Shown here piece after piece: positions 1 to 64,000 of a stretch of 64,000 nt of DNA. Position numbers and translations under genes: made by a program. The notes under the pieces are model-generated. The model had not been told where the DNA came from, searched no databases, and saw only the letters and a program-made list of their open reading frames with translations. The stretch is taken from assembly GCF_020595095.1 (NCBI RefSeq), contig NZ_JAJDOP010000010.1, forward strand, positions 1 through 64,000. Reading direction: 5' to 3'. The stretch's first letter is position 1. Every line of letters begins with the position of its first letter. Origin of the DNA: Microvirga rosea. Lineage in GTDB: Bacteria > Pseudomonadota > Alphaproteobacteria > Rhizobiales > Beijerinckiaceae.

Positions 1-127
1 TGTCCTTCCAGGTTTCCGAGGTCGCAATCCGCAGGTTCACCACAGGCTCGCCCGAGTTCAACCGCCGAACCTCAGGGTCACGCCCCAGGTTCCCTACCAA
101 TATCACCTTGTTCACACTGCCTGCCAT
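1..127 (-). CDS. ssb: Single-stranded DNA-binding protein, N-terminal part (cut by window edge)
   Basis: Reading the minus strand from 127 gives [20 protein letters not shown] and then [18 protein letters not shown], the typical start of bacterial SSB (first strands of the OB fold). SSB coats single-stranded DNA during replication, repair and recombination. Only about 42 residues are inside the window. The ATG at 127 is chosen because GGAGA lies seven bases upstream; an in-frame ATG 18 bases further upstream is possible. A perfect SOS box lies about 80 bases upstream, so this copy is probably damage-inducible. Whether it is the only SSB of the genome cannot be seen here. The family call is secure; the C-terminal interaction tail is outside the window. 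Confidence 0.9.
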
Positions 128-205
128 GGCAACGTCTCCGTTCATCTCTCCTGACTATCGTCAGGTCGGGTTCTACACTCCTGCCCGGGACTGAGCATCC
201 CCTTT

Positions 206-220
206 GTTCTACATTTGTTC
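206..220 (-). promoter_or_regulatory. LexA/SOS box 1, upstream of ssb
   Basis: The plus strand reads GTTC-TACATTT-GTTC, an exact match to the alphaproteobacterial LexA operator (GTTC-N7-GTTC, equivalently GAAC-N7-GAAC). It lies 79 bases upstream of the ssb start. On the minus strand a weak -35 (TTGCAT, 234-229) is followed at 17 bases by TAGAAC, which overlaps the box, so bound LexA would block that promoter. The same motif recurs at three more places in the island. Confidence 0.75.
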
Positions 221-316
221 TTAAATGGATGCAAGGAGATAAACAGGTCGGAGAGAATGGTGGGAGGTTGAAGAAGGTCGGGATGGTGGCCAGCCGCGAA
301 ACCGCGGCAGGCACGA

Positions 317-592
317 TTATTCGGCGGCCTGAAGATAGACGACGTTGGACTGGGCGCTTCCCACGTCACGGAGGGTTTTCGCCATGTAGTTCAGCCGCTC
401 GATCACCTTTTCAAGGTCAGCCTTAGTGCCGTCGCTCAGATCATAGGCGTTTCGGCCCCGATAGAGTCGGTTGATCTGGCTTTCCATTTCGACGGCGTTC
501 TCACGAATCCGATGCACCAGGTTATCCGCGATCACGTCGGCATTGCTGTCGACAACGCAGAAACCCACATCGCTGGCACGTTCTTTGGACAT
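317..592 (-). CDS. Small hypothetical protein (91 aa)
   Basis: The family is not recognised. The predicted protein is mostly helical and hydrophilic, with a central stretch MESQINRLYRGRNAYDLSDG and a C-terminal helix KADLEKVIERLNYMAKTLRD; it has no membrane segment or known motif. ATG at 592 is preferred over a GTG at 601 because AGAGG sits eight bases upstream of it. It is the third gene of a minus-strand series (1642 to 317) behind the two hypotheticals at 1037-1642 and 627-1040, 34 bases after the latter. Its location among SOS-box-controlled recombination genes suggests an accessory role there, which is inference. Confidence 0.6.
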   Translation of the reverse strand: MSKERASDVGFCVVDSNADVIADNLVHRIRENAVEMESQINRLYRGRNAYDLSDGTKADLEKVIERLNYMAKTLRDVGSAQSNVVYLQAAE

Positions 593-626
593 CAGTGACA
601 CCTCTTCTTGTCGTTCTTCTTTCGGT

Positions 627-1040
627 TCAGGCGGCGGCTCGCTGGTTGATCAGAAGGCCGAGACGGCGAGCCAGATTTCTTTTCGTGACAGGTCCGATCC
701 ATGGCAGGCTTGCCAGATAACCGAGCTTGTCGTTGCTCTCCCGGTAAGTGCGGAAGAAGCGTTCGCGCTCCTGCCAGATCTGATCGATCGCCTCGGCCTT
801 GCCGGGATGGCGGAAGCTCATCCTCGCGGTGGCGCCGAGCTCAAGAGCGCGGACGCAATGCTCATACGTGCGACGTCCGACGGAAGCCGTCACGCTGGCA
901 TGGCAGATGGCGAAGATCACGTGACGGGCGAGGTCCTCCGCGTTCTGGGGCGGTGCGAGACCTTTGTCGGCAAGCTCTGCCTGCGCAGCGGACCAGCCGT
1001 CGAAACCGTGAAAAGCCGAAGAGCTTGGCAATAAGTTCAC
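627..1040 (-). CDS. Helix-hairpin-helix small protein, putative DNA binding (137 aa)
   Basis: No named family is recognised. Near the C-terminus LASLPWIGPVTKRNLARRLG has the form of a helix-hairpin-helix motif (LxxLPGIGPxTAxxL), normally used for non-specific DNA binding in repair proteins; the usual hairpin PGIG is PWIG here. The frame is open upstream to 1115 with a TTG. GTG at 1040 is chosen because it overlaps the stop of the upstream gene as GTGA, the usual sign of translational coupling; the longer version would overlap that gene by 79 bases. It sits in the SOS-box-associated minus-strand operon. The function is inferred only from the motif and neighbours. Confidence 0.6.
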   Translation of the reverse strand: MNLLPSSSAFHGFDGWSAAQAELADKGLAPPQNAEDLARHVIFAICHASVTASVGRRTYEHCVRALELGATARMSFRHPGKAEAIDQIWQERERFFRTYRESNDKLGYLASLPWIGPVTKRNLARRLGLLINQRAAA

Positions 1041-1642
1041 CGTATGTTCCAGGCCGCTTGAATCATTCGGACAAGCTTCGTTCCTGTTCTGCGAATCCGG
1101 TTCGGAGCGCGCCAACCAAAAGCCGACGCTCCCGACATGTCGAAGCGAGAAGAACGAAACCGCGCGTGGGCCGAGAAGGAGCGGAGGCCTTCGGGTTCGC
1201 GCATACGCAAACTTGCGCCGGAGAGCGAAAAAGCCGCGTCGTTATTGGACTTTTCGGCATCTCTCCGCTCAACAAAGATGGGCTTTGGAACCCCGTTTTG
1301 CAAGACCGCCGACAGTGTCGGAATGTCCTCTGCGGCGGCGTTCGGGGCATGGGGCCATCCGGCGATCTCCCGTCGTGCGATGGTGAAGGTTCGTGCCAGA
1401 TCGATGTCGGCCTCGACGTGGTGAACGGCCACCGCGCAGGAAAACGCCTCGGCAAACGGGGCCATGGCGCACCAGGTCTTTTCAGCCATATGCAACGGCC
1501 AAGCCCAGAGCCCGTCTCCGCGTCTGGCGCCGAGACTCTCGCGCTCGATGAAATAGCCGTTTTCCTTATGCTCAAGCCCGCTTGGCGTTACGAGCCATTC
1601 CTCATTCTCGAACAGGGATTGTTCTTCCGCCACGGCTGCCAT
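1037..1642 (-). CDS. Hypothetical protein, first gene of the minus-strand island operon (201 aa)
   Basis: No family is recognised with confidence. The N-terminal 90 residues look like a folded domain: GLEHKENGYFIERESLGARR, then a tryptophan-rich stretch GLWAWPLHMAEKTWCAMAPF. The last third is rich in Ser, Arg and Phe and looks disordered. There are no membrane segments or signal peptide. The downstream helix-hairpin-helix gene starts inside its stop codon (GTGA), so the two are translationally coupled. An SOS box lies 72 bases upstream of the start, in the divergent region shared with the coiled-coil/Rad50/Mre11 operon. A role in DNA metabolism is inferred from context only. Confidence 0.6.
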   Translation of the reverse strand: MAAVAEEQSLFENEEWLVTPSGLEHKENGYFIERESLGARRGDGLWAWPLHMAEKTWCAMAPFAEAFSCAVAVHHVEADIDLARTFTIARREIAGWPHAPNAAAEDIPTLSAVLQNGVPKPIFVERRDAEKSNNDAAFSLSGASLRMREPEGLRSFSAHARFRSSRFDMSGASAFGWRAPNRIRRTGTKLVRMIQAAWNIR

Positions 1643-1929
1643 CCCGACATCCTCCCGGCCACGGTGCCCGACATCTCAACGGTGCCATTACCGAAGCCCA
1701 TCTCTTGTGATAAGAACAAAAAGAGAACATACCGCGAGAAGATTCGGTGTCAAGCAATTGCGCTCGCTCGGACTGTAATCTCGGAGTATCCGATACTATG
1801 TGGTGGCTCGGGTGATAGGATTAAAGAGATCCCCTCACTTGCCTCTGCAACAGAAGCAAAGCTGTCGCGAGATTTTACGGCTCAGCTTGACTTCGAAAGC
1901 TTGGGCTGCGGCAAAAGGAAAGACCTGTA
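1643..1929. promoter_or_regulatory. Divergent promoter region with SOS box 2
   Basis: This 287-base gap separates the minus-strand hypothetical operon from the plus-strand coiled-coil/Rad50/Mre11 operon. It contains the SOS box at 1714-1728 and is locally A-rich around it. I see no convincing ORF. The box is 72 bases from the minus-strand start and about 200 bases from the plus-strand start, so direct control of the minus operon is the simpler reading. The plus operon could start from the same region with a long leader, or from a second promoter near 1760-1800. Confidence 0.5.
1714..1728 (+). promoter_or_regulatory. LexA/SOS box 2, divergent region
   Basis: The plus strand reads GAAC-AAAAAGA-GAAC, an exact GAAC-N7-GAAC direct repeat as used by LexA in alphaproteobacteria. 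It lies between two divergent operons of the recombination island. Confidence 0.75.
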
Positions 1930-2226
1930 ATGACGACCCTGAAAACCCCCGGAAACGACAGCCTCAAGCGTCTCGAAGACCTGCGCACGACGTTCGAGCG
2001 GCTTCGGGCGGAGCGTATCCGGACCGAGGGTGAAGTCGAACGGCTGGTGAGGGAGCTCGATCAGGCCCGCACGCAGGCACGGGATGAATTCGGAACCGAC
2101 GACGAGGCAGAACTCCAGCGGCTGATTGAAGCAGCGGCGCGTGAAAACACCAAAAGGGTCGCCGATTTCGACGCGATTCTGCGCGATGTGGAGAACCGTC
2201 TCCGTCAGCTCGGGAGCGAGATCTGA
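1930..2226 (+). CDS. Small coiled-coil protein preceding the Rad50-like gene (98 aa)
   Basis: Almost the whole sequence is charged heptad-type helix (for example LKRLEDLRTTFERLRAERIR and then VERLVRELDQARTQARDEFG), with no globular domain, membrane segment or metal site. Its stop codon overlaps the start of the Rad50-like gene by one base (TGATG), so the two are translationally coupled and probably made in a fixed ratio. I infer that it may pair with the coiled coil of that ATPase; in ordinary Rad50 both coiled-coil strands are in one polypeptide. It could also be an unrelated scaffold. No homologue is recognised by name. Confidence 0.7.
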   Translation: MTTLKTPGNDSLKRLEDLRTTFERLRAERIRTEGEVERLVRELDQARTQARDEFGTDDEAELQRLIEAAARENTKRVADFDAILRDVENRLRQLGSEI

Positions 2227-4046
2227 TGGAGCATGGCGACAGCAACCATCAGGTAATCCGTGCGGCGGCCGCGCTGGCACGCCTCGAGGGACGTCGCGAC
2301 GCCCTCAAGGTCCGTGCCGGAGAACTGACCCGAGACATCGAACTCGCCAAGGGACGTCTCGCCGTAAAGGACGAGGTGGAAGGATTCATCGAAGCCGTTC
2401 ACGGCAGCGCCAGCCGCCGCAATGTCGCGGCCTTCGAAACCCTGCTGACGGCGCTCGTGCAGGAGGTTCTTCCCGGCGAGAAGCCTGTGGCTCTGGATCT
2501 GTCGACGGAGCGTGGCTTGGCGGCCCTCGACATTTGCGTGAAACGCCCCGACGGCAGCATGGAAGACGTGCTGGAGGACAACGGCGGCGCCCTGACCAAT
2601 GTGATCGGCATGGCCCTGCGCTTGATCGCCGTGGTGAAGGCGGATGTTGCGCGTTTTCTGGCCCTTGATGAGGCCGATTGCTGGATCGCGCCGGAGCGGG
2701 TTGCGGCGTTTTATCGCGTGCTTGAAGACGGGGCTGCGCGCCTTGGCGTTCAATGCTTGGCCGTGTCGCATCACGACTTGGCGCAGTTCTCCGGACAGTT
2801 CCATATCGCCCGCATTGCCGGCGAGCCGAGTGCCGGCGTGACGATCCAGTCCGCGGATTGCAGCGCGGCGTGGGATGATGCTGCGCCGGGACTGCGTTTC
2901 ATTCGACTTGTGAACGTTCAGGCCTATGAAGACGCCACGCTTCCTTTGGGGCCCGGAGTCAACGCGCTGATCGGTCCGAACAACCGCGGCAAGTCGACCT
3001 TCATCCGCGCGCTGCGCGCCGTGTTTTACGGTGAAGCGCGCGACAGTCTGGTGCGGGCCGGAGCCAGAGCCGCAACGGTCGAGATCGGCGTCGCCGGCAA
3101 GCGGACCTTACGCTTCACGCGCCAGCCGCGCCGCACCCCGGTCAACATTTGGTCGCTGCATGAGCCGGACGGGTCCATCGTCGAAACGGCGTCCATGCGC
3201 TACGAGACAGGCGGACGATCCGTCCCGGATTGGGTCGGCGAACTGTTCCGCATCACCAAGGTCGAGGATCTCGACGTCCACATCGCCCACCAGAAATTCC
3301 CGGTTTTTCTCTTAGGGGAACCTGCTTCGCGCCGTTCCGCCGTTCTGTCCATCGGGCAGGAGGCGAGCTACATTCGCGACATGCTCGTCATCCATCGGGA
3401 GCGCTGCGCGCGGGACAATGCGCTCGTGCGAAACGGCGAGCGGGAGCTGATCGCTCTTCGGGAGGAGCTTGACGGTTTCGGAGTTCTCGCGGCGTTGAAG
3501 GATGACCTCGGAAGAGCGCACGAACGGGCGGCCGAAATAGCGGCTACCGAACGCCGCCTTCGATCGCTTCAAAATACTCATGACCTGCTGCAAAGCCTCG
3601 CGTCCAGGGTGCGGCGGGCACAAGCGCGAGCCGATGCAACGGCGGACCTGCCTGAGCCGCAGAGCTTCGTGGCACTTGCCGGTGCGTTGCAGCGTGTCCG
3701 GGAGCGTGAGCGCATCGGGCGGGGGCTTCTGGAGACATCCGCGAGGCTTCGCGATGCGCAGGCGCGGCTGGCCTCGTTGCGGTTGCTTCCCGAAACGACT
3801 CCGGCCCTTGAAAACCCCATGCCCGCGCAAAACATTCTGAAACGCATGATCGACATTCGAAATGCCAAAGCTCAGGCGGAAGAGCGCATGATGAAGATGG
3901 ATGCGCAGGCCCGCGCCCTCCGCGACGAGATGGCCGATCTCGTCGCCTCCCATGGCGGGCTTTGCCCCACCTGCGGTTCGCCGGTGACCGCCGATACCCT
4001 TCTGGACCATCAGGCTCATGGCGCCATGGAGCGACTGACCGCATGA
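2226..4046 (+). CDS. Rad50/SbcC-type ATPase with circularly permuted domains and C-terminal zinc hook (606 aa)
   Basis: The protein contains both halves of a Rad50/SMC ABC-type ATPase head, in reverse of the usual order. Residues 10-80 are helical. A signature-like DNGGALTNVIGMALR is at about 118-132, Walker B FLALDEAD at 144-151 and an H-loop AVSHHD at 179-184, which is the normal C-terminal lobe. Walker A GPNNRGKST follows at 250-258, then a Q-loop region IAHQKFPVFLLGEPASRR near 353-370, which is the normal N-terminal lobe. Residues 380-570 are coiled coil, ending in a CPTCG zinc-hook motif (Cys580, Cys583) only 23 residues from the end. In standard Rad50 the hook is in the middle and the two lobes are the termini. 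Rad50 proteins bind DNA ends and control the Mre11 nuclease; an Mre11-like gene follows with an ATGA overlap. Confidence 0.85.
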   Translation: MEHGDSNHQVIRAAAALARLEGRRDALKVRAGELTRDIELAKGRLAVKDEVEGFIEAVHGSASRRNVAAFETLLTALVQEVLPGEKPVALDLSTERGLAALDICVKRPDGSMEDVLEDNGGALTNVIGMALRLIAVVKADVARFLALDEADCWIAPERVAAFYRVLEDGAARLGVQCLAVSHHDLAQFSGQFHIARIAGEPSAGVTIQSADCSAAWDDAAPGLRFIRLVNVQAYEDATLPLGPGVNALIGPNNRGKSTFIRALRAVFYGEARDSLVRAGARAATVEIGVAGKRTLRFTRQPRRTPVNIWSLHEPDGSIVETASMRYETGGRSVPDWVGELFRITKVEDLDVHIAHQKFPVFLLGEPASRRSAVLSIGQEASYIRDMLVIHRERCARDNALVRNGERELIALREELDGFGVLAALKDDLGRAHERAAEIAATERRLRSLQNTHDLLQSLASRVRRAQARADATADLPEPQSFVALAGALQRVRERERIGRGLLETSARLRDAQARLASLRLLPETTPALENPMPAQNILKRMIDIRNAKAQAEERMMKMDAQARALRDEMADLVASHGGLCPTCGSPVTADTLLDHQAHGAMERLTA

Positions 4047-5041
4047 TACTCTTCGGTGAACGTCTCGACACTCGCTCATGCAGTGGGCTTCTGGTCATCG
4101 GGGATCCGCATGTGGGCTCCCGCCGCCCGGGTCGCCGCAAGGACGTCCTGTGGCCTCAGCCCGTCCTGTCGAAGCTCGAACACTGCGTGGGGCTCGCCAA
4201 CGCCCGCGACCTTGCCGTCGTGATCCTGGGTGATCTGTTCGATCGTCCGGTGGAAACCGACGAAGCGCTGAAGAACCAGCTGATCCGCATTTTGAAGAGC
4301 TTCAAGCATCGCCCTGTGGTGAATGTCGGCAATCACGACATTCAGCATATGACGCTGACGGACGGTGACACCCTGGCGCTGCTGGGTCTTTGCGATGTCG
4401 TCGATGTGGTGGCGACATCGGCTCCCGTTGCCGCCTATGACATCGGCGGACGGCGGATCGGCGTCGGCATGACGCCGTTCGGGCAGACGATTCCCTCGGA
4501 CATCAGGGGCTCGTTCACGGACGTGGACTGGCAGGCTTGGTTCACCCATCACGACATCGCCTTCGATGGCGGTTATCCAGGGGCGGTGCCGCCTTTCGCC
4601 ATCGAGGCCTGTGACCTTCTCGTGAACGGTCACATCCATAAGACACAAAAGGGCATCACAGCCGGTCGGACACGCTGGCTCAACCCCGGCAACATCACGC
4701 GTCAATCCGTCGATCTGGTCGATCATGTGCCCCGCGCGTGGATCCTGGATGCCGGAGGCAACCTGAGCCCAGAGGCGTTGCCGTTCGAGGCGGACGTATT
4801 CGATCTGACGGGGCGGCTGATCGAAGCCGCCGAGGGCGCCGTGGTGGCCGAGGCGGTGGAGAGCGCCTTCGTGACGCTCCTTCAGGCGGAATCGCCGACG
4901 GAGCTGCGTCGAAGCGGCGACGGTTCGATCCTGCGCGACGAAATCGAAACCCGCTTCCACGCGGAAGAAACATCGGAGGTCGTCCGCGCCATCGTCCGCT
5001 CGCTCCTGGGTGAAGCGGTGGAGCGGCACGCCCGCTCCTGA
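4043..5041 (+). CDS. Mre11/SbcD-type metallophosphoesterase nuclease (332 aa)
   Basis: The calcineurin-like phosphoesterase motifs of Mre11/SbcD are all visible: GDPHVGS (Asp21, His23), GDLFDR (Asp64), GNHD (Asn97, His98), a THHD near the middle and NGHIHK, followed by LNPGN. Such enzymes are two-metal exo/endonucleases that work with Rad50 at DNA ends. ATG at 4043 is chosen because it overlaps the Rad50-like stop as ATGA; upstream in-frame codons would run deep into that gene. The last 110 residues (ESAFVTLLQAESPTELRRSG onwards) are probably the partner-binding cap region. The catalytic set is complete, so an active nuclease is expected. Target and direction of digestion cannot be read from sequence. 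Confidence 0.88.
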   Translation: MILFGERLDTRSCSGLLVIGDPHVGSRRPGRRKDVLWPQPVLSKLEHCVGLANARDLAVVILGDLFDRPVETDEALKNQLIRILKSFKHRPVVNVGNHDIQHMTLTDGDTLALLGLCDVVDVVATSAPVAAYDIGGRRIGVGMTPFGQTIPSDIRGSFTDVDWQAWFTHHDIAFDGGYPGAVPPFAIEACDLLVNGHIHKTQKGITAGRTRWLNPGNITRQSVDLVDHVPRAWILDAGGNLSPEALPFEADVFDLTGRLIEAAEGAVVAEAVESAFVTLLQAESPTELRRSGDGSILRDEIETRFHAEETSEVVRAIVRSLLGEAVERHARS

Positions 5042-5045
5042 GCGC

Positions 5046-5693
5046 TCAGAACCCGAAGGGATCCGAATAGGGGAGGCGGCGGCGGCGCACGGGCGTCTCG
5101 GGCAGAATCGGGCGACTGATGTCCACGGCGATCAAGCCTTCGCAGGCAAGCGACAACACCGCCGCGACCCCATCCGCCGCGTTGGTGGCGCCCCCCGCGC
5201 AATCGACGAGCCGCATCGTTCCGCACTCGTCGAGCTGGTGCAGGATCCTCACCCGGTCACCTGCGGTGACGAGGGTACGCCTGCAGGCCATGATCAGACG
5301 AACTGTCGTGAAGCGCGGCTCGGCGCGGATGGTGGCGACGGTCTCGAACGCGAATGCACGCCCATCCTCCGCGGATAGGCCGCCGAAAGTTGCCGCGCGC
5401 AACGGGTGATTGGCAAGGTCCTCGTCGGTCACGATGTCGACGAGGCAGGGATGTCCATCGCGAACGATCTCGAAATCGGCCGCATGCTCCACGATCTCGT
5501 CGCCCACGTTGAAGTGGGCCATGGGCGCCGGCGCCTGCAAAGCTTCAATCTCAGGATCCAGCTCGCAGATGGCGAGGAAGTCCGCAACCAGCGACGGCCT
5601 CGTCGTCGGCGTACCGGAGGGTCTGCGGGCACGTCTGGAGCCGGCACGCACGGAGCGCCGTGGGGCGATATCGAGCAGAGCTTGTGCGGACAA
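5046..5693 (-). CDS. Hypothetical protein resembling TnsA-type endonuclease, catalytic residues degenerate (215 aa)
   Basis: The core pattern FLAICELDPEIEALQAPAP, then HAADFEIVRDGHPCLVDIV, resembles the N-terminal domain of TnsA-like PD-(D/E)XK endonucleases (xLExDPxVxxFxxQP ... PDFxVxxxGxxxLVEVK). The first Asp is present (ADF), but the E-x-K pair is replaced by D-x-V and the usual early Glu is missing. It is therefore probably not an active nuclease of that type. An Arg-rich N-terminus (about residues 12-30) and C-terminus could bind nucleic acid. It is convergent with the Mre11-like gene (4-base gap) and has an SOS box 64 bases upstream of its start. The family assignment is tentative. Confidence 0.5.
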   Translation of the reverse strand: MSAQALLDIAPRRSVRAGSRRARRPSGTPTTRPSLVADFLAICELDPEIEALQAPAPMAHFNVGDEIVEHAADFEIVRDGHPCLVDIVTDEDLANHPLRAATFGGLSAEDGRAFAFETVATIRAEPRFTTVRLIMACRRTLVTAGDRVRILHQLDECGTMRLVDCAGGATNAADGVAAVLSLACEGLIAVDISRPILPETPVRRRRLPYSDPFGF

Positions 5694-5756
5694 TGATTCC
5701 TCCCGTGCAAGGCAAGCCCTAAAGTAAGGCTAAGCTGAGCACTTAAAATTCATCAG

Positions 5757-5771
5757 GAACAAATATAGAAC
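5757..5771 (+). promoter_or_regulatory. LexA/SOS box 3, upstream of the TnsA-like gene
   Basis: The plus strand reads GAAC-AAATATA-GAAC, an exact GAAC-N7-GAAC match. It lies 64 bases upstream of the minus-strand start at 5693 and covers the likely -10 region of that gene. Confidence 0.75.
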
Positions 5772-5923
5772 ACATGGATGATCGTCAATTATCGACAATG
5801 TCGAAGCCGGTCATAGGGCCAAGGTTATTTCAGCCTTTGCTGCGCCTGTTTGGGACAAAACGCCGCTATCGAAAAAACAGAGTAAAAACAACCACATGAT
5901 ACATGGTCGTTACTGCCCCCGAA

Positions 5924-5953
5924 TTGGACGGTACGTCAGGAATTTGCTATAGA
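5924..5953 (+). promoter_or_regulatory. Probable sigma-70 promoter for the gene at 6039
   Basis: TTGGAC (5924-5929) and TATAGA (5948-5953) are spaced by 18 bases, and the -10 runs into SOS box 4. The arrangement suits LexA repression by blocking RNA polymerase. The hexamers are each imperfect, so the call is moderate. Confidence 0.5.
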
Positions 5954-5966
5954 ACAAAAATAGAAC
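5952..5966 (+). promoter_or_regulatory. LexA/SOS box 4, upstream of the annealing-type gene
   Basis: The plus strand reads GAAC-AAAAATA-GAAC, an exact GAAC-N7-GAAC match, 72 bases upstream of the ATG at 6039 and overlapping the predicted -10. Confidence 0.78.
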
Positions 5967-6038
5967 AAACGGCTTCGAGAAACCATCCGGTAGGGCTGCG
6001 GCACAGCTGCAGCTTCCTCTTCGCAACGAGGATCGACA

Positions 6039-6689
6039 ATGAACAGTACTGACAAGAAAATCGCCGAGGTCCTGGCAAAATTCGGCGAGCCGATGGCCGG
6101 CAACGTTTGGCGCGTCCAGGGAACCGCCGTGATCTATCACAAGGCGCTGGAGCGCATCGCCGCGCAGGCTGCCATTCAGTTCGAGCCGCCGACCATCGTG
6201 CGTGCAGAGCGCGACGAAGCCGTCATCCTGGTGACGGGCCGTATGGGCGAGCGCCTTGAATGGTCGATCGGCGAAGCTCTGGTCGGCACCAATTATCGCG
6301 TCTCCGGCAAGCAGGCCGCCTACGTCTACGCCATGGCGGAAAAGCGCGCGAAGGACCGCGTCATCCTCAAGCTGATCGAGCTTCATGGTCTCGTTTATTC
6401 CGAAGAAGAGGCGGATGAGTTCAAGAACAGCCGGCCGCTTCCGCCGGAGCAGCAGGTCGAGGGTGAGAAAACCGTCGTCGAGATCGTCGCGCCCGACAAT
6501 CAGGTGGAAGCGGAGCTGAAGCAGAAAATCAGCAAGGCCAAGACCATCAACGCCGTGACCGACTTGATGCTGAACCCGGACACGCAGCGCGTGCTGAACG
6601 ATCTGCCCGAGGGCATCCGTGACGAGGTGCGCGACTTCGCCAAGGCGCGTCTCGTGGAGCTCGGCTGGCCTTCGAAGAAGGCTGCGTAA
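6039..6689 (+). CDS. Phage-type protein, possible single-strand annealing/recombination protein (216 aa)
   Basis: The protein carries a conserved block seen in phage recombination regions: WRVQGTAVIYHKALERIAAQ near residues 23-42, EWSIGEA near 78, then YAMAEKRAKDRVILKLIELH and VYSEEEADEFK near 105-135. The YxMAEKRAxDRxxLKL helix resembles that of Erf/Rad52/Sak-type single-strand annealing proteins. I infer, but cannot prove, that it anneals single-stranded DNA. The C-terminal 80 residues are charged and helical, possibly a partner-binding tail. It is a single-gene transcript with an SOS-box promoter upstream and a strong terminator directly after it. SSB and the Rad50/Mre11-like genes nearby fit a recombination role. 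Confidence 0.6.
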   Translation: MNSTDKKIAEVLAKFGEPMAGNVWRVQGTAVIYHKALERIAAQAAIQFEPPTIVRAERDEAVILVTGRMGERLEWSIGEALVGTNYRVSGKQAAYVYAMAEKRAKDRVILKLIELHGLVYSEEEADEFKNSRPLPPEQQVEGEKTVVEIVAPDNQVEAELKQKISKAKTINAVTDLMLNPDTQRVLNDLPEGIRDEVRDFAKARLVELGWPSKKAA

Positions 6690-6697
6690 TCTTCCAG

Positions 6698-6725
6698 AAA
6701 GGGGGGCAGACCGCCCCCCTTTTTT
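6698..6725 (+). terminator. Rho-independent terminator after the annealing-type gene
   Basis: GGGGGGC (6701-6707) pairs with GCCCCCC (6713-6719) around a five-base loop. Three A bases before the stem pair with the start of the T run that follows (6720-6725). It lies nine bases after the stop codon and closes the recombination island on the right. Confidence 0.9.
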
Positions 6726-6777
6726 ATGAGAGCTGCGCCATCTATGATAGGTCTGCGCAGCAGCGGGATATCACGGC

Positions 6778-6951
6778 ATGAGTCTCGAAACTCACATTCC
6801 CAGGTCTGATCGACAGGAGCGGTGGGTCGGCCGTGCCTTGATCGTCGGAGCCGCTGTCTGCCTCATCGGCACGGGCGGCCTCTTGTGGTGGCGTCAAGGC
6901 GCCGATGTCTTCAGCAATGTGGTGTCCGCCGCGCTGGCATGGTGCTTCTGA
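6778..6951 (+). CDS. Small membrane protein (57 aa)
   Basis: Reading from ATG 6778 gives MSLETHIPRSDRQERWVGRA, then a hydrophobic segment LIVGAAVCLIGTGGLLWW (about residues 21-38), and it ends ALAWCF. It would be a single-pass membrane protein with a charged N-terminal half. No known family is assigned. Its 3' end overlaps the end of the convergent glycosyltransferase gene by 58 bases. It is called because of the clean membrane topology and Arg/Trp-flanked helix; a chance ORF is the alternative. It follows the terminator at 6698-6725, so it needs its own promoter. Confidence 0.55.
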   Translation: MSLETHIPRSDRQERWVGRALIVGAAVCLIGTGGLLWWRQGADVFSNVVSAALAWCF

Positions 6952-8849
6952 AGCAGTCCGCTCCGGGACGTCTTGGCAAAGCCATGATGGGTCTTGTTCC
7001 AGCGGAATGGTTCGCGCATGGCCTCCCATATGCTTCTCCACGCCGCCATGCTGACGAGCCCGTAGTAAAGCGGGAGCAGAAGAACCCACGGAAGCAGCCG
7101 CCAGAGCCGTCGGCGCTTGAGAGCCGCGCAGGCCGGAAGAAACATGGCCGCCATTCCCATCACGAAAAGAGTGCCGCTCCATGCGTGAAGCAGGCTGCCA
7201 TGCCTTGAGACGGGTGGCGTGCCTGCCCATACGTAGACGAACAAACCCGTGAAGATGGGAAAGGCAAGGGCGCTCATGACCGTGCCGTAGGTCAGCACCA
7301 TGGCGGCGAGCCAGCGCCATGGACCGAGCTGCGACATCGTCTTCCATGGCGCACGTGAATGGCTGATGGAGGTTTGCATGAAGCCCTTCATCCATCGCGT
7401 GCGCTGGTTCATCCAGGCGCGAAGCGTCAGGGGAGCTTCCTCAAGCGTGGACGAGGGCAGGTCGCGGACGCGATACCCGAAGCGTGCCAAGCGGATCCCG
7501 ATATCTGCGTCTTCGGTGACGTTCCAGGCATCCCAGCCATGGATCGTCCGAAGCACGTCGGTCCGGAAATGATTGGAGGTTCCTCCGAGTGCGACGGGAC
7601 TGCCGATTTCGGCGAGGCCTGGATTGAACACGTCGAAAAGGGCGGCGTATTCGATGGTGAAAAGCCGCGTGAGCCACGTATCGTCGGTATTGTCGATGGT
7701 CAGCCGCGCCTGAAGGCATGCCGTGTCCGGCGGGGCCGCCGCAAACCCCGCCACGGCCATGCGCAGCTGATCCGCGTCGGGAACGTCCTCCGCGTCATAG
7801 ATCACGGTGTAGGATCCTCTGGCCAGAGGCAGCGCGATGTTGAGAGCTCGCGGTTTGGTGCGTGGATGTCCGGGCGGCGCGACGATCACGTCGATGCAGC
7901 CGGGCATGGCGATGGCTGCGAGAGCCGCGGGCGTTTCCTCGTCGTCGGCCTCGAGAACGAATTTGATGTCGAGCTTGGCTGCCGGGTAATCGATTTGGGA
8001 AAGGGCGGCGACAAGGCGTGTCGCGATCCTCCGTTCACGATAGAGCGGGGCAATGATCGTATAGATCGGCAGTGCGCTATCGGCCTCGCGCCGGACTGCC
8101 CGTGCGGGAGCCACCGGATTGTCCAAGAGGATCGTCGCCAGCCGCAGGACAACGGCCGCGAAGAAGAGCGGGCTCAGAGCGGCGGCCAGAACTGCCAGGG
8201 TCGTGGCCGGTGCGGCAACGCTCCAAAAGGCAAACAGGCCTGAGAGAACCGCAAGGCCGGCCACGTGCCGCCGGCTCAGCCCGTCCCTGATCGAAAGGTC
8301 CGCAGACCTGTCGCACAGGGCGTTCGCCCCGTGATAAGCGATGCTGCGATGCTTGGTCCGCATGACCTCCTGGCGAAGCCTGGTCGGCGTTGTCACCACC
8401 ACTTGACGGTGGATCATCGTGCGGGCTCGGAGGAGCCGTGTCAGAATCTCTCCGGAGGGAGCCATCAAGAAGCCGGTCGCCGATTGGAGAGGAGCCAAGC
8501 CCGCCAGAATGCTCTCGGGATAGCGGCTGTGGCGCGAAAGGCGCGGAAACAGCGTAAAGGGGACGCCAAGCTCCTGCGCCAGAGCGCGATAGAACAGCGT
8601 CTCCTCGACCATTCCGGTTTTCAGAAGATAGATATCCGGCGCCACCCCTGCCGCTGCGGCAAGGGTAGCGGCTTGCAGGAGGATCGACGGCGAAAGGCCG
8701 AGGGTTGCAAGAAAGCCGATTTCCGGAGGAAGGATTGCATCCGGAAGAGTTGACTGTCGGTCTTCCTCCGCTAGACCCTGGTTTGCCGGGACGAGCGGTC
8801 TTCTCTGCAGGGATGGTGGAGAAGTTTGCAAAAGGGTGACGATTGCCAA
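6894..8849 (-). CDS. Family 2 glycosyltransferase with MshEN-like N-terminus, membrane-bound (651 aa)
   Basis: The GT2 motifs of processive BcsA/XagB-like enzymes are present: YDAEDVPD (DxD type), TEDADIG and QRTRWMKG (QxxRW). Hydrophobic helices lie before the catalytic domain (around residues 195-245) and after it (around 510-620). The N-terminal part, with GMVEETLFYRALAQELGVPF, resembles the MshEN/type II secretion E N-terminal domain, which in some proteins binds cyclic di-GMP. It probably adds sugars to an exopolysaccharide at the inner membrane; the product is unknown. The ORF has no upstream ATG; the longest start is a TTG at 8849, which is uncertain. It is divergent from the binding-protein gene with almost no space between them. 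Confidence 0.8.
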   Translation of the reverse strand: MAIVTLLQTSPPSLQRRPLVPANQGLAEEDRQSTLPDAILPPEIGFLATLGLSPSILLQAATLAAAAGVAPDIYLLKTGMVEETLFYRALAQELGVPFTLFPRLSRHSRYPESILAGLAPLQSATGFLMAPSGEILTRLLRARTMIHRQVVVTTPTRLRQEVMRTKHRSIAYHGANALCDRSADLSIRDGLSRRHVAGLAVLSGLFAFWSVAAPATTLAVLAAALSPLFFAAVVLRLATILLDNPVAPARAVRREADSALPIYTIIAPLYRERRIATRLVAALSQIDYPAAKLDIKFVLEADDEETPAALAAIAMPGCIDVIVAPPGHPRTKPRALNIALPLARGSYTVIYDAEDVPDADQLRMAVAGFAAAPPDTACLQARLTIDNTDDTWLTRLFTIEYAALFDVFNPGLAEIGSPVALGGTSNHFRTDVLRTIHGWDAWNVTEDADIGIRLARFGYRVRDLPSSTLEEAPLTLRAWMNQRTRWMKGFMQTSISHSRAPWKTMSQLGPWRWLAAMVLTYGTVMSALAFPIFTGLFVYVWAGTPPVSRHGSLLHAWSGTLFVMGMAAMFLPACAALKRRRLWRLLPWVLLLPLYYGLVSMAAWRSIWEAMREPFRWNKTHHGFAKTSRSGLLQKHHASAADTTLLKTSAP

Positions 8850-8863
8850 AACGATACAAAGTT

Positions 8864-9736
8864 ATGTTATTCGTCACCCGTGTTACCCGTAAGATCAAGG
8901 CCGTCTCGCTACGGCAGGTCTGCCTATTTCTGGGTTTGGCCCTTTCCGGCCTCATGCCCGCTCAGGCGCAGGAAGTGGCAATTCCGAACTTCTGGGATCC
9001 GCGTGCTCAGTTGGAGCGCCCGGACCTCACCGGTCTTCGGCCTATCCGTTTCCTGATCGACGACGACTTTCCGCCGTTGCATTTCAGCGGCGTCGACGGC
9101 AATCCGACCGGGTTTTCCGTGGAACTGGCAAGGGCCACGTGCGAACGCCTGGCCATCACCTGCACCGTGCAGGTTCGCCGGTTCGACACCCTCTTGGATG
9201 CCCTTGCGGATCGCCAGGGCGATGTGGTCGCGGCGGCGATCCCCATTACGCCGTCCTTAAGGCAACGGTTCGCCGTCACGGCCCCGTATTTCAAGATCCC
9301 GGCGCGCTTCGCGGCAAAGAAGGACCGCAACCAGCCGGTTCCCGACGTCAAATCCCTTGCGGGCAAGACCATCGGCGTCGTCGCGAACACGGCTCACGAG
9401 GCTTACGCCAAGGCCTTCATGGCGGGCAGCGCCCTCAAGGCGTTCCCGGAACTCTCCGAGGCGCAGACGGCCCTCAAGGAAGGGAAGATCGATTACCTTT
9501 TCGCCGACGGGCTCGGGCTTGCTCTCTGGATTGGCGGCGAGGCCTCGGCCGGATGCTGCGATTTCATCGGCGGGGCCTATCTTGAAAGCCGGTTTTTCGG
9601 TGAGGGCATCGGCTTCATCGTTCGCCAGGACGAGGAAAATCTTCGAAGAGCCTTCGACTATGCGCTCCAGCAGCTCTGGAAGGAAGGCAAGTACGCAGAG
9701 CTTTATCTGCGGTTCTTCCCGGTCAGCCCCTTTTAA
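8864..9736 (+). CDS. Periplasmic solute-binding protein, amino-acid ABC transporter type (SBP family 3)
   Basis: A signal peptide (RQVCLFLGLALSGLMPAQAQ, cleavage after AQA) is followed by a family 3 binding domain: RPIRFLIDDDFPPLHFSGVD, GFSVELARATCERL, DVVAAAIPIT, then LAGKTIGVVANTAHEAY and the end region FRRAFDYALQQLWKEGKYAE. Such proteins bind amino acids or related small solutes in the periplasm and deliver them to an ABC importer, but no permease or ATPase gene is adjacent. ATG 8864 lacks a ribosome site. An in-frame TTG at 8843 with AGGG six bases upstream is a serious alternative and would overlap the divergent glycosyltransferase start. The substrate is unknown. Confidence 0.8.
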   Translation: MLFVTRVTRKIKAVSLRQVCLFLGLALSGLMPAQAQEVAIPNFWDPRAQLERPDLTGLRPIRFLIDDDFPPLHFSGVDGNPTGFSVELARATCERLAITCTVQVRRFDTLLDALADRQGDVVAAAIPITPSLRQRFAVTAPYFKIPARFAAKKDRNQPVPDVKSLAGKTIGVVANTAHEAYAKAFMAGSALKAFPELSEAQTALKEGKIDYLFADGLGLALWIGGEASAGCCDFIGGAYLESRFFGEGIGFIVRQDEENLRRAFDYALQQLWKEGKYAELYLRFFPVSPF

Positions 9737-9900
9737 GCCGCATTGACCCTGAGCGATTGGCTGCCTAAGCACTTTGGGGAGAAGTGAGCCGGTTTTCGGT
9801 CCGAAAGCGCGGCGTTACCTCTTTCCTGAAGTGGGTTTCGATTCCATCGAAGCGAAAACCACATTAGGGTGCCGCGTTTTTTCCATCAGCTTTTGGTCAC

Positions 9901-11634
9901 ATGTCACAACCTCTTTCTCTCGACCCCGCTCTGATCGATGCCGCTCAAACCGCGACGGCCTGGCCCTTCGAGGAGGCCCGCAAGCTCGTGGAGCGGCTCA
10001 AACGGACGGGCAAGAAAGAGGTTCTGTTCGAGACCGGATACGGACCCTCGGGCCTGCCCCACATCGGAACGTTCGGAGAGGTCGCGCGCACCAGCATGGT
10101 GCGTCATGCCTTCCGGGTCCTGACAAATGACGCGATCCCGACCCGTCTCTTCGCTTTTTCCGATGACATGGACGGCCTGCGCAAGGTGCCGGACAATATC
10201 CCGAACAAGGAACTGGTGGCGGCCGCCCTCGGCAAGCCGTTGACCCAGGTCCCGGACCCGTTCGGGACGCACGAGAGCTTTGCCCATCACAACAATGCGC
10301 GCCTGCGCGAATTCCTCGACGCGTTCGGCTTCGACTACGAATTCCTGTCGGCGACCGAGTGCTACAGGTCCGGCCGTTTCGACCAGACGCTCCTGACGGT
10401 GCTCGAACGCTACGATGCCGTGATGGCGATCATGCTGCCGTCTCTCCGCGAGGAGCGTCGGCAATCCTATTCGCCCTTCCTTCCGGTTCACCCGAAAACC
10501 GGAATCGTGATGCAGGTTCCAATCGACGAGCGGAAGCTCGATGCGGGCACGATCGTCTGGCGCGATCCCGAAACCGGCGAGCGTTTCGAGACGCCTGTCA
10601 CCGGAGGGCATGCCAAGCTGCAATGGAAGCCCGATTGGGCCATGCGCTGGGTTGCGCTCGGCGTCGATTACGAGATGGCCGGTAAGGACCTGATCGACAG
10701 CGTGAAGCTGTCGGGCGAGATCGCCAAGGCGCTCGGCGGCACCCCGCCGGAGGGCTTCAACTATGAGCTCTTCCTCGATGAGAAGGGCCAGAAGATCTCC
10801 AAGTCCAAGGGCAACGGCCTGACCATCGACGAGTGGTTGACCTACGGGACGCCGGATAGCCTCGGTCTTTTCATGTTCAGCAAGCCGCGGGAAGCCAAGA
10901 AGCTCTATTTCGACGTGATCCCGCGGCAGGTCGATGATTATCTCACGTTCCTCGAGAAATATCCGGCGCAGGACGCGAAAGCACGCCTGATGAACCCGGT
11001 GTGGCATCTTCATGCCGGTCACCCGCCCGAGCCGGAACTGGTGTCCTCCGGGGGAGGCAACCAGCCGGGCACGACGATCTCGTTCTCCATGCTTCTGAAC
11101 CTCGTCGCGGTGGCGAATTCCGAGGATCCGGGCGTGATCTGGGGCTTCATTCGGCGCTATGCGCCGAACGTGTCGCCGGAGACCCATCCCCGCCTCGACA
11201 GCCTCGTGAAGCGCGCCGCGCGCTATTTCGAGGATTTCGTGAAGCCGCAGAAGGCCTATCGCATCGCCGACGAGGTGGAGGCCGCGTCCCTGCGCAAGCT
11301 CCAGAATGCGCTGGCGCCGTTCGAAAACGGCGAGCGGCCAGTCACGGCCGAGGCGATCCAGGAAGAGATCTACAATGTCGGCCGGGCGGAACCACGCTAC
11401 CAGGACTTCAAGGCCAAAGGCGCGACGCCCGAACGGCCCGGGGTGTCCATCGAGTGGTTCAACACGATCTATCAGGTGCTGCTGGGAGAACCGCGCGGTC
11501 CGCGCTTCGGTTCGTTCGTGGCCCTGTTCGGCGTCAGGGAAACGCGGGCGCTGATTCAGAAGGCTCTCGACGGAGAACTCGTGAGCGAGCACGAGGCTTT
11601 CGTCAAATCCCGCGCGGCGGAGCGGGCGGCCTGA
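9901..11634 (+). CDS. lysK: Lysyl-tRNA synthetase, class I
   Basis: The class I LysRS charges tRNA-Lys in the cytoplasm and is the form used by most alphaproteobacteria, unrelated to the class II enzyme of E. coli. The signature motifs are HIGT (54-57, the HIGH motif) after [10 protein letters not shown] and KISKSKG (298-304, the KMSKS loop). [15 protein letters not shown] near 83-97 and the helical C-terminal anticodon-binding domain complete the typical length of 577 residues. ATG 9901 begins [10 protein letters not shown]; the 164 bases upstream hold an imperfect hairpin near 9831-9862 but no gene. It is a single-gene unit, convergent with the S24 repressor. Confidence 0.95.
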
Positions 11635-11641
11635 CGCCCGT

Positions 11642-12277
11642 TTATTGCCGCGCCCACATGATGCGAGCGACCCAGGCGACGTCCTCGGCTGGGATCACGT
11701 GGTCTTCCTGGCCGGTTTCGAACGGGGCAAGGTCGAGGGTTTTCGCCGAGCGGCGCCGGAGTTCCTTCGCAATGAGTTCGCCGCTCGTGAGCCGAACCAC
11801 GACCCGATCACCTTTGCGTGTGCTGGCGGTCGGAGACACGATAAGAATGTCTCCGTCGCGATAAAGCGGTGCCATGGAATCGCCCGTCACCTCGAGGGCG
11901 AAGACCTTCTCCTGGCCGAAATCGGGAAAGTCGATCTCATCCCAACCGGGCCCCCCCGTGGGCAGGCCTTCGTCCGTGAACAGCTTACCGCCGGACGCCG
12001 CCTGCGTCAGGCTGATCAGCGGGATCGTCGAGCGGCGCAAGGACCCGGAAGGCTCCACGAGGCGCAGGAAATCTTCCAGCGTCGCGCCGGTTGCCCGAAG
12101 AATCTTCGCGATCGACTCGGTCGAGGGCCAGCGATCCCGACCCTCGGGACTTGTACGCTTCGACTTGTTGAAGCTGGTGGCATCCAGTCCGGCTTTGCGG
12201 GCGAGGCCCGACGCCGTCATGCCGTGGCGGGAAGCCAATGCATCGATAGCGGCCCAAACGCGATCATGGGACAACAT
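11642..12277 (-). CDS. Phage-repressor-like transcriptional regulator, HTH plus S24 peptidase domain (211 aa)
   Basis: The N-terminal 75 residues form a helix-turn-helix domain (GMTASGLARKAGLDATSFNK) and the C-terminal half is an S24 (LexA/CI-type) domain. TGDSM places the catalytic Ser at 134 and GELIAKEL places the Lys at 171. Such proteins repress target genes and can be inactivated by RecA-stimulated self-cleavage, but no clear Ala-Gly cleavage site is seen in the linker. No phage genes adjoin it; this chromosomal type is common in Hyphomicrobiales. An inverted repeat at 12343-12372 upstream could be its operator. The target is unknown. Confidence 0.85.
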   Translation of the reverse strand: MLSHDRVWAAIDALASRHGMTASGLARKAGLDATSFNKSKRTSPEGRDRWPSTESIAKILRATGATLEDFLRLVEPSGSLRRSTIPLISLTQAASGGKLFTDEGLPTGGPGWDEIDFPDFGQEKVFALEVTGDSMAPLYRDGDILIVSPTASTRKGDRVVVRLTSGELIAKELRRRSAKTLDLAPFETGQEDHVIPAEDVAWVARIMWARQ

Positions 12278-12342
12278 ATGATGAACCTTCGAGAGGTGCC
12301 AAAAACGCTACTGGAAACCGAACCTATGATTAGGAATTAAGG

Positions 12343-12372
12343 TTGTTCTATGGCTCGCACAATGGAGAACAA
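12343..12372. promoter_or_regulatory. Inverted repeat, candidate operator between the S24 repressor and DUF952
   Basis: TTGTTCT (12343-12349) and AGAACAA (12366-12372) are perfect inverted copies, 16 bases apart, in the divergent region. The half-sites resemble half of an SOS box, but the geometry (inverted and wide) does not fit LexA. Autoregulation by the adjacent S24 repressor is a guess. Confidence 0.35.
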
Positions 12373-12438
12373 GGTCTAACAACAACGAGTGCAGGTCCCG
12401 GTTGCTCTGCGACGGACCGGGCGCTACTCAAAAGCGCT

Positions 12439-12783
12439 ATGGCCATCATCTATAAAATCTGTTCGCAACCGCTCTGGAAGGCTGCTGAAGAGGCAAAAGT
12501 CTTCCACGGCGCTCCCATCGACGCTCAGGATGGGTACATCCACTTTTCCACCGCGTCTCAGGTGCGGGAAACTGCCGAAAAACATTTTTCCGGCCAGGAG
12601 GGTCTGCTCTTGATTGCCGTCGAGGGCAGTCGGCTCGGCGATGCGCTACGCTATGAGACATCCCGCGGAGGCGCCCTGTTTCCCCATCTTTATGCGCCGC
12701 TATCGCTTTCCGCCGTGTTATGGGTCAAGTCTCTGCCGCTCGGGCCCGACGGCCTTCACGTTTTCCCGGAACTTGCCGAATGA
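12439..12783 (+). CDS. DUF952 family protein (114 aa)
   Basis: The pattern [20 protein letters not shown], then [15 protein letters not shown] and [19 protein letters not shown], is typical of DUF952, a small cytoplasmic family of unknown activity with conserved His and Ser in the IHFS motif. Length is normal for the family. ATG 12439 is chosen because the residues upstream in frame show no similarity. It overlaps pyrD by ATGA. Co-location with pyrD is common in related bacteria, but the biochemical reason is unknown. Confidence 0.85.
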
Positions 12784-13865
12784 TCAGTTCAATCTTCCCT
12801 CTCGCGAAGAAAGTGCTGCACGCTCTCGATGCGGAAACGGCGCATCAACTGACGATCCGAAGCTTGTCCCTGATGCCGGTCCGGCACCTTGCAGGCGATG
12901 ACGAGCGCCTTTCCGTCGACGTGTTCGGACGGGAGTTCCCCAATCCGATCGGCCTTGCGGCCGGCTTCGACAAGCAGTGCGAGGTTCCCGATCAACTCCT
13001 GTCCCTCGGCTTCGGCTTCGTCGAGCTTGGCGGTGTGGTGCCCAAGCCTCAGGAAGGAAACCCGCGGCCACGGGTTTTCCGCCTTGCGAGAGACGAGGCC
13101 GTCATCAATCGCTTCGGCCTCAACAGCGAGGGCCTGGCGACGGCGCGCCGCCGTCTCGTTGCACGGCGCGATCGTCCGGGCATCGTCGGCGTCAATATCG
13201 GAGCGAACAAGGACGCGACCGATCGCGTCGCCGATTACGTGCAATGCATTCGCGAGCTGTCCGGACTTGTCGATTTCCTGACCATCAATGTGTCGTCTCC
13301 GAACACGCCCGGCCTGCGCGATCTGCAGGGAGAAGCATTTCTCGATGACCTTCTCGCCCGTTGCATCGAGGCGCGGGAAAAGGCCGATCAGGAACGGCGG
13401 AAAACCACCATTCTGCTGAAAATCGCTCCCGATATTTCTCTTGGGACCCTGGACGCCATCGTTGCGACGGCTCAGCGGCGCGGAGTGGATGGACTCACGG
13501 TCTCGAACACGACGGTCGAGCGCCCTGAGAGCCTGAAGGAAAAGAGCCTCTCCAAGGAAACCGGCGGCCTTTCCGGACGGCCGCTTTTCGAGCCGTCCAC
13601 GCGATTGCTGGCGCAAGCCTATCTGCGCGTCGAGGGCCAACTGCCCTTGATCGGCGTCGGCGGCGTCGGATCTCCCGAAACCGCCTGGGCGAAGATCCGC
13701 GCCGGAGCGAGCCTCATCCAGCTCTATTCCGCCCTTGTTTACAAAGGTCCCGGTCTCATCGGCGAGATCAAGCAGGGACTTTTGCGAACCCTGGAGCAGC
13801 AGGAGACAACGCTGGATCGAGCCATCGGCCGCGACGCAAGCGCCATTGCCGAGGGCCGCTTTTGA
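12780..13865 (+). CDS. pyrD: Dihydroorotate dehydrogenase (quinone), class 2
   Basis: The enzyme oxidises dihydroorotate to orotate in pyrimidine synthesis and passes electrons to membrane quinone through FMN. The class 2 features are an N-terminal amphipathic helix ([20 protein letters not shown]), [42 protein letters not shown] and the [14 protein letters not shown] loop with the catalytic Ser. The C-terminal FMN-phosphate loop reads [18 protein letters not shown] 12780 overlaps the DUF952 stop (ATGA); 361 residues is the usual length. It is probably co-translated with DUF952. Confidence 0.95.
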
Positions 13866-13887
13866 CGGCCGCCGCGGCCGTATTCCA

Positions 13888-15225
13888 TCACCCGACCTTC
13901 GCGAAGGTCTTGCGCGTCAGGCGGGAGCAGAGCAGGGCCTGTCCCAATCCACGGGTCGCAAGGAAAACCAGCAGCGCCGTCCACAGGCCGGCATTTCCGA
14001 ACGATCCCGCTGCGAAGAGGATGGCCCCATAGGCCGCAAGTGCGACAAGCATCAGGTCGCGCATGGCCTTCGTCCAGGTCGCGCCCGTATAGATCCCGTC
14101 AAACGCAAAGGCGGCGGCGCCCATGAGCGGCGTCAGTGCCGCATAAACGAGATAGTCGCGGGCATAGAGCCGCACATCCGGGCTCGTCGTGACGAAGTCG
14201 ATGAACAGACTGCCGCCGAGCAGGAAGATTGCGGTCACCGCGAGGCCGAATCCGAAGCTCCAACCGAGGCTCAGCGTAACGGCGCGGCTAAAGCTGCGCT
14301 CGTCCCGGGCGCCGATGCATTGCCCGCACAAGGTTTCCGCAGCGGTAGCAAAGCCGTCGAGGAAATATCCGCCGATCAGGAACATGTTGTAGAGCACGGC
14401 ATTGGCCGCGAGGGTCACGTCCCCCGAGCGCGCGCCGAGGGCGCTGAACACTGCGAATACCAGCATCAGCGCCATGTTGCGGATCAGGATGTCGCGATTC
14501 ATGCTCAAGGTCTGCAACATCGCGGCGCGGTTGAGGATCTCGTGCCGCGCAATGGCGAAGGGGTTCGAGCCCAGCCGTCGCAGAACCATGATGCCGAGAC
14601 CGACGCCCAGGACCTCGGCCGCCGTTGTTCCGATCGCAGCGCCCGCCACCCCCCAGTGGAACACCAGAACCAGAACGGATGTCAGCAGGATGTTGGCGAC
14701 GTTGATGGCCACCTGCAGGAGAAGGCCGAGATCCGTGCGCGCGCGTCCCAGCGTCGAGCCGAGGATCACGTAATTCGCGAGGGTAAAAGGTGCGGACCAG
14801 ATGCGGATGAAGAAGTAGGTCGACAGCGCTTCCTGCACGGCATCGCTCGCTCCCGTCAGCGGAAAGGCCACGAGAGCGATGGGCCATTGCAGGAGGATCA
14901 GGCACAGTCCCGTGATCCCCGCCACGAGAAGCGCGCGCGCCAGGACCCGGTCGATCTCCCGCCGGTCTCCGGCACCCGTCGCCTGGGCCGTCATGCCGGC
15001 CGTGGCCATGCGCAGCGACCCGAAGGTCCAGAACACGAAATCGAAGACGACCGCGCCGAGCGCGACGGCTCCCAGGAGATGAGCCTCGCCGAGCCGCCCG
15101 ATCACCGTCGCATCGACGAGACCGAGAAGCGGTGTGGTCACATGCGACAGAGTCATGGGCAATGCCAGCGCAAGCATGCGCTTGTGCGTGACGGCGATCC
15201 GGCGTGTTGAGACGGAACCTTCCAT
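13888..15225 (-). CDS. MATE family efflux transporter (DinF-like)
   Basis: This protein of 445 residues has about twelve hydrophobic segments arranged as two repeats, beginning KRMLALALPMTLSHVTTPLL and GLVDATVIGRLGEAHLLGAV, the MATE/DinF hallmark. It would export cationic drugs or metabolites using an ion gradient across the inner membrane; the substrate cannot be read from sequence. ATG 15225 (MEGSVSTRRIA) is chosen over upstream in-frame codons because the extra residues are Arg/His/Pro rich and overlap the DUF6460 gene. It lies just downstream of that gene on the same strand, so the two may be co-transcribed. Confidence 0.88.
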   Translation of the reverse strand: MEGSVSTRRIAVTHKRMLALALPMTLSHVTTPLLGLVDATVIGRLGEAHLLGAVALGAVVFDFVFWTFGSLRMATAGMTAQATGAGDRREIDRVLARALLVAGITGLCLILLQWPIALVAFPLTGASDAVQEALSTYFFIRIWSAPFTLANYVILGSTLGRARTDLGLLLQVAINVANILLTSVLVLVFHWGVAGAAIGTTAAEVLGVGLGIMVLRRLGSNPFAIARHEILNRAAMLQTLSMNRDILIRNMALMLVFAVFSALGARSGDVTLAANAVLYNMFLIGGYFLDGFATAAETLCGQCIGARDERSFSRAVTLSLGWSFGFGLAVTAIFLLGGSLFIDFVTTSPDVRLYARDYLVYAALTPLMGAAAFAFDGIYTGATWTKAMRDLMLVALAAYGAILFAAGSFGNAGLWTALLVFLATRGLGQALLCSRLTRKTFAKVG

Positions 15226-15233
15226 GAGAGCGC

Positions 15234-15494
15234 TCAGTGCCGCCCGAACAGGCGGGCAATCACCCACAGGGGAACGACGATGATGGCCCCGTAGAGAATC
15301 CAGCGGCCGATTTCCATCACCGTGTCCATGCTCAGCCCGAGGAGGGAGCGCAGCCAATGGTAGATTCCCTCGATCAGGCCGAAGGGCGTAATATCCAGGA
15401 ACGCCATGAACGCGCCGACGAGCAGCGACAGGAAGATCAGTTTCACCAGCACCGAGCCGGGCGAGCCGCCGAGAAACCGGTTCACATTGGACAT
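15234..15494 (-). CDS. Small DUF6460-type membrane protein (86 aa)
   Basis: The sequence has two hydrophobic segments (VLVKLIFLSLLVGAFMAFLD and IGRWILYGAIIVVPLWVIAR) separated by ITPFGLIEGIYHWLRSLLGL. The start MSNVNRFLGGSPGSVLVKL is characteristic of a small membrane family common in Hyphomicrobiales and annotated DUF6460. The function is unknown. It is directly upstream of the MATE transporter (8-base gap), suggesting a shared transcript, and divergent from the alpha/beta hydrolase. Confidence 0.82.
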   Translation of the reverse strand: MSNVNRFLGGSPGSVLVKLIFLSLLVGAFMAFLDITPFGLIEGIYHWLRSLLGLSMDTVMEIGRWILYGAIIVVPLWVIARLFGRH

Positions 15495-15590
15495 TGTCCC
15501 ATCCTTATTCCTTTGCCGTGCTGGACCGCGGCATTTGCGTGTGCTTCATCGCAAGGGAAGGCGACGAACGCAACCTCACTCGGGCCTAGT

Positions 15591-16532
15591 ATGATCGATC
15601 CCGCTCTTTTCGACCCCGCGAGCATCAGCGACGAGATCAAGGCGCAGAACGCCGACATCATTGCCCGCCTCGGCGCCCTGCCGGACCCCTGGTCCGTGCC
15701 GCCGGCGGTGGTCCGGGAGCGGCGGCGCCAGGGTCTGGGGCCTTTCCCGCCCTTGCCCAAGAGCCCTCGCGCGACGACGATCACCATCGACGGCCCTGCC
15801 GGCCCGTTGCCGCTCCGGATCATCGCGCCCGAAGAGCCCAAGGGCGTTTATTTCCATATTCATGGCGGTGGGTGGACCTGGGGAACCGCCGACGAGCAGG
15901 ACCCTTACCTCGACCGGATGGCCGATCATTGCGGCTTGGCCGTCGTATCGGTGGAATACCGGCTCGCCCCGGAACATCCCTATCCGGCCGCCCACGACGA
16001 TTGCGAGGCTGCGGCCCTGTGGGTGGTGCGCGAGGCGAAGGCGCGCTTCGGCTCGGACAGGCTGTTCATCGGCGGCGAGTCGGCCGGCGCTCACCTTTCG
16101 GCCGTGACTCTCCTGCGCCTGCGGGACCGCCATGGGCTGACCCCGTTTCGCGGCGCGAACCTGTTCGCGGGCTGCTATGACCTGAGTCTCACGCCGAGCG
16201 TGGTGAACTGGGGTGAGGATAAACTGGTTCTCAATACCCGCGACGTCCGGATCTTCGCCGACAATCTCTGCGGTCCGCAGGTCAACCGGCGTGATCCCGA
16301 TCTTTCTCCCCTTTATGCCGATCTCGACGGCATGCCCCCGGCGCTGTTCTCCGTCGGAACACGGGATCTCCTGCTCGACGACAGCCTGTTTATGGCTGCC
16401 CGATGGGCATCCTTCCGCAACCGGACCGATCTCGCGGTCTGGCCCGGCGGCTGCCATGTGTTCATCCGCTACGAGAGCGCGATGGCGGAGCAGGCCCTGT
16501 CGCGGATCGACGCCTTCGTCAGCAGTCTTTGA
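15591..16532 (+). CDS. Alpha/beta hydrolase, hormone-sensitive-lipase (HSL) type
   Basis: The HSL/esterase family motifs are clear: HIHGGGWTWG (oxyanion hole HGGG), GGESAGAHL (nucleophile Ser), an acid near GTRDLLLDDS and His in GGCHVFIRYESA. VSVEYRLAPEHPYPAAHDD is typical of bacterial HSL carboxylesterases. It probably hydrolyses short-chain esters in the cytoplasm; the natural substrate is unknown. ATG 15591 gives 313 residues, normal length. The frame is open far upstream, but there it runs antisense through the DUF6460 gene. It is convergent with the response regulator. Confidence 0.88.
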   Translation: MIDPALFDPASISDEIKAQNADIIARLGALPDPWSVPPAVVRERRRQGLGPFPPLPKSPRATTITIDGPAGPLPLRIIAPEEPKGVYFHIHGGGWTWGTADEQDPYLDRMADHCGLAVVSVEYRLAPEHPYPAAHDDCEAAALWVVREAKARFGSDRLFIGGESAGAHLSAVTLLRLRDRHGLTPFRGANLFAGCYDLSLTPSVVNWGEDKLVLNTRDVRIFADNLCGPQVNRRDPDLSPLYADLDGMPPALFSVGTRDLLLDDSLFMAARWASFRNRTDLAVWPGGCHVFIRYESAMAEQALSRIDAFVSSL

Positions 16533-16540
16533 AGGGGTGG

Positions 16541-17227
16541 TCAGTCGGCGCTGGCCGGGGAGGGCCTTTGGGTCACGCCGATCTTCGAGGCGGCGATGAC
16601 GGCTTGGGTGCGGCTGTCGACGCCAAGCTTGTCGAGGATGGCCGAGACGTGCGCCTTCACGGTCGCCTCGGAAACGGAGAGCTCATAGGCGATCTGCTTG
16701 TTGAGAAGCCCCTCGGACAGCATGGTCAGAACCCGGACCTGCTGCGGCGTAAGGGTCGCGAGACGGCGCACCAGGTCGGCGGTTTCCTTGTCCTCGGTGG
16801 CGGAAAGATCTACATCCGGAGGCGTCCAGACATCCCCCGCCAGAACCGCCTCGATGGCGCCGCCGATGCTGTCGATATCGATGGATTTCGGGATGAAGCC
16901 GGAGGCGCCGAACTCCATGGCCCGGCGAATGACGGTAGGCTCCTCCGTGGCGGACACGATCACCACCGGCAGTTCCGGATATTGAGCCCTCAAGGACAGG
17001 AGGCCCGAAAAGCCCTGGACGCCCGGCATCGTCAGATCGAGAAGGATCAGGTCGATGTCCCGCTCCTGGCCGAGGGCGGTGTTCAGGTCATCCATCCCGT
17101 TGGCTTCAACCACACGAGCTTTCGGCATGACGGAGCCGATCGCCTGTCGCAGCGCACCCCGAAAGAGCGGGTGATCGTCGGCGATGATGATCGTGGTATT
17201 TTGACCCTGCACTACGTCGTCTCCCAC
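16541..17227 (-). CDS. Response regulator, NarL/FixJ family
   Basis: An N-terminal receiver domain (TIIIADDHPLFRGAL, phosphoacceptor Asp64 in LILLDLTMPG, and a switch Lys in ASGFIPKS) is joined to a LuxR-type DNA-binding domain (LTPQQVRVLTMLSEGLLNKQ then VSEATVKAHVSAILDKLGV). It would be phosphorylated by a sensor kinase and regulate transcription. No kinase is adjacent. The symporter-type histidine kinase at 40095-43604 is of the kind that often works with regulators like this one, but that pairing is speculative. The start is a GTG at 17227; a second GTG 15 bases downstream is possible. Confidence 0.9.
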   Translation of the reverse strand: MGDDVVQGQNTTIIIADDHPLFRGALRQAIGSVMPKARVVEANGMDDLNTALGQERDIDLILLDLTMPGVQGFSGLLSLRAQYPELPVVIVSATEEPTVIRRAMEFGASGFIPKSIDIDSIGGAIEAVLAGDVWTPPDVDLSATEDKETADLVRRLATLTPQQVRVLTMLSEGLLNKQIAYELSVSEATVKAHVSAILDKLGVDSRTQAVIAASKIGVTQRPSPASAD

Positions 17228-17354
17228 GCAACTCCTTGAGCCTTATCCGCATCCCCGCTCAAATGGCAAGGCGGGAAGGGAAAGGACGGCACCATTCTAC
17301 CTGAAACTCGTTGGATTGGCGCGGAAAACAAAGCTTAGCCATATCGGGACCCGC

Positions 17355-17813
17355 TCAGGCGCCGATCAGGTGGAGCAGGATGTCGCGCCGGTGCGGACGG
17401 TCCCGATGCTCTGCCAGGAAGACCCCCTGCCACGTCCCGAGCGCCATCTGCCCTTCCGTCACCGGGATGGTGAGGCAGGTTCCGGTCAGCGCCGTCCGGA
17501 TATGCGCCGGCATATCGTCCGGCCCTTCGGTCGCATGGACATAGCTGGCGTTTCGAGGCGCCAGCCGGTCGAGCGCCGTGAGCAGGTCCCGGCGGACATC
17601 CGGGTCGGCGTTTTCCTGGATCATGAGAGAGGCGGACGTGTGGCGGCAAAAGACCGTGAGAATCCCATGGAGGATGCCGGTTCCCAGGACCCAGCGGGCG
17701 ACAGGCTCCGTCATTTCCACAAAGCCCTGGCCCTGGGTGTCCACCATCAAACGTCCCATGGCCTGCTGGGTGACGCTGCCTTCGGTGAGGGTTTCGACGG
17801 CCGAAACGGTCAT
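17355..17813 (-). CDS. YjbQ/UPF0047 family protein (152 aa)
   Basis: The UPF0047 features are GILTVFCRHTSASLMIQENA, a central RLAPRNASYVHATEGPDDMP and the closing LGTWQGVFLAEHRDRPHRRD with the conserved His/Arg pattern. E. coli YjbQ has weak thiamine-phosphate synthase activity in vitro; the physiological role is unsettled. ATG 17813 overlaps the stop of the ligase gene as ATGA, so it is the last gene of the exonuclease-ligase operon. That position ties it to the DNA-damage cluster, though perhaps only by co-transcription. Confidence 0.85.
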   Translation of the reverse strand: MTVSAVETLTEGSVTQQAMGRLMVDTQGQGFVEMTEPVARWVLGTGILHGILTVFCRHTSASLMIQENADPDVRRDLLTALDRLAPRNASYVHATEGPDDMPAHIRTALTGTCLTIPVTEGQMALGTWQGVFLAEHRDRPHRRDILLHLIGA

Positions 17814-19543
17814 GGAGCTTCGCCTCCGGTGTCCTGTTCGATCATAGGCCCTTTGAGCGGATGAATCTCCTTCTCGCCGCGCTCGAGGATCTTCTCCAGG
17901 GTTTCGATCCGGTCGGCTTCCGCCGCAGGCTTGTCCCAGCGGATGCGGTTGATCCGCGGAAACCGCATGGCAACCCCGGATTTGTGCCGGGTCGATCGCT
18001 GCAACCCCTCGAAGGCGACTTCCAGCACCAATCCGCGATCCTTGCCGTATTCCACCTCCCTGACAGGGCCGAAGCGGTTGACCGTATGGTTGCGGACATA
18101 GCGGTCGAGCTTGAGCAGCTCCTCGTCGGTAAAGCCATGATAGGCCTTTCCCACGGGCACCAGTTCCTCGCCATCCGGCCCGTCGCGCCAAACGCCGAAG
18201 GTGTAATCCGAGTAATAGGACGATCGTTTCCCGTGTCCCCGTTGGCCGTACATCATCACCGCGTCGACCAGGTAGGGATCCCGTTTCCACTTGTACCAGT
18301 AGCCCTTGGGACGTCCCGGCAGATAGGGGCTGTCGGCCCGCTTGATCATGCAGCCTTCGATGGCATCGGCGTCGGGCCCCGCCCCAACCGAGGCGGGATC
18401 GGACCGGGCGGCGGCGAGGATCTCCCACGAGGAGAATTCCACCAGGGGCGATAGGTCTATCCGAGGATCGTCGAGCCGGGCCACCAGGAGTTCGAGCCGC
18501 CGCCGCCGTTCCGAAAAGGGCAGGTGGCGCAGATCCTCGTCGCCCTCGGTCAGGATGTCGTAGACCCGCAGGTGGGCCGGGAATTCGGCCATGAGCTTGG
18601 GCGTGACGGCTTTTCGGTTCAGCCGCTGCTGGAGAACGTTGAAGCTCTGAACCCGCCCCTCGCGGACGATCAGCAGCTCCCCATCGATGGCACCCTCGAA
18701 GTCGAGAGCTTCCACGAGGTCAGGAAAGGCACCCGATACGTCCTCTCCCGTCCGGGAATAGATGCGGCGGACCAGACGCCCGTCGCCGGAGCGGCCGGAC
18801 ACCGCCTGGAGGCGGATGCCGTCCCACTTCCATTCACCCAGGAAATCGGCGGCATCGAGCTTGGGGAAATCCTCCTCTTCGAGAGGATGCGACAGCATCG
18901 GCGGGCGGAATGGAGCCGGGTTGCTGGTTTCAGGCTTGGGAGCACGGCCCTCGACCCAGGCGAACAGCGCCTCGTAGGGCGGCTCGAGCCCGTGCCAGAT
19001 CAGCTCCACCTCGTCCGGCTCGACACCGCCGAGCTGGGCAACCGCCGTCTTGGCCAGGCGGGCCGACACGCCGACCCGCAGTTCCCGGGTGATCAGTTTG
19101 AGCAGGGCCCACCGTCCCGTTTCATCGAGGGCATCGAGCCAGCCGGCGACCCTCGCGGGCAGTTCGCTCTTCCCGGTGGTCGCAAGGGTCTCGACGACTT
19201 CGGAAATCGTCGGGACGTGAGGCGGCGGGTTGTTGTGGCCCGGCCCCGGCGTCTTGTCCTCTCCAGAAACCGGATGGGGCCAGATCAGGGCGGTGGTCTC
19301 CGCAAGATCACCCACATAGTGGTAGGACATGCGGAACAGCACCGGATCCGTCCGCTCCTCCACCAGGCCACGGATCAGGCCGGGCTTGGCCTCCTTGAAC
19401 ATGAGGGAGTTGGTCAGGGCCGCGAGCGCATAGCCCCGGTCGGGATCGGGCGTATGGCGAAAATAGTCCACGAGCAATCGTAGCTTGGCATTGCGGCGGG
19501 GCTCATAGGCCAGCCGGTCGAGGAGGGCGGCAAAGCGGTTCAT
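17810..19543 (-). CDS. ATP-dependent DNA ligase of the ligase-associated damage-response cluster
   Basis: The ATP-dependent ligase has an N-terminal helical DNA-binding domain (residues 1-200), then the adenylation domain with the nucleophile Lys239 in GEWKWDGIRL. Later nucleotidyltransferase motifs are FEGAIDGELL and GCMIKRADSPYLPGRPKGYW, and an OB domain includes VGKAYHGFTDEEL. It would seal nicks using ATP, in addition to the essential NAD-dependent LigA elsewhere. It overlaps the exonuclease gene by ATGA and the YjbQ gene by ATGA, so three genes form one coupled operon. This ligase, exonuclease, Lhr helicase and PdeM set is a known conserved bacterial cluster. Confidence 0.93.
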   Translation of the reverse strand: MNRFAALLDRLAYEPRRNAKLRLLVDYFRHTPDPDRGYALAALTNSLMFKEAKPGLIRGLVEERTDPVLFRMSYHYVGDLAETTALIWPHPVSGEDKTPGPGHNNPPPHVPTISEVVETLATTGKSELPARVAGWLDALDETGRWALLKLITRELRVGVSARLAKTAVAQLGGVEPDEVELIWHGLEPPYEALFAWVEGRAPKPETSNPAPFRPPMLSHPLEEEDFPKLDAADFLGEWKWDGIRLQAVSGRSGDGRLVRRIYSRTGEDVSGAFPDLVEALDFEGAIDGELLIVREGRVQSFNVLQQRLNRKAVTPKLMAEFPAHLRVYDILTEGDEDLRHLPFSERRRRLELLVARLDDPRIDLSPLVEFSSWEILAAARSDPASVGAGPDADAIEGCMIKRADSPYLPGRPKGYWYKWKRDPYLVDAVMMYGQRGHGKRSSYYSDYTFGVWRDGPDGEELVPVGKAYHGFTDEELLKLDRYVRNHTVNRFGPVREVEYGKDRGLVLEVAFEGLQRSTRHKSGVAMRFPRINRIRWDKPAAEADRIETLEKILERGEKEIHPLKGPMIEQDTGGEAP

Positions 19544-20598
19544 GCATCTCCTCCGCCGGCGGCCGCGGACGGGTGACCAGGGTCCTCCGCCTCACCCTCG
19601 TCTCCGTATCCGAGCATGTGGAGGGGGCGCGCCCTGATGCCCTGCATGGTGCACCAGTGGACAAGAGCGTCTTCCTGACCATGGGTCACCCACACTTCGC
19701 CCGCGCCGGTTTCCCGGATTGTGCGGCAAAGATCGTCCCAGTCGGAATGGTCGGAGATGACGAGGGGCAGCTCGACGCCTTTCTGTCGCGCGCGGGCCCT
19801 CACGCGCATCCAGCCGGACGCGAAACAGGTCACCGGATCGGGAAAACGCCGCGACCAGAGGTCCTGGATCGAAGAGGGCGGACAGATCACGATCGCGCCC
19901 GCGAGCTTCGATCTCTCGGCCGCCACGACCTTCGGGGTTTCTCCCAAGGGAACGCCTTCGCTTTTGTAAAGCTCCGTCAGCCGTTCCATGGCGCCGTGCA
20001 GGTAGAGCGGCTTGTCATAGCCCTCCTCCCGCAGCAGGGCCATGACCCGCTGCGCCTTGCCGAGGGCATAGGCGCCCACGATATGAGCGCGCTCGGGAAA
20101 CAGGTTGACGGAATCGAGGAGCTTGCGCACTTCGCCGCGCGTGTCCGGATGGCGGAACACCGGCAGGCCGAAGGTTGCCTCGGTGATGAAGACGTCGCAG
20201 GGAACGACCTCGTAGGGCAGGCAGGTCGGATCCTCGGCGCGCTTGTAATCCCCGGACACGACGATCCGCGTGCCGCCCGCCTCGATGGCGATCTGTGCCG
20301 AACCGAGCACGTGCCCGGCCGGCGTGAACCGCACCGTCACGTCCTTGATGCGGATGTCCTTACCGAGGGGCGCTTCCTGGGTCGCCCCCGCGAAGTCCTC
20401 GCCGTAGCGCACGCCCATGATGCGCAAGGTCTCCCGCGTCGCCAGGACCGCGCGGTGGCCCGAACGAGCGTGATCCGAATGACCGTGGGTGATCAGAGCC
20501 TGTTTCACAGGCCTGATCGGGTCGATGTGGAAGTCACCGAGCGGGCAGTAGAGCCCTTGCGAAGTCTGGGTCAGGATATCGATGGAACGCAGCGCCAT
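19540..20598 (-). CDS. Ligase-associated DNA exonuclease, metallo-beta-lactamase fold
   Basis: The metallo-beta-lactamase motif is THGHSDHA (residues 37-44), followed by AGHVLGSAQ, VVSGDYKR and, near the end, ISDHSDWDDL and WVTHG, as in CPSF/SNM1-type nucleases. Members of this clustered family are 3'-processing or exonucleolytic DNases partnered with the ATP-dependent ligase and Lhr helicase. ATG 20598 (MALRSIDILTQTSQGLYCPL) is preferred; a TTG 30 bases upstream is possible, and neither has a good ribosome site. The next gene, ligase, overlaps its stop by ATGA. Confidence 0.9.
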   Translation of the reverse strand: MALRSIDILTQTSQGLYCPLGDFHIDPIRPVKQALITHGHSDHARSGHRAVLATRETLRIMGVRYGEDFAGATQEAPLGKDIRIKDVTVRFTPAGHVLGSAQIAIEAGGTRIVVSGDYKRAEDPTCLPYEVVPCDVFITEATFGLPVFRHPDTRGEVRKLLDSVNLFPERAHIVGAYALGKAQRVMALLREEGYDKPLYLHGAMERLTELYKSEGVPLGETPKVVAAERSKLAGAIVICPPSSIQDLWSRRFPDPVTCFASGWMRVRARARQKGVELPLVISDHSDWDDLCRTIRETGAGEVWVTHGQEDALVHWCTMQGIRARPLHMLGYGDEGEAEDPGHPSAAAGGGDA

Positions 20599-20687
20599 GG
20601 TGCAGGCAATATAGGACGCCGCAGCCAAATTTCAGGGCGAGGTTCTTCAAGTCGATCTCCGCATTGACAGGCGCCCCGCGCTCCCTC

Positions 20688-21629
20688 ATGGCAAACCTCA
20701 TGTCTCCCGCTTCGACCTACCGTTCCTCAGGCGATCTTCTGGCCGACCGCCGCTACGAATATGCCCGCGCCGCCTTCGAGGAGCAGGATTTCGAAGCGGC
20801 GGCCGATCTCGCGCGCCAGGTCCTGGACCTCGTTCCCCATTTTGCCGCCGCCCATGCGCTGCTCGGGCGCGCGGCCGCGGAGCTGAGCCAGGGCGATGTG
20901 GCGGTGGCGGCGCTTCAACGGGCTTTGTCCCTGGAGCCCGACGATGCTCTGGGAGTCCGGCTCGATCTCGCCCGGTTTGGAGCGGTGACGCCCGAGGAGG
21001 CGATCACGGATGGCTATGTGCGGGCGCTTTTCGATGATTATGCGCCTCGGTTCGAGCGTCATCTGACGCAAAGCCTTGCCTATCGTGGACCTGAGCTTCT
21101 GGCCGATGCGCTCCGCCGGGCCTGCTCCAAGCGTCTGCGGACGGATCGTTTCGGCCTGACCCTCGATCTCGGCTGTGGAACCGGTCTGATGGCGAAGGCG
21201 CTCGAAGGGTGCTGCGCCCGCATCGAAGGCGTCGATCTTTCCCCTCGCATGATCGAGAAGGCCGCCAAGGAAAAGCTCTATGACGCCCTCCATGAGGGCG
21301 AGCTCGTCGGTTTTCTGTCCGGCCGTGCGGCCTGTGAGGCCGATCTCGTCATCGCCGCCGACGTTTTCGTCTACATGGCGGATCTCGGGGCGGCTTTCCG
21401 GGAAATCCGGCGCGTTCTCAAAAAGGGCGGCCTCCTCGCCTTCACGGTTCAGGTGCATGAGGGCGACGGGTTCATCCTTGGCGAAGACGCCCGTTACGCC
21501 CACGGCGAAGCTTATCTGTCGGCGCTTGCCGCCGATGTCGGTTTCAATCCCGTTCTGTTCGAGCGCGTCTCGACCCGCGAAGACCGGGGACGGCCGGTCC
21601 CCGGCTTTCTTCTCGTGCTGGAGCGATAG
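20688..21629 (+). CDS. TPR-containing SAM-dependent methyltransferase
   Basis: Residues 1-90 form TPR-like helices (YEYARAAFEEQDFEAAADLA and the following AHALLGRAAAELSQGDVAVA). The methyltransferase domain follows, with LTLDLGCGTGLMAKAL (motif I), EGVDLSPRMIEKA, ADLVIAADVFVYM and GGLLAFTVQ. Proteins of this architecture methylate small molecules or proteins; the target is unknown. Its gene lies between the two divergent halves of the ligase-associated cluster, facing away from the exonuclease. ATG 20688 is chosen; the frame also allows a TTG at 20664 and an ATG at 20700. Confidence 0.85.
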   Translation: MANLMSPASTYRSSGDLLADRRYEYARAAFEEQDFEAAADLARQVLDLVPHFAAAHALLGRAAAELSQGDVAVAALQRALSLEPDDALGVRLDLARFGAVTPEEAITDGYVRALFDDYAPRFERHLTQSLAYRGPELLADALRRACSKRLRTDRFGLTLDLGCGTGLMAKALEGCCARIEGVDLSPRMIEKAAKEKLYDALHEGELVGFLSGRAACEADLVIAADVFVYMADLGAAFREIRRVLKKGGLLAFTVQVHEGDGFILGEDARYAHGEAYLSALAADVGFNPVLFERVSTREDRGRPVPGFLLVLER

Positions 21630-21635
21630 GGCGCC

Positions 21636-22457
21636 TCAGGCCGCCGCTGGCTTCGAGGGGTGCGGCGCATCCTCGTAGCAGCCGACGACCGACTGGTCGA
21701 AATCGATGATCGAGCCGGTCATCATGCCGGACTCCGCGCTCACCAGGAACGCGACGCTGCGCGCGACTTCGAAGGGATCGAGAAGACGCCCGAAGGGCTG
21801 GGCCTGAGCGGCCTTTTCCAGCCAGCCGTCCTGAGCGCCGTGGTAGGTGCGCATGATCCGGTCTTCGCCGGGCGTGTTCATCCAGCCGATGTTGAGGCCG
21901 TTCACGCGGATCCGCCAGGGCATGAGGCTGAAGGCGGCGTTCTTCGTGAGCGTCGCCAGGGCTCCCTTCGAGCCGCAATAAGCCGAGATGAAGGGCTGGC
22001 CGCCGTGAGCCGACATGGACAGGATGTTGACCATGGCACCCTCGATCGTCTCGCGCCGCATGATCTTGGCGGCCTCCTGCATGAGGAAGAACGGGGCGCG
22101 GACATTGACCGCGAACATGCGGTCGAAAAGTTCAGGAGTGGTGTCGAAGATCGTTCCGCGATCGGTGATGCCGGCCGCGTTCACCAGAACATTGACCTTC
22201 CCGAAGGTCTTGTCCGCCCGTGCCGCCACCGCGCGGGCCTGCTCGACATCGGCCAGGTCGGCCTGAACGAATTCGGTCCGGCACCCTTGCGCCGAGATGT
22301 CCTTTGCCACGGCCTCGCCGCGTTCGGCGTTGCGGCCGCAGATCACGAGCCCGGCGGCGCCGCGCTCCGCAAGCGTTCGGGCAATCGCCTCTCCGACACC
22401 TTGAGTGCCTCCGGTGACGATGGCGACCGCATTCGTGAACTGGGATGATGAGGACAT
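21636..22457 (-). CDS. SDR family oxidoreductase
   Basis: The classical short-chain dehydrogenase features are the nucleotide-binding [17 protein letters not shown] in [12 protein letters not shown], the catalytic Ser in ILSMSAHGG and YCGSK (YxxxK). It reduces or oxidises an alcohol/carbonyl group using NAD(P). The substrate is unknown. The length of 273 residues is typical. It is convergent with the methyltransferase (6-base gap) and divergent from the Lhr helicase, and has no obvious link to DNA repair. Confidence 0.9.
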
Positions 22458-22603
22458 GGCGTTGCTTGTTATGATGTTGTGGGATCAGAGGGGTAAATTG
22501 AACCGGCTAAGGAATGAGGGCAAGCGGGGGGCCGGGCGCTTCCACACGAAGCGCATGGCTTGTCCATGGCTAAATCCGTCGCTTCGCCTATCTTGAGGGA
22601 CTG

Positions 22604-25120
22604 ATGCCGAAATCTGCCGCTTCTCATCTCCCCCAGGTCTTTCGCGACTGGTTCCAATCCCGAGGCTGGGAGCCCCGCGCCCACCAGCTCGCCTTGCTGG
22701 CCAAGGCACAGGAGGGACGTTCCGTCCTGCTCGTCGCGCCCACGGGCGCGGGCAAGACCCTGGCAGGATTTCTGCCGAGCCTCGTGGATTTGTCGGGCGG
22801 CAAGCCTCTGGGCCGGGAGAAGCGCACGCTCCACACTCTTTACATCTCGCCCCTCAAGGCCTTGGCCACGGACGTCGCCCGCAACCTGGAAACGCCGGTT
22901 CAGGAGATGGGCCTTCCGATCCGCGTCGAGACCCGGACCGGAGATACGCCGGCCCACAAGCGGGCGCGGCAGATCGAGCGGCCGCCGGACATCCTGCTGA
23001 CCACGCCGGAGCAGCTCGCCCTGCTTCTCGCCCACCGCGAGGCGGGGGACCTGTTCAAGGATCTGCGCCGGGTGGTCCTCGACGAGCTGCACTCCCTCGT
23101 CACGTCGAAACGCGGGGATCTGCTTTCCTTGGGCCTCGCCCGGCTCTTCTCCCTCGCACCCGACATGACGGCCGTAGGGCTGTCCGCGACGGTGCGTGAG
23201 CCCGACGAGTTGCGCAAGTTCCTGATGCCCCAGCGCCATGGCGATGCGTCGCGAGCGAATGATCTTGCCGATCTCGTGGTGGTCGAAGGGGGCGCCAAGC
23301 CGGATATCCGGATGCTCGACCTGAAGGAGCGCCTGCCGCTGGCGGGCCACACGGCGGGTTTGTCCATGCCGGCGATCTACCGGATGATCCGGGATCACAA
23401 GACGACCCTCGTGTTCGTCAACACCCGCATGCAGGCGGAATACACGTTCCAGGAACTCTGGAACCTCAACGATGACGGTCTGGCGATCGCCCTTCACCAC
23501 GGCTCCCTCGACGTGTCCCAGCGTCGCCGGGTCGAGGAGGCGATGATCGCCGGAAAACTGCGGGCGGTTGTCTGCACCGCGACCCTGGATCTGGGGATCG
23601 ACTGGGGCGATGTGGACCTGGTGGTCAATGTGGGCGCGCCGAAAGGGGCGTCCCGGATCATGCAGCGCATCGGGCGCTCCAACCACCGCATGGACGAGCC
23701 CTCGAAGGCCTTTCTGGTGCCGGCCAATCGCTTCGAGATTCTCGAATGCCGGGCCGCGCTCGATGCGGTTCACGAGGCGGCTCAGGACACGCCCGACGCG
23801 CGGGTCGGGGGCCTCGACGTGCTGTGTCAGCATATTCTCGGAATGGCCTGTGCCGATCCGTTCCGGCCCGAGGAACTCTATGAGGAAATCCGCTCCGCCG
23901 CCCCTTACGCGAACCTGTCCTGGGAGGATTTCGAGGCGTGCATCGCCTTCGTGGCCACCGGCGGCTATGCCCTTCGGGCCTATGAGCGCTTCGCCAAGAT
24001 CGTGAAGGGCCAGGACGGGTTCTGGCGCGTGCGGGACGCGCGGGTGGCCCAGCAATACCGGATGAATGTCGGGACGATCGTGGAATCGACCATGATCAAG
24101 GTGCGCCTCGGCAAGACGAGCCGCTCCCGGCCCGGCACCGTGCTGCCGCGCGGCAAGATCCTGGGCGAGATCGAGGAGTACTTTGCCGAAACCCTGACAC
24201 CCGGAGACACCTTCCTGTTCGCCGGGGAGGTGCTGAAATTCGAAGGCCTGGGAGAGGACGCGGCCCTCGTAACCCGGGCAAACCCCGGAACGGACCCGAA
24301 GATCCCTTCCTACGAGGGCGGCAAGTTTCCCCTGTCCACATTCCTGGCCGCGAGGGTACGGGAGATCCTCGCTGACCCGTTCGAGTGGGATCGCCTCCCG
24401 GCCCAGTTGACCGAGTATCTCCTGCAGCAGCGTCGGCGCTCCATCGTCCCAGGTCCGAGGGACCTTCTGGTGGAGACCTTCCCCAGGGGCGGCCGGTTCT
24501 ACATGACCTGCTTCCCCTTCGAGGGCCGATTGGCGCATCAGACCCTGGGAATGCTGCTCACCCGGCGGCTCGAGCGGGCGCGCCTTAAGCCCCTCGGCTT
24601 CGTGGCCAACGATTATGGGCTCGCCGTGTGGGGGAACGGGGACATCGCCGCGAGGGTCGGGCGGGAGCCGGGCTTCCTCGATGAACTCTTTTCCGAGGAT
24701 ATGCTCGGCGACGACCTGGAGGACTGGCTCGCCGAAGCGGCCCTGATGAAGCGTACCTTCCGCCACTGCGCCGTGATCGCAGGCCTGATCGAGCGGCGGT
24801 TCCCGGGCCAGGAAAAGACCCAGCGTCAGGTGACGATTTCGACCGATCTCGTCTACGACGTCCTGCGCAAGCACGAGCCGGATCATGTGCTTCTGCGCGC
24901 CGCCCGTGCCGATGCGGCAACGGGACTCCTCGACGTCAGGCGCCTCGGCATGCTGCTACAGCGTATCCGGGGGCGAATCATCCACAAGGCGCTCGACCGG
25001 GTTTCTCCCTTAAGCGTGTCCGTCATGCTGGAGATCGGCCGCGAGCGCGTTTATAGCGACGATGCGGACGAGATTCTGGCCGAGGCGGAAGCAGCGCTTC
25101 TCGATGAGGCTTTGGCGTGA
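22604..25120 (+). CDS. Ligase-associated DNA damage response helicase (Lhr-Core type)
   Basis: A superfamily 2 helicase of 838 residues with Walker A VAPTGAGKT (Lys51), the DEVH-type box LDELHS (160-163), SAT in VGLSATVREPDEL, VFVNTRMQAE and motif VI MQRIGRSNHR. It is followed by the winged-helix and C-terminal domains of the Lhr core. It translocates on single-stranded DNA and unwinds duplexes. GAGGGA lies before ATG 22604. The next gene, pdeM, starts within its stop codon. Together with the ligase and MBL exonuclease about 2-5 kb to the left it forms the known damage-response set. Confidence 0.93.
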   Translation: MPKSAASHLPQVFRDWFQSRGWEPRAHQLALLAKAQEGRSVLLVAPTGAGKTLAGFLPSLVDLSGGKPLGREKRTLHTLYISPLKALATDVARNLETPVQEMGLPIRVETRTGDTPAHKRARQIERPPDILLTTPEQLALLLAHREAGDLFKDLRRVVLDELHSLVTSKRGDLLSLGLARLFSLAPDMTAVGLSATVREPDELRKFLMPQRHGDASRANDLADLVVVEGGAKPDIRMLDLKERLPLAGHTAGLSMPAIYRMIRDHKTTLVFVNTRMQAEYTFQELWNLNDDGLAIALHHGSLDVSQRRRVEEAMIAGKLRAVVCTATLDLGIDWGDVDLVVNVGAPKGASRIMQRIGRSNHRMDEPSKAFLVPANRFEILECRAALDAVHEAAQDTPDARVGGLDVLCQHILGMACADPFRPEELYEEIRSAAPYANLSWEDFEACIAFVATGGYALRAYERFAKIVKGQDGFWRVRDARVAQQYRMNVGTIVESTMIKVRLGKTSRSRPGTVLPRGKILGEIEEYFAETLTPGDTFLFAGEVLKFEGLGEDAALVTRANPGTDPKIPSYEGGKFPLSTFLAARVREILADPFEWDRLPAQLTEYLLQQRRRSIVPGPRDLLVETFPRGGRFYMTCFPFEGRLAHQTLGMLLTRRLERARLKPLGFVANDYGLAVWGNGDIAARVGREPGFLDELFSEDMLGDDLEDWLAEAALMKRTFRHCAVIAGLIERRFPGQEKTQRQVTISTDLVYDVLRKHEPDHVLLRAARADAATGLLDVRRLGMLLQRIRGRIIHKALDRVSPLSVSVMLEIGRERVYSDDADEILAEAEAALLDEALA

Positions 25121-25818
25121 CGGCTTTGCTCAAGAACAAACAGACAACAAGCGAAATCGGCCTGAGTGGACGAACGGCGGTCCTGGACCTGACCGGCGGC
25201 CTCTACCTGCCGGAGGACGATGCGCTGCTGGTGGCCGATCTTCATTTCGAGAAGGGCTCGTCCTTTGCCCGTCGTGGCATGATGCTGCCGCCCTACGATA
25301 CGCGCGAGACCCTGAATGCCCTCAAGGAGGCCGTATTCCGCTTCGATCCCCGGCTCGTGGTCGCCCTCGGCGACAGCTTCCATGATGTGGGCGGACCGGA
25401 GCGGCTGGGCGACGAGGAGCGGGCGGCCCTGGCCGAGGTTCAAAAGGGGCGGGACTGGGTCTGGGTCACGGGAAATCACGATCACACCCTTCCGGCGAGC
25501 ATCGGCGGGCGCGTCATGTCCGAGATGACTTTGGGCCCGTTGACCCTTCGCCACGAACCTGCCGAGGGGGCGGCATCGGAGGTCGCCGGTCATCTGCATC
25601 CGGTCGGCAAGGTCGTCATGCGCGGCCGGGCGACCCGCCGCCGCTGCTTCCTGACGGATGGATCCCGTTGCGTCATGCCGGCGCTCGGAGCCTATGCGGG
25701 TGGGCTCAATGCCTGTGACGCGGCCTTCAGGCCCTTGTTCCCCAAAGGCTTCACCGCACATCTGATCGGCACGGAACGCATCTTCGCCATTGCCAAGGCG
25801 ATGCTCTGCCGGGACTGA
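25117..25818 (+). CDS. pdeM: Ligase-associated DNA damage response endonuclease/phosphoesterase PdeM
   Basis: The calcineurin-like phosphoesterase motifs are VADLHFEKGSSF (Asp41, His43), LGDSFHD, TGNHDHT and GHLHP. Characterised relatives are manganese-dependent phosphodiesterases encoded beside the Lhr helicase, ligase and MBL exonuclease. The start is GTG 25117, overlapping the helicase stop as GTGA, so expression is coupled. The length of 233 residues is normal. It is distinct from the Mre11-type enzyme at 4043-5041, which is longer and has a partner ATPase. Confidence 0.9.
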   Translation: MTALLKNKQTTSEIGLSGRTAVLDLTGGLYLPEDDALLVADLHFEKGSSFARRGMMLPPYDTRETLNALKEAVFRFDPRLVVALGDSFHDVGGPERLGDEERAALAEVQKGRDWVWVTGNHDHTLPASIGGRVMSEMTLGPLTLRHEPAEGAASEVAGHLHPVGKVVMRGRATRRRCFLTDGSRCVMPALGAYAGGLNACDAAFRPLFPKGFTAHLIGTERIFAIAKAMLCRD

Positions 25819-25821
25819 GCC

Positions 25822-26583
25822 TTAGTCCCTGCGGAACACCACGTTCGCGGTCCAGCCGAAAAAGAGCGCCAGAAGCGCGGTGGCAAAGCCGTAGAGGGAA
25901 CTCCAGTCCCGCGCGACCTCGCCGACCTGCTGTTCGAAGCCAGTCTTGACGAGTTCGAAATGGGTCAGGGTTCTGGCCAGGATGACGGTGTCGGCCAGAA
26001 GGGTCACCTCCACGTCGTAGTTTCCGGGCGGAGCGGTGGCCGGCAAAGGAATGCTGGCGTTGAAGATGCTGGGCGTCAGAAAGGTGACGCCGCGCTCGTT
26101 CTCGCGGTAGAGGTTTTCACGGCTTTTGAGGCGGTACAATGCGTCCCGGAACGCCTCGTCGACGCCACCGCGATCATTGGTGAAGTCCGGCGCATGGATG
26201 ATGGCCTGGATTCCGATCTTCTGGCGGCGGCGCAGCTGGTCGCTCGTGATTTCGGCAATCGGCCTTGATGTCAGAACCGTCAGGTAGGCCGGAGCGGTGG
26301 GGAACTTCTGCTGGTCCTGATTGAGCCAGAAAGGCCCGAGCCGCTCCTTTTCCCGGACGACCAGGAATTGCTGCGGTCCCCGAACCGTCACGACCGCGTC
26401 GTAGGCCGTGGCGCGCGCGATCGTCTGCGCGTCCCGCTCGATCGCTCCAAACACCGTGATCGACGTGCCGGTATAGTTGGAATTGATCAGGACGCGGTGG
26501 TTGGACAGGGACGTCACGAGGTTTTCGGCGGATGCGGATCCGATCCAGGCCACGACAATCAGCAGGGCGATGATGATCCTCAC
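25822..26583 (-). CDS. TIGR02186 family membrane-anchored protein (253 aa)
   Basis: The start is a signal-like hydrophobic segment (IIIALLIVVAWIGSASA), followed by a periplasmic beta-rich domain (SLSNHRVLINSNYTGTSITV, then IPLPATAPPGNYDVEVTLLA). A C-terminal membrane helix (LYGFATALLALFFGWTANVV) ends in Arg-Arg-Asp. This pattern matches TIGR02186, an alphaproteobacterial family of unknown function that travels with TauE/SafE transporters. The GTG at 26583 overlaps the stop of the TauE gene (GTGA). It probably assists that transporter at the outer face of the inner membrane, an inference from constant linkage. Confidence 0.85.
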   Translation of the reverse strand: MRIIIALLIVVAWIGSASAENLVTSLSNHRVLINSNYTGTSITVFGAIERDAQTIARATAYDAVVTVRGPQQFLVVREKERLGPFWLNQDQQKFPTAPAYLTVLTSRPIAEITSDQLRRRQKIGIQAIIHAPDFTNDRGGVDEAFRDALYRLKSRENLYRENERGVTFLTPSIFNASIPLPATAPPGNYDVEVTLLADTVILARTLTHFELVKTGFEQQVGEVARDWSSLYGFATALLALFFGWTANVVFRRD

Positions 26584-27509
26584 GTGCGCGATTCCTGCAC
26601 GGTGATGGAGAACGGCTCCTCCGGTTTGACGACGAGTTCCAAGGCAAAGCGAAGTCCGACCGCCAAAAGCAGGATCGCAAGAAGAAAGCGGAACAGTTCG
26701 GCCCGAAGATTGCGTCCTGCGCGCGCCCCGAACTGGGCCCCGAACACGCCGCCCAGGATCAGCAGGATGGCCAGGACGATGTCGACCGCCTGGTTGGCGA
26801 TCGCATGAAGGACCAAGGCCACGAGGGTCGTGCAGACGATCTGGAACTGGGACGTGCCCACGACTACCCCGGTCGGCACCCGGAAGACGTAGAGCAGCGC
26901 CGGAACCACGATGAAGCCGCCGCCGATTCCGAGAAGCGCGCCGGCGAAGCCGACGAACAGGGCCAGCCCCAGAATGGGGATGACGCTGGCATAGAGCTTC
27001 GAGCGGTAGAACCGCATGCGCAGGGGCCATCCCAGGAAGGGGGGATGATTGCCGGCATTGCGCCGCGCCCGCGCCATGCTTCCCTTCCGCTTCAGGAGAA
27101 ACTCCCGCACGCTTTCCTTCATCATGAGGCTGCCGACGACCGTGAAGAGGGTCACGTAGGAGACCACGATGACGAGGTCGAGAAGGCCGGCGCGGCGAGC
27201 GGCCGCGAAGAACCAGACGCCTAAGGCCGAGCCGACAAAGCCGCCGATGACCAGAATGCCGCCGAGCCTGAAATCGAGGGCGCCCCGTCGAAGGGCATTC
27301 AGCACGCTGGTGGTGGACGAGGCGACGATCTGGGCCGATTGCGTGGCCACCGCCACCGCCGGCGGAATGCCGAGGAAGATCAGGAGCGGCGTCATCAGAA
27401 AGCCGCCGCCGATTCCGAACAGACCTGAAATGAAGCCGACCGCCGCACCCAATCCCAGGATCAGGAGAACGCTCACAGGCATTTCAGCGATAGGCAAATA
27501 AATTTGCAC
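26580..27509 (-). CDS. Sulfite exporter TauE/SafE family permease
   Basis: This protein of 309 residues with about eight hydrophobic helices carries the two TauE repeats: GFISGLFGIGGGFLMTPLL and, in the second half, GFAGALLGIGGGFIVVPALL. A basic cytoplasmic loop (FLLKRKGSMARARRN) separates the halves. The family exports sulfur-containing organic or inorganic anions; the substrate is not identifiable. It is the first gene of a two-gene operon with the TIGR02186 gene. Confidence 0.9.
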   Translation of the reverse strand: MQIYLPIAEMPVSVLLILGLGAAVGFISGLFGIGGGFLMTPLLIFLGIPPAVAVATQSAQIVASSTTSVLNALRRGALDFRLGGILVIGGFVGSALGVWFFAAARRAGLLDLVIVVSYVTLFTVVGSLMMKESVREFLLKRKGSMARARRNAGNHPPFLGWPLRMRFYRSKLYASVIPILGLALFVGFAGALLGIGGGFIVVPALLYVFRVPTGVVVGTSQFQIVCTTLVALVLHAIANQAVDIVLAILLILGGVFGAQFGARAGRNLRAELFRFLLAILLLAVGLRFALELVVKPEEPFSITVQESRT

Positions 27510-27612
27510 CCCGGTCCCCCTATGGCCGGTGCAGCCACATCTAGTTCATCACATTCCTCCGCCGACTTTAGACGCTGTCGTGTGAACGGAAACTGACAGG
27601 GCCGAAATGTCG

Positions 27613-30600
27613 TCAGCTTCTGCTTGCAGCCTCCGCGCCGCGATCCGCCGTGCGATCGCCAGCGCGGGCGGGAACATCGTTGGCGAGAGGATCGGTCATT
27701 CGCGGGCGCCAGCTCTCCACGGTGGCGCGCGCCGCCGCGAGGTCCGTCGCCGAAAGGCGCTGGGCCAGTTCATCCCGCTTCTTGACCGCTTCCATGTCAC
27801 CCTGCAGCGCCGCTAGGGCAAACCAGTGAAAGGCCTTGAGGGAATCCTTGCGGGTTCCCACGCCACGCGCATAAAGAACCCCGACGTTGAACTGGCTGTC
27901 CCGGACACCGGCTTCCGCGGCTTCCGTGTACCATTGCAAAGCTGAAGGATAATCCGGCCGTCCGGCGATGCCTGCCGCCAGAAGGGTCGCAAGATTGTGC
28001 ATGGCCCGCACATTTCCGCCCCGTGCCGCTCTTTCGTACCAGGCGGCGGCGAGCTTCACGTCTCGGCTTGTCCCCAAGGCCTTGTCGTACATGATGGCGA
28101 GGCGCTCTTGAGCCGGCGCCAGGCCTGCCTGGGCCGCCCGTTCAAACAGCCGAAGCGCCAGAGCAAGATCGCGGGGGATGCCGCGGCCCTCGAACACGCG
28201 AACGGCGATTTCATAAACGGCCGTCGCATCGCCCGACAACGCAGCCTGCCGCAGGCCGCCAGGGATGCCGGACGGGATTTCGCCCAGGGTTTCGGGATTT
28301 ACCGTGAACTTTGCCGTGGTAAAGCCCTCGGCGTTGGGAGCGCCCGCCAGCCGCGAGGGATCGAAGAGACCCCCTTCATCCGTCGTGGCTGCCGCCGGGA
28401 CGATGCTTCCTGAAGCCTCCTCGACGGCCATGACCGGAGGAGGCGTATCCGGCGTCACCTCTGCCGAGGCCGATCCGGATGCCGCTGTAACGGGAGCATT
28501 CGAGAGAACCTGCGCCGTGCCGGCCCCGAGGACCAGAAGGGCCAGTCCGAACAGCAAGGTGCGGCGGTGGGCGTCGAGCGTCTTGCGGAGCCGTTCGAAA
28601 AGAGACTTGGCCGGACGAGGGGCCTCTTCAACGACATTGTCCGGTTGCAGGGATTGCGCGGAAATATCGATGCTGTCCTCTTCCGCCTGAAGGATCGTCT
28701 CGAACGGGGTGGAGGCCGGAGTCCGCGAGGCTCTGCGTGCGGCGGCGATAAAGGTGGCCCGGACGTCTCCGAGGGGTTCCGCCTGCACCGAAGGGGAGGT
28801 GATCGAACCTGAGCTCTCGGTCGGCATGGACCGCTCGGAAGCCGAGACTTTGGGAATGGCAGCGGCGATATCTTCGATCTGCGACAGGGCGGAGGCATGA
28901 AGACGGCGCACGGCCGCTTCCATGCGGTCCGACGGCAGATCCGGTGCCGATCGCGAGGAGTCGGGCTGGGACGAGGAAGAGGGCGGTGCGGAGCGGGACA
29001 CGAGCGTTTCCAGCGCCTCGTGAACGGCGGCAAGGGTTTCCTGCGTCTTCCGGTCAGCGCGAAGCTGCAGCGCCTTCAACTCCACAAAGCCTGCTTTTAA
29101 AGCCTCGATCTCCGTTGCGGCCGGGGCGCCAGATGCTTTCTGAAGAGCACTCGCGGCCGCCCGTTCGGCGATCTCCGCCGTCTCGGTCCGCAGGTTCTTG
29201 AGGTGGGAGAGAGCCTCCTCGAACGTCTGGCGATAGGTCTCGGGCATGCGCGAGAGCTGTTCGGAGAAGCCGGCGACGCGCTCCTCCAGTCCATGAAGGG
29301 AAGGCGAGGGAGATTGCTCGAGCTTCTCCTGCAGGGATGCGAGCATCTGGCCCAGGGCCGACGTGTCGGCTTGGCGGAGTTCCTGCTCCAGGCGCTCGAA
29401 CCGTTCGAGAAGCGGCGTGCCGATGGATGAGGTGGTTTCAGCCACTGCCTTGATCTGGAGAGACAGGCGATCGAAGAGGCCGTTGATCGTTTCAGCCTGC
29501 TCCGCGCGCCCGTCCGCCATGCGGCCCATGCGCTCGGTCAGGACGGCGAGCTGCTCGGCGATGGGATCGAGATTGGCCGGTTCCGGAACGGGTTTGTTTG
29601 CCAGGATATCGAGCCTCCGGCTCATATCCTGGAGCTGCTGCGGCACATCGCTTTGCTCCTGTGCCACCACCGAAAGCTTGAGGGCGGCGCAGACATCCTC
29701 GAGGGAGCTTTTCAGGGCGGTGAGGTCGCTCTGTCCCACCTGTTCGGTCCGCATCTCGGTAATCTGGCGGCCGAGGCCGGCAATCGCTTCCGAGAGGGTG
29801 CCGATCTGCTGCGGCTCGGCACGGTCCGAGAGGTCCTGTCGGAGATCGACGATCTGGCTGCTGAGAAAGTCGATGACGGAGCGGTCGACGCTGGTCTGGG
29901 ACAGCTCCTCGACTTTGCCCTTGATGAAATCGATTTCACCGCCCAGGCGCCGAAGCACATTGTCCGCGACGGAACCGGACAGGGCCTCCACCTTGCGGTT
30001 CAGGCCCGCGACGGAGCCCGCGAGCGTGAGCAGGTCCTTGCTCGAAGGGCCACGTTCGAGATCGCGGGCGAGAACCCGGAAAGTGTCGTTGAGCGAGGCG
30101 AGTTCCGTGCGTGTCGCGAGGTTCTCGAGGTTCGTGCGCAGGCGGCCGATGTCCTGGCGGATCTCCTCCGTCACCGGCGCGACGGCATCGATCACCGCCT
30201 CAGGCGAAAACGCTCCTTGGGCTTTCTCCGGAGTCGTGGCGACACGATTCTCGACCGCTTCGAGCCGACCCTTGAGGGCTGAGAGCGACCGGCTCAGGGT
30301 CGTCGCGAGGCGATCCTGCTGGGTGGCGGAAATTTGCGCCACCTCGTTCAAACGCTCGTCGGCCTGTTCGATCCACAGGGCCATTGCTTCCAGGGCGACC
30401 GCATTTCGGGATGCCTGGTCCGGCCGGCGCTCCCTCTGGGCCGCTTCGGCGGCTGCCAGGATGGCCTCGAAATCGGCTCCGATACCGTCATGGACCCCGT
30501 CATGGGCCGGAGACTCGGATCGGCCAGGAATCGAAGGCTGCTCCGGCGCGGGAAGATCCGGCGCCTGATCTCCGTGCCGGGCCACGATGGTCGCGACCCA

Positions 30601-30699
30601 GTCTTCGAGACTGAGGCCTGCCCGACGCGCGGCCTTTTCGGCAGCCGCGCGGGTTTCGGGATCCAGGGAATCGAGAGGTGTGAGATCGGGTCGTCTCAT
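27613..30699 (-). CDS. PodJ-like polarity/localisation protein with coiled coil, one membrane span and Sel1 repeats (1028 aa)
   Basis: The N-terminus (PDLTPLDSLDPETRAAAEKA then SLEDWVATIVARH) resembles the start of alphaproteobacterial PodJ-like proteins. Residues about 100-640 are coiled coil and low-complexity helix. One membrane span, LLFGLALLVLGAGTAQVL, is at about 715-735. The periplasmic part (about 820-985) holds four Sel1-type repeats, for example LALRLFERAAQAGLAPAQER and KAFHWFALAALQGDMEAVKK. PodJ organises the new cell pole in Caulobacter and polar growth in Rhizobiales. The peptidoglycan-binding domain found at the end of Caulobacter PodJ is not seen here. The family link is good; polar function is inference. 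Confidence 0.75.
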   Translation of the reverse strand: MRRPDLTPLDSLDPETRAAAEKAARRAGLSLEDWVATIVARHGDQAPDLPAPEQPSIPGRSESPAHDGVHDGIGADFEAILAAAEAAQRERRPDQASRNAVALEAMALWIEQADERLNEVAQISATQQDRLATTLSRSLSALKGRLEAVENRVATTPEKAQGAFSPEAVIDAVAPVTEEIRQDIGRLRTNLENLATRTELASLNDTFRVLARDLERGPSSKDLLTLAGSVAGLNRKVEALSGSVADNVLRRLGGEIDFIKGKVEELSQTSVDRSVIDFLSSQIVDLRQDLSDRAEPQQIGTLSEAIAGLGRQITEMRTEQVGQSDLTALKSSLEDVCAALKLSVVAQEQSDVPQQLQDMSRRLDILANKPVPEPANLDPIAEQLAVLTERMGRMADGRAEQAETINGLFDRLSLQIKAVAETTSSIGTPLLERFERLEQELRQADTSALGQMLASLQEKLEQSPSPSLHGLEERVAGFSEQLSRMPETYRQTFEEALSHLKNLRTETAEIAERAAASALQKASGAPAATEIEALKAGFVELKALQLRADRKTQETLAAVHEALETLVSRSAPPSSSSQPDSSRSAPDLPSDRMEAAVRRLHASALSQIEDIAAAIPKVSASERSMPTESSGSITSPSVQAEPLGDVRATFIAAARRASRTPASTPFETILQAEEDSIDISAQSLQPDNVVEEAPRPAKSLFERLRKTLDAHRRTLLFGLALLVLGAGTAQVLSNAPVTAASGSASAEVTPDTPPPVMAVEEASGSIVPAAATTDEGGLFDPSRLAGAPNAEGFTTAKFTVNPETLGEIPSGIPGGLRQAALSGDATAVYEIAVRVFEGRGIPRDLALALRLFERAAQAGLAPAQERLAIMYDKALGTSRDVKLAAAWYERAARGGNVRAMHNLATLLAAGIAGRPDYPSALQWYTEAAEAGVRDSQFNVGVLYARGVGTRKDSLKAFHWFALAALQGDMEAVKKRDELAQRLSATDLAAARATVESWRPRMTDPLANDVPARAGDRTADRGAEAASRS

Positions 30700-30856
30700 G
30701 GCCGCGCTCGTGGGGACTCAAACCAACTGATCCGGAGCCGGGCTATGACCCCACGTCATGTCCTGTGCCGGCGGCGTTGGGCTGTGGCGGCCGAATCATA
30801 TCCCGCCGTCAGCCTGTTCGACCGAGAGGCAGCTTTTCGCGATCATAGTAAAAAAC

Positions 30857-30888
30857 CCGTTAAGCTGAGGGATTTAACGGTTTCGTAA
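30857..30888. promoter_or_regulatory. Inverted repeat and near-CtrA site upstream of the PodJ-like gene
   Basis: CCGTTAA (30857-30863) and TTAACGG (30874-30880) are perfect inverted copies. TTAA-N7-GTAA (30874-30888) differs by one base from the CtrA consensus TTAA-N7-TTAA. It is 160 bases upstream of the PodJ-like start and about 150 bases upstream of the MerR gene. CtrA control would suit a polarity factor, but the match is imperfect. Confidence 0.3.
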
Positions 30889-31033
30889 CGGCCTCCAGCA
30901 GGGGCGGGAGCAGGGTTTTTGGCGGGACACTTGCGGAAGGCATAGTTAATGTTCTATCATTGCATTACAAAAGCTTCGGGCGGTTTCCATGAAGTCGGCT
31001 CGGACCAGCACAAGGCAGAAGACGGGGCAGAAC

Positions 31034-31459
31034 ATGAGCAACGGCGTCGCAGTGAACTTCGCTGTCCTCTCGGAAACGAGGGTCGAGATGGACGATTCCA
31101 AGTATTATACGATCGGTGATCTGGCACGGGAGTTCGGCGTCACGCTTCGGACCCTGCGCTTCTACGAGGATCGCGGTCTCCTCTCGCCCCGGCGCGACGG
31201 AACGGCCCGGATCTACGATGCCCGGGATCGGGATCGCCTGTCGGTCATCCTCAAGGGAAAGCAGCTTGGCTTCACCCTCACCGAGATCCGCGCCATGCTG
31301 GCTGAGGAAAGGGGCGGGAGCGGTATCGCGGCGAACCTGAACCTGTCCCTTGCGCAGATCGAAGACCAGATCACCCATCTCGAACAGCAGCGTACCGAAA
31401 TCGACGAAGCGCTGGTCGAGCTTCGCGCTTGCCGCGCGCGCCTCACCAGCGCAGCGTAA
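31034..31459 (+). CDS. MerR family transcriptional regulator
   Basis: The MerR winged-helix domain is YYTIGDLAREFGVTLRTLRF then YEDRGLLSPRRDGTARIYDA. A dimerisation coiled coil follows (LSLAQIEDQITHLEQQRTEI). There are no cysteines suited to metal sensing, so it is of the metabolite-sensing or stress type. It lies upstream of, and on the same strand as, a beta-oxidation operon, a common arrangement in Hyphomicrobiales, and probably controls it. ATG 31034 has GGGGCAG upstream; ATG 30989 and ATG 31088 in the same frame are alternatives. A perfect palindrome at 31830-31853 is a candidate target. Confidence 0.85.
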   Translation: MSNGVAVNFAVLSETRVEMDDSKYYTIGDLAREFGVTLRTLRFYEDRGLLSPRRDGTARIYDARDRDRLSVILKGKQLGFTLTEIRAMLAEERGGSGIAANLNLSLAQIEDQITHLEQQRTEIDEALVELRACRARLTSAA

Positions 31460-31479
31460 CCGAGCGTATCGGCTTCTGT

Positions 31480-31509
31480 CCTCTCCCGGCACCCATTGCC
31501 GGGGAGGGG
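31480..31509 (+). terminator. Possible terminator hairpin after the MerR gene
   Basis: CCTCTCCCGGC (31480-31490) can pair with GCCGGGGAGGGG (31498-31509) with one bulge. No T tract follows, so it may be only a hairpin or a remnant of a dispersed GC-rich repeat. Confidence 0.35.
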
Positions 31510-31829
31510 TGTCAGAGCCCGGGCCGGGTTGTCTAAAGTCGCTTTGCCCGCGCCGACTGCGGTTTGCCGGCCTCTGCCGGTTGCTGTCAGAACCGCAGAT
31601 GCAGCCGCAATGGTTGCTTTAGGCCAGCTGTCTGACATTTCGGCATTTTGAATACGGCCCTAGGTGCTGAAGCCGGAAGTCTGTCGCATCGTCGTTCGGC
31701 CGCGGCTTAGCCGAGAAACCGGTGAGCGCTCCGCTCCCGCTTTGACCTACGCCGGAAATTTCATCGGAAAATGCCGAGCTTCGGCGTTCCGTAGGACAAT
31801 TCACGCCCTACCTCTTCCCCAGCGCAAGT

Positions 31830-31853
31830 AGATAGTTTATATGTGAACTATCT
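31830..31853. promoter_or_regulatory. Palindromic operator upstream of the beta-oxidation operon
   Basis: AGATAGTT (31830-31837) and AACTATCT (31846-31853) are perfect inverted copies separated by eight bases, 66 bases upstream of the acyl-CoA dehydrogenase start. The AT-rich dyad is unlike the surrounding GC-rich DNA and has the size of a MerR-family operator. The MerR gene 370 bases upstream is the obvious candidate to bind it. Confidence 0.6.
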
Positions 31854-31918
31854 CATCAGCCGGTCCCCAGGTCAAAAAACGGTCGGGGCTGCCGGTATCC
31901 GATCTGGGAGGAGCCCCC

Positions 31919-33712
31919 ATGCCGGTCTATAAGGCCCCCGTCGAAGACGTGATGTTCCTGCTGAACGACGTTTTCCCCATCGAGCGCTACAACAATCTTC
32001 CTGGCTTTGCCGATGCCACGCCCGACACCGTCGAGGCGATCCTGGCCGAGGGAGCCAAACTCTGCGAGGAAGTGTTCGCCCCTTTGAACCGCGTCGGCGA
32101 CGAGGAGGGCTGCGTTCGCCATCCCGATGGAACGGTGACGACGCCGAAAGGCTTCAAGGCCGCTTATGAGGCTTTCACGTCCGGCGGATGGATGGGGCTG
32201 TCCGCCCCCGAGGAATATGGCGGTCAGGGACTGCCGACAACGTTGAACTCCGTCATGCAGGAGTTCCTGTCCTCGGCCAATCTGGCGCTCGGCATGTATC
32301 CCGGGCTGACCCAGGGCGCGATTGCCGCCCTGGTGGTCCATGGATCCGATGCGATCAAGAAGACCTATCTGCCGAAGATGGTCGAGGGCACGTGGACCGG
32401 CACCATGAACCTCACCGAGTCCCATTGCGGCACGGATCTGGGCCTGCTCAAGACCAAGGCTGTTCCCAACGGCGACGGCTCCTACGCGATCACCGGAACG
32501 AAGATCTTCATCTCTGCCGGTGAACACCACATGGCCGAGAACATCGTGCACCTTGTCCTCGCGCGCATCGAGGGCGCACCGGCCGGCACAAAGGGAATTT
32601 CCCTTTTCGTGGTGCCCAAGTTCATCGTGAAGGAAGACGGTTCGCCGGGCGAGCACAACGGCGTGTCCTGCGGCTCGATCGAGCACAAGATGGGCATCCA
32701 CGGCAACGCAACCTGCGTGATGAACTACGATGGCGCCAAAGGCTGGCTGATCGGCCAGGAGAACCGTGGCCTCAATGCGATGTTCGTCATGATGAACGAA
32801 GCCCGCCTTGCCGTCGGGATCCAGGGGTTGGCGCAGTCGGAAGTCGCCTACCAGAACGCCGTCGCCTATGCCAAGGACCGGCTCCAGGGCCGCTCGCTCA
32901 CCGGTGCCAAGTTCCCCGACAAGCCCGCCGACCCGATCATCGTTCATCCGGATGTCCGGCGCACGCTCCTGTCCGTCAAGGCGTTCAACGAGGCCGCGCG
33001 AGCGCTCGTGATCTGGACCGCTTTGAAGAGCGACGTCGCGCATCGTTCCTCCGACGAAGCGGAACGCCAGTCGGCGGACGATCACATGGGCCTGCTCACG
33101 CCCGTGGTGAAGGGCGTGCTCACCGATCTCGGCTTCGATAACGCCGTCAGGGCGCAGCAGATGTTCGGCGGCCACGGCTATATCGAGGAATGGGGCATGT
33201 CGCAGTTCGTGCGCGATGCCCGCATCACCATGATCTACGAGGGTGCCAACGGCATTCAGGCCATGGATCTCGTGGGACGCAAGCTGGGCAAGGACGGCGG
33301 CCGCGCCATCATGTCCTTCTTCAACGAGGTCGGTGCTTTCTGTCAGGAGAACGCCGCCGACGAGAGCATGAAGCCCTTCGTCGCCCCGCTCCAGCAGGGA
33401 TTGGGCCATCTCCAGCAGGCGACCATGTGGTTCATGCAGAACGCCATGGCGAAACCCGATAACGCGGGTGCGGGCGCAACGGACTACATGCACCTCTTCG
33501 GTCTTGTGGCCATGGGCTATATGTGGGCCAAGATGGCGAAGGCGGCCAATGCCAGGAAGGCTCAGGGCAACGGAGTCGCGCAGAAGATGGACGCCAAGCT
33601 TCTGACGGGGCGCTTCTTCATGGAGCGCATGATGCCCGAAACCGCAACGCGCCTTGCCGCCATCTCCACCGGCGCCGATGCCACCATGGCGATGCCGATC
33701 GAGATGTTCTAA
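31919..33712 (+). CDS. Acyl-CoA dehydrogenase with C-terminal extension (597 aa)
   Basis: This is a long-form acyl-CoA dehydrogenase, the FAD enzyme that makes the trans-2 double bond in beta-oxidation. It contains GGWMGLSAPEEYGGQGLPTT, GTMNLTESHCGTDLGLLKTK (FAD/substrate-binding), ISAGEHHMAEN and the R-rich C-terminal segment FGGHGYIEEWGMSQFVRDAR, then GANGIQAMDLVGRKL. The extra C-terminal domain of about 120 residues places it with the large MmgC/FadE5-like group acting on medium to long chains. It is the first gene of an operon with thiolase and FadB/J-type genes. GGGAGGAG before ATG 31919 is a strong ribosome site. Confidence 0.93.
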   Translation: MPVYKAPVEDVMFLLNDVFPIERYNNLPGFADATPDTVEAILAEGAKLCEEVFAPLNRVGDEEGCVRHPDGTVTTPKGFKAAYEAFTSGGWMGLSAPEEYGGQGLPTTLNSVMQEFLSSANLALGMYPGLTQGAIAALVVHGSDAIKKTYLPKMVEGTWTGTMNLTESHCGTDLGLLKTKAVPNGDGSYAITGTKIFISAGEHHMAENIVHLVLARIEGAPAGTKGISLFVVPKFIVKEDGSPGEHNGVSCGSIEHKMGIHGNATCVMNYDGAKGWLIGQENRGLNAMFVMMNEARLAVGIQGLAQSEVAYQNAVAYAKDRLQGRSLTGAKFPDKPADPIIVHPDVRRTLLSVKAFNEAARALVIWTALKSDVAHRSSDEAERQSADDHMGLLTPVVKGVLTDLGFDNAVRAQQMFGGHGYIEEWGMSQFVRDARITMIYEGANGIQAMDLVGRKLGKDGGRAIMSFFNEVGAFCQENAADESMKPFVAPLQQGLGHLQQATMWFMQNAMAKPDNAGAGATDYMHLFGLVAMGYMWAKMAKAANARKAQGNGVAQKMDAKLLTGRFFMERMMPETATRLAAISTGADATMAMPIEMF

Positions 33713-33981
33713 TGCCCGAACCTGTTGAGCTGTCTCCTGAAATCAAAGGAATGAGAGAGATGACTCAACAGGAAACCCTGCAACCTTCCGTGTCTTCTTC
33801 CAGGTCCGATCTTGAGGCGGCTCCTCCAAATCTCCTTGGGAAGATAGGATACTATATACGCAAAGCGGCGAGAGTTTTGGCCGAGGTCTTCGCAGAAGCT
33901 ATCTTCGAAGGAGTCGTGAGAGTCTCGCTCTTTATCGTCACGCGGATCGTGGCAATGATTATCAAGGTCTTTGCTCATTGA
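33712..33981 (+). CDS. Small membrane protein inside the beta-oxidation operon (89 aa)
   Basis: From ATG 33712 the product is MPEPVELSPEIKGMREMTQQ and continues to a hydrophobic C-terminus VRVSLFIVTRIVAMIIKVFA, which would be a tail anchor. A shorter start at 33760 (MTQQETLQPS) with an AAAGGA site upstream is equally possible. The first ATG overlaps the acyl-CoA dehydrogenase stop (TAATG). Codon use differs from its neighbours (ATA, AGA, many A/T third positions), hinting at recent origin or loose selection. No family is recognised. It lies between two beta-oxidation genes, 20 bases before the thiolase, so it is co-transcribed. Confidence 0.6.
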   Translation: MPEPVELSPEIKGMREMTQQETLQPSVSSSRSDLEAAPPNLLGKIGYYIRKAARVLAEVFAEAIFEGVVRVSLFIVTRIVAMIIKVFAH

Positions 33982-34001
33982 GCAACATTCAGGAGGCCCC
34001 G

Positions 34002-35210
34002 ATGGCCGATGCATTCATCTACGACGCAGTCCGCACACCGCGTGGACGCGGCAAGGCGGATGGTTCATTGCACGAGGTCCCGGCCGTCGATCTGGCCGTG
34101 ACCGCGCTGGATGCGATCCGCCGGCGCAACGACCTCGATCCGATTCTGGTGGAGGACGTGGTGCTCGGCTGCGTCGATCCGGTGGGCGAGGCCGGCGGCG
34201 ACATCGCCCGTGCTTCTGCCCTGAAGGCGGGTTTCGGCAAGGAAGTGCCTGGAATCCAGATCAACCGTTTCTGCGCGTCGGGCCTCGATGCGGTGAATCT
34301 CGCGGCCGCACAGGTCATGACCGGGATGAAGGACATCGCCATCGGCGGCGGCGTGGAATCCATGAGCCGCATCGGCATGGGCGCATCAGGCGGCGCGTGG
34401 CCGGCGGATCCCGGGATTGCCGTTCCGTACTACTTCCTGCCCCAGGGCATCTCGGCGGACCTGATCGCGACCAAATACGGCTTTTCCCGTGACGATGTGG
34501 ACGCCTACGCCGTCGAGTCTCAAAAGCGCGCCGCCCGCGCCTGGGAGGAAGGCCGCTTCAAGAAGTCCGTTATTCCCGTCAAGGACATCAACGGACTGAC
34601 GATCCTCGATCGTGACGAGCACATGCGGCCGCAAACCGACATGCAGTCCCTCGGCCAGCTCAAGGCGGCCTTCGAGCAGATCGGCGATATGGGCGGTTTC
34701 GATGCGGTCGCCATCGCGGCGCATCCGGATGTGGAGTTCATCAACCACGTGCACCATGCCGGCAACTCCTCGGGCATCGTCGATGGAGCCTCGGCCGTTC
34801 TCGTGGGCTCGGAAGAGGGCGGACGCAAGGCGGGTCTGAAGCCCCGCGCCAGGATCCGCTCCTTCGCGTCCATCGGTTCTGACCTCGCCCTCATGCTGAC
34901 GGGTCCGATCGACGTGTCGGAACTCGCCTTGAAAAAAGCCGGTATGACGAAGGACGACATCGACCTCTTCGAGATCAACGAGGCGTTCTCGGCTGTCGTG
35001 CTCCGCTACATCCAGGCCCTTGATCTCGACCCTGCAAAGGTCAACGTGAATGGCGGAGCCATCGCGATGGGACATCCGCTCGGCGCAACCGGCGGGATGA
35101 TCATCGGCACCGTCCTTGACGAGTTGGAACGGACCGGCAAGCAGACGGCGCTCATCACGCTTTGCGTTGCCGCCGGTATGGGGACCGCCACGGTCATCGA
35201 GCGGGTTTGA
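34002..35210 (+). CDS. Acetyl-CoA C-acetyltransferase / 3-ketoacyl-CoA thiolase
   Basis: The thiolase signatures are the active-site Cys91 in [34 protein letters not shown] (His) and the second Cys in [14 protein letters not shown]. It cleaves 3-ketoacyl-CoA to acetyl-CoA and a shortened acyl-CoA, the last step of beta-oxidation. ATG 34002 has AGGAGG seven bases upstream, so it is chosen over an in-frame codon at 33978. It is followed after 15 bases by the multifunctional FadB/J-type gene, the usual FadA/FadB pairing. Confidence 0.93.
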
Positions 35211-35225
35211 GGCTGAGAGGACGAC

Positions 35226-37433
35226 ATGACGAACTTCAACAATTTTCGCTTCGAAGTCGACGGTGACGGGATCGCGGTCGCGACTTGGGACATGCCCGGC
35301 CGTTCCATGAACGTCATCACCACCGAGGTGATGGGAGAGCTCTCCGCGATCATCGAAACGGTCGCCAATGATGCGGCCATCAAAGGCTGCGTCGTCACAT
35401 CCGGCAAAGACAGCTTTTCCGGCGGTGCCGACCTGGGGATGCTCCAGGAGTCCAAGACCCAGTTCGAAAAGCTCGCCAAGGAGAAGGGCCCCGAAGAGGC
35501 GATGAAAGCCTTTTTCGAGGAGTCCCGACGCCTGTCGTTGCTCTACCGTCGCCTGGAGACCAGCGGAAAGCCCTTCGTGGCCGCCATTCATGGCGTCTGC
35601 CTCGGCGGAGCCTTCGAGCTGGCGCTCGCCTGTCATCATCGCGTGCTGTCCGATGTGGATGCGACCCGCGTGGGACTTCCCGAGATCAAGGTCGGTCTTT
35701 TCCCCGGCGCGGGCGGCACCCAGCGCGTGGCTCGCCTGATGCAGACGGGCGATGCCTTGCAGATGCTGCTGAAGGGCGACCAGATCCGCCCCCTCATGGC
35801 GCGCAACATGGGCCTCGTTCATCAGGTCGTGCCGCGCGATCAGCTCGTTCAGGCCGGCAAGGACTGGATCAAAGGCGGAGGATCCGCCGAGGCGCCGTGG
35901 GATCAGAAGGGTTTCAAGCTTCCCTCCAATAAGGTTTATACGCCGGCAGGCATGCAGATCTGGCCACCCGCGAACGCCATCTACCGCCGCGAAACCCAGG
36001 ACAACTATCCGGCCGCCCGGGCAATCCTCGAAGCGGTCTATCAGGGGCTCCAGCTCCCGATGGATCAGGCTCTGAGGGTTGAATCGCGCTTCTTTGCCAA
36101 GATCCTGCGCTCGAAGGAGGCGGCGGCGATGATCCGCACCTTCTTCCTGTCGATGCAGGAGCTGAACAAGGGAGCGCGCCGTCCGAAGAATGTACCGCCG
36201 ACAAGCCTGAAGAAGGTCGGCGTCGTGGGAGCCGGCTTCATGGGCGCCAGCATCGCCTATGTGACGGCCAATGCCGGCATGGAGGTTGTGCTGATCGACC
36301 GGGACACCGAGGCGGCCGAGAAGGGCAAGGCCCACTCTCACAAGCTGATGACCGATCAGATCATGAAGGGGCGCGCCAAGACGGCGGACCGGGATGCGCT
36401 TCTCGCACGCATCAAGGCGTCAGCGGATTACAACGATCTGAAGGATTGCGACCTCGTCGTCGAGGCCGTGTTCGAGGATCCCAAGGTGAAGGCGGACGTG
36501 ATCCAGAAGGTCGAGGCGGTCATCCCTGCGGATTGCATCTTCGCCTCGAACACGTCGACCCTGCCGATCAGCAGCCTGGCCAAGACCTCGAAGCGGCCCG
36601 ACGAGTTCATCGGCATCCACTTCTTCTCGCCCGTCGAGAAGATGATGCTGGTCGAGGTGATCCTCGGCAAGCAGACGGGCGACAAGGCGCTCGCGGCGGC
36701 GCTCGACTTCGTGCGGGCCATCAAGAAGACGCCGATCGCGGTCAACGATTCTCGCGGCTTCTTCGCCAATCGCTGCGTGCTCGGTTACATCCTTGAAGGA
36801 CACCTGATGTTCCTCGAGGGCGTGCCGCCCGCGATGATCGAGAATGCGGGAAAGCAGGCCGGGATGCCGGTGGGGCCCCTTTCGCTGAACGACGAGGTGG
36901 GTGTCGATCTCGGCCTGAAGATCCTGCGGGCCACCAAGGAGCAGCTCGGCGAGGCCGCCATCGTGCCGGCGCAGGAGCAACTCCTGACGGAGCTCGTGGA
37001 CAAGGGCGGCCGCCTGGGGCGCAAGAACCGGAAAGGCTTCTACGATTATCCGGAGAATGGCCCGAAGCGACTCTGGCCCGGCCTCAAGGAGCTACAGCCG
37101 AAGCACCTCGACGCCGAGACCCTGGATATGCAGGAGCTGAAGAAGCGCTTGCTCGTGACCCAGGCGCTCGAAGCGGCCCGCACGGTGGAGGAGGGCGTCA
37201 TCACCGATCCCCGCGAGGCGGATGTCGGCTCCATCCTCGGATTCGGCTTCGCCCCGTACACGGGCGGCGTTCTCTCCTATATCGACTTCATGGGAGCCAA
37301 AGCCTTCGTGGATCTATGCCGGGACCTGCAGGCGAAGTACGGCGACCGCTTCGCTCCGCCGAAGATCCTGCTCGATATGGCGGCGTCCGGGGAAACATTC
37401 TACGGACAGGCCGAGGCCAGGAAGGCAGCCTGA
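35226..37433 (+). CDS. Multifunctional enoyl-CoA hydratase / 3-hydroxyacyl-CoA dehydrogenase (FadB/FadJ type)
   Basis: The N-terminal crotonase domain (residues about 1-200) has [29 protein letters not shown] and [20 protein letters not shown]. The C-terminal part holds the NAD-binding [20 protein letters not shown] near 329-348 and the dehydrogenase core [32 protein letters not shown] and [10 protein letters not shown]. It carries out the middle two steps of beta-oxidation and pairs with the thiolase upstream. The length of 735 residues matches the family. It is the last gene of the operon; a long perfect hairpin follows at 37463-37508. Confidence 0.94.
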
Positions 37434-37462
37434 ATTTCCTCGCCGTTTGGAGAGGTTCGGTA

Positions 37463-37508
37463 AGGAATGGACATGGTAGGCTCCCAATGCCCGTGCATGT
37501 CCATTCCT
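37463..37508 (+). terminator. Long hairpin downstream of the beta-oxidation operon
   Basis: AGGAATGGACATG (37463-37475) and CATGTCCATTCCT (37496-37508) are perfect 13-base inverted copies around a 20-base loop. It lies 29 bases after the FadB/J stop and ends 35 bases before the DinB-family gene. There is no T run, so it may act as an attenuator or RNA-stability element more than a classic terminator. Confidence 0.55.
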
Positions 37509-37543
37509 GATCCGTCTTCACATCGATTGCGAGAGAATGTGCG

Positions 37544-38053
37544 ATGAAACCGTACTTTGCCATGCTGGCTGCCTATAACGCATGGTGCAACCAGCGCCTC
37601 TATGATGTCGTCGCCGGCCTTTCCAGCGAAGAATACAAGGCCGATCGCGGCGCGTTCTTCAAATCGATCCATGGCACGTTCAACCATCTTCTCGTGGCGG
37701 ATCGCATCTGGATGAAGCGTTTCACCGGGAAGGGGGAGGCGCCCTCCCGCCTGGACGAGATCCTGTTCGAGGAGTTCGGCTCTCTCAGGGACGCGCGTTG
37801 GAAAGAGGATGAGCGTATCCTGAGCTATGTGGACGGCCTGTCGGACGCCGATCTCACGGCACGGCTCCAATACAGCGCTCTCAGCAACCCGAAACTCATT
37901 GAGCAGCCGCTGGCGTCGGTCCTGCTTCATTTCTTCAATCATCAGACGCACCATCGCGGCCAAGCGCATGCGCTCGTCACGAGCCTGGGCCACGAAGCGC
38001 CATCGCTGGACCTTGCCCTCTTCCAGCGTATCAGCGGCATGGGAATGCAATGA
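37544..38053 (+). CDS. DinB family protein (169 aa)
   Basis: The DinB/YfiT four-helix bundle pattern is visible: MLAAYNAWCNQRLYDVVAGL at the start, the first metal His in SIHGTFNHLLVADRIWMKRF, and the pair in LLHFFNHQTHHRGQAHALVT. The three His residues would bind a divalent metal. Family members include thiol-dependent transferases, but most are uncharacterised; despite the name they are not the DNA polymerase. It overlaps the thioesterase gene by ATGA, suggesting linked function or at least co-expression. Confidence 0.9.
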   Translation: MKPYFAMLAAYNAWCNQRLYDVVAGLSSEEYKADRGAFFKSIHGTFNHLLVADRIWMKRFTGKGEAPSRLDEILFEEFGSLRDARWKEDERILSYVDGLSDADLTARLQYSALSNPKLIEQPLASVLLHFFNHQTHHRGQAHALVTSLGHEAPSLDLALFQRISGMGMQ

Positions 38054-38598
38054 ATCTCTGGCTGCGTGTCCTGCACCTCATCATCGCCTCGTTCTTCCGC
38101 CCGAAGCTCGATCCGGTGCATGACGTGTCGCGCCTTTCCTTTCGGGTCTGGCCGCATGACCTCGATACCTCGCTCCATATGAACAACGGGCGTTACTGGA
38201 CCCTGATGGATCTCGGGCGCACCGACATCATGATCCGTTCGGATCTGTGGCGGACCATCGCAAGGAACCGCTGGGTCCCGGTGGTCAGCGCCGGGAAGAT
38301 CCGCTTTCGACGGGAACTGAGGCTGTTCCAGCCCTTCGCCCTTGAAACCCGCATTGTCACCTGGGCGGAAACCTGGGTGGTGATGGAGCATCGTCTCATC
38401 TCGAAATCCCGGGACGGCAGCCCGGTCATCAATGCCATCGCGCTCGTTCGCGCCGGGATTTATGACAGGCGGGCGAGGAGCTTCGTCCCGGTTGACCGGC
38501 TGTTCGAGGCCGTGGGCTTGCGGGCCGAGCCTCCCGAGCCCTCGCCGGAGGTCGCAGCCTTCCTGGCTGCCGAAGAGGCGTTGAAGAACGCGGCTTGA
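38050..38598 (+). CDS. Acyl-CoA thioesterase-like hotdog protein
   Basis: The central LDTSLHMNNGRYWTLMDLGR is the conserved segment of 4HBT/THEM-type thioesterases (DxxxHxNNxxY). The rest is a single hotdog fold of about 150 residues, preceded by an N-terminal amphipathic helix (LWLRVLHLIIASFF) that may attach it to the membrane. It probably hydrolyses an acyl-CoA. It is coupled to the DinB-family gene by ATGA and lies next to the beta-oxidation operon, which fits a role in acyl-CoA metabolism. The substrate is unknown. Confidence 0.8.
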   Translation: MNLWLRVLHLIIASFFRPKLDPVHDVSRLSFRVWPHDLDTSLHMNNGRYWTLMDLGRTDIMIRSDLWRTIARNRWVPVVSAGKIRFRRELRLFQPFALETRIVTWAETWVVMEHRLISKSRDGSPVINAIALVRAGIYDRRARSFVPVDRLFEAVGLRAEPPEPSPEVAAFLAAEEALKNAA

Positions 38599-38655
38599 TC
38601 CTGACCGTCGCCGTTGTAGCTTGCATATTCTTGCCGCAACCGTGAAGACGATTCG

Positions 38656-39285
38656 ATGCCCCGTACCATCGACTACTATTTCTCCCTGATGAGCCCATGG
38701 GCCTATATCGGCCACAAGCCCTTCATGGAAATCGCTCGCCGTCACGGGATCGAGGTCAATTACAAGCCCGTTTTCTTGGGGAGGGTCTTCTCCGAGACCG
38801 GGGGCCTCCCGCTGGCCAAGCGACATCCAGCGCGGCAGCGCTATCGCCTCGTCGAGCTCCAGCGCTGGCGTGAGAAGCGGGGGCTGACCTTCAACATCAA
38901 GCCGAAATTCTGGCCCTTCGAGGTCAATCTCGCGGACCGGTTCGTGATCGCCGTGACGGTTTCCGGCAAGGATGCGGATCCCTTCCTCCGGCGGGCCTTC
39001 GCGGCCCTGTGGGAGGAGGAGCGGGATTTGGGCGATCCTCTGGTTCTCGCCGAGATCGCGGAGGCAGCCGGTCTCGATTCATCGTCTCTCATGGATATCG
39101 CGACAGGGAGCACCACCGAGGCAATCTATGCCCTCAACCTCGAGAATGCCGTGGGCGGCGATGTTTTCGGATCTCCCGCCTATGTGCTGGACGGCGAGGT
39201 GTTCTGGGGACAGGACCGGCTCGACCTGCTCGATGATGCGCTCACGAGCGGCCGGTCTCCCTACCGGCCCGAAGTGACAGGGTAG
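38656..39285 (+). CDS. 2-hydroxychromene-2-carboxylate isomerase / DsbA-like (kappa GST) protein
   Basis: IDYYFSLMSPWAYIGHKPFM carries the active-site Ser of kappa-class GST/HCCA isomerases in place of the DsbA Cys pair. The thioredoxin fold is interrupted by a helical domain, and FGSPAYVLDGEVFWGQDRLD is the typical closing segment. Characterised members use glutathione to isomerise aromatic intermediates; many genomic copies have unknown substrates. It is followed after two bases by the racemase-like gene, likely in one transcript. Confidence 0.87.
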   Translation: MPRTIDYYFSLMSPWAYIGHKPFMEIARRHGIEVNYKPVFLGRVFSETGGLPLAKRHPARQRYRLVELQRWREKRGLTFNIKPKFWPFEVNLADRFVIAVTVSGKDADPFLRRAFAALWEEERDLGDPLVLAEIAEAAGLDSSSLMDIATGSTTEAIYALNLENAVGGDVFGSPAYVLDGEVFWGQDRLDLLDDALTSGRSPYRPEVTG

Positions 39286-39287
39286 GA

Positions 39288-40079
39288 ATGCGGCTCCACA
39301 AACCGCTGGCCGTCTTCGACGCAGGGCTCGGCAGCTATGCCGCCGTTTGCCTGCTGCGGGAGGCGTATCCCGAGCAGGATCTTCTTTATCTCGCGGACCG
39401 GGCGAGCTTTCCCTATGGCGGCAAGAGCCGCGCCGACTTGGCGGCTACGGTCGGAAAAGCCATTGCCTATCTGGAGACCTTCGACCCTTGCGCCGTCGTC
39501 CTGGCGTCGAACGCACCGACCGTCGTCGCGTTCGACCTGCTGCAGGCCGGGGCGACGAGACCGCTCTTCGGAGTATATCCGCCGGTCGCGGAGGCGCTGC
39601 GTGTCTCCACCTCGAAGCACATTGCTGTTCTGGGCGTCCGGTCGATGGTGGAGAGTCCCGAAATCCGCCGGTTCATCAGCGAGAGCGGAAAAGGGCAGGG
39701 CACAGTTCATGCTGTCGATGCATCGGATCTTGTCGCCCTTGTGGAGAGCGCGGTTTTCCTCAACGACAGAATGGGGACGCAAGACAAGGTTTCGCGCTTC
39801 GTGGAGCGCTTGAGGCGCGACCATTCCGCCATCGATGTGATGACGCTCTCCTCGACCCATCTTCCCTGGCTGTCCGATTATTTTCATACGGCCGCGCCGG
39901 ACGTAACCTTCCTCGATCCCGCTGCTTCCCTCGTGGACGTCCTGAAGCCTCATGTCACGCCCGGGACCGGACGGATCGAAGGGCAGGTGACGGAGAACGA
40001 GCGTTATCCGTTCGAGGCTTTCGTTCGCATGCTGGACACCCTCGACATCCGTATCCCTGTGCGCCGCGTCAGTTTCTGA
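39288..40079 (+). CDS. Glutamate/aspartate racemase-family protein lacking both catalytic cysteines
   Basis: The fold of MurI-type racemases is recognisable: AVFDAGLGS at the start, LLYLADRASFPYGGKS, LFGVYPPVAEAL, HIAVLGVRSMVESPEIRRFI and a region equivalent to the second active-site loop. The two loops that normally hold the catalytic cysteines read LASNAPTV (Ser74; usual ACNTA) and LSSTHLPWL (Ser189; usual GCTHYP). Both cysteines are therefore serine, and normal two-base racemisation is not expected. The Asp at 11 is kept. It could be a binding protein, a different isomerase or a non-catalytic relative. It should not be annotated as murI. Confidence 0.8.
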   Translation: MRLHKPLAVFDAGLGSYAAVCLLREAYPEQDLLYLADRASFPYGGKSRADLAATVGKAIAYLETFDPCAVVLASNAPTVVAFDLLQAGATRPLFGVYPPVAEALRVSTSKHIAVLGVRSMVESPEIRRFISESGKGQGTVHAVDASDLVALVESAVFLNDRMGTQDKVSRFVERLRRDHSAIDVMTLSSTHLPWLSDYFHTAAPDVTFLDPAASLVDVLKPHVTPGTGRIEGQVTENERYPFEAFVRMLDTLDIRIPVRRVSF

Positions 40080-40094
40080 CGCGGGCTCGCGGAT

Positions 40095-43000
40095 TTACTC
40101 CGCGGCCACGCGGGTGGCGCGCCACTGGGTGAGGAGCGCCCGAAGGGCCGCGGGCTTCACCGGCTTGTTGAGGACATGGACATGCATGGCCGCCGCCGCA
40201 TCCCGGACGACGGGCGTGCGATCCGCCGTCACGAGAACGGCGGGAGTATCGACCTGGGTTTTCCAGCGAAGAGCTTTGATCAGGTCGAGGCCGTCGCCCT
40301 CGTCCAGGTGATAATCGGCGATGATCACATCCGGGTTGGCTCGGTGGGCTTTGATGACGCTCTGCGCCGTGTCGAGGTCGGACGCGGTCCAAACATCGCA
40401 GCCCCAATTGGTCAGGAGCAGGCGCATTCCTTCCAGAATGGCGGGCTCATTGTCGATCACGAGTACGCTTAGCTTCGACAAAGCCGTGACCGGTGTCGCC
40501 GGGGCTTCAGGTGCCGCATGGGATGCCGGGAGAGCTGCCACGACCGGTACTTCGACGCGAAACACGGACCCGCGGCCCGCCTCGGATTTCAGCGTAACGG
40601 GATGGGACAGAACGCGTCCGAGCCGCTCGACGATCGAGAGGCCGAGCCCGAGGCCTCGGGCGACCTTGGCGCCCTGGTCGAGCCGCTGGAACTCCCGGAA
40701 GACGATCCTCTGCTTCGAGGGCGGTATGCCGAGCCCCGTATCCCAGATTTCGAGGATCAGATGCGTTCCGCGCCTGCGCCCGCCGACCAGAACGCGTCCG
40801 CCGGGCGTATATTTGATGGCGTTCGAGATCAGGTTCTGCAGCAGGCGCCGCAGGAGACGGCGATCCGACCGGACCGTCAGGGCGGACGGGACGAACGTGA
40901 GGGTCAGGCCCTTCTCGCGGGCGATGGGGTCGAATTCCCGCTGCAACTGACGGAAGAGCTCGTCGACCCGGAAGCTCGACCATTGCGGCTTCATGGCGCC
41001 GGTATCGAGGCGGGAAATATCGAGGAGGGCTGTCAGGATCTCCTCGACCGCGTCGAGCGATGCGTCGATGTTCTCGGCAAGAGTCGCATCTCCTGCCTCC
41101 TTATCCCGCTCGACCAGGGACGTTGCGTAGAGCCGCGCCGCATTGAGCGGTTGAAGGATGTCGTGGGAGGCTGCAGCGAGGAAGCGTGTCTTGGAAACGT
41201 TCGCCTCGTCGGCCTCCGCCTTTGCTTGAGTGAGGGCTTCGTTGAGGAGGGTCAATTCCTCGGTGCGTTCCCGGACTCTCTGTTCGAGAGTCTCGTTGGC
41301 GCGACGGCTTTCTTCTTCCACCGCCACCGTCTCGGTGACATCCGTGTAGGTGGTCACGAGACCTCCGTCCGGCAGTGGATTGGAGCGGATCTCGATCACC
41401 TTGCCCGACGGATAAAGCTTCAGGCGCACCGGTTCGAGATCGTGCAGGAAGGAATGGATGCGCGCCTCGACGAGATCGTCGAAGGTGCCTGGGCCATAGG
41501 ATCCCCGCTCCGCATTGAACCGGATGATGCTGTCCATGCCGACGCCGATCCGCACCAGATTGGGAGGCAAGTCGTAGAGATCCACAAAGGCCTGGTTCCA
41601 GGCCAGGAGCCTCAAGTCGCGATCAAGAACCGTAATCCCCTGTTTGGCGTAGTTGATCGCGTGTTGAAGCAGGTCACGGCTGTGTTGGATCGCCGCGGAT
41701 GCATCGTCGAGCAGCTTCAAGGCCGCCTTGGTCGAAACCGTTCTCCGGCGCAGAACGAGGGAAAGGGCCAGTCGTGACGAAGCAGTGCCGATGGCCGAAG
41801 CCAGCAGATGCTCCGCGTAACGCAGCAGGTGGATATCCGCTTCCGCCCGCAGGTCGAGCCTTTGGCCTCGGCTATGGGCGAAACCTTCAAAGGAACGGCT
41901 CGTGCGTTCCTCGCCGAGATACCGTGCTACGGCCGCACGCAACTCCTCGATCGTGATGCTGGGGCGAAACAGCCGAAAGCTCGGGGCCGCGGAATGATCG
42001 GCCTCGCCTACGAAGACGATGGCCTGAATGCGCTCCAGGGCCGTGACCGGACGCCAGAGCGAAAAAGCCACGTAAGTGATGATGTTGAGCGTCAGGCTCC
42101 AGACGACCCCGTGGGTCAGCTGGGGCAGATCCACGCCGAACAAAGCCGTCGGTTTGAGCGCGACAATTCCGAAGGGACCCGTCACCACCACGTCCGACCA
42201 GAAGACCCCGTCCCAGACCAGGCTCGGCAACAGGAGCGTATAGGCCCAGGTGAGAAAGCCCACGGTGAGGCCGACCGTGGCACCGAGCGCCGTTCCGCGG
42301 GACCAGATCAGGCCGCCGAGAAAGGCAGGAGCGATCTGTGCGATCGCCGCGAAGGACAAGAGGCCGATCGCCGCCAGGGCCGCGTCGCCGGAGGCTCGAT
42401 AATAAGCATAGGCAAGCAGGATCACGACGACGATGGAGATGCGGCGTATGCCGAGCACGAAGCTGCCGAGATCCATCCCCGCGAAGGCACGCCGGCGCAG
42501 GACGATGGGCATGATGAGGTGGTTCGAGATCATCACCGCAACCGCAACCGAATCGACGATCACCATGGCGGTTGCGGCGGAGAAGCCACCCAGAAACGCG
42601 ATGATCGCCGTCTTTCCGGCCCCGTCGAAGAGCGGCAGCGCCAGGACCGTCATGTCCCGGTCGACCGTGCCTTCCGGAAACACCGCGAGTCCGCCGAGAG
42701 CGATGGGAATGACGAAGATGTTGATGGCGATCAGGTAGACGGGAAAAAGCCATGCGGCCCGCTTCACGTCCTCGATGGCGCGGTTCTCGACCACCGTCAT
42801 GTGAAACTGGCGCGGCAACAGGAGGGCTGCGCAGCTCGAAAGCAGGATCAGGGTGATATAGCTGCCAAAGCCCGAGGTGCGCCCAAGCATGCTGGCGCTG
42901 ATGTCTTGCGCATGAAGCCTGCTGACGATGGCGTCATAGCCACCGAACATGAAGAAGGTCACATAGGCGCCGACCAGCAGAAAAGCCGCGAGCTTCACCA

Positions 43001-43604
43001 CCGACTCGACCGAGATCGCCATCATCAGCCCGTCCTGGTGTTCCGTCGCGTCCGTGTGGCGCGTCCCGAAGGCCACCGCAAATCCAGCCAGAACCAGCGC
43101 GACCCCGAGGGCCAGATCGCCGAAGATCGGGACACTTTGCGGCGTGAAACCGCTCGCGGCCTTGAGAAAGACGTCCAGCGAGGAGGAGACGGCCTTGAGC
43201 TGCAGGGCGATGTAGGGAATCGAGCCGACGAGGGCGATAAGGCTTACCAGAGCCGCCACCCGTTCACTCTTGCCGTACCGGGCCGCGACGAAGTCGGCGA
43301 TCGAGGAAATATTCTGCGTCTTCGCAATGCGCACGACCCGCGAAACGAGGAGGTGCCCGAAGCCGATCACAAGGATGGGGCCGATATAGATGGTCAGGAA
43401 GTCGAAGCCCGAATGGCTCGCAAGTCCCACCGAGCCGAAGAACGTCCAGGAGGTGCAATAAACGCCGAGAGACAGGGCCGCGATGGTGGAGCGCGCCCTG
43501 CCTTGGACGATCTTGCGCCCACCGTTGTCGCCCCAATAGGCGACAGCGAAGAGGAGGCAGAGATAGACCAGGGCCGATAGGATTACCGCCCAACTGGCGA
43601 CCAT
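40095..43604 (-). CDS. Hybrid sensor histidine kinase with sodium:solute-symporter N-terminus (1169 aa)
   Basis: Residues 1-520 form the multi-span symporter module seen in CbrA-like kinases, beginning WAVILSALVYLCLLFAVAYW. A PAS-type domain (about 645-760, TVLDRDLRLLAWNQAFVDLY) is followed by a helical linker. The HisKA domain has phosphoacceptor His814 in AASHDILQPLNAAR. The ATPase domain has NAIKYTPGG (N box), DTGLGIP and RGLGLGLS. A C-terminal receiver has Asp1097 in IIADYHL and Lys1147. It probably senses a nutrient or solute by way of the transporter module and passes phosphate to a separate regulator. No regulator gene is adjacent. Confidence 0.92.
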   Translation of the reverse strand: MVASWAVILSALVYLCLLFAVAYWGDNGGRKIVQGRARSTIAALSLGVYCTSWTFFGSVGLASHSGFDFLTIYIGPILVIGFGHLLVSRVVRIAKTQNISSIADFVAARYGKSERVAALVSLIALVGSIPYIALQLKAVSSSLDVFLKAASGFTPQSVPIFGDLALGVALVLAGFAVAFGTRHTDATEHQDGLMMAISVESVVKLAAFLLVGAYVTFFMFGGYDAIVSRLHAQDISASMLGRTSGFGSYITLILLSSCAALLLPRQFHMTVVENRAIEDVKRAAWLFPVYLIAINIFVIPIALGGLAVFPEGTVDRDMTVLALPLFDGAGKTAIIAFLGGFSAATAMVIVDSVAVAVMISNHLIMPIVLRRRAFAGMDLGSFVLGIRRISIVVVILLAYAYYRASGDAALAAIGLLSFAAIAQIAPAFLGGLIWSRGTALGATVGLTVGFLTWAYTLLLPSLVWDGVFWSDVVVTGPFGIVALKPTALFGVDLPQLTHGVVWSLTLNIITYVAFSLWRPVTALERIQAIVFVGEADHSAAPSFRLFRPSITIEELRAAVARYLGEERTSRSFEGFAHSRGQRLDLRAEADIHLLRYAEHLLASAIGTASSRLALSLVLRRRTVSTKAALKLLDDASAAIQHSRDLLQHAINYAKQGITVLDRDLRLLAWNQAFVDLYDLPPNLVRIGVGMDSIIRFNAERGSYGPGTFDDLVEARIHSFLHDLEPVRLKLYPSGKVIEIRSNPLPDGGLVTTYTDVTETVAVEEESRRANETLEQRVRERTEELTLLNEALTQAKAEADEANVSKTRFLAAASHDILQPLNAARLYATSLVERDKEAGDATLAENIDASLDAVEEILTALLDISRLDTGAMKPQWSSFRVDELFRQLQREFDPIAREKGLTLTFVPSALTVRSDRRLLRRLLQNLISNAIKYTPGGRVLVGGRRRGTHLILEIWDTGLGIPPSKQRIVFREFQRLDQGAKVARGLGLGLSIVERLGRVLSHPVTLKSEAGRGSVFRVEVPVVAALPASHAAPEAPATPVTALSKLSVLVIDNEPAILEGMRLLLTNWGCDVWTASDLDTAQSVIKAHRANPDVIIADYHLDEGDGLDLIKALRWKTQVDTPAVLVTADRTPVVRDAAAAMHVHVLNKPVKPAALRALLTQWRATRVAAE

Positions 43605-43677
43605 GTGCGAGGATCCTCGTGAGAGCAGGAGCTAGGTTTACCGCCTTGCTCCAGGGATTGCCACTGCTTCACAAGGC

Positions 43678-44592
43678 TCAGAGGTCGCGGTCCCAGCGAG
43701 GCTCCGGGGCGAAGCGGTCAGCCAGGAAATCCACGATGGCACGGACCTTGGCGGGGATTTGCCGGCCCGAGGGGAAAACGGCATAAACCGAGGGTTCGTA
43801 AGTCGGATGATCCGGGAGAAGGTGCACCAGATCCCCGTTGCGCAGGCTGTCGCCGACCAGGAACGTCGGCTGGTACACGATTCCTTGACCGGCGATGGCG
43901 GCTGCCACCAGCGCGTCGCCGTTATTGGCCCGGAGGTTGCCTTTGACGGGCACCACGATGTCGGCGTCCTTTCCAAACGACCAGCGGTCGGCGCTGACCG
44001 TGCTCGAGAGCGTATAGCCAAGGCAATTGTGACGAGAGAGATCGTCTAGGGACTTCGGCGCCCCATGCTCCGCAAGGTAAGCAGGAGAGGCGCACAGGAT
44101 GACCCGGCAGGGTGCAAGCCTCCGAACGACGAGGCTCGAATCCTTGAGTTTGCCGATACGGATCGCAAGATCCCACCCTTCTTCGATGAGCTCCACATAA
44201 CGGTCGGCCAAGCCGAGATCGACGCTGACGGATGGATAAAGGCGGCCGAACTCGGCAAGCGCCGGCGCGATTTCGCGGAAGCCGAACGTCACCGGGACGT
44301 TGAGGCGAAGGGTCCCCCTCGGCTCGATCCGATCGAGACCTGCGGAGGCCTCGGCCTCCTCGATCTCGGTCAGGATGCGCTCGACGGCAGCCAGATAGTT
44401 GCGCCCGCCCTCGGTAAGGGTCAGCTTGCGGGTCGAACGATGGAGCAGCTTGACGCCTAAGCGCATCTCCAGAGCGGCAACATGCTTCGTGACCATGGTT
44501 TGCGAGAGCCCGAGCGCACGGGCCGCCGCCGAAAAGCTCCCGAGAGCCGCCACCTTCTGAAAGACCTGCATGCTGGTGACGCGGTCGAGCAT
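43678..44592 (-). CDS. LysR family transcriptional regulator
   Basis: The N-terminal LysR helix-turn-helix is clear: SMQVFQKVAALGSFSAAARA, LGLSQTMVTKHVAALEMRLG and LLHRSTRKLTLTEGGRNYLA. The effector-binding domain follows (GTLRLNVPVTFGFREIAPAL, DLAIRIGKLKDSSLVVRRLA). It is divergent from the DoxX/VOC genes with 99 bases between them, the standard LysR layout, and probably controls them. The ligand is unknown; DoxX and a glyoxalase-type enzyme suggest a quinone, aromatic or aldehyde stress signal. Confidence 0.92.
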   Translation of the reverse strand: MLDRVTSMQVFQKVAALGSFSAAARALGLSQTMVTKHVAALEMRLGVKLLHRSTRKLTLTEGGRNYLAAVERILTEIEEAEASAGLDRIEPRGTLRLNVPVTFGFREIAPALAEFGRLYPSVSVDLGLADRYVELIEEGWDLAIRIGKLKDSSLVVRRLAPCRVILCASPAYLAEHGAPKSLDDLSRHNCLGYTLSSTVSADRWSFGKDADIVVPVKGNLRANNGDALVAAAIAGQGIVYQPTFLVGDSLRNGDLVHLLPDHPTYEPSVYAVFPSGRQIPAKVRAIVDFLADRFAPEPRWDRDL

Positions 44593-44632
44593 CCTGGTCT
44601 CACTCTCTGGGTTGGAGCTGATATTCCATAGC

Positions 44633-44643
44633 CGATATTATCG
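44633..44643. promoter_or_regulatory. Candidate LysR operator in the lysR-doxX intergenic region
   Basis: CGATA-T-TATCG is a short dyad in the middle of the 99-base divergent region. A related GATATT copy lies a little to the left (44619 region reads TGATATT). A dyad at this place is usual for LysR regulators, but it is short and the assignment rests on position. Confidence 0.35.
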
Positions 44644-44691
44644 TAACGCAGGTTTGAGATCATATGGAAGGGACCATTTCAGGAGATCACC

Positions 44692-45126
44692 ATGATCGAT
44701 ACCCGAACCGCCCCCTACGCGGCTCTCATCCTCCGCGTCACCCTCGGCATCCTGTTTCTGGCGCATGCCGGTCTCAAGGTCTTTGTCTTCACACCGGCGG
44801 GCACCGCGCAATTCTTCGGCAGCCTCGGTCTTCCGCCCGCGCTCGCCTACCTGACCATCCTGGTTGAGGTTGTCGGCGGGGTCGCATTGATCGTCGGTTT
44901 TTATGCCCGCATCGCCGCATTGGTGCTGATCCCCGTTCTTCTGGGCGCGATCTTCACCGTCCATGGACCTGCGGGCTTTTTCTTCACCAACCCGAAAGGC
45001 GGCTGGGAATACCTGGCTCTTTGGATCGTCGGACTTCTCGCGCAGGCGCTCCTCGGCGATGGTGCGCTCGCCCTTAAGGCCACGCCCGCCAAGGCTTCCG
45101 GTGTGTTGACCGCCCGTTCGGCATGA
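44692..45126 (+). CDS. DoxX family membrane protein
   Basis: This protein of 144 residues with four hydrophobic helices starts PYAALILRVTLGILFLAHAG and has the DoxX pattern GSLGLPPALAYLTILVEVVG and RIAALVLIPVLLGAIFTVHG. DoxX-type proteins sit in the inner membrane and are linked to redox or thiol stress in several bacteria; the activity is poorly defined. It is divergent from the LysR gene and followed after 10 bases by a VOC-family gene, so likely one operon under LysR control. Confidence 0.9.
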   Translation: MIDTRTAPYAALILRVTLGILFLAHAGLKVFVFTPAGTAQFFGSLGLPPALAYLTILVEVVGGVALIVGFYARIAALVLIPVLLGAIFTVHGPAGFFFTNPKGGWEYLALWIVGLLAQALLGDGALALKATPAKASGVLTARSA

Positions 45127-45136
45127 GGGTCTCCAC

Positions 45137-45667
45137 ATGACCGCTTCCACCACTCCTCTTAAGGCTGCGGAGCCTTCGGCGACGCGACCCGTCCACCCCG
45201 GGACGCGGATCGGGCACATCCACCTGAAGGTGGCTGATCTTGACCGCGCCATCGGGTTTTACCGGGACGTCCTCGGGTTCGAGCTGATGCAGCGTTATGG
45301 TACGCAAGCTGCCTTCCTGTCCGCGGGTGGGTATCACCACCATATCGGTCTCAATACCTGGGAAAGCGCAGGCGGTTCGCCACCGCCTCCCGGTACCACG
45401 GGGCTCTACCATGTGGCGATCCTCTATCCGACGCGCGCAAGCCTGGCCGACGCCCTCCGCCGTCTCGTCGAGGCAGGCATTGCCCTCGACGGGGCGAGCG
45501 ATCATGGGGTCAGCGAGGCGCTCTACCTGCGCGATCCAGATGGCAACGGCGTGGAACTCTATTGGGACAGGCCCGAGGAGCAATGGCCCAGAACCGAGGA
45601 CGGAAAGCTCCAGATGGTGACGCGCCGGCTCGATCTGCACGGCCTTCTCGCCCAAGCCGCGGCTTGA
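45137..45667 (+). CDS. VOC family (glyoxalase/dioxygenase) protein
   Basis: Two vicinal-oxygen-chelate half-folds are seen: GHIHLKVADLDRAIGFYRDV with a metal His, then AFLSAGGYHHHIGLNTWESA, GLYHVAILYP and YLRDPDGNGVELYWDRPEEQ with the closing metal Glu. This resembles catechol-2,3-dioxygenase or glyoxalase-type enzymes of about 176 residues. The reaction is not identifiable. Co-transcription with DoxX and control by LysR suggest stress or aromatic metabolism. Confidence 0.87.
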   Translation: MTASTTPLKAAEPSATRPVHPGTRIGHIHLKVADLDRAIGFYRDVLGFELMQRYGTQAAFLSAGGYHHHIGLNTWESAGGSPPPPGTTGLYHVAILYPTRASLADALRRLVEAGIALDGASDHGVSEALYLRDPDGNGVELYWDRPEEQWPRTEDGKLQMVTRRLDLHGLLAQAAA

Positions 45668-45680
45668 CGAACACGCCTAA

Positions 45681-45715
45681 ATCTCCAGCTTAAGCTTATC
45701 GTGATAGCTGGAGAT
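45681..45715 (+). promoter_or_regulatory. Perfect 10-bp hairpin overlapping the mscL leader
   Basis: ATCTCCAGCT (45681-45690) and AGCTGGAGAT (45706-45715) are perfect inverted copies with a 15-base loop. The right arm contains GGAG and ends eight bases before the mscL ATG, so the folded RNA would hide the likely ribosome site. It also follows the VOC stop by 13 bases and could work as a weak terminator for that operon. Confidence 0.55.
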
Positions 45716-45723
45716 CTGGGATC

Positions 45724-46158
45724 ATGTGGCAGGAATTCAAGCAATTCGCCTTGCGCGGCAACGTGGTCGATCTGGCCATCGGTGTCATCATCGGTGCCGC
45801 CTTCGGGCGGATCGTCGAGTCTCTCGTCGGAGACATCTTCATGCCGATCATCGGGGCCATCTCCGGCGGCCTCGACTTTTCCAACTATTTCGTACCGCTC
45901 TCGAAAAACGTCACCGCATTGTCTCTTCCCGAGGCGAAGGCGCAAGGTGCCGTTCTGGCCTGGGGCAACTTCATCACGGTCGCGATCAACTTCGCCATCA
46001 TCGCCTTTATCCTGTTTCTGGTCGTAAAGGCGATCAACCGGATGAAGCGGGCGGCGGATGCCAAGGCCGAGGCCGCCAAGAAAGCACCCGAGCTTCCCGC
46101 GGACGTGAAGCTGTTGGGTGAAATCCGCGACCTTCTCAGGGACCGGCGATCCGTCTGA
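45724..46158 (+). CDS. mscL: Large-conductance mechanosensitive channel
   Basis: MscL opens under membrane tension to release solutes during sudden hypo-osmotic shock. The sequence begins [20 protein letters not shown] (the N-terminal helix FKxFxxRGNVxDLAVG), followed by the first span [20 protein letters not shown] and a second span [21 protein letters not shown] charged cytoplasmic helix ends [13 protein letters not shown]. The length of 144 residues is typical. A hairpin covers its ribosome site, see 45681-45715. Confidence 0.95.
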
Positions 46159-46266
46159 CCGTAAAGCGTTCAGCCGGATCTGCGGCTTCTTGGGAGCGGG
46201 CGGCATTCGTGCTTGCCTTCCCGGATCCGGCAAGCCATGCCTGATCCGTCCGCCAGGGAGCTCTTC

Positions 46267-47472
46267 ATGGATGTGTCTGCCGCCGCTTCGTCGCCGTTTT
46301 CTCTCCGTCCCGAAGCCGAGCAGGCCCCGGCGAGCGGAATTGTCGATGTCTTCAACCATGGCAGGAACCGGGAAGGCCTTATTCCTCTCTGGGTCGGCGA
46401 GGGCGATCTGCCGACGCCCTCTTTCATTTGCGATGCCGCAACCCGATCGCTTGCGGCGGGCGAGACCTTTTATACCTATCAGCGCGGCATTCCGGAGCTG
46501 CGCCAAGCCCTGTCGCGCTATCATGAACGCATCTACGGAAAGCCCGTCGATCCTGAGCGCTTCTTCATCACCTCCGGGGGAATGCCGGCGATGCAGATCG
46601 CCATGCGCATGGTTTCTGGGCCGGGCGACGAGGTCCTGATCCCGACGCCGGCGTGGCCGAACTTCGTCGGCGCCATCACGGTCGCCGGCGCTCGTGCGGT
46701 CGGTGTTCCGATGGTGTTCGGGCAAAACGGCTGGAACCTGGATTTCGACCGCCTGCAAAAGGCCGTGACATCGCGGACGCGTGCGATCACGGTGAATTCT
46801 CCTGCCAATCCTACGGGCTGGACGGCGACGCTTTCCGATCTGCGCATGCTTCTGGAGTTCGCTCGCCGGCACAATCTCTGGATCATCGCGGATGAGATCT
46901 ATGGCCGCTTCGTGCACGATCCCGCTCTTGCGATCGACGGCCGAGCCCCCTCGTTCCGGGATGTGATGGCGCCCGAGGACAGGATCCTGTTCATTCAGAC
47001 TTTCTCGAAGAATTGGGCCATGACCGGTTGGCGTCTGGGATGGCTCGAAGCGCCTCCCGACCTGGGGCAAATCATCGAAAACCTGATTCAGTACCAGACT
47101 TCCGGAACCCCCGTTTTCGTTCAGCGGGGCGGGCTGGCGGCTCTGGAGCAGGGCGAGGAGTTCGTGGCGCACCAGATTGCCCGCGCGCGGACCGGGCATG
47201 CCATCGTCGGCCGCCTGACCGAAACCGGCTTGGTGGATCTGCCCTCACCGAGCGGCGCCTTCTATGCCTTTCTCAAGGTCAAAAGCGCGCAGTCTTCCAA
47301 GGACATCGCCATCCGGCTCATCGAGGAGGCGAATGTGGGCCTCGCGCCCGGATCCGCTTTCGGCGAAACGGGAGAGGGGTATCTGCGGCTCTGTTATGCC
47401 CGGAAGTCGTCCGATCTCGAGGAGGCGGTTCGTCGGGTCAATGAGGCATTGCCGCGGATTGCCGAAGGTTAA
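46267..47472 (+). CDS. PLP-dependent aminotransferase, class I/II
   Basis: Fold type I aminotransferase with the PLP-binding Lys in TFSKNWAMTGWRLGW, NSPANPTG, IIADEIYGRF and the substrate-binding Arg in YLRLCYARKSSDL. It transfers amino groups between an amino acid and a 2-oxoacid; specificity is not clear. ATG 46267 (MDVSAAASSP) has AGGGAG upstream and is preferred to ATGs at 46213 and 46237. Length is 401 residues, typical. Neighbours (mscL, AbrB membrane protein) give no pathway. Confidence 0.9.
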   Translation: MDVSAAASSPFSLRPEAEQAPASGIVDVFNHGRNREGLIPLWVGEGDLPTPSFICDAATRSLAAGETFYTYQRGIPELRQALSRYHERIYGKPVDPERFFITSGGMPAMQIAMRMVSGPGDEVLIPTPAWPNFVGAITVAGARAVGVPMVFGQNGWNLDFDRLQKAVTSRTRAITVNSPANPTGWTATLSDLRMLLEFARRHNLWIIADEIYGRFVHDPALAIDGRAPSFRDVMAPEDRILFIQTFSKNWAMTGWRLGWLEAPPDLGQIIENLIQYQTSGTPVFVQRGGLAALEQGEEFVAHQIARARTGHAIVGRLTETGLVDLPSPSGAFYAFLKVKSAQSSKDIAIRLIEEANVGLAPGSAFGETGEGYLRLCYARKSSDLEEAVRRVNEALPRIAEG

Positions 47473-47568
47473 TGAACCAGACTGCATGCCCAGGCTGCAG
47501 GTGAGGAATTTGACCGGAGCGCGTTCCGCGTCCAATGAAGCAGGGCTTTCCCAGTCCTGTCTTTCATC

Positions 47569-48615
47569 ATGCGCCTTTTCCTTGCCCATCTTGTTCAGAT
47601 CCTGATCGCCGGCCTTGGCGGATTGACGCTGGATGCCCTCGGTGTTCCGGCCGCTTGGCTATCGGGGTCCGCCCTTGCCACAATGGCCTGGGGCTGGGCG
47701 GGACGTGCCAAGCCGATGCCGCGCCCGCTGGTTGACGCGGCGATGCTGGTATCCGGCGCATCCATGGGCGCGGCGGTGACGCCTGCCGCCATCGCCGCGG
47801 TGGGCCGCTATCCCTCAAGCCTTATTCTCCTTGTGATCGCCGTCCTGGCCATCTCGGGCGCCTCGGCGCTCTGGCTGACGCGGGTCTCGGGGTGGCGGAA
47901 AGATGACGCGGTGCTGGCGTCGGTGCCGGGAGCGCTGTCGACCGTGCTGGCAATCGCCGTTGACCGAAACGCATCGGTTGCTTCGATCGCCATCGTTCAG
48001 AACCTGCGGCTGTTCGTGCTGATCGCGCTTTTGCCCAGTGCCGTGGTTTTCAGCGGCGGAGGAGCCGCGAACGTCCTCATCGGCCAGGGCCTCCCCGTTC
48101 AAACCGTAGGCGGAATGGCATTCATCTTCCTGGGAGGCCTCCTGCTCGGCCTGATTTTGGCACGCCTCAATGTGGCGGCCCCGATCCTCCTCGGGGCCAT
48201 GCTCGTGAGTACCGTCAGTCATGGTTCCGGGTGGGTCGCGGGCGTCATTCCCCCCGTCATCACCACCATCGGCTTGGTTCTGATCGGCATGTTCATTGCG
48301 GAGCGGTTTCGCGACGTTCGCCGCTCCACGATCCGTACGACTCTAGTTGCGGCGCTCGGCTCTTTTGCCATCGGCATGGTGGTCGCGACGGCGTTTGCGT
48401 GTCTTGCCGCCTGGGTTGCGGGTGTCAGTTTCGCCAACGGCCTTGTTGCATTCGCGCCAGGCGGGCTCGAGGCGATGACGATCCTGGCACTGGTTCTCGG
48501 GCTTGATCCGCTCTATGTCGGCATCCACCATCTGGTCAGGTTTCTCGGGATCGGCCTCGTGGTGCCTTTCGTTGTCGCTTGGCTCCAAAGAAGCGATCCG
48601 CCGGAAACGACATAG
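47569..48615 (+). CDS. AbrB family membrane protein (AmoA/PF05145-like)
   Basis: About ten hydrophobic helices in two similar halves with the family's glycine-rich loops: VPAAWLSGSALATMAWGWAG and later AAPILLGAMLVSTVSHGSGW, plus LASVPGALSTVLAIAVDRNA and AFAPGGLEAMTILALVLGLD. These are the repeated segments of PF05145 proteins, inner-membrane proteins sometimes annotated as ammonia monooxygenase-like or AbrB regulators. The actual function, probably transport, is not known. Convergent with the RpiR gene (8-base gap). Confidence 0.87.
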   Translation: MRLFLAHLVQILIAGLGGLTLDALGVPAAWLSGSALATMAWGWAGRAKPMPRPLVDAAMLVSGASMGAAVTPAAIAAVGRYPSSLILLVIAVLAISGASALWLTRVSGWRKDDAVLASVPGALSTVLAIAVDRNASVASIAIVQNLRLFVLIALLPSAVVFSGGGAANVLIGQGLPVQTVGGMAFIFLGGLLLGLILARLNVAAPILLGAMLVSTVSHGSGWVAGVIPPVITTIGLVLIGMFIAERFRDVRRSTIRTTLVAALGSFAIGMVVATAFACLAAWVAGVSFANGLVAFAPGGLEAMTILALVLGLDPLYVGIHHLVRFLGIGLVVPFVVAWLQRSDPPETT

Positions 48616-48623
48616 AAAGCCGC

Positions 48624-49493
48624 CTATTCCCCGTTTCGAAGGCGCTCGACAGCTTCCATGCGGGGCTTCGCCGTATCCCACAAGCGCCTCGTGACGGCGC
48701 CGACCAGGGCCTCTGCGATCAGCATGAGGCCGATGGAGGAATCCCAATTCGACGGCGCCACGATGGGGGCGGGCAGGACATGGCGGGCGACCCGCGCGAT
48801 GGGCGAGAGCCAAGGATCCGTCAGTAGCACCACGGTCGCTCCCTGCCGCGCAGCCGTCTCGCTCAAGGCGATCACATCTTCCTGGTAGCGCCGGATGTCG
48901 AAGACGACCAGAACGTCCTTTCGGCCGATCTCGATCATCCGGTCGCGCCAGAGAGACGGTTGGCCGTCGATGTAGTCCACTTGGCTGCGCACGATCCGAA
49001 AATGGCTTTCGGCATAGCGCGCCAGGGCCCCCGTGAACCGACCGCCGGTGAAATGAATCTGCCGGCGCTGATCGCTCAGCAGCGCGACGACGGCCTCGAA
49101 TTCGGCGGGAGCAATGTTCTCCACGGTCGCGTTCAGGTTCCCGATTACCGCATCGGCAAAGGATGCCAAGGCAGGAGCGCCTTGGCTGTTCCCCGAGGGA
49201 CCGGCCTTGGCGAGCGGAGAGAGGAGGCGGGCCTCCAGCTCCTCTCGGAGATGCTTTTGGAACTCTGGAAAGCCATTGAACCCCAGGCGCGTCACGAAGC
49301 GCAGGACCGAAGGAGCGGAGATGCCCGCGCGGGTCGCAAATTCCGCAACGGTTTCAAGGCCCGCGAAGGGATAATGGCTCAGGAGGACATGAGCCGCTCG
49401 TTTTTCACTGGTCGTGAAAGTGTCGATCTCGTGCCGGATCCGATCCGCAAGCGTTGATTGTGCTGACGCTTGTATTGTACTTTCGTTACACAT
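48624..49493 (-). CDS. RpiR/MurR family transcriptional regulator
   Basis: The N-terminal helix-turn-helix (TVAEFATRAGISAPSVLRFV) is followed by a SIS sugar-isomerase-type sensor domain (HFTGGRFTGALARYAESHFR, DVLVVFDIRRYQEDVIALSE). RpiR regulators normally respond to phosphosugars, amino sugars or related metabolites. The gene is divergent from the hydrolase/permease/ligase cluster at 49646-56046 and probably controls it. Two TGTA...TACA dyads lie in the shared region, one of them directly upstream of its own start codon. Confidence 0.9.
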   Translation of the reverse strand: MCNESTIQASAQSTLADRIRHEIDTFTTSEKRAAHVLLSHYPFAGLETVAEFATRAGISAPSVLRFVTRLGFNGFPEFQKHLREELEARLLSPLAKAGPSGNSQGAPALASFADAVIGNLNATVENIAPAEFEAVVALLSDQRRQIHFTGGRFTGALARYAESHFRIVRSQVDYIDGQPSLWRDRMIEIGRKDVLVVFDIRRYQEDVIALSETAARQGATVVLLTDPWLSPIARVARHVLPAPIVAPSNWDSSIGLMLIAEALVGAVTRRLWDTAKPRMEAVERLRNGE

Positions 49494-49551
49494 GGCGGCT
49501 TGTCCACACTCTTGTTCTTGACGACTTCCGAAAGCTGTACCAAAAATTACA
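49476..49551. promoter_or_regulatory. Paired candidate RpiR operators in the divergent region
   Basis: TGTA-N7-TACA (49476-49490, ending just before the RpiR start codon) and TGTA-N8-TACA (49536-49551) are two dyads of the type bound by RpiR/HexR proteins (TGTAxxxxxxxxTACA). The two sites are 60 bases apart, centre to centre. They are the natural targets for autoregulation and for control of the rightward cluster. Confidence 0.6.
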
Positions 49552-49645
49552 AAACGACAACACCGAGCGGGAACGTATCAATCGTTCAATCCAGAGCCTT
49601 TCGCGGAATGCGCAGACGGAGAGCCGTATAGTGATTGCGAGGCCG

Positions 49646-50419
49646 ATGGCGACAGGAGTCGAGGAGCACGATCAGTCGATGGCGAATCCTGTCGTTCATC
49701 TGGAGAATCCGGACGGATCGTCCCCAATTCTTCTGATTTGTGAGCATGCCTCCAAGCACCTTCCAGGCCGTTATGGCACCCTTGGCCTTGGGGCAGAGGA
49801 GCGGGAGAGCCATATCGCGTGGGATCCTGGCGCGCTCGGTGTCGCAAAGCACTTGTCCCATGCTCTCGACGCTCCGCTGATTCACGCCGCGGTGTCGCGC
49901 CTTGTGCTGGACCTGAATCGCGACCCGTCCGCACCGGATTCCATCACGACCCTGAGCGAGAACACAGCCGTGCCGGGTAACCTGAACCTCTCGGCGGACG
50001 AGCGTTCTCGGCGCGTCCGTGAGGTTTATGAAGCGTTTCACGGAGCCGTCGACAGCTATGCGAATGCTCGGTTGTCCGCGGGGCGGGTGACGGCGGTCAT
50101 TTCCATTCATTCGTTCACCCCTGTCTACCGGAATATCGCGCGTCCCTGGCAGATCGGTTTGATCTTCGACACGGATGAGCGCTTGGCAAAGCACGTCGCG
50201 GCGGGGCTTCGCCGTGAGCCCGATCTGAATGTTGGGATGAACCAGCCCTACAGCCCGGCCGACAGGGTGTTCCATACCCTTGAAAGACATGCGGAGCGGC
50301 GTGGTCTGGCTCCGCTCATGATCGAAATCCGCAACGACCTGATCCGCACGGAAGACGGGCAGGCGTCGTGGGCGAGCCGCCTTGCACCCTTATTGAGGGA
50401 GGGCGTGCAGCGGCTTTGA
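49646..50419 (+). CDS. N-formylglutamate amidohydrolase family protein
   Basis: The family pattern is clear: NPDGSSPILLICEHASKHLP near the start, ESHIAWDPGALGVAKHLSHA, SRLVLDLNRDPSAP, VISIHSFTPV and LMIEIRNDLIRTEDG. Members are metal-dependent hydrolases of N-formylglutamate in histidine breakdown and of related N-acyl or gamma-glutamyl compounds. No histidine-pathway genes adjoin it. Its place in an ethanolamine-type cluster suggests it hydrolyses a gamma-glutamyl intermediate, which is inference. ATG 49646 (GAGG upstream) and ATG 49679 are both acceptable. Confidence 0.85.
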   Translation: MATGVEEHDQSMANPVVHLENPDGSSPILLICEHASKHLPGRYGTLGLGAEERESHIAWDPGALGVAKHLSHALDAPLIHAAVSRLVLDLNRDPSAPDSITTLSENTAVPGNLNLSADERSRRVREVYEAFHGAVDSYANARLSAGRVTAVISIHSFTPVYRNIARPWQIGLIFDTDERLAKHVAAGLRREPDLNVGMNQPYSPADRVFHTLERHAERRGLAPLMIEIRNDLIRTEDGQASWASRLAPLLREGVQRL

Positions 50420-50481
50420 CGACAGCCATGGCGCGAGGTGTGCCATGGCTCAGAGGCAGACTATTCTTGGAGGAAGAGTCT

Positions 50482-52017
50482 ATGTCAGTCGGACAAGGAA
50501 GCGGTGGGGTACACGCACCGCCAGCTGGGGCGCAGAATTCTGCGGGCGTCACCTACACCACAGTGGATGAGAGCTATTTCGAAGCGCGGCGCCTGAAACG
50601 TCACGCGCGCGTCTGGTCGCTCTGGGCGCTCGGCGTCGGCGCCGTGATCTCGGGCCATTATTCGGGCTGGAACCTGGGCCTTGCCAATGGCTTCGGTTCG
50701 ATGTTCTTCGCCACCATCATCATCGCCATCATGTATCTCGGCCTCACGTTTTCGATCGCCGAGATGTCGCCCGCGCTGCCGCATACCGGCGGCGCCTATT
50801 CCTTTGCACGCACATCGATGGGGCCATGGGCCGGCTATGTCACGGGGATCGCCGAGAATATCGAATTCGTTCTCACCCCGGCCGTGATCGTGTTCTTCAT
50901 CGGCTCTTATCTGAGCGGGATTTTCGGAACCGATCCTGTCTACCAGCCGATCTACTGGATCGTCTGCTATGCCATTTTCGTCGGCCTCAACATCGTCGGG
51001 GTCGAGCTGTCCTTCAAAGTGACCGTCACGGTCACGCTGCTGGCGCTCGCCTGCCTGGTGGTGTTCTATCTATCCGTTCTCTTTTCGGGCAAGTTCGACT
51101 TCGCCCGCTGGGCTCTCAACATGGGACCGGATGGAGCGGAATTGCCAAACGGAAACGGACCATTCCTGCCCATGGGCATCGGCGGCATCTTTGCCACGAT
51201 GCCGTTTGCCGTATGGCTCTTTCTGGCGATCGAGCAATTGCCGCTGGCTGCGGAGGAATCGCATGATCCGCAGCATGACATGCCTAAGGGGATCATCGCG
51301 GGAATCCTGACGCTGATCGCCTCCGCATTCTGTGTCATTTTCCTGAATACGGGAATTGCGCCGGGTGCTGTCGGATACGCCAAGTCGACGGAGCCGCTGC
51401 TGGATGGTTTCCGCACCCTGTTCGGATCCGATATCGCGAAGATCCTGGCCGCCATTGCGGTGATCGGCCTGATCGCATCCTTTCACACCATCATCTTCGC
51501 CTTCGGCCGCCAGATCTACTCGTTGTCGCGTGCAGGATACTTCCCGAGCTTCCTGTCGATCACGCACGGGCAGCGGAAAACACCGCACGTGGCCTTGATC
51601 ACGGGGGCGCTGATCGGCTTGCTGGTGATGATGATCATCTGGTTCTCCTTGGGAGCGGATGCGGGCGGTTCGGTCATCGGCGGAACGCTGCTCAACATGG
51701 CCGTGGCGGGCGCTATGCTGGCTTACTTCATGCAGGGCATGTCCTATATCGTGCTGAAGAAGAAGTTCGTGCATCTCCACCGGCCCTATGTGAGTCCGCT
51801 CGGCATCGCAGGTGCCGTGACATGCATGGTGATCGCCGCGGTGACCCTCTACTTCCAGTTCACCGACCCGATCTTCCAGCGGGCAGTCATCGGCGTTGCG
51901 ATCTATTATGCGGTCATGATGGCCTATTTCATGGTTCATGGGCGTCATAAGCTGATCCTCTCGCCGGAGGAGGAGTTCGCCGTGTCCAAGGGCGAGTCCG
52001 AGTACAGAACATATTGA
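50482..52017 (+). CDS. APC-family permease, ethanolamine permease type
   Basis: A 511-residue transporter with about twelve membrane spans. The start LWALGVGAVISGHYSGWNLG, then IAEMSPALPHTGGAYSFART and a middle FLAIEQLPLAAEESHDPQHD, match the ethanolamine permease (Eat) group of the APC superfamily. It imports ethanolamine or a related amino-alcohol/amino acid across the inner membrane. ATG 50482 has GGAGGAAG upstream; the frame is open further upstream inside the previous gene. A strong hairpin follows at 52027-52050. Confidence 0.85.
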   Translation: MSVGQGSGGVHAPPAGAQNSAGVTYTTVDESYFEARRLKRHARVWSLWALGVGAVISGHYSGWNLGLANGFGSMFFATIIIAIMYLGLTFSIAEMSPALPHTGGAYSFARTSMGPWAGYVTGIAENIEFVLTPAVIVFFIGSYLSGIFGTDPVYQPIYWIVCYAIFVGLNIVGVELSFKVTVTVTLLALACLVVFYLSVLFSGKFDFARWALNMGPDGAELPNGNGPFLPMGIGGIFATMPFAVWLFLAIEQLPLAAEESHDPQHDMPKGIIAGILTLIASAFCVIFLNTGIAPGAVGYAKSTEPLLDGFRTLFGSDIAKILAAIAVIGLIASFHTIIFAFGRQIYSLSRAGYFPSFLSITHGQRKTPHVALITGALIGLLVMMIIWFSLGADAGGSVIGGTLLNMAVAGAMLAYFMQGMSYIVLKKKFVHLHRPYVSPLGIAGAVTCMVIAAVTLYFQFTDPIFQRAVIGVAIYYAVMMAYFMVHGRHKLILSPEEEFAVSKGESEYRTY

Positions 52018-52026
52018 TCGTCATAG

Positions 52027-52050
52027 AGGGAGCGCATCCGTGCGCTCCCT
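52027..52050 (+). terminator. Strong 10-bp hairpin between permease and glutamine-synthetase-like gene
   Basis: AGGGAGCGCA and TGCGCTCCCT pair perfectly around a TCCG loop, 9 bases after the permease stop. Only a weak T-rich stretch follows. It could be a partial terminator or a processing site that lowers expression of the downstream genes relative to the permease. Confidence 0.65.
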
Positions 52051-52077
52051 TCGGTTCATTCTCTTTAGGGATCAGGC

Positions 52078-53469
52078 ATGAACGCCCCCACACCTCGCAT
52101 AGAAAATCCCGTGATCAGGACCGCCGCCGACGCCGCAGCCTATGTGCGCAGTCGAGATCTCCCGTTCATCAAGATTGGTCTCGTCGATGTCGATGGCGTC
52201 ATGCGAGGCAAATACATGGCGCGGGACAAATTCGAGTCCGCGCTGGAGAAAGGCTTCGGTTTTTGTGACGTCGTCCTCGGCTGGGACTCGAACGACCAGC
52301 TCTACGACAATACGACACTGACCGGTTGGCATACCGCCTATCCGGATGCAACAGCCCGGATTCTGCCGGACACGATGCGGCTGATCCCGTTCGAGGACGA
52401 TTTGCCCTTCTTCCTCGCCGAGTTCGACGGCTACGCGGAGGCGGCGTGTCCTCGCGGTGTTCTGCGTCGTGTCCTCGACCGGGCCAAGGACATGGGCTTC
52501 GCCGTCTCGGCGGCGGCCGAGTTCGAGTTCTTCTTGTTCGAGGAGACGCCCCATTCCGTTCGGGAGAAGAGCTATCGGGGCCTGAAGAACATCACTCCTG
52601 GTTTCTTCGGCTACTCAGTGCTGCGTTCCGGCGTTCACGCAGATTTCTATCATGACCTCCTCGACATGGCGGGCAAGATGGATTTCGAGATCGAAGGGCT
52701 GCATACGGAAACGGGACCCGGCGTCCTGGAAGCTGCGATCCGCGTCGATGACGCCCTCCGGGCTGCCGACAAGGCGGCTCTGTTCAAAACCTTCACGAAA
52801 ATCCTGGCGCAGCGTCGTGGTTGGATGGCGACCTTCATGGCGAAGTGGTCACGGGATTGGCCAGGGCAGTCCGGCCATCTCCATACATCCCTGCGCGATC
52901 TGAAATCCGGCAAGGGCTCCTTCTATGATGCGGCGAAACCGCACAACATGTCGGATACCATGCGTTGGTTCGTGGGTGGTCAGCAGCAGCTGATGCCTGA
53001 GCTTCTGTCAATGGTCGCCTGTACGGTGAACAGCTATACGAGACTTATCCCCGGCTACTGGGCGCCGACGGACGCGGCCTGGGGCGTCGAAAATCGGACC
53101 ACCGCCCTTCGCGTCATTCCCGGTTCCGAGAAGTCGCAGCGCGTGGAATACCGGGTCGCGGCGGCCGATATCAATCCTTATATCGCCCTTGCGGCCGCCA
53201 TCGGTTCGGGACTCTGGGGGATCGAGAACAGAATCGAGCCGGGTGATCCCATTCAGGGCAACGCCTATGATGTGAAGCATCCGAAGAAGCGCGCCCTTCC
53301 TCGCTCGCTTGGAGAAGCGGCGGATCGCCTCAAGGGTTCGAGGCCCGCGCGGCAACTGTTCGGCGATACCTTTGTTGACCATTATGCGGCAACGCGCGAA
53401 TGGGAAGAGCGGGAAGCCAGAAAGGCAATCACGGACTGGCAGCTCGCCCGATATTTCGAAATCATCTAA
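52078..53469 (+). CDS. Glutamine synthetase-like gamma-glutamyl ligase
   Basis: The fold of glutamine synthetase is clear: DVDGVMRGKYMARDKFESAL near the start, SAAAEFEFFLFEE (metal/ATP Glu), VHADFYHDLLDMAGKMDFEI, LHTETGPGVLEAAIR, GQSGHLHTSL, RLIPGYWAPTDAAWGVENRT (Arg/ATP) and QRVEYRVAAADINPYIALAA. It is not classic GlnA: the C-terminal adenylylation Tyr loop is absent and the substrate region differs. The family also includes gamma-glutamyl ligases for polyamines, isopropylamine and ethanolamine. The neighbours (ethanolamine permease, aldehyde and alcohol dehydrogenases, amidohydrolase) favour an amino-alcohol. Confidence 0.87.
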   Translation: MNAPTPRIENPVIRTAADAAAYVRSRDLPFIKIGLVDVDGVMRGKYMARDKFESALEKGFGFCDVVLGWDSNDQLYDNTTLTGWHTAYPDATARILPDTMRLIPFEDDLPFFLAEFDGYAEAACPRGVLRRVLDRAKDMGFAVSAAAEFEFFLFEETPHSVREKSYRGLKNITPGFFGYSVLRSGVHADFYHDLLDMAGKMDFEIEGLHTETGPGVLEAAIRVDDALRAADKAALFKTFTKILAQRRGWMATFMAKWSRDWPGQSGHLHTSLRDLKSGKGSFYDAAKPHNMSDTMRWFVGGQQQLMPELLSMVACTVNSYTRLIPGYWAPTDAAWGVENRTTALRVIPGSEKSQRVEYRVAAADINPYIALAAAIGSGLWGIENRIEPGDPIQGNAYDVKHPKKRALPRSLGEAADRLKGSRPARQLFGDTFVDHYAATREWEEREARKAITDWQLARYFEII

Positions 53470-53479
53470 AAGTAAGATC

Positions 53480-54871
53480 ATGGCCGACACCGATATCGTT
53501 TGTATTTCACCCATCGACGGGCGTGAGCTGGTTCGCCGGCCCATCATGTCCGAAGCTGCGATCGCCGCCGCCGTTTCCGCGGCGCGCGAGGCCCAGCGGT
53601 CATGGCGTCACGTACCTCTCGCGGAGCGCTCCGCCGCGGTTCTCGCGATGCTGGATGCGCTCGTCGCCATGAATCAGGAGGTGGTGCCGGAACTGGCTCA
53701 GCAGATGGGCCGCCCGGTGCGCTACGGCGGCGAGTTCCGCGGAGTCGAGGAACGGGCCCGCTATATGGTCAAGATTGCCGAGGATAGCCTTCGGACCATA
53801 CCGGCGGATGATGAGAGGGCAGGGTTCCGTCGTATGATCAAGCGCGAGCCGGTGGGCCTCGTGCTGGTCATTGCTCCCTGGAATTATCCGTATCTTACGG
53901 CAATCAACACCATCGCGCCTGCTCTCATGGCCGGGAACGCGGTTCTGCTCAAGCACGCATCCCAGACCGTCCTGGCAGGGGAGCGTTTCCAGATGGCTGC
54001 GGAGCACGCCGGGCTGCCGCGCGGGTTGTTCCAGAATTTGCATCTCAGTCATGACCAGACGAGCCAGATTCTGCAGCAGGGCCTCGTCGATCACTGCAAT
54101 TTTACGGGTTCCGTCTCGGGCGGCCGTTCCATCGAGCGTGCAGCCGCTGGAAGCTTTACATCGCTGGGTCTCGAGCTTGGGGGGAAAGATCCCGCTTATG
54201 TGCGGGAGGACGCCAATCTCGACCATGCTGTCGAAAATCTTGTCGATGGGGCCTTTTTCAACTCCGGACAGTGCTGCTGCGGCATCGAGCGAATCTATGT
54301 GCATGAAAAGCACTATGACCGCTTCGTCGAAGGCGCTGTCGATCTGGTGAACAAGTACGTGCTCGGAAATCCGCTGGACGAGGCGACGACTCTTGGGCCG
54401 ATGGCCCACAGGCGCTTTGCCGATCTCGTGCGTCATCAGAATGCGGAAGCGGTCGCCAAAGGCGCAAAGGCGCATATCGACGCCGGCCGCTTTGCCGCGG
54501 ATGCGGGCAACAGCGCTTATCTCGCGCCACAGGTTCTGACCGGTGTCGATCATTCCATGAGCGTCATGCGCGAAGAAAGCTTCGGACCGACCGTGGGCAT
54601 CATGAAGGTGAGGGGGGATGAAGAAGCCATTCACCTCATGAATGACTCGCCTTACGGCCTCTCCGCTGCCATCTGGACCTCGGATGTCGAGGCGGCCGAA
54701 GCCATCGGTAACAAGCTTGAAACCGGCACGGTTTTCATGAACCGCTGCGACTATCTCGATCCGGCTCTCGCCTGGACCGGTGTGAAGGATACAGGCCGCG
54801 GCGCCAGCCTTTCCAGGCTCGCTTATGAGTCCCTCACCCGTCCCAAATCGTTCCATCTCCGTCACATCTGA
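53480..54871 (+). CDS. NAD(P)-dependent aldehyde dehydrogenase
   Basis: Aldehyde dehydrogenase with the NAD site VIAPWNYPYLTAINTIAPAL, FTGSVSGGRSIERAA, the catalytic Glu in LELGGKDPAYV and the catalytic Cys in FFNSGQCCCGIERIYV; the end reads RGASLSRLAYESLTRPKSFH. It oxidises an aldehyde to the acid. Given its neighbours, a gamma-glutamyl aldehyde made by the downstream alcohol dehydrogenase is a likely substrate. ATG 53480 follows the ligase stop by 10 bases; residues upstream in frame lie inside that gene. Length 463 residues. Confidence 0.92.
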   Translation: MADTDIVCISPIDGRELVRRPIMSEAAIAAAVSAAREAQRSWRHVPLAERSAAVLAMLDALVAMNQEVVPELAQQMGRPVRYGGEFRGVEERARYMVKIAEDSLRTIPADDERAGFRRMIKREPVGLVLVIAPWNYPYLTAINTIAPALMAGNAVLLKHASQTVLAGERFQMAAEHAGLPRGLFQNLHLSHDQTSQILQQGLVDHCNFTGSVSGGRSIERAAAGSFTSLGLELGGKDPAYVREDANLDHAVENLVDGAFFNSGQCCCGIERIYVHEKHYDRFVEGAVDLVNKYVLGNPLDEATTLGPMAHRRFADLVRHQNAEAVAKGAKAHIDAGRFAADAGNSAYLAPQVLTGVDHSMSVMREESFGPTVGIMKVRGDEEAIHLMNDSPYGLSAAIWTSDVEAAEAIGNKLETGTVFMNRCDYLDPALAWTGVKDTGRGASLSRLAYESLTRPKSFHLRHI

Positions 54872-54882
54872 GCATCACTGAC

Positions 54883-56046
54883 ATGACCGCTTCTCCCCGC
54901 TCCAACTGGAACTATCCGACGGCGATCCGCTTCGGCGCCGGTCGCATTGCCGAATTAGCGGAGGCCTGCGAATCAGTCGGAATGACGGCGCCTCTCATCG
55001 TTACGGATCCGTTCCTGGCAACGCAGCCGATGACGAAGGATGCGCTCGAAGCCCTGAAGGCCGCAGGCCTCAAGGCTGCGATCTTCTCCGAGATCAAGCC
55101 CAATCCGGTCGAGACCAACGTTTACAAAGGTCTCGAGGCTATGAAGGCAGGAGGTCACGATGGTGTCGTGGCCTTTGGTGGCGGCTCGGCCCTCGATGCC
55201 GGCAAGGTGATTGCCTTCATGAAGGGCCAAACGCGCCCCATGTGGGATTTCGAGGATATCGGCGATTGGTGGACCCGAGCCGATCCAAACGGAATTGCGC
55301 CCATCATTGCCGTTCCGACGACCGCGGGCACCGGCTCCGAAGTCGGACGTGCGGGCGTGATCACGCAGGAGGCGACGCATACCAAGAAGGTGATCTTCCA
55401 CCCGTTGATGATGCCGAGGATCACGATTTGCGACCCGGAGCTGACGGTCGGCATGCCGCCTCACATCACCGCCGGAACAGGCCTTGATGCCTTGGCTCAT
55501 TGCATCGAAGCCTATTGTGCTCCCGGCTACCATCCCATGGCGGACGGGATCGCCGTCGAGGGTATCCGCCTCGTGAAGGAATATCTCCCGCGCGCTTACA
55601 AGGATGGAAAGGACATCGAGGCACGCGCCAACATGATGTCCGCTGCCGCCATGGGGGCGACAGCTTTCCAAAAGGGCTTGGGCGCCATTCACGCCTTATC
55701 CCATCCGGCGGGAGCTCTTTACGATACGCATCACGGACTGACCAATGCGGTCTTCATGCCGTATGTGCTTGTCTATAATCGCGCGGCGATCGAGGAGAGA
55801 ATTGCGCGCCTTGCCGCCTATATTGGGCTCGAGCCGAGTTTCCAGGCGTTCCTGGACTGGGTTATCCAGCTGCGAAAGGACCTTGGTGTGCCTCACACCC
55901 TCGACGGTCTGAAGATCGACAATGCGCGGTTCGACGAAATGGCCGCCATGGCGCCTGAAGATCCGACGGCAGGCGGGAACCCGGTTCCGATCACCAAAGA
56001 AAGCGCACGCAGGCTTTATGAGGATGCGTTGGCGGGTGTCATCTAA
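54883..56046 (+). CDS. Iron-containing alcohol dehydrogenase
   Basis: Group III metal-dependent alcohol dehydrogenase: GGGSALDAGK (NAD-binding), AVPTTAGTGSEVG, the metal His in LDALAHCIEAY, and GAIHALSHPAGALYDTHHG. It interconverts a primary alcohol and the aldehyde with NAD and usually Fe2+. It lies 11 bases after the aldehyde dehydrogenase gene, so the two probably act in sequence on the hydroxyl group of a gamma-glutamyl amino-alcohol. Length 387 residues, typical. Strong hairpins follow. Confidence 0.92.
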   Translation: MTASPRSNWNYPTAIRFGAGRIAELAEACESVGMTAPLIVTDPFLATQPMTKDALEALKAAGLKAAIFSEIKPNPVETNVYKGLEAMKAGGHDGVVAFGGGSALDAGKVIAFMKGQTRPMWDFEDIGDWWTRADPNGIAPIIAVPTTAGTGSEVGRAGVITQEATHTKKVIFHPLMMPRITICDPELTVGMPPHITAGTGLDALAHCIEAYCAPGYHPMADGIAVEGIRLVKEYLPRAYKDGKDIEARANMMSAAAMGATAFQKGLGAIHALSHPAGALYDTHHGLTNAVFMPYVLVYNRAAIEERIARLAAYIGLEPSFQAFLDWVIQLRKDLGVPHTLDGLKIDNARFDEMAAMAPEDPTAGGNPVPITKESARRLYEDALAGVI

Positions 56047-56060
56047 AGCACATGACAGCA

Positions 56061-56088
56061 GCTTGAAAGACCTCGTCAGCTTTCAAGC
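56061..56088 (+). terminator. Hairpin after the alcohol dehydrogenase gene
   Basis: GCTTGAAAG (56061-56069) and CTTTCAAGC (56080-56088) pair perfectly over nine bases with a 10-base loop, 14 bases after the stop. There is no T run on the plus strand immediately after. Confidence 0.55.
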
Positions 56089-56135
56089 GTAGCGCTTGTT
56101 CTGTCATCAAGCATGCGCTCAAAGAAGAGATAGGA

Positions 56136-56167
56136 AAGGCGGGAGAGAGGATCTCTTCTTCCGCCTT
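56136..56167. terminator. Bidirectional terminator between convergent genes
   Basis: AAGGCGG (56136-56142) pairs with CCGCCTT (56161-56167), and the inner GAGAGA/TCTCTTC bases extend the stem. It is located between the alcohol dehydrogenase (plus) and the FMN reductase (minus), where a two-way terminator is expected. Confidence 0.7.
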
Positions 56168-56173
56168 GTAAGA

Positions 56174-56743
56174 TCAAGAGCGCATTGACTTGAGTGCCTG
56201 TGCCCAACGGTGGAGTTCATCAAGCATCGGCTTTACCGACGCCTTGACCAGATCGTTGGGCTGGAAGTTCTTTTTGTCCGCATCCAGAAGCTGAGCCACG
56301 CTCGGAATTGGGACCCCTTCCGTCATAGGCATCACCTTTACCGTCGTGAGAATTTGCTTGGCAATCTGAGCCGCACGGAGGCCGCCCGAAACACCGCCGT
56401 AGCTGACCAAGCCTGCCGGTTTGTAATTCCACTCGGCATAAACATAGTTGAGGGCGTTGAAGAAGGCCGGAGGCGGATTGAAGTTGTATTCAGGTGTCAC
56501 GAATACATAGGCATCGGCTGCAGCAACGCTGGCGCTCCAGGCCTTGGTATGATCATGCCGGTATCTGCGCAGTATAGGGTGCTCGGGTTCATCGTAAAGC
56601 GGCAAGTTTAGCTCGGCGAGGTCGATGAGGGTCGACTGGAATTGACCGTGTTTCCCAACTTCCTCGTGAAACCATCGAGCCACGGCCGGACCGACGCGGC
56701 CGGGGCGGGTGCTGCAGATGATCGTGTTGAGCTTCAGCGACAT
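56174..56743 (-). CDS. NADPH-dependent FMN reductase (flavodoxin-like)
   Basis: The flavodoxin-like reductase motifs are visible: ICSTRPGRVGPAVARWF (phosphate loop), VTPEYNFNPPPAFFNALNYV and a Gly-rich SYGGVSGGLRAAQ loop. It reduces FMN or quinones with NAD(P)H. The gene is divergent from the HxlR regulator, and a perfect dyad sits between them, the usual layout of a redox- or aldehyde-responsive HxlR system. Length 189 residues, normal. Confidence 0.9.
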   Translation of the reverse strand: MSLKLNTIICSTRPGRVGPAVARWFHEEVGKHGQFQSTLIDLAELNLPLYDEPEHPILRRYRHDHTKAWSASVAAADAYVFVTPEYNFNPPPAFFNALNYVYAEWNYKPAGLVSYGGVSGGLRAAQIAKQILTTVKVMPMTEGVPIPSVAQLLDADKKNFQPNDLVKASVKPMLDELHRWAQALKSMRS

Positions 56744-56764
56744 AGGGACTCCTAGATTGTCATG

Positions 56765-56787
56765 AGAACCTATCCTATGTAGGTTCT
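56765..56787. promoter_or_regulatory. Perfect palindrome, candidate HxlR operator
   Basis: AGAACCTA (56765-56772) and TAGGTTCT (56780-56787) are perfect inverted copies seven bases apart in the divergent region between the FMN reductase and HxlR genes. Size and position fit an HxlR-family operator that would control both genes. Confidence 0.6.
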
Positions 56788-56845
56788 GTTTTGTAACCGA
56801 GGCTCTTTAAGGAACTTTTCAGCCGCGCCGCAAGGAGGCACTTTT

Positions 56846-57256
56846 ATGACACCCAGTCACATCCATGTGCCCACCGGCTGTTGCCGGACTGTCACTGAGA
56901 TTCTGTCTCGTGTTGGCGATAAGTGGAGCGTCCAGGTCGTCGTCCAGCTCGGCGCAGGGCCGAAGCGCTTCAACGAGCTGCGGCGTATCGTCAGCGGCAT
57001 TTCTCAGCGTATGCTGACCCTGACGTTACGGGGCCTGGAACGGGATGGGCTTGTTCAACGGACGATCTATCCGACAATTCCGCCCAAGGTGGAATACCGC
57101 CTGACCGAGCTTGGAGCTTCGTTGCTTGAAACGGTACGCGCTCTCGGCGACTGGGCCATCCAAAACCGGGATCAAATTCTCGAGGCGCGGCAGCGATTTG
57201 ACGAAACCGGCGGACAGGGCACAGAAACGTTCTTCAATTCATCCGATGCCGCTTGA
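56846..57256 (+). CDS. HxlR family transcriptional regulator
   Basis: Winged-helix HxlR domain: EILSRVGDKWSVQVVVQLGA, RFNELRRIVSGISQRMLTLT and LRGLERDGLVQRTIYPTIPP. The cysteine CCRTVTEI near residues 15-16 corresponds to the conserved sensing Cys of redox-type HxlR proteins. It probably represses or activates the divergent FMN reductase in response to quinones, aldehydes or disulfide stress. GGAGG lies 7-11 bases before ATG 56846. Confidence 0.92.
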   Translation: MTPSHIHVPTGCCRTVTEILSRVGDKWSVQVVVQLGAGPKRFNELRRIVSGISQRMLTLTLRGLERDGLVQRTIYPTIPPKVEYRLTELGASLLETVRALGDWAIQNRDQILEARQRFDETGGQGTETFFNSSDAA

Positions 57257-57263
57257 GCCGCGA

Positions 57264-57923
57264 TCAGGACCGGGCCTTGTCGTTCAGGACCTCCCAAAGG
57301 GCAGGATCGTGAAAATCGGCAATCGTGCGGTCCGCGCCAACGGCCTGCATATCTTCAGCCGTAAGACCTGTCAGCATGCCGAAGGAAAACAGACCAGCGC
57401 CTTTGGCCGCCTTCATGCCCGAGGGTGAGTCTTCGAAGGCGACGGCCTCGTCTGCCTGGATCCCCAGCCTTTCCAGAGCCGTGAGATAGGGCAGTGGATC
57501 CGGTTTTCCGCGAACGACGTCCTCGATCGTCACTGTGACGGCGAAGCGTTGAGCGACGCCGATGATATCCAGCATATGGGTCGCATTGAGGATCGGAGCG
57601 TTGGTGACGAGAGCAACGCGAATGGCTCGATCGTCAGCCCAATCCAGAAGTTCGGCCAACCCGTCGAGCGGTTTGAGGTCGGTTGCGAGCCGCCGAAAAG
57701 CCGCCTCTTTCTGGCGGGCGAATTCCTCGTGCTCGCTAACCGTGTGGTTGGGAAGCAGGGTCGCGAAGATGGATTCGTTGGTGTGGCCGATGATGGAGTT
57801 CCGGAAGAGAACGTCGTCGATCACGATCCCCTCGGGCCCGAGAATTTCCGCAAAAGCCCGGAGATGAACCGGATCGCTGTGGACGAGAGTGCCGTCCATG
57901 TCGAAAATCAATGCCTTGAGCAT
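57264..57923 (-). CDS. HAD family phosphatase, beta-phosphoglucomutase-like
   Basis: HAD superfamily subfamily IA: LIFDMDGTLVHSDPVH (motif I nucleophile and acid), a cap domain of about 70 residues, VALVTNAP (motif II), then GKPDPLPYLTAL (motif III Lys) and AFEDSPSGMKAAKGA (motif IV Asp). It removes phosphate from a small phosphorylated metabolite; the substrate cannot be read. ATG 57923 gives MLKALIFDMDG; a codon at 57932 is also possible. Convergent with HxlR. Confidence 0.9.
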   Translation of the reverse strand: MLKALIFDMDGTLVHSDPVHLRAFAEILGPEGIVIDDVLFRNSIIGHTNESIFATLLPNHTVSEHEEFARQKEAAFRRLATDLKPLDGLAELLDWADDRAIRVALVTNAPILNATHMLDIIGVAQRFAVTVTIEDVVRGKPDPLPYLTALERLGIQADEAVAFEDSPSGMKAAKGAGLFSFGMLTGLTAEDMQAVGADRTIADFHDPALWEVLNDKARS

Positions 57924-58068
57924 AGAACCCATCGTGTCGCTGAAACCTCATCCGGCACAAGGCCGGAATGGAGCAGCCTTACAGCCAAACCGGGTCACGA
58001 TAAACCGGTGATAGGCACTTTGTCGCAATTCATCGGTCAAGCCGGTTATGATGAGCCGACTTGCCCCG

Positions 58069-59193
58069 TCAAGCGCCTGGGATGAGGGCTACTCCACGCT
58101 GTGGGGCGAAAGAGACGGAGACTGCCGTCCCGGGCGGGATCGGCTCCTTGCGGCCGTATTGAACGACAAACAGGCTGCCGACCGGGCTTTCGAGATCATA
58201 TTCGATCTGCGTTCCGAGATAGGATGCCTTTTTGACGGTACCGGTTATTCCGCCGCTCGGCGTAGGTCCTTCCTCAAGGAAAATCGCATCGGGCCGGACG
58301 GCAAGCTTGACCGGACCGGCATTTGCGTTGCGATGAGGCAGGGTCAGGATCGCTCCGCCGATTCGGACCCGTGCGTTCGGCCCTTCTCTGTCGAGCAGGA
58401 TTCCTTCCAGAATATTGGCATCGCCGATGAAATCCGCCACGAAAAGATCAGCCGGTTCTTCGTACAGCTCCCGCGGTGTGCCGGTTTGCGCGATGCGCGC
58501 ATTCGACATCACGATGATACGGTCCGAGACCGCCAGGGCCTCTTCCTGATCGTGGGTCACGTAGGCGACGGTCAGGTTCAGGCTCTGCTGCAATTCCCGA
58601 ATATCCTCGCGGACGCGTCGCCGCAGCTTGGCGTCCAGATTCGAGAGCGGCTCGTCGAAAAGAAGAACCTGGGGCTCCAGCACGAGCGCGCGCGCGACGG
58701 CGACACGTTGCTGCTGGCCTCCTGACAGCTCCGACGGGCTGCGTTTTTCCAAACCGGAAAGTCCGACGAGAGAGAGCTTTTCCATGGCCATGGCCTGAGC
58801 ATCTCTTTTCGGGACACCTTGAACACTCGGCCCATATGCAACGTTCTCGAGAACGGACATATGCGGGAAGAGCGCATAGGACTGGAACACCATGCTCACG
58901 TCACGATCCGCCGCCGAGAGATTCGTCACATCCCGGTCGCCGATCAGAATCTGACCTTCGCTGGCCATCTCGAGGCCCGCAATCATGCGCAGCGTTGTCG
59001 TCTTCCCGCAGCCGGAGGGGCCCAGCAATGTCACGAGCTGGCCGGGGGCTATGTTGAACGATACGTCGTCGACGGCGGTCACCCGACCATAACGCTTCGT
59101 CACGTTACGGAATTCGACCGACGCTGCCACCTTTCTGGAGGTCTTGGATGCTCCCGTGAGAGCAAGCGAGGATACTGCGGACATCTGGTTCAT
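58069..59193 (-). CDS. ABC transporter ATP-binding protein (PotA/FbpC-like)
   Basis: The ATPase has Walker A GPSGCGKTTTL, signature LSGGQQQRVAVARALVLEPQ, Walker B LLFDEPLSNLD and H-loop VTHDQEEA. A C-terminal regulatory TOBE-type domain of about 120 residues follows (FIGDANILEGILLDREGPNA). The group energises uptake of iron, polyamines, phosphonates or similar solutes. It overlaps the permease stop by ATGA, placing it third in the operon with the binding protein and permease. Confidence 0.92.
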   Translation of the reverse strand: MNQMSAVSSLALTGASKTSRKVAASVEFRNVTKRYGRVTAVDDVSFNIAPGQLVTLLGPSGCGKTTTLRMIAGLEMASEGQILIGDRDVTNLSAADRDVSMVFQSYALFPHMSVLENVAYGPSVQGVPKRDAQAMAMEKLSLVGLSGLEKRSPSELSGGQQQRVAVARALVLEPQVLLFDEPLSNLDAKLRRRVREDIRELQQSLNLTVAYVTHDQEEALAVSDRIIVMSNARIAQTGTPRELYEEPADLFVADFIGDANILEGILLDREGPNARVRIGGAILTLPHRNANAGPVKLAVRPDAIFLEEGPTPSGGITGTVKKASYLGTQIEYDLESPVGSLFVVQYGRKEPIPPGTAVSVSFAPQRGVALIPGA

Positions 59194-61379
59194 GGGGTGG
59201 CCTGAACGGCAAGAGGGGCTGTACTGGCGGTGGCGCTGCGGCGTCCCAGCCTGCGTTCACCGACGGCAAACTGGATCGCGACGATCGCGAGGAGCATGAC
59301 GACGATGAGAACCGTCGAATATGCAATGGCAAGTCCAAATTCGCCCGCCTCGACCCGGCCGACGATGTAGGTGGTCGCCATATTGTATTCTGCCGTCACG
59401 AGGAAGATGACGGCGCTGACGGCCGTCATGGCGCGAACGAAGGAATAAACCAGGGAGGCCACGATCGCAGGCCGCAGAAGCGGCAGGACGATCCGACGCA
59501 TGGTCGTGAACGAGCGGGCGCCGAGTGTCAGGGACGCCTCATCCAGGCTCTTGTCGATTTGGCTCAGCGTGGCAATCCCGGATCGGACGCCGACCGGCAT
59601 GTTGCGGAACACAAAGCACATGACGAGAATGAAGCCGGTTCCGGTGATTTCGATGGGTGGCACGTTGAACGCCAGAATATACGATACGCCGACGACGGTT
59701 CCCGGAATTGCGAAACTCAGGAGAGTCCCGAATTCAAAGGCGCGCTGCCCTGAAAATCGCTGTCGTGTCAGAAGATAAGCCGTCAGAAGACCGATGGCCG
59801 CAGTCAGCGGGGCGGAGAGCGCCGCGACTTTGACGGTGGCAAAGAACGAGTTCCAGGCGGAGCCGGAGAAGTAGAGGCCCCATTCGGCCCTCTCCACCCT
59901 GAAGGCCGTCAGGAAGTGATCGAGGGTCGGCGTGTAATCGCGTCCCATCGAGCGCACGAAGCCGCCGACCAGAATGATGGCATAGATTACGATCGTGAAG
60001 AGCGCCCACGGAATCGCCGTCAGATAGGATGCGAGCGCGACGCGGCGAGGCAACGGCAGCGGAATGCCCGCATCGCCCTTGCCGGTCACCGTCGTGTAGA
60101 CCTTCTTGCCGAGCCAGGCATGCTGGAGCCAGAATGCCCCAAGGGTGAAGCCGAGCAGAATGATGGACAAGACGGCCGCTCGGCCCTGGTCCTGCTGGGC
60201 TCCCACCACGGCAAAGAATATCTTTGTCGAGAGAACCTCGTAATTACCCCCCAGCACGAGAGGGTTGCCGAAGTCGGCAAGGCTTTCCACGAAGCCGAGC
60301 AGAAACGCGTTGGCGAGCCCCGGACGCATGAGCGGCAGGGTCACGGTCACAAACGTGGTCCAGCTTTTCGCGCGCAGCGTCTGGGAGGCCTCCTCCAGAG
60401 TCGGGCTGATCCCTTGAACGACCCCGATCAGCACGAGGAAGGCAATCGGCGTGAAGGCCAGGAGCTGTGAGATGAAGACGCCCGGAAGGCCATAGATCCA
60501 GCGTGAACGGGGAATTCCGAACCACTCATACAGAATGGCGGAAAGCGCGCCTGATCGCCCGAAAAGGAGGATCAGGGCAAGGCCGATCACAAAGGGAGGC
60601 GTGATGATCGGCAGAACGCTCATGACTCGCAGGAGCTTTTTGAACCGGAAGGTCGTTCGCGTGGCGATCAGTGCGAAGGCGAGTCCAAGAGCCGTTGTGC
60701 CGAACGCCACCAGAATGCCGAGGAAAAGCGTGTTCCAGGCAACGCCGCAGCGAAGGTCGCCGGTGAGGCAATCGAGGCCCCAAATCGAGCGATCCGTGAA
60801 TTTCGCGATGAAAAGGCTTGGGGCAAAATTACCCCTGTCGTCTCCGAACGCGCTCGCCAGAATGGTGGAAACGGGAAAGAAAACGAAAACGATGATCAGG
60901 GCGACAACGACGCCGATGGACGAAGTGACAAAGGTGTCGCCCCGGCACCATCCGCGCGCCGCGAGCCCGTGGCACAGCAGGATCAGGAACGATGCTGCGG
61001 TCAAGGCCGCACCATAGCCCATTCCGGCCTGGCGAGGACCCGGCTCTCCGAAAAAAGCCTTGAGGCCGTCCAGAGTCCATCCGTTCAGGCCGATTGAAAA
61101 ACCCTGGATCAGGATCAACAACAGGCCGAGGATGCCTGCCCCGGTCAGCCACCTCGCCAGGAGCGCCCCGTCAGGGCGCAGCGCAGGCCGGAGGAGCATG
61201 AGGAGGGGCAGAAGGATCGGGAGGAGCCACCAGGCTCCCTTCAAGCCGAGCACGAGCCCGGATCTGCCGATCACGAACTCACTCAATGTCGGTGCCACTG
61301 CCCGATCGAAGCCGTACCAAGGCAGAACCGCGTATCCGATCCAGCCCAGGACAATCCAGCCAAGGGTTGCCCGCGACAT
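59190..61379 (-). CDS. ABC transporter permease, fused two-domain FbpB type
   Basis: A large permease with about twelve spans made of two homologous halves, each with an EAA-type loop contacting the ATPase: EEASQTLRAKSWTTFVTVTL in the first half and LDEASLTLGARSFTTMRRIV in the second. Fe3+ and 2-aminoethylphosphonate importers have this fused form. ATG 61379 is preferred because GAGG lies six bases upstream; ATG 61385 and an upstream codon at 61433 are alternatives. It is coupled to the ATPase gene by ATGA. Confidence 0.88.
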   Translation of the reverse strand: MSRATLGWIVLGWIGYAVLPWYGFDRAVAPTLSEFVIGRSGLVLGLKGAWWLLPILLPLLMLLRPALRPDGALLARWLTGAGILGLLLILIQGFSIGLNGWTLDGLKAFFGEPGPRQAGMGYGAALTAASFLILLCHGLAARGWCRGDTFVTSSIGVVVALIIVFVFFPVSTILASAFGDDRGNFAPSLFIAKFTDRSIWGLDCLTGDLRCGVAWNTLFLGILVAFGTTALGLAFALIATRTTFRFKKLLRVMSVLPIITPPFVIGLALILLFGRSGALSAILYEWFGIPRSRWIYGLPGVFISQLLAFTPIAFLVLIGVVQGISPTLEEASQTLRAKSWTTFVTVTLPLMRPGLANAFLLGFVESLADFGNPLVLGGNYEVLSTKIFFAVVGAQQDQGRAAVLSIILLGFTLGAFWLQHAWLGKKVYTTVTGKGDAGIPLPLPRRVALASYLTAIPWALFTIVIYAIILVGGFVRSMGRDYTPTLDHFLTAFRVERAEWGLYFSGSAWNSFFATVKVAALSAPLTAAIGLLTAYLLTRQRFSGQRAFEFGTLLSFAIPGTVVGVSYILAFNVPPIEITGTGFILVMCFVFRNMPVGVRSGIATLSQIDKSLDEASLTLGARSFTTMRRIVLPLLRPAIVASLVYSFVRAMTAVSAVIFLVTAEYNMATTYIVGRVEAGEFGLAIAYSTVLIVVMLLAIVAIQFAVGERRLGRRSATASTAPLAVQATP

Positions 61380-61488
61380 GTCCATCCTCACAGGAAGGCT
61401 CCGCAAGGAGAGTTTCCCTTGCGGAACGATCAATAGGTTACAAGAAACGGCAAGGCGGAGCCGCCTTGCCGCGAAGAGATCGAGCTGC

Positions 61489-62532
61489 CTATTTCGGCAG
61501 GTTCTTCACCTCGTTATCCCACTTGGACAAAAGCCGCTTGCGCTCGTCCGACGACCCGTACTTGGCGAAATCGAAGTTGATCAGCTTGATCTCACTGAGC
61601 TTGGGAGCCTGGGGCGGAACGGGCGTGTTCTTGTTGGACGGCACTTGATAGGACTTGGCTTCCGCACCGAGTTTCTGGGCATCGGGAGTCAGGGCCCAAT
61701 CATAGAACTTTTTGGCGCTGTCCATGTTCTTGGCGCCCTTGATGATCGACATGGAGCCGATCTCGTAGCCTGTTCCTTCGCAGGGGGCGACGACCTTTAC
61801 GGGGGCCTTGTCCACCACCATCGTCACGATGTCATGCATGAACGCGATGCCGACGGTCGTCTCTCCGAGCGCCATGGCCTTGGCGGGAGCCGCGCCGGAC
61901 TTGGTGTACTGATTGATGTTCTTGTGCAGGGCCTTCAGATATTCGAAGCCCTTGTCCTCGCCCATCAGCTGGATGATCGTGGCGAGCAGGGTGTAGGAGG
62001 TTCCCGAGGAATTCGGGTCCGCAACCTGCACCTCGTCCTTCAGCTTCGGGTCGAGGAGATCCGCCCAGCATTTCGGCTCGATGCCCTTGGACTTGATCAG
62101 CTCCGTGTTGTAGCCGAAACCGAGCGCGCCGGAGTAGATGCCGACCGTCTTGTTCTTGGACTGCTCCCACTGGCGCACGGCCCAGTCCTGCAGTTCTGCG
62201 AGTTTCGGCGACTTGTAATCGACCGTGAGATTTTCCTCGGCGGCCTGCATATGCGGGTCGCCCGTGCCGCCCCACCAGATGTCCGCGCGGGGATTGGCCG
62301 CCTCGGCCTTCACCTGGGCATAAATTTCGCCGGAGCTCTTGCGGGTCATCGAGACCTTGATCCCCGTCTCCCGCTCGAAGGCGGTGGTCATGGCCCGGCA
62401 CCATTCTTCCTGCACGCCGCAGTACATCACGAGGGCCCCCTGGGCCTGGGCTGCGCCGGCGGATAGAAACGACACAGCTGTGGCCGCACTGGCCAGCATC
62501 GTGGTCACGAAGAAGTTCTTTTTCAGTGTCAC
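61489..62532 (-). CDS. ABC transporter substrate-binding protein, Fe3+/phosphonate family
   Basis: Signal peptide (MLASAATAVSFLSAGAAQAQ) is followed by a family 1-type binding protein: VMYCGVQEEWCRAMTTAFER, GIKVSMTRKSSGEIYAQVKA, DIWWGGTGDPHMQAAEE and GIYSGALGFGYNTELIKS. The double-Tyr iron ligand of FbpA-type proteins is not seen in the equivalent region (AFMHDIVTMVVDK), which weakens an iron assignment and leaves phosphonates or other anions possible. It is the first gene of the operon with the permease and ATPase. Confidence 0.88.
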   Translation of the reverse strand: MTLKKNFFVTTMLASAATAVSFLSAGAAQAQGALVMYCGVQEEWCRAMTTAFERETGIKVSMTRKSSGEIYAQVKAEAANPRADIWWGGTGDPHMQAAEENLTVDYKSPKLAELQDWAVRQWEQSKNKTVGIYSGALGFGYNTELIKSKGIEPKCWADLLDPKLKDEVQVADPNSSGTSYTLLATIIQLMGEDKGFEYLKALHKNINQYTKSGAAPAKAMALGETTVGIAFMHDIVTMVVDKAPVKVVAPCEGTGYEIGSMSIIKGAKNMDSAKKFYDWALTPDAQKLGAEAKSYQVPSNKNTPVPPQAPKLSEIKLINFDFAKYGSSDERKRLLSKWDNEVKNLPK

Positions 62533-62739
62533 AGGAATCCTCCCACAGAAATAGATATTGTTTTCGTTGGTCGGCTAAGCTCCAACCATTGTGCCATCCG
62601 GTCAAGGCTTTTGAAGCGCGTCTTTCGGCGTATCTCGGCAGAATTGCCCTTACGATGGTTGGTGATGGGCTTTTCAGGAGACAGGAGCGCAAGCTTCGCT
62701 GTGGAAAAGCGAGGGGACGCCGGGCCCGTTGAGCAGTAT

Positions 62740-63534
62740 CTAGACCGGCTCTCTCCCGATTCCTGTCGCCGCCGAGACGGCATCTGCGAGCCCGGGCGTG
62801 CAGACCAGAACGGGGTTGCCCTTCCGCAACCCCTCCTTGGCAAGGAAGTCGTTGACCCATCCACCGGCTTCTTCGACCACAAGAAGGCCCGCCAGGGCAT
62901 CCCAGGAATTGAGGTGCAGTTCGCAGTAGGCATCAACCCGCCCATCCGCCACATAGGCGATGCCAAGGGTGCCGGATCCCGCCCGGCGAACATTGAAGCC
63001 GAGCGCCTTCAACCTCCCCACCATCGACAGATAAGCCTCCGTGGGCAGGCGGGACGACCACCCGGCCTCCACCGTCGCCTGACGGGCATCCGTCAGGCCG
63101 CTCACCCTGATCGGCTTGCCGTTGAGGCTCGCGCCGCCGCCGCGCCGGGCGGTGTAGAGCTCATCCTGCATCACATCCAGAATGACACCGATCTCGACCT
63201 TCTCATCGCGCACGAACGCGATGGAGGCTGCAAAATGGGGGATTCCCCTGGCAAAGTTGGCCGTTCCGTCAATGGGGTCGACGACCCACACGTCACGCTT
63301 GAAGGAGCCTCCGCCCTCTTCCCCATAAAAAGCATCGTCGGGAAAAAGAGCCAGCAGGCGGTCTCGGATCAGCTCCTCGACCTCGGCGTCGGTGGCCGTC
63401 AGATAATCCTGGGGGCCCTTCATGTCCGCATGCTGCGAGCGTGGCCTCTCGAGGAAGCGCTTGCGCGCCAAGCCCCCGGCCTCCCGTGCGATGGCGCGGG
63501 CAGCGTCAAATCTCAGTTCCAAATCGTCCGGCAT
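62740..63534 (-). CDS. Inositol monophosphatase family protein
   Basis: The Li+-sensitive phosphatase motifs are GEEGGG (metal Glu), VVDPIDGTANFARG (metal Asp pair) and SWDALAGLLVVEEAGG (third Asp). Family members dephosphorylate inositol phosphate, fructose-1,6-bisphosphate, PAP or other sugar phosphates; the exact substrate is open. ATG 63534 (MPDDLELRFD) has GGAAG seven bases upstream and is chosen over a codon at 63570. Length 264 residues, normal. Confidence 0.9.
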   Translation of the reverse strand: MPDDLELRFDAARAIAREAGGLARKRFLERPRSQHADMKGPQDYLTATDAEVEELIRDRLLALFPDDAFYGEEGGGSFKRDVWVVDPIDGTANFARGIPHFAASIAFVRDEKVEIGVILDVMQDELYTARRGGGASLNGKPIRVSGLTDARQATVEAGWSSRLPTEAYLSMVGRLKALGFNVRRAGSGTLGIAYVADGRVDAYCELHLNSWDALAGLLVVEEAGGWVNDFLAKEGLRKGNPVLVCTPGLADAVSAATGIGREPV

Positions 63535-63720
63535 GGTGGTCTTCCGCCCCGAAAAGGCTAAGCCTGGCAAGCGTTGTCAGGCGTTCACACAGATCTGTTA
63601 CAAGTCCAGATCCAGCCCTGTTCGGCTGGATATTGAACAACTTTGCAGTTTGGTTGTTGATTAGCCGGCTCAAATCAATCAGATTTGCCCCACCATCTCA
63701 AGGACCTTCCTGACACAAGA

Positions 63721-64000
63721 ATGCCAAAGAACGTCGAAAAGCTCTCCAAAAGCGCGCTGTGCCAAGTTGCGGCTCTTCCGTTCCGGATCCGGGAGGGAAG
63801 GGTGGAGGTGCTTCTCGTCACGTCGCGAGAGACCAGACGCTGGCTCATTCCTAAGGGTTGGCCCATGAAGGGCAAGAAGCCCTACAAGGCCGCCGCACAG
63901 GAAGCCGTCGAAGAAGCCGGCGTGAAGGGGGCCATCCAGCGTAAGCCCATCGGGTCCTACGAATATTGGAAGCGCCGGACCGAGCACTTCGACCTTTGTC
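63721..64000 (+). CDS. Nudix hydrolase, N-terminal part (cut by window edge)
   Basis: The start MPKNVEKLSKSALCQVAALP is followed by VLLVTSRETRRWLIPKGWPM and the Nudix box region GKKPYKAAAQEAVEEAGVKG. The Nudix consensus GX5EX7REUXEEXGU is met except that the Arg of REUXEE is Gln (QEAVEE). Family members hydrolyse nucleoside-diphosphate-linked compounds, and this subgroup resembles diphosphoinositol-polyphosphate-type enzymes. About 93 residues are present; the C-terminal part is outside the window. Confidence 0.85.
   Translation, partial: MPKNVEKLSKSALCQVAALPFRIREGRVEVLLVTSRETRRWLIPKGWPMKGKKPYKAAAQEAVEEAGVKGAIQRKPIGSYEYWKRRTEHFDLC

Follow-up and report, generated by a model that had tools for sequence, protein, structure and literature searches.

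In models of Rad50 and SMC proteins, the antiparallel arm is assumed to be unbroken and to carry ATP signals as far as a closed hook or hinge. Among the known systems closest to the locus studied here are the T4-like gp46/gp47 and jumbo-phage SbcCD proteins, phage-encoded end-processing complexes for recombination (PMC7824862, PMC5105663). The SbcC proteins of T4 and SPN3US are described as one chain with Walker A N-terminal and the signature and Walker B motifs C-terminal (PMC5105663), and this Walker A-first order is not that of the permuted ATPase reported here. Plasmids and viruses are also on record as carrying Mre11-Rad50 genes with an altered layout. The Mre11/Rad50 fusions (Mimivirus R555 and others) are described as having an N-terminal Mre11-like and a C-terminal Rad50-like domain, and protein A7KV18 of Bacillus phage 0305phi8-36 is without one P-loop NTPase segment; the passages on the fusion proteins include neither a permutation nor a separate C-lobe gene (PMC3175470).

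Gene organization

The window analyzed is a 64,000-nucleotide stretch of Microvirga rosea DNA (contig NZ_JAJDOP010000010.1, positions 1 to 64,000). Its relevant genes are as follows.

627..1115, - strand: neighbor, 162 aa, weak OGG-like match (E 7.9e-7), conserved in 34 of 66 loci
1037..1642, - strand: divergent neighbor, 201 aa, no family, without Pfam or PADLOC match, conserved in 49 of 66 loci
1930..2226, + strand: small helical subunit gene (third gene), 98 aa (ORF, alignment, HMM)
2226..4046, + strand: permuted Rad50-type ATPase gene, 606 aa (ORF, alignments, AlphaFold2 model, profile searches)
4043..5041, + strand: Mre11-type nuclease gene, 332 aa (core at residues 12-262, helices near the C terminus at 295-307 and 312-331)
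5046..5693, - strand: neighbor, 215 aa, no convincing family, conserved in 43 of 66 loci
6039..6689, + strand: neighbor, 216 aa, no family, without Pfam, NCBIfam or PHROG match, conserved in 43 of 66 loci

The three overlapping genes probably (at a rough probability of 0.8) specify an Mre11-Rad50-type complex that processes DNA ends in an ATP-dependent manner and whose Rad50 is re-wired. The original prediction had described a two-gene system of 606- and 332-aa ORFs sharing an ATGA overlap. Both ORFs and the overlap are present, and the pairing of ATPase and nuclease stands, but the third gene upstream, whose TGA shares one base with the ATG of the ATPase gene, had been missed. A promoter and terminator scan of the locus was uninformative.

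Domain order of the ATPase

The features of the 606-residue protein are listed below.

2232..2468, + strand: residues 3-81, two helices running into the C-lobe (DSSP of the AlphaFold2 model), the proposed proximal descending arm
2487..2852, + strand: C-lobe, residues 88-209 (profile against Rad50 C-half chain 3qkr_B)
within the C-lobe, + strand: signature-like NGG, residues 119-121, GG being 120-121 (alignment)
2655-2672, + strand: Walker B FLALDE, residues 144-149 (alignment)
2766-2774, + strand: H-loop SHH, residues 181-183 (alignment)
2886..3359, + strand: N-lobe, residues 221-378 (Rad50 fold match and profile)
2973-2996, + strand: Walker A GPNNRGKS, residues 250-257 (alignment)
3291-3293, + strand: Q-loop Q356 (alignment)
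3360..3950, + strand: ascending arm, residues 379-575 (helices 379-472, 478-519 and 532-575, with Leu-Pro breaks between)
3963..4019, + strand: terminal motif CPTC 580-583, then H595 and H598 (putative zinc site)

Within one chain, the C-lobe precedes the N-lobe and CPTC comes last, which is not the canonical order of N-lobe, arm, hook, arm and C-lobe. The original prediction had placed signature-like, Walker B and H-loop segments at residues of about 118-184, Walker A and the Q-loop within 250-370 and a CPTCG hook (Cys580, Cys583) near the C terminus; they were located at 120-121, 144-149 and 181-183, at 250-257 and Q356, and at 580-584, respectively. Key residues of the signature-like GG and of the Walker A and B, H-loop, Q-loop and CPTCG motifs were invariant or nearly so in alignments of 15 and 31 sequences.

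The C-lobe profile retrieved Rad50 C-halves first, the best being that of Pyrococcus furiosus (3qkr_B, E 6.9e-7), with positions 10-175 of 178 aligned to 3-166 and SGG paired with NGG. Residues of about 22-200 aligned nearly end to end with the Rad50 C-lobe, and the suspicion that residues 100-190 might not be a Rad50-type C-lobe was therefore not borne out. The whole-protein profile (31-sequence alignment) retrieved Rad50 N-lobes (E 3.5e-9) and, over residues of about 540-603, the Rad50 chains 6zff (E 1.5e-4) and 1l8d (E 3.7e-3), which are hook structures. Given these matches to C-halves, N-lobes and hook-region chains, the permuted layout is beyond chance.

A single-sequence search with the ATPase was weak for the C-lobe and found mainly the N-lobe, and the NCBIfam Rad50 equivalogs scored 18.3 to 31.5 bits, below cut-offs of 700 to 1087. 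The best NCBIfam match to the N-lobe was ASRP (archaea-specific SMC-related protein; 51.8 bits, E 5.2e-14), far under its cut-off of 300 bits. The fold of the N-lobe matched Rad50 1f2u_C at Z 10.5, with 134 residues superposed at an rmsd of 2.7. The AlphaFold2 model of the ATPase reached a pLDDT of 85.9 and a pTM of 0.58, the latter leaving the path of the arm uncertain. Foldseek returned only three matches at E<=0.001, two of them chains A and B of 9a9j, a Mre11-Rad50 entry from P. furiosus, chain B presumably being the C-part of Rad50, judging from its length. The best BFVD fold match was A7KV18 (E 3.8e-12). Matches over helices 1-473 included V-ATPase and dynein chains, and coiled-coil matches were unspecific; such long-helix matches (V-ATPase, dynein, condensin) were set aside as evidence.

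Overall, the original reading of a circularly permuted Rad50-type ATPase paired with an Mre11-type nuclease is supported. The cassette shares with Rad50/SbcC the homology of both lobes, the CPxC hook sequence and the Mre11-type partner, and differs in that the C-lobe comes before the N-lobe, the hook is C-terminal and a small extra subunit is present. Furthermore, the signature serine (position 119), an N in the window protein, was found in 0/15 and 1/31 sequences of the two alignments, unlike in Rad50/SbcC. As this serine is not kept, the geometry of the ATP dimer may differ from that of canonical Rad50.

Mre11-type nuclease

A complete Mre11-type phosphoesterase had been expected downstream of the ATPase, and this was supported by its fold and catalytic residues, though its best NCBIfam match, itself below the cut-off, was PdeM (24.2 bits, cut-off 150). 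The best 39 fold matches of the nuclease model were all Mre11/SbcD (Z 18.6-22.5) over residues of about 11-263, and the metal and catalytic residues D21, H23, D64, H98, H169, H197 and H199 were invariant in 22 sequences. The nuclease shares the phosphodiesterase fold of Mre11/SbcD but is divergent (SbcD TIGR00619, 17.6 bits; cut-off 77.65) and has short C-terminal helices. As to the capping domain and the HLH Rad50-binding domain of Mre11, a capping domain was not evident in the fold comparison, and in the model a stretch with pLDDT<50, residues 259-291, precedes the two C-terminal helices.

Arm, terminal motif and small subunit

C580 and C583 were invariant in both the 15- and 31-sequence alignments. 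The CxxC lay 8 to 28 residues from the C terminus in 31/31 sequences, with no second arm after it, and a CPxC...HxH tip with H-x(1-5)-H spacing was present in 66 of 71 distinct tails; the HxH after CPxC is a further difference from Rad50/SbcC. Judged from these sequences, the hook is a terminal CPxC...HxH motif and not a hairpin apex, which corrects the original prediction. That prediction had also placed both new termini near the hook. This holds for the C terminus, but the N terminus lies only about 80 residues out from the C-lobe, compared with an ascending arm of about 200 residues.

Arm length spanned 155-266 residues in the 31-sequence alignment and shifted in steps of about 40 residues among close relatives, again unlike Rad50/SbcC; the Hyphomicrobiales rows had arms of 155/159, 195 and 234/235 residues. 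A periodicity of about 40 residues had modest support: the best period was 38 (R 0.44), a value equalled by 25 of 2000 random sets across periods 20-60, the input being 38 distinct lengths from 144 rows with kinship ignored and some outliers (e.g., 412-570) coming from extrapolated or unusual frames.

The small subunit is predicted from sequence to form two helices of about 38-40 residues flanking a conserved [FY]GTxD turn. An HMM built from 10 Hyphomicrobiales sequences ranked first, in 26/26 other bacterial loci, the ORF that immediately precedes the gene for the ATPase or the C-lobe, 23 of them at E<1e-3. On phage contigs the search gave a match in 14/27 (cut-off 0.01, weak E-values), and a stricter HMM gave none in 5 phage loci. 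Against the PDB, the alignment of the subunit found only unspecific helical matches. The core is near-constant in length, with short insertions in two sequences, one from a phage stretch. As the arm varies from 155 to 266 residues, the constant core is a poor fit to a simple full-length partner, and the idea that the subunit forms the complete descending arm is weakened.

Proposed mechanism

Each head is a complete pair of N- and C-lobes whose natural ends are simply joined, and two ATPase chains would therefore be expected to dimerize on ATP via the usual head surfaces. Residues 3-81 would pair with residues 379 to about 460 as a proximal coiled coil, and the distal descending arm that is missing could be replaced, wholly or partly, by the small subunit. 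The motif at the terminus would bind zinc and either tether two arms or cap one. Hydrolysis of ATP at the heads would then gate an Mre11 dimer at their base, which may trim or nick DNA ends for recombinational repair.

A more elaborate version, in which Rad50 has an open hook and a modular arm, combines free arm length, an arm-building small subunit, a zinc tip acting in cis or trans and ancestral split operons; as a whole, we consider it a doubtful extension. With the chain ending at the tip, the arm could gain or lose helix units of about 40 residues, as no returning strand would have to change with it. One small-subunit hairpin, of roughly 40+40 residues, may pack with each unit into a three-helix bundle; the subunit would thus build up the arm by binding its repeats, one copy per arm unit. 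The CPxC...HxH site, closed in cis, may open to join in trans, and such a tip may yield a DNA clamp opening at its apex. The split operons of phages and of a second phylum (see below) would be ancestral, a single C-to-N fusion having given the permuted Rad50.

Split relatives and origin of the permutation

A split form, with N-lobe/hook and C-lobe on separate ORFs together with Mre11, was found in all 10 bacterial loci retrieved from a second phylum, probably not Pseudomonadota, in 27/27 viral contigs and on the Alkaliphilus (Clostridia) plasmid pB6464. In the second phylum, the C-lobe profile gave 27/294 matches at E<=1e-8; 10 (E<=1.4e-46, frames of 234-258 aa, the genome from which the phylum was chosen included) were treated as split forms, and the remaining 17 (E 2.3e-10 to 8.9e-9; 15 frames of >1200 aa and two of 524 and 742 aa) were taken as SMC-like or unclear. 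The 27 viral relatives were found with the phage C-lobe gp35 as the query. Viral scans with the window ATPase, the 15-sequence profile and the C-lobe and N-lobe of a split locus returned no relatives, nor did tblastn of the window ATPase against the phage collection. In one phage stretch, an N-lobe was seen without a nearby C-lobe. The position of the Mre11 gene varies between split groups.

In a tree for which a midpoint root was assumed, without an outgroup, the permuted forms made up one clade (support, 99), and split forms lay on both sides of the root. The permutation is best explained by a C-to-N fusion, at the level of genes, of a split Rad50, a form that persists elsewhere. In a split operon, the genes for the small subunit and C-lobe would have ended up ahead of the N-lobe-hook gene, after which C-lobe and N-lobe fused, most likely once. 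Alternatively, a single canonical Rad50 gene could have been duplicated and trimmed, giving the permuted order directly, the split forms being independent later breakages. Tandem duplication is a well-known route to circular permutation, and the root of the tree was not set by an outgroup. However, the hook is terminal in split and permuted forms alike, the same small subunit lies beside the C-lobe gene in bacterial split forms and on the Alkaliphilus plasmid (weakly in phages), and with the midpoint root split forms fall on both sides and permuted forms in one clade. We therefore regard direct permutation as unlikely.

Distribution and genomic context

Within the window's genus, 33 of 37 genomes, its own included, carried the cassette, with shared flanking genes. 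An ATPase gene without internal stops was found in 33 of 61 genomes, all of them in this genus and the window's own among them; 32 copies were near full length, and the remaining one, on a short contig, was a piece of 60 residues. Of 62 loci from genome contigs, 57 had the permuted order ending in a CxxC, for which a homolog search had been proposed. As numerous genomes from three proteobacterial classes show this order, it does not reflect an assembly error or frameshift, a possibility raised with the original prediction. The C-lobe profile found only 2 of 398 in Pseudomonadota at E<=1e-10, one being the window itself, and the family is thus sparse outside Microvirga and Methylobacterium. The literature searched, which covers open-licence PMC papers only, held no description of this layout, in agreement with the original judgment of novelty.

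No SbcC or SbcD match over cut-off was found in the window genome, a weak test of absence for SbcC, as its control passed in only 1 of 14 genomes (SbcD, 8/14). The sub-threshold SbcD match there is a 339-aa ORF beside transporter-like genes that, read by eye, appears to be another phosphodiesterase. SbcD exceeded its cut-off in 0/37 genomes of the genus and 5/24 elsewhere; matches of 45-62 bits, below the cut-off, occurred in 11 genus members, and other Mre11-like proteins are possible there.

The ATPase gene also occurs in 21 plasmid records, megaplasmids among them, and 13/13 of those retrieved have a CxxC near the ATPase C terminus. Carriage on megaplasmids would suit an SMC-like antiphage defense system of the Lamassu or Gabija type, with the ATPase as a sensor of foreign or broken DNA and the phosphoesterase as the nuclease effector. 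Likewise, the N-lobe matched PADLOC models of Mad3 (34.0 bits), LmuB (33.1 bits) and GajA (29 bits; E 5.8e-9 to 1e-7), scores about equal to those of single Rad50 models (at most 31.5 bits). However, among the best 25 of 57 matches, PADLOC models were mostly confined to the generic P-loop part of the protein, although the first LmuB model extended over residues 237-590; ASRP outscored them all; and the nuclease matched nothing in PADLOC at E values up to 0.1. The near-constant presence of the cassette in the genus, with shared flanks, is unlike a turnover-prone defense gene. Phages related to vB_BboS-125 themselves carry the split form. Moreover, of the 10 plasmid stretches with annotation, 8 have a recombination gene (helicase, RecQ, RecJ, RdgC or LigD) near the permuted gene, the other two having no repair gene nearby. 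A defense role is thus quite improbable. A chance fusion of unrelated halves, in which a generic ABC C-lobe stands next to a Rad50-like N-lobe and no working head forms, would suit the weak single-sequence detection of the C-lobe but is hardly credible, as Walker B, H-loop, Walker A and Q-loop are strongly conserved together, the C-lobe profile matches Rad50 first and both lobes co-occur, fused in complete permuted loci and separate in 10/10 bacterial and 27/27 viral split loci.

Implications

In the DNA-end-processing complex proposed here, the arm of Rad50 is cut at the hook and the ends of the head are fused the other way round, probably once, with part of the arm apparently moved to another protein. 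This re-wired form has been kept in three proteobacterial classes and on megaplasmids. It gives a name and a partner to genes annotated as AAA family ATPase, exonuclease or hypothetical, and it offers an explanation for the half-missing Rad50 of a Bacillus phage noted in 2011 (PMC3175470), in that this phage may have a separate C-lobe gene. The layout could be used to test whether the long arm of Rad50 needs one continuous chain, and the natural set of split and permuted forms with varied arms could test which connections are needed for DNA tethering, clamping and nuclease gating.

Gene organization

Three overlapping ORFs were identified in the window:

1930-2226, same strand as the other two genes: small protein (P0003), 98 aa
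2226-4046, same strand as the other two genes: ATPase, 606 aa
4043-5041, same strand as the other two genes: phosphoesterase (the nuclease), 332 aa

The TGA of the small gene and the ATG of the ATPase gene have one base in common, and the ATGA overlap noted earlier between the ATPase and phosphoesterase genes is present at 4043-4046. A conserved neighbor of 216 aa (6039-6689) shares up to 92% identity with its counterparts in relatives; no family was found for it in Pfam, NCBIfam, or PHROG. Of the 32 genomes with a near-full-length match, 17 have the ATPase gene no more than 10 kb from a contig end, as the window does (1-2226). A repeat nearby is possible, and short contigs also raise this figure by chance.

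Domain order of the ATPase

The original prediction of a circularly permuted Rad50-type ATPase, with a C-lobe in the N-terminal ~210 residues and an N-lobe plus hook in residues 220-600, was supported by profile searches and structural modeling. The C-terminal half of Pyrococcus furiosus Rad50 was the top match when a C-lobe profile, built over residues ~22-200 from 16 permuted and three split sequences, was searched against PDB sequences (E 6.9e-7, 10-175 versus 3-166), and the best 12 PDB matches were all Rad50 or SMC. With a whole-protein profile, residues 223-290 aligned to the Rad50 N terminus (E 3.5e-9), while residues 540-603 matched Rad50 chain 6zff (1.5e-4) and residues 548-603 matched 1l8d (3.7e-3), both of which we take to be Rad50 hook structures. 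In an AlphaFold2 model (31 input sequences; mean pLDDT 85.9, pTM 0.58), residues 221-364 superimposed on the Rad50 N-lobe 1f2u_C (Z 10.5, rmsd 2.7 over 134 residues). Foldseek gave just three matches at E ≤ 0.001, and chains A and B of the Mre11-Rad50 entry 9a9j (P. furiosus) account for two of them; chain A matches the N-lobe of the model, and chain B is, judging from its length, presumably the Rad50 C-part. The ATPase chain thus runs from the C-lobe to the N-lobe and on through the ascending arm to the hook, where it ends.

In contrast to Rad50, which has a serine before the signature GG, the permuted ATPase carries serine there in 0/15 and 1/31 sequences of two alignments (A1 and A2, respectively), and its ATP contacts may be altered. 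The canonical Rad50 hook consists of two CxxC motifs joined in trans. The tip of the permuted ATPase, however, holds a candidate cis CCHH site, a possibility suggested by sequence: H-x(1-5)-H follows CxxC in 66 of 71 distinct C-terminal tails, at least one His is found in 70 of 71, and His makes up 13% of tail residues versus 2.5% overall. H-x(0-5)-H occurs in 13 of the 23 distinct tails of split forms. Arm lengths in close relatives (155/159, 195, and 234/235) differ in steps of ~40 residues, and arm self-similarity peaks at offset 40 (24.8 versus a median of 4.1); the periodicity of arm lengths departs modestly from random.

Nuclease and small protein

The predicted Mre11-type nuclease was borne out by the nearest folds to its model, which are Mre11 or SbcD in all of the top 39 rows (Z 18.6-22.5), and by seven motif residues invariant in 22 sequences (D21, H23, D64, H98, H169, H197, and H199). 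Mre11/SbcD chains also head the PDB matches of the nuclease profile, and a PHROG SbcD-like family matched with E 3.9e-8. In NCBIfam, PdeM scored higher than SbcD (24.2 versus 17.6 bits), both far under the cut-off. A capping domain was not evident in the model, in which residues 259-291 have pLDDT <50.

An ORF lies directly upstream of the ATPase gene in every complete permuted locus. When an HMM built from 10 Hyphomicrobiales small proteins was run on 2460 ORFs from 31 other loci, the ORF upstream of the ATPase or C-lobe gene was the top match in all 26 bacterial loci, some of them closely related to one another (23 at E<1e-3; L033, L034, and L042 weaker), and ranked first in 0 of 5 phage loci. 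From the alignment, the core appears to comprise two helices around an [FY]GTxD turn, with G55 at least 90% conserved.

Distribution of the permuted form

Homologues with the same order, for which a search had been proposed, were found. The ATPase gene was detected in 33 of 61 genomes searched, that of the window included, all within Microvirga (33/37); one of the 33 holds only a 60-residue piece. Among 62 matching loci in a genome contig collection, 57 have a matching ORF with a terminal CxxC, three are interrupted by a contig end, and two (L108 and L109) encode the C-lobe alone on the matching ORF. The gene also occurs in 21 plasmid records, all predicted to be non-mobilizable, with hosts in Bosea, Methylorubrum, Rhizobium, Acidiphilium, Variovorax, Pseudomonas, Vibrio, Aeromonas, and Alteromonas; all 13 plasmid loci fetched encode CxxC near the C terminus of the ATPase. 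As an even Pseudomonadota sample yielded 2/398 positives, one being the window itself, the permuted ATPase is sporadic outside Microvirga and Methylobacterium.

One Microvirga relative carries a second, divergent permuted copy (L044, G008:C33:232000-241000; 826 aa, 31-34% identity). In Microvirga lupini Lut6 (L065 and L024), just a 215-aa nuclease frame, shifted downstream, was found, and the gene may be broken.

Split relatives and probable origin of the permutation

The layout had been thought undescribed, and no description of a permuted or split Rad50 was found in searches of the open PMC literature. A passage in PMC3175470 reports a Bacillus phage fusion protein without one P-loop segment. 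That protein is the best viral fold match of our ATPase model. The analysis also covered PMC7824862, PMC5105663, PMC10853773, and PMC6375668.

Both lobes are encoded by separate genes in split relatives. The split locus L108 (1537-4570), from what is probably another bacterial phylum, encodes an N-lobe with arm and CPTC (371 aa), Mre11, a small protein 41% identical to P0003, and a C-lobe (230 aa). Strong C-lobe matches (frames of 234-258 aa) occurred in 10 of 294 genomes of that phylum, that of L108 included, and the order N-lobe/hook, Mre11, small protein, C-lobe was found in 10/10 loci (L163-L172). Alkaliphilus plasmid pB6464 (L177:1928-5447) encodes Mre11, an N-lobe protein ending shortly past CPLC, a small protein of 91 aa, and a C-lobe of 225 aa; the small protein matched with E 8.9e-5 when four proteins were searched. 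The split genes of this megaplasmid are annotated as AAA family ATPase, metallophosphoesterase, and hypothetical. All 27 viral contigs found via the C-lobe of Bacillus phage vB_BboS-125, that phage counted among them, have the order N-lobe/hook, C-lobe, Mre11, and 14 contain a weak small-protein match.

The Rad50 halves of vB_BboS-125 are gp32 and gp35, and a 326-aa Mre11-like ORF between gp36 and gp37 (L110:9253-10233) lacks annotation in the record. In Microbacterium phage Magritte, the C-lobe gene (L111:284-934, annotated as exonuclease) and N-lobe gene (L112:4001-5053) are ~93 kb apart within one record. Tunturiibacter phage Tunturi_5 (L113:3947-7947) encodes an N-lobe with a terminal CGKC, as well as SbcD and a helical ORF of 97 aa; no C-lobe gene was found in the fetched stretch. 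The viral BFVD entries A0A516LLJ5 (338 aa) and A0A516LLJ2 (193 aa), whose accessions are almost consecutive, both match the ATPase model and are possibly two Rad50 halves from one phage.

In a two-lobe tree (40 taxa, 372 columns), permuted forms constituted a single clade (UFBoot 99), as did the bacterial and the phage split forms (UFBoot 100 each), and midpoint rooting placed the split state first. The permutation is probably explained by split relatives carrying the same parts as separate genes, and the simplest history is gene reordering followed by one C-lobe-to-N-lobe fusion.

Genomic context and function

Flanking genes are common to Microvirga and Methylobacterium loci, one with a weak OGG-like match. 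Recombination/repair genes were located near the permuted gene in 8 of 10 annotated plasmid stretches and absent in 2 (three further records are unannotated there). As these neighbors encode an ATP-dependent or UvrD helicase, RecQ, RdgC, RecJ, and LigD, DNA-end processing is favored over defense. Neither SbcC nor SbcD was found above the curated cut-offs in the genome of the window, a search in which controls passed in 1/14 (SbcC) and 8/14 (SbcD) genomes. Because its chain order, hook position, and signature residue differ from those of canonical Rad50, and its scores fall below curated model cut-offs, the ATPase is set apart from that group. Overall, the three-gene complex likely acts like Mre11-Rad50.
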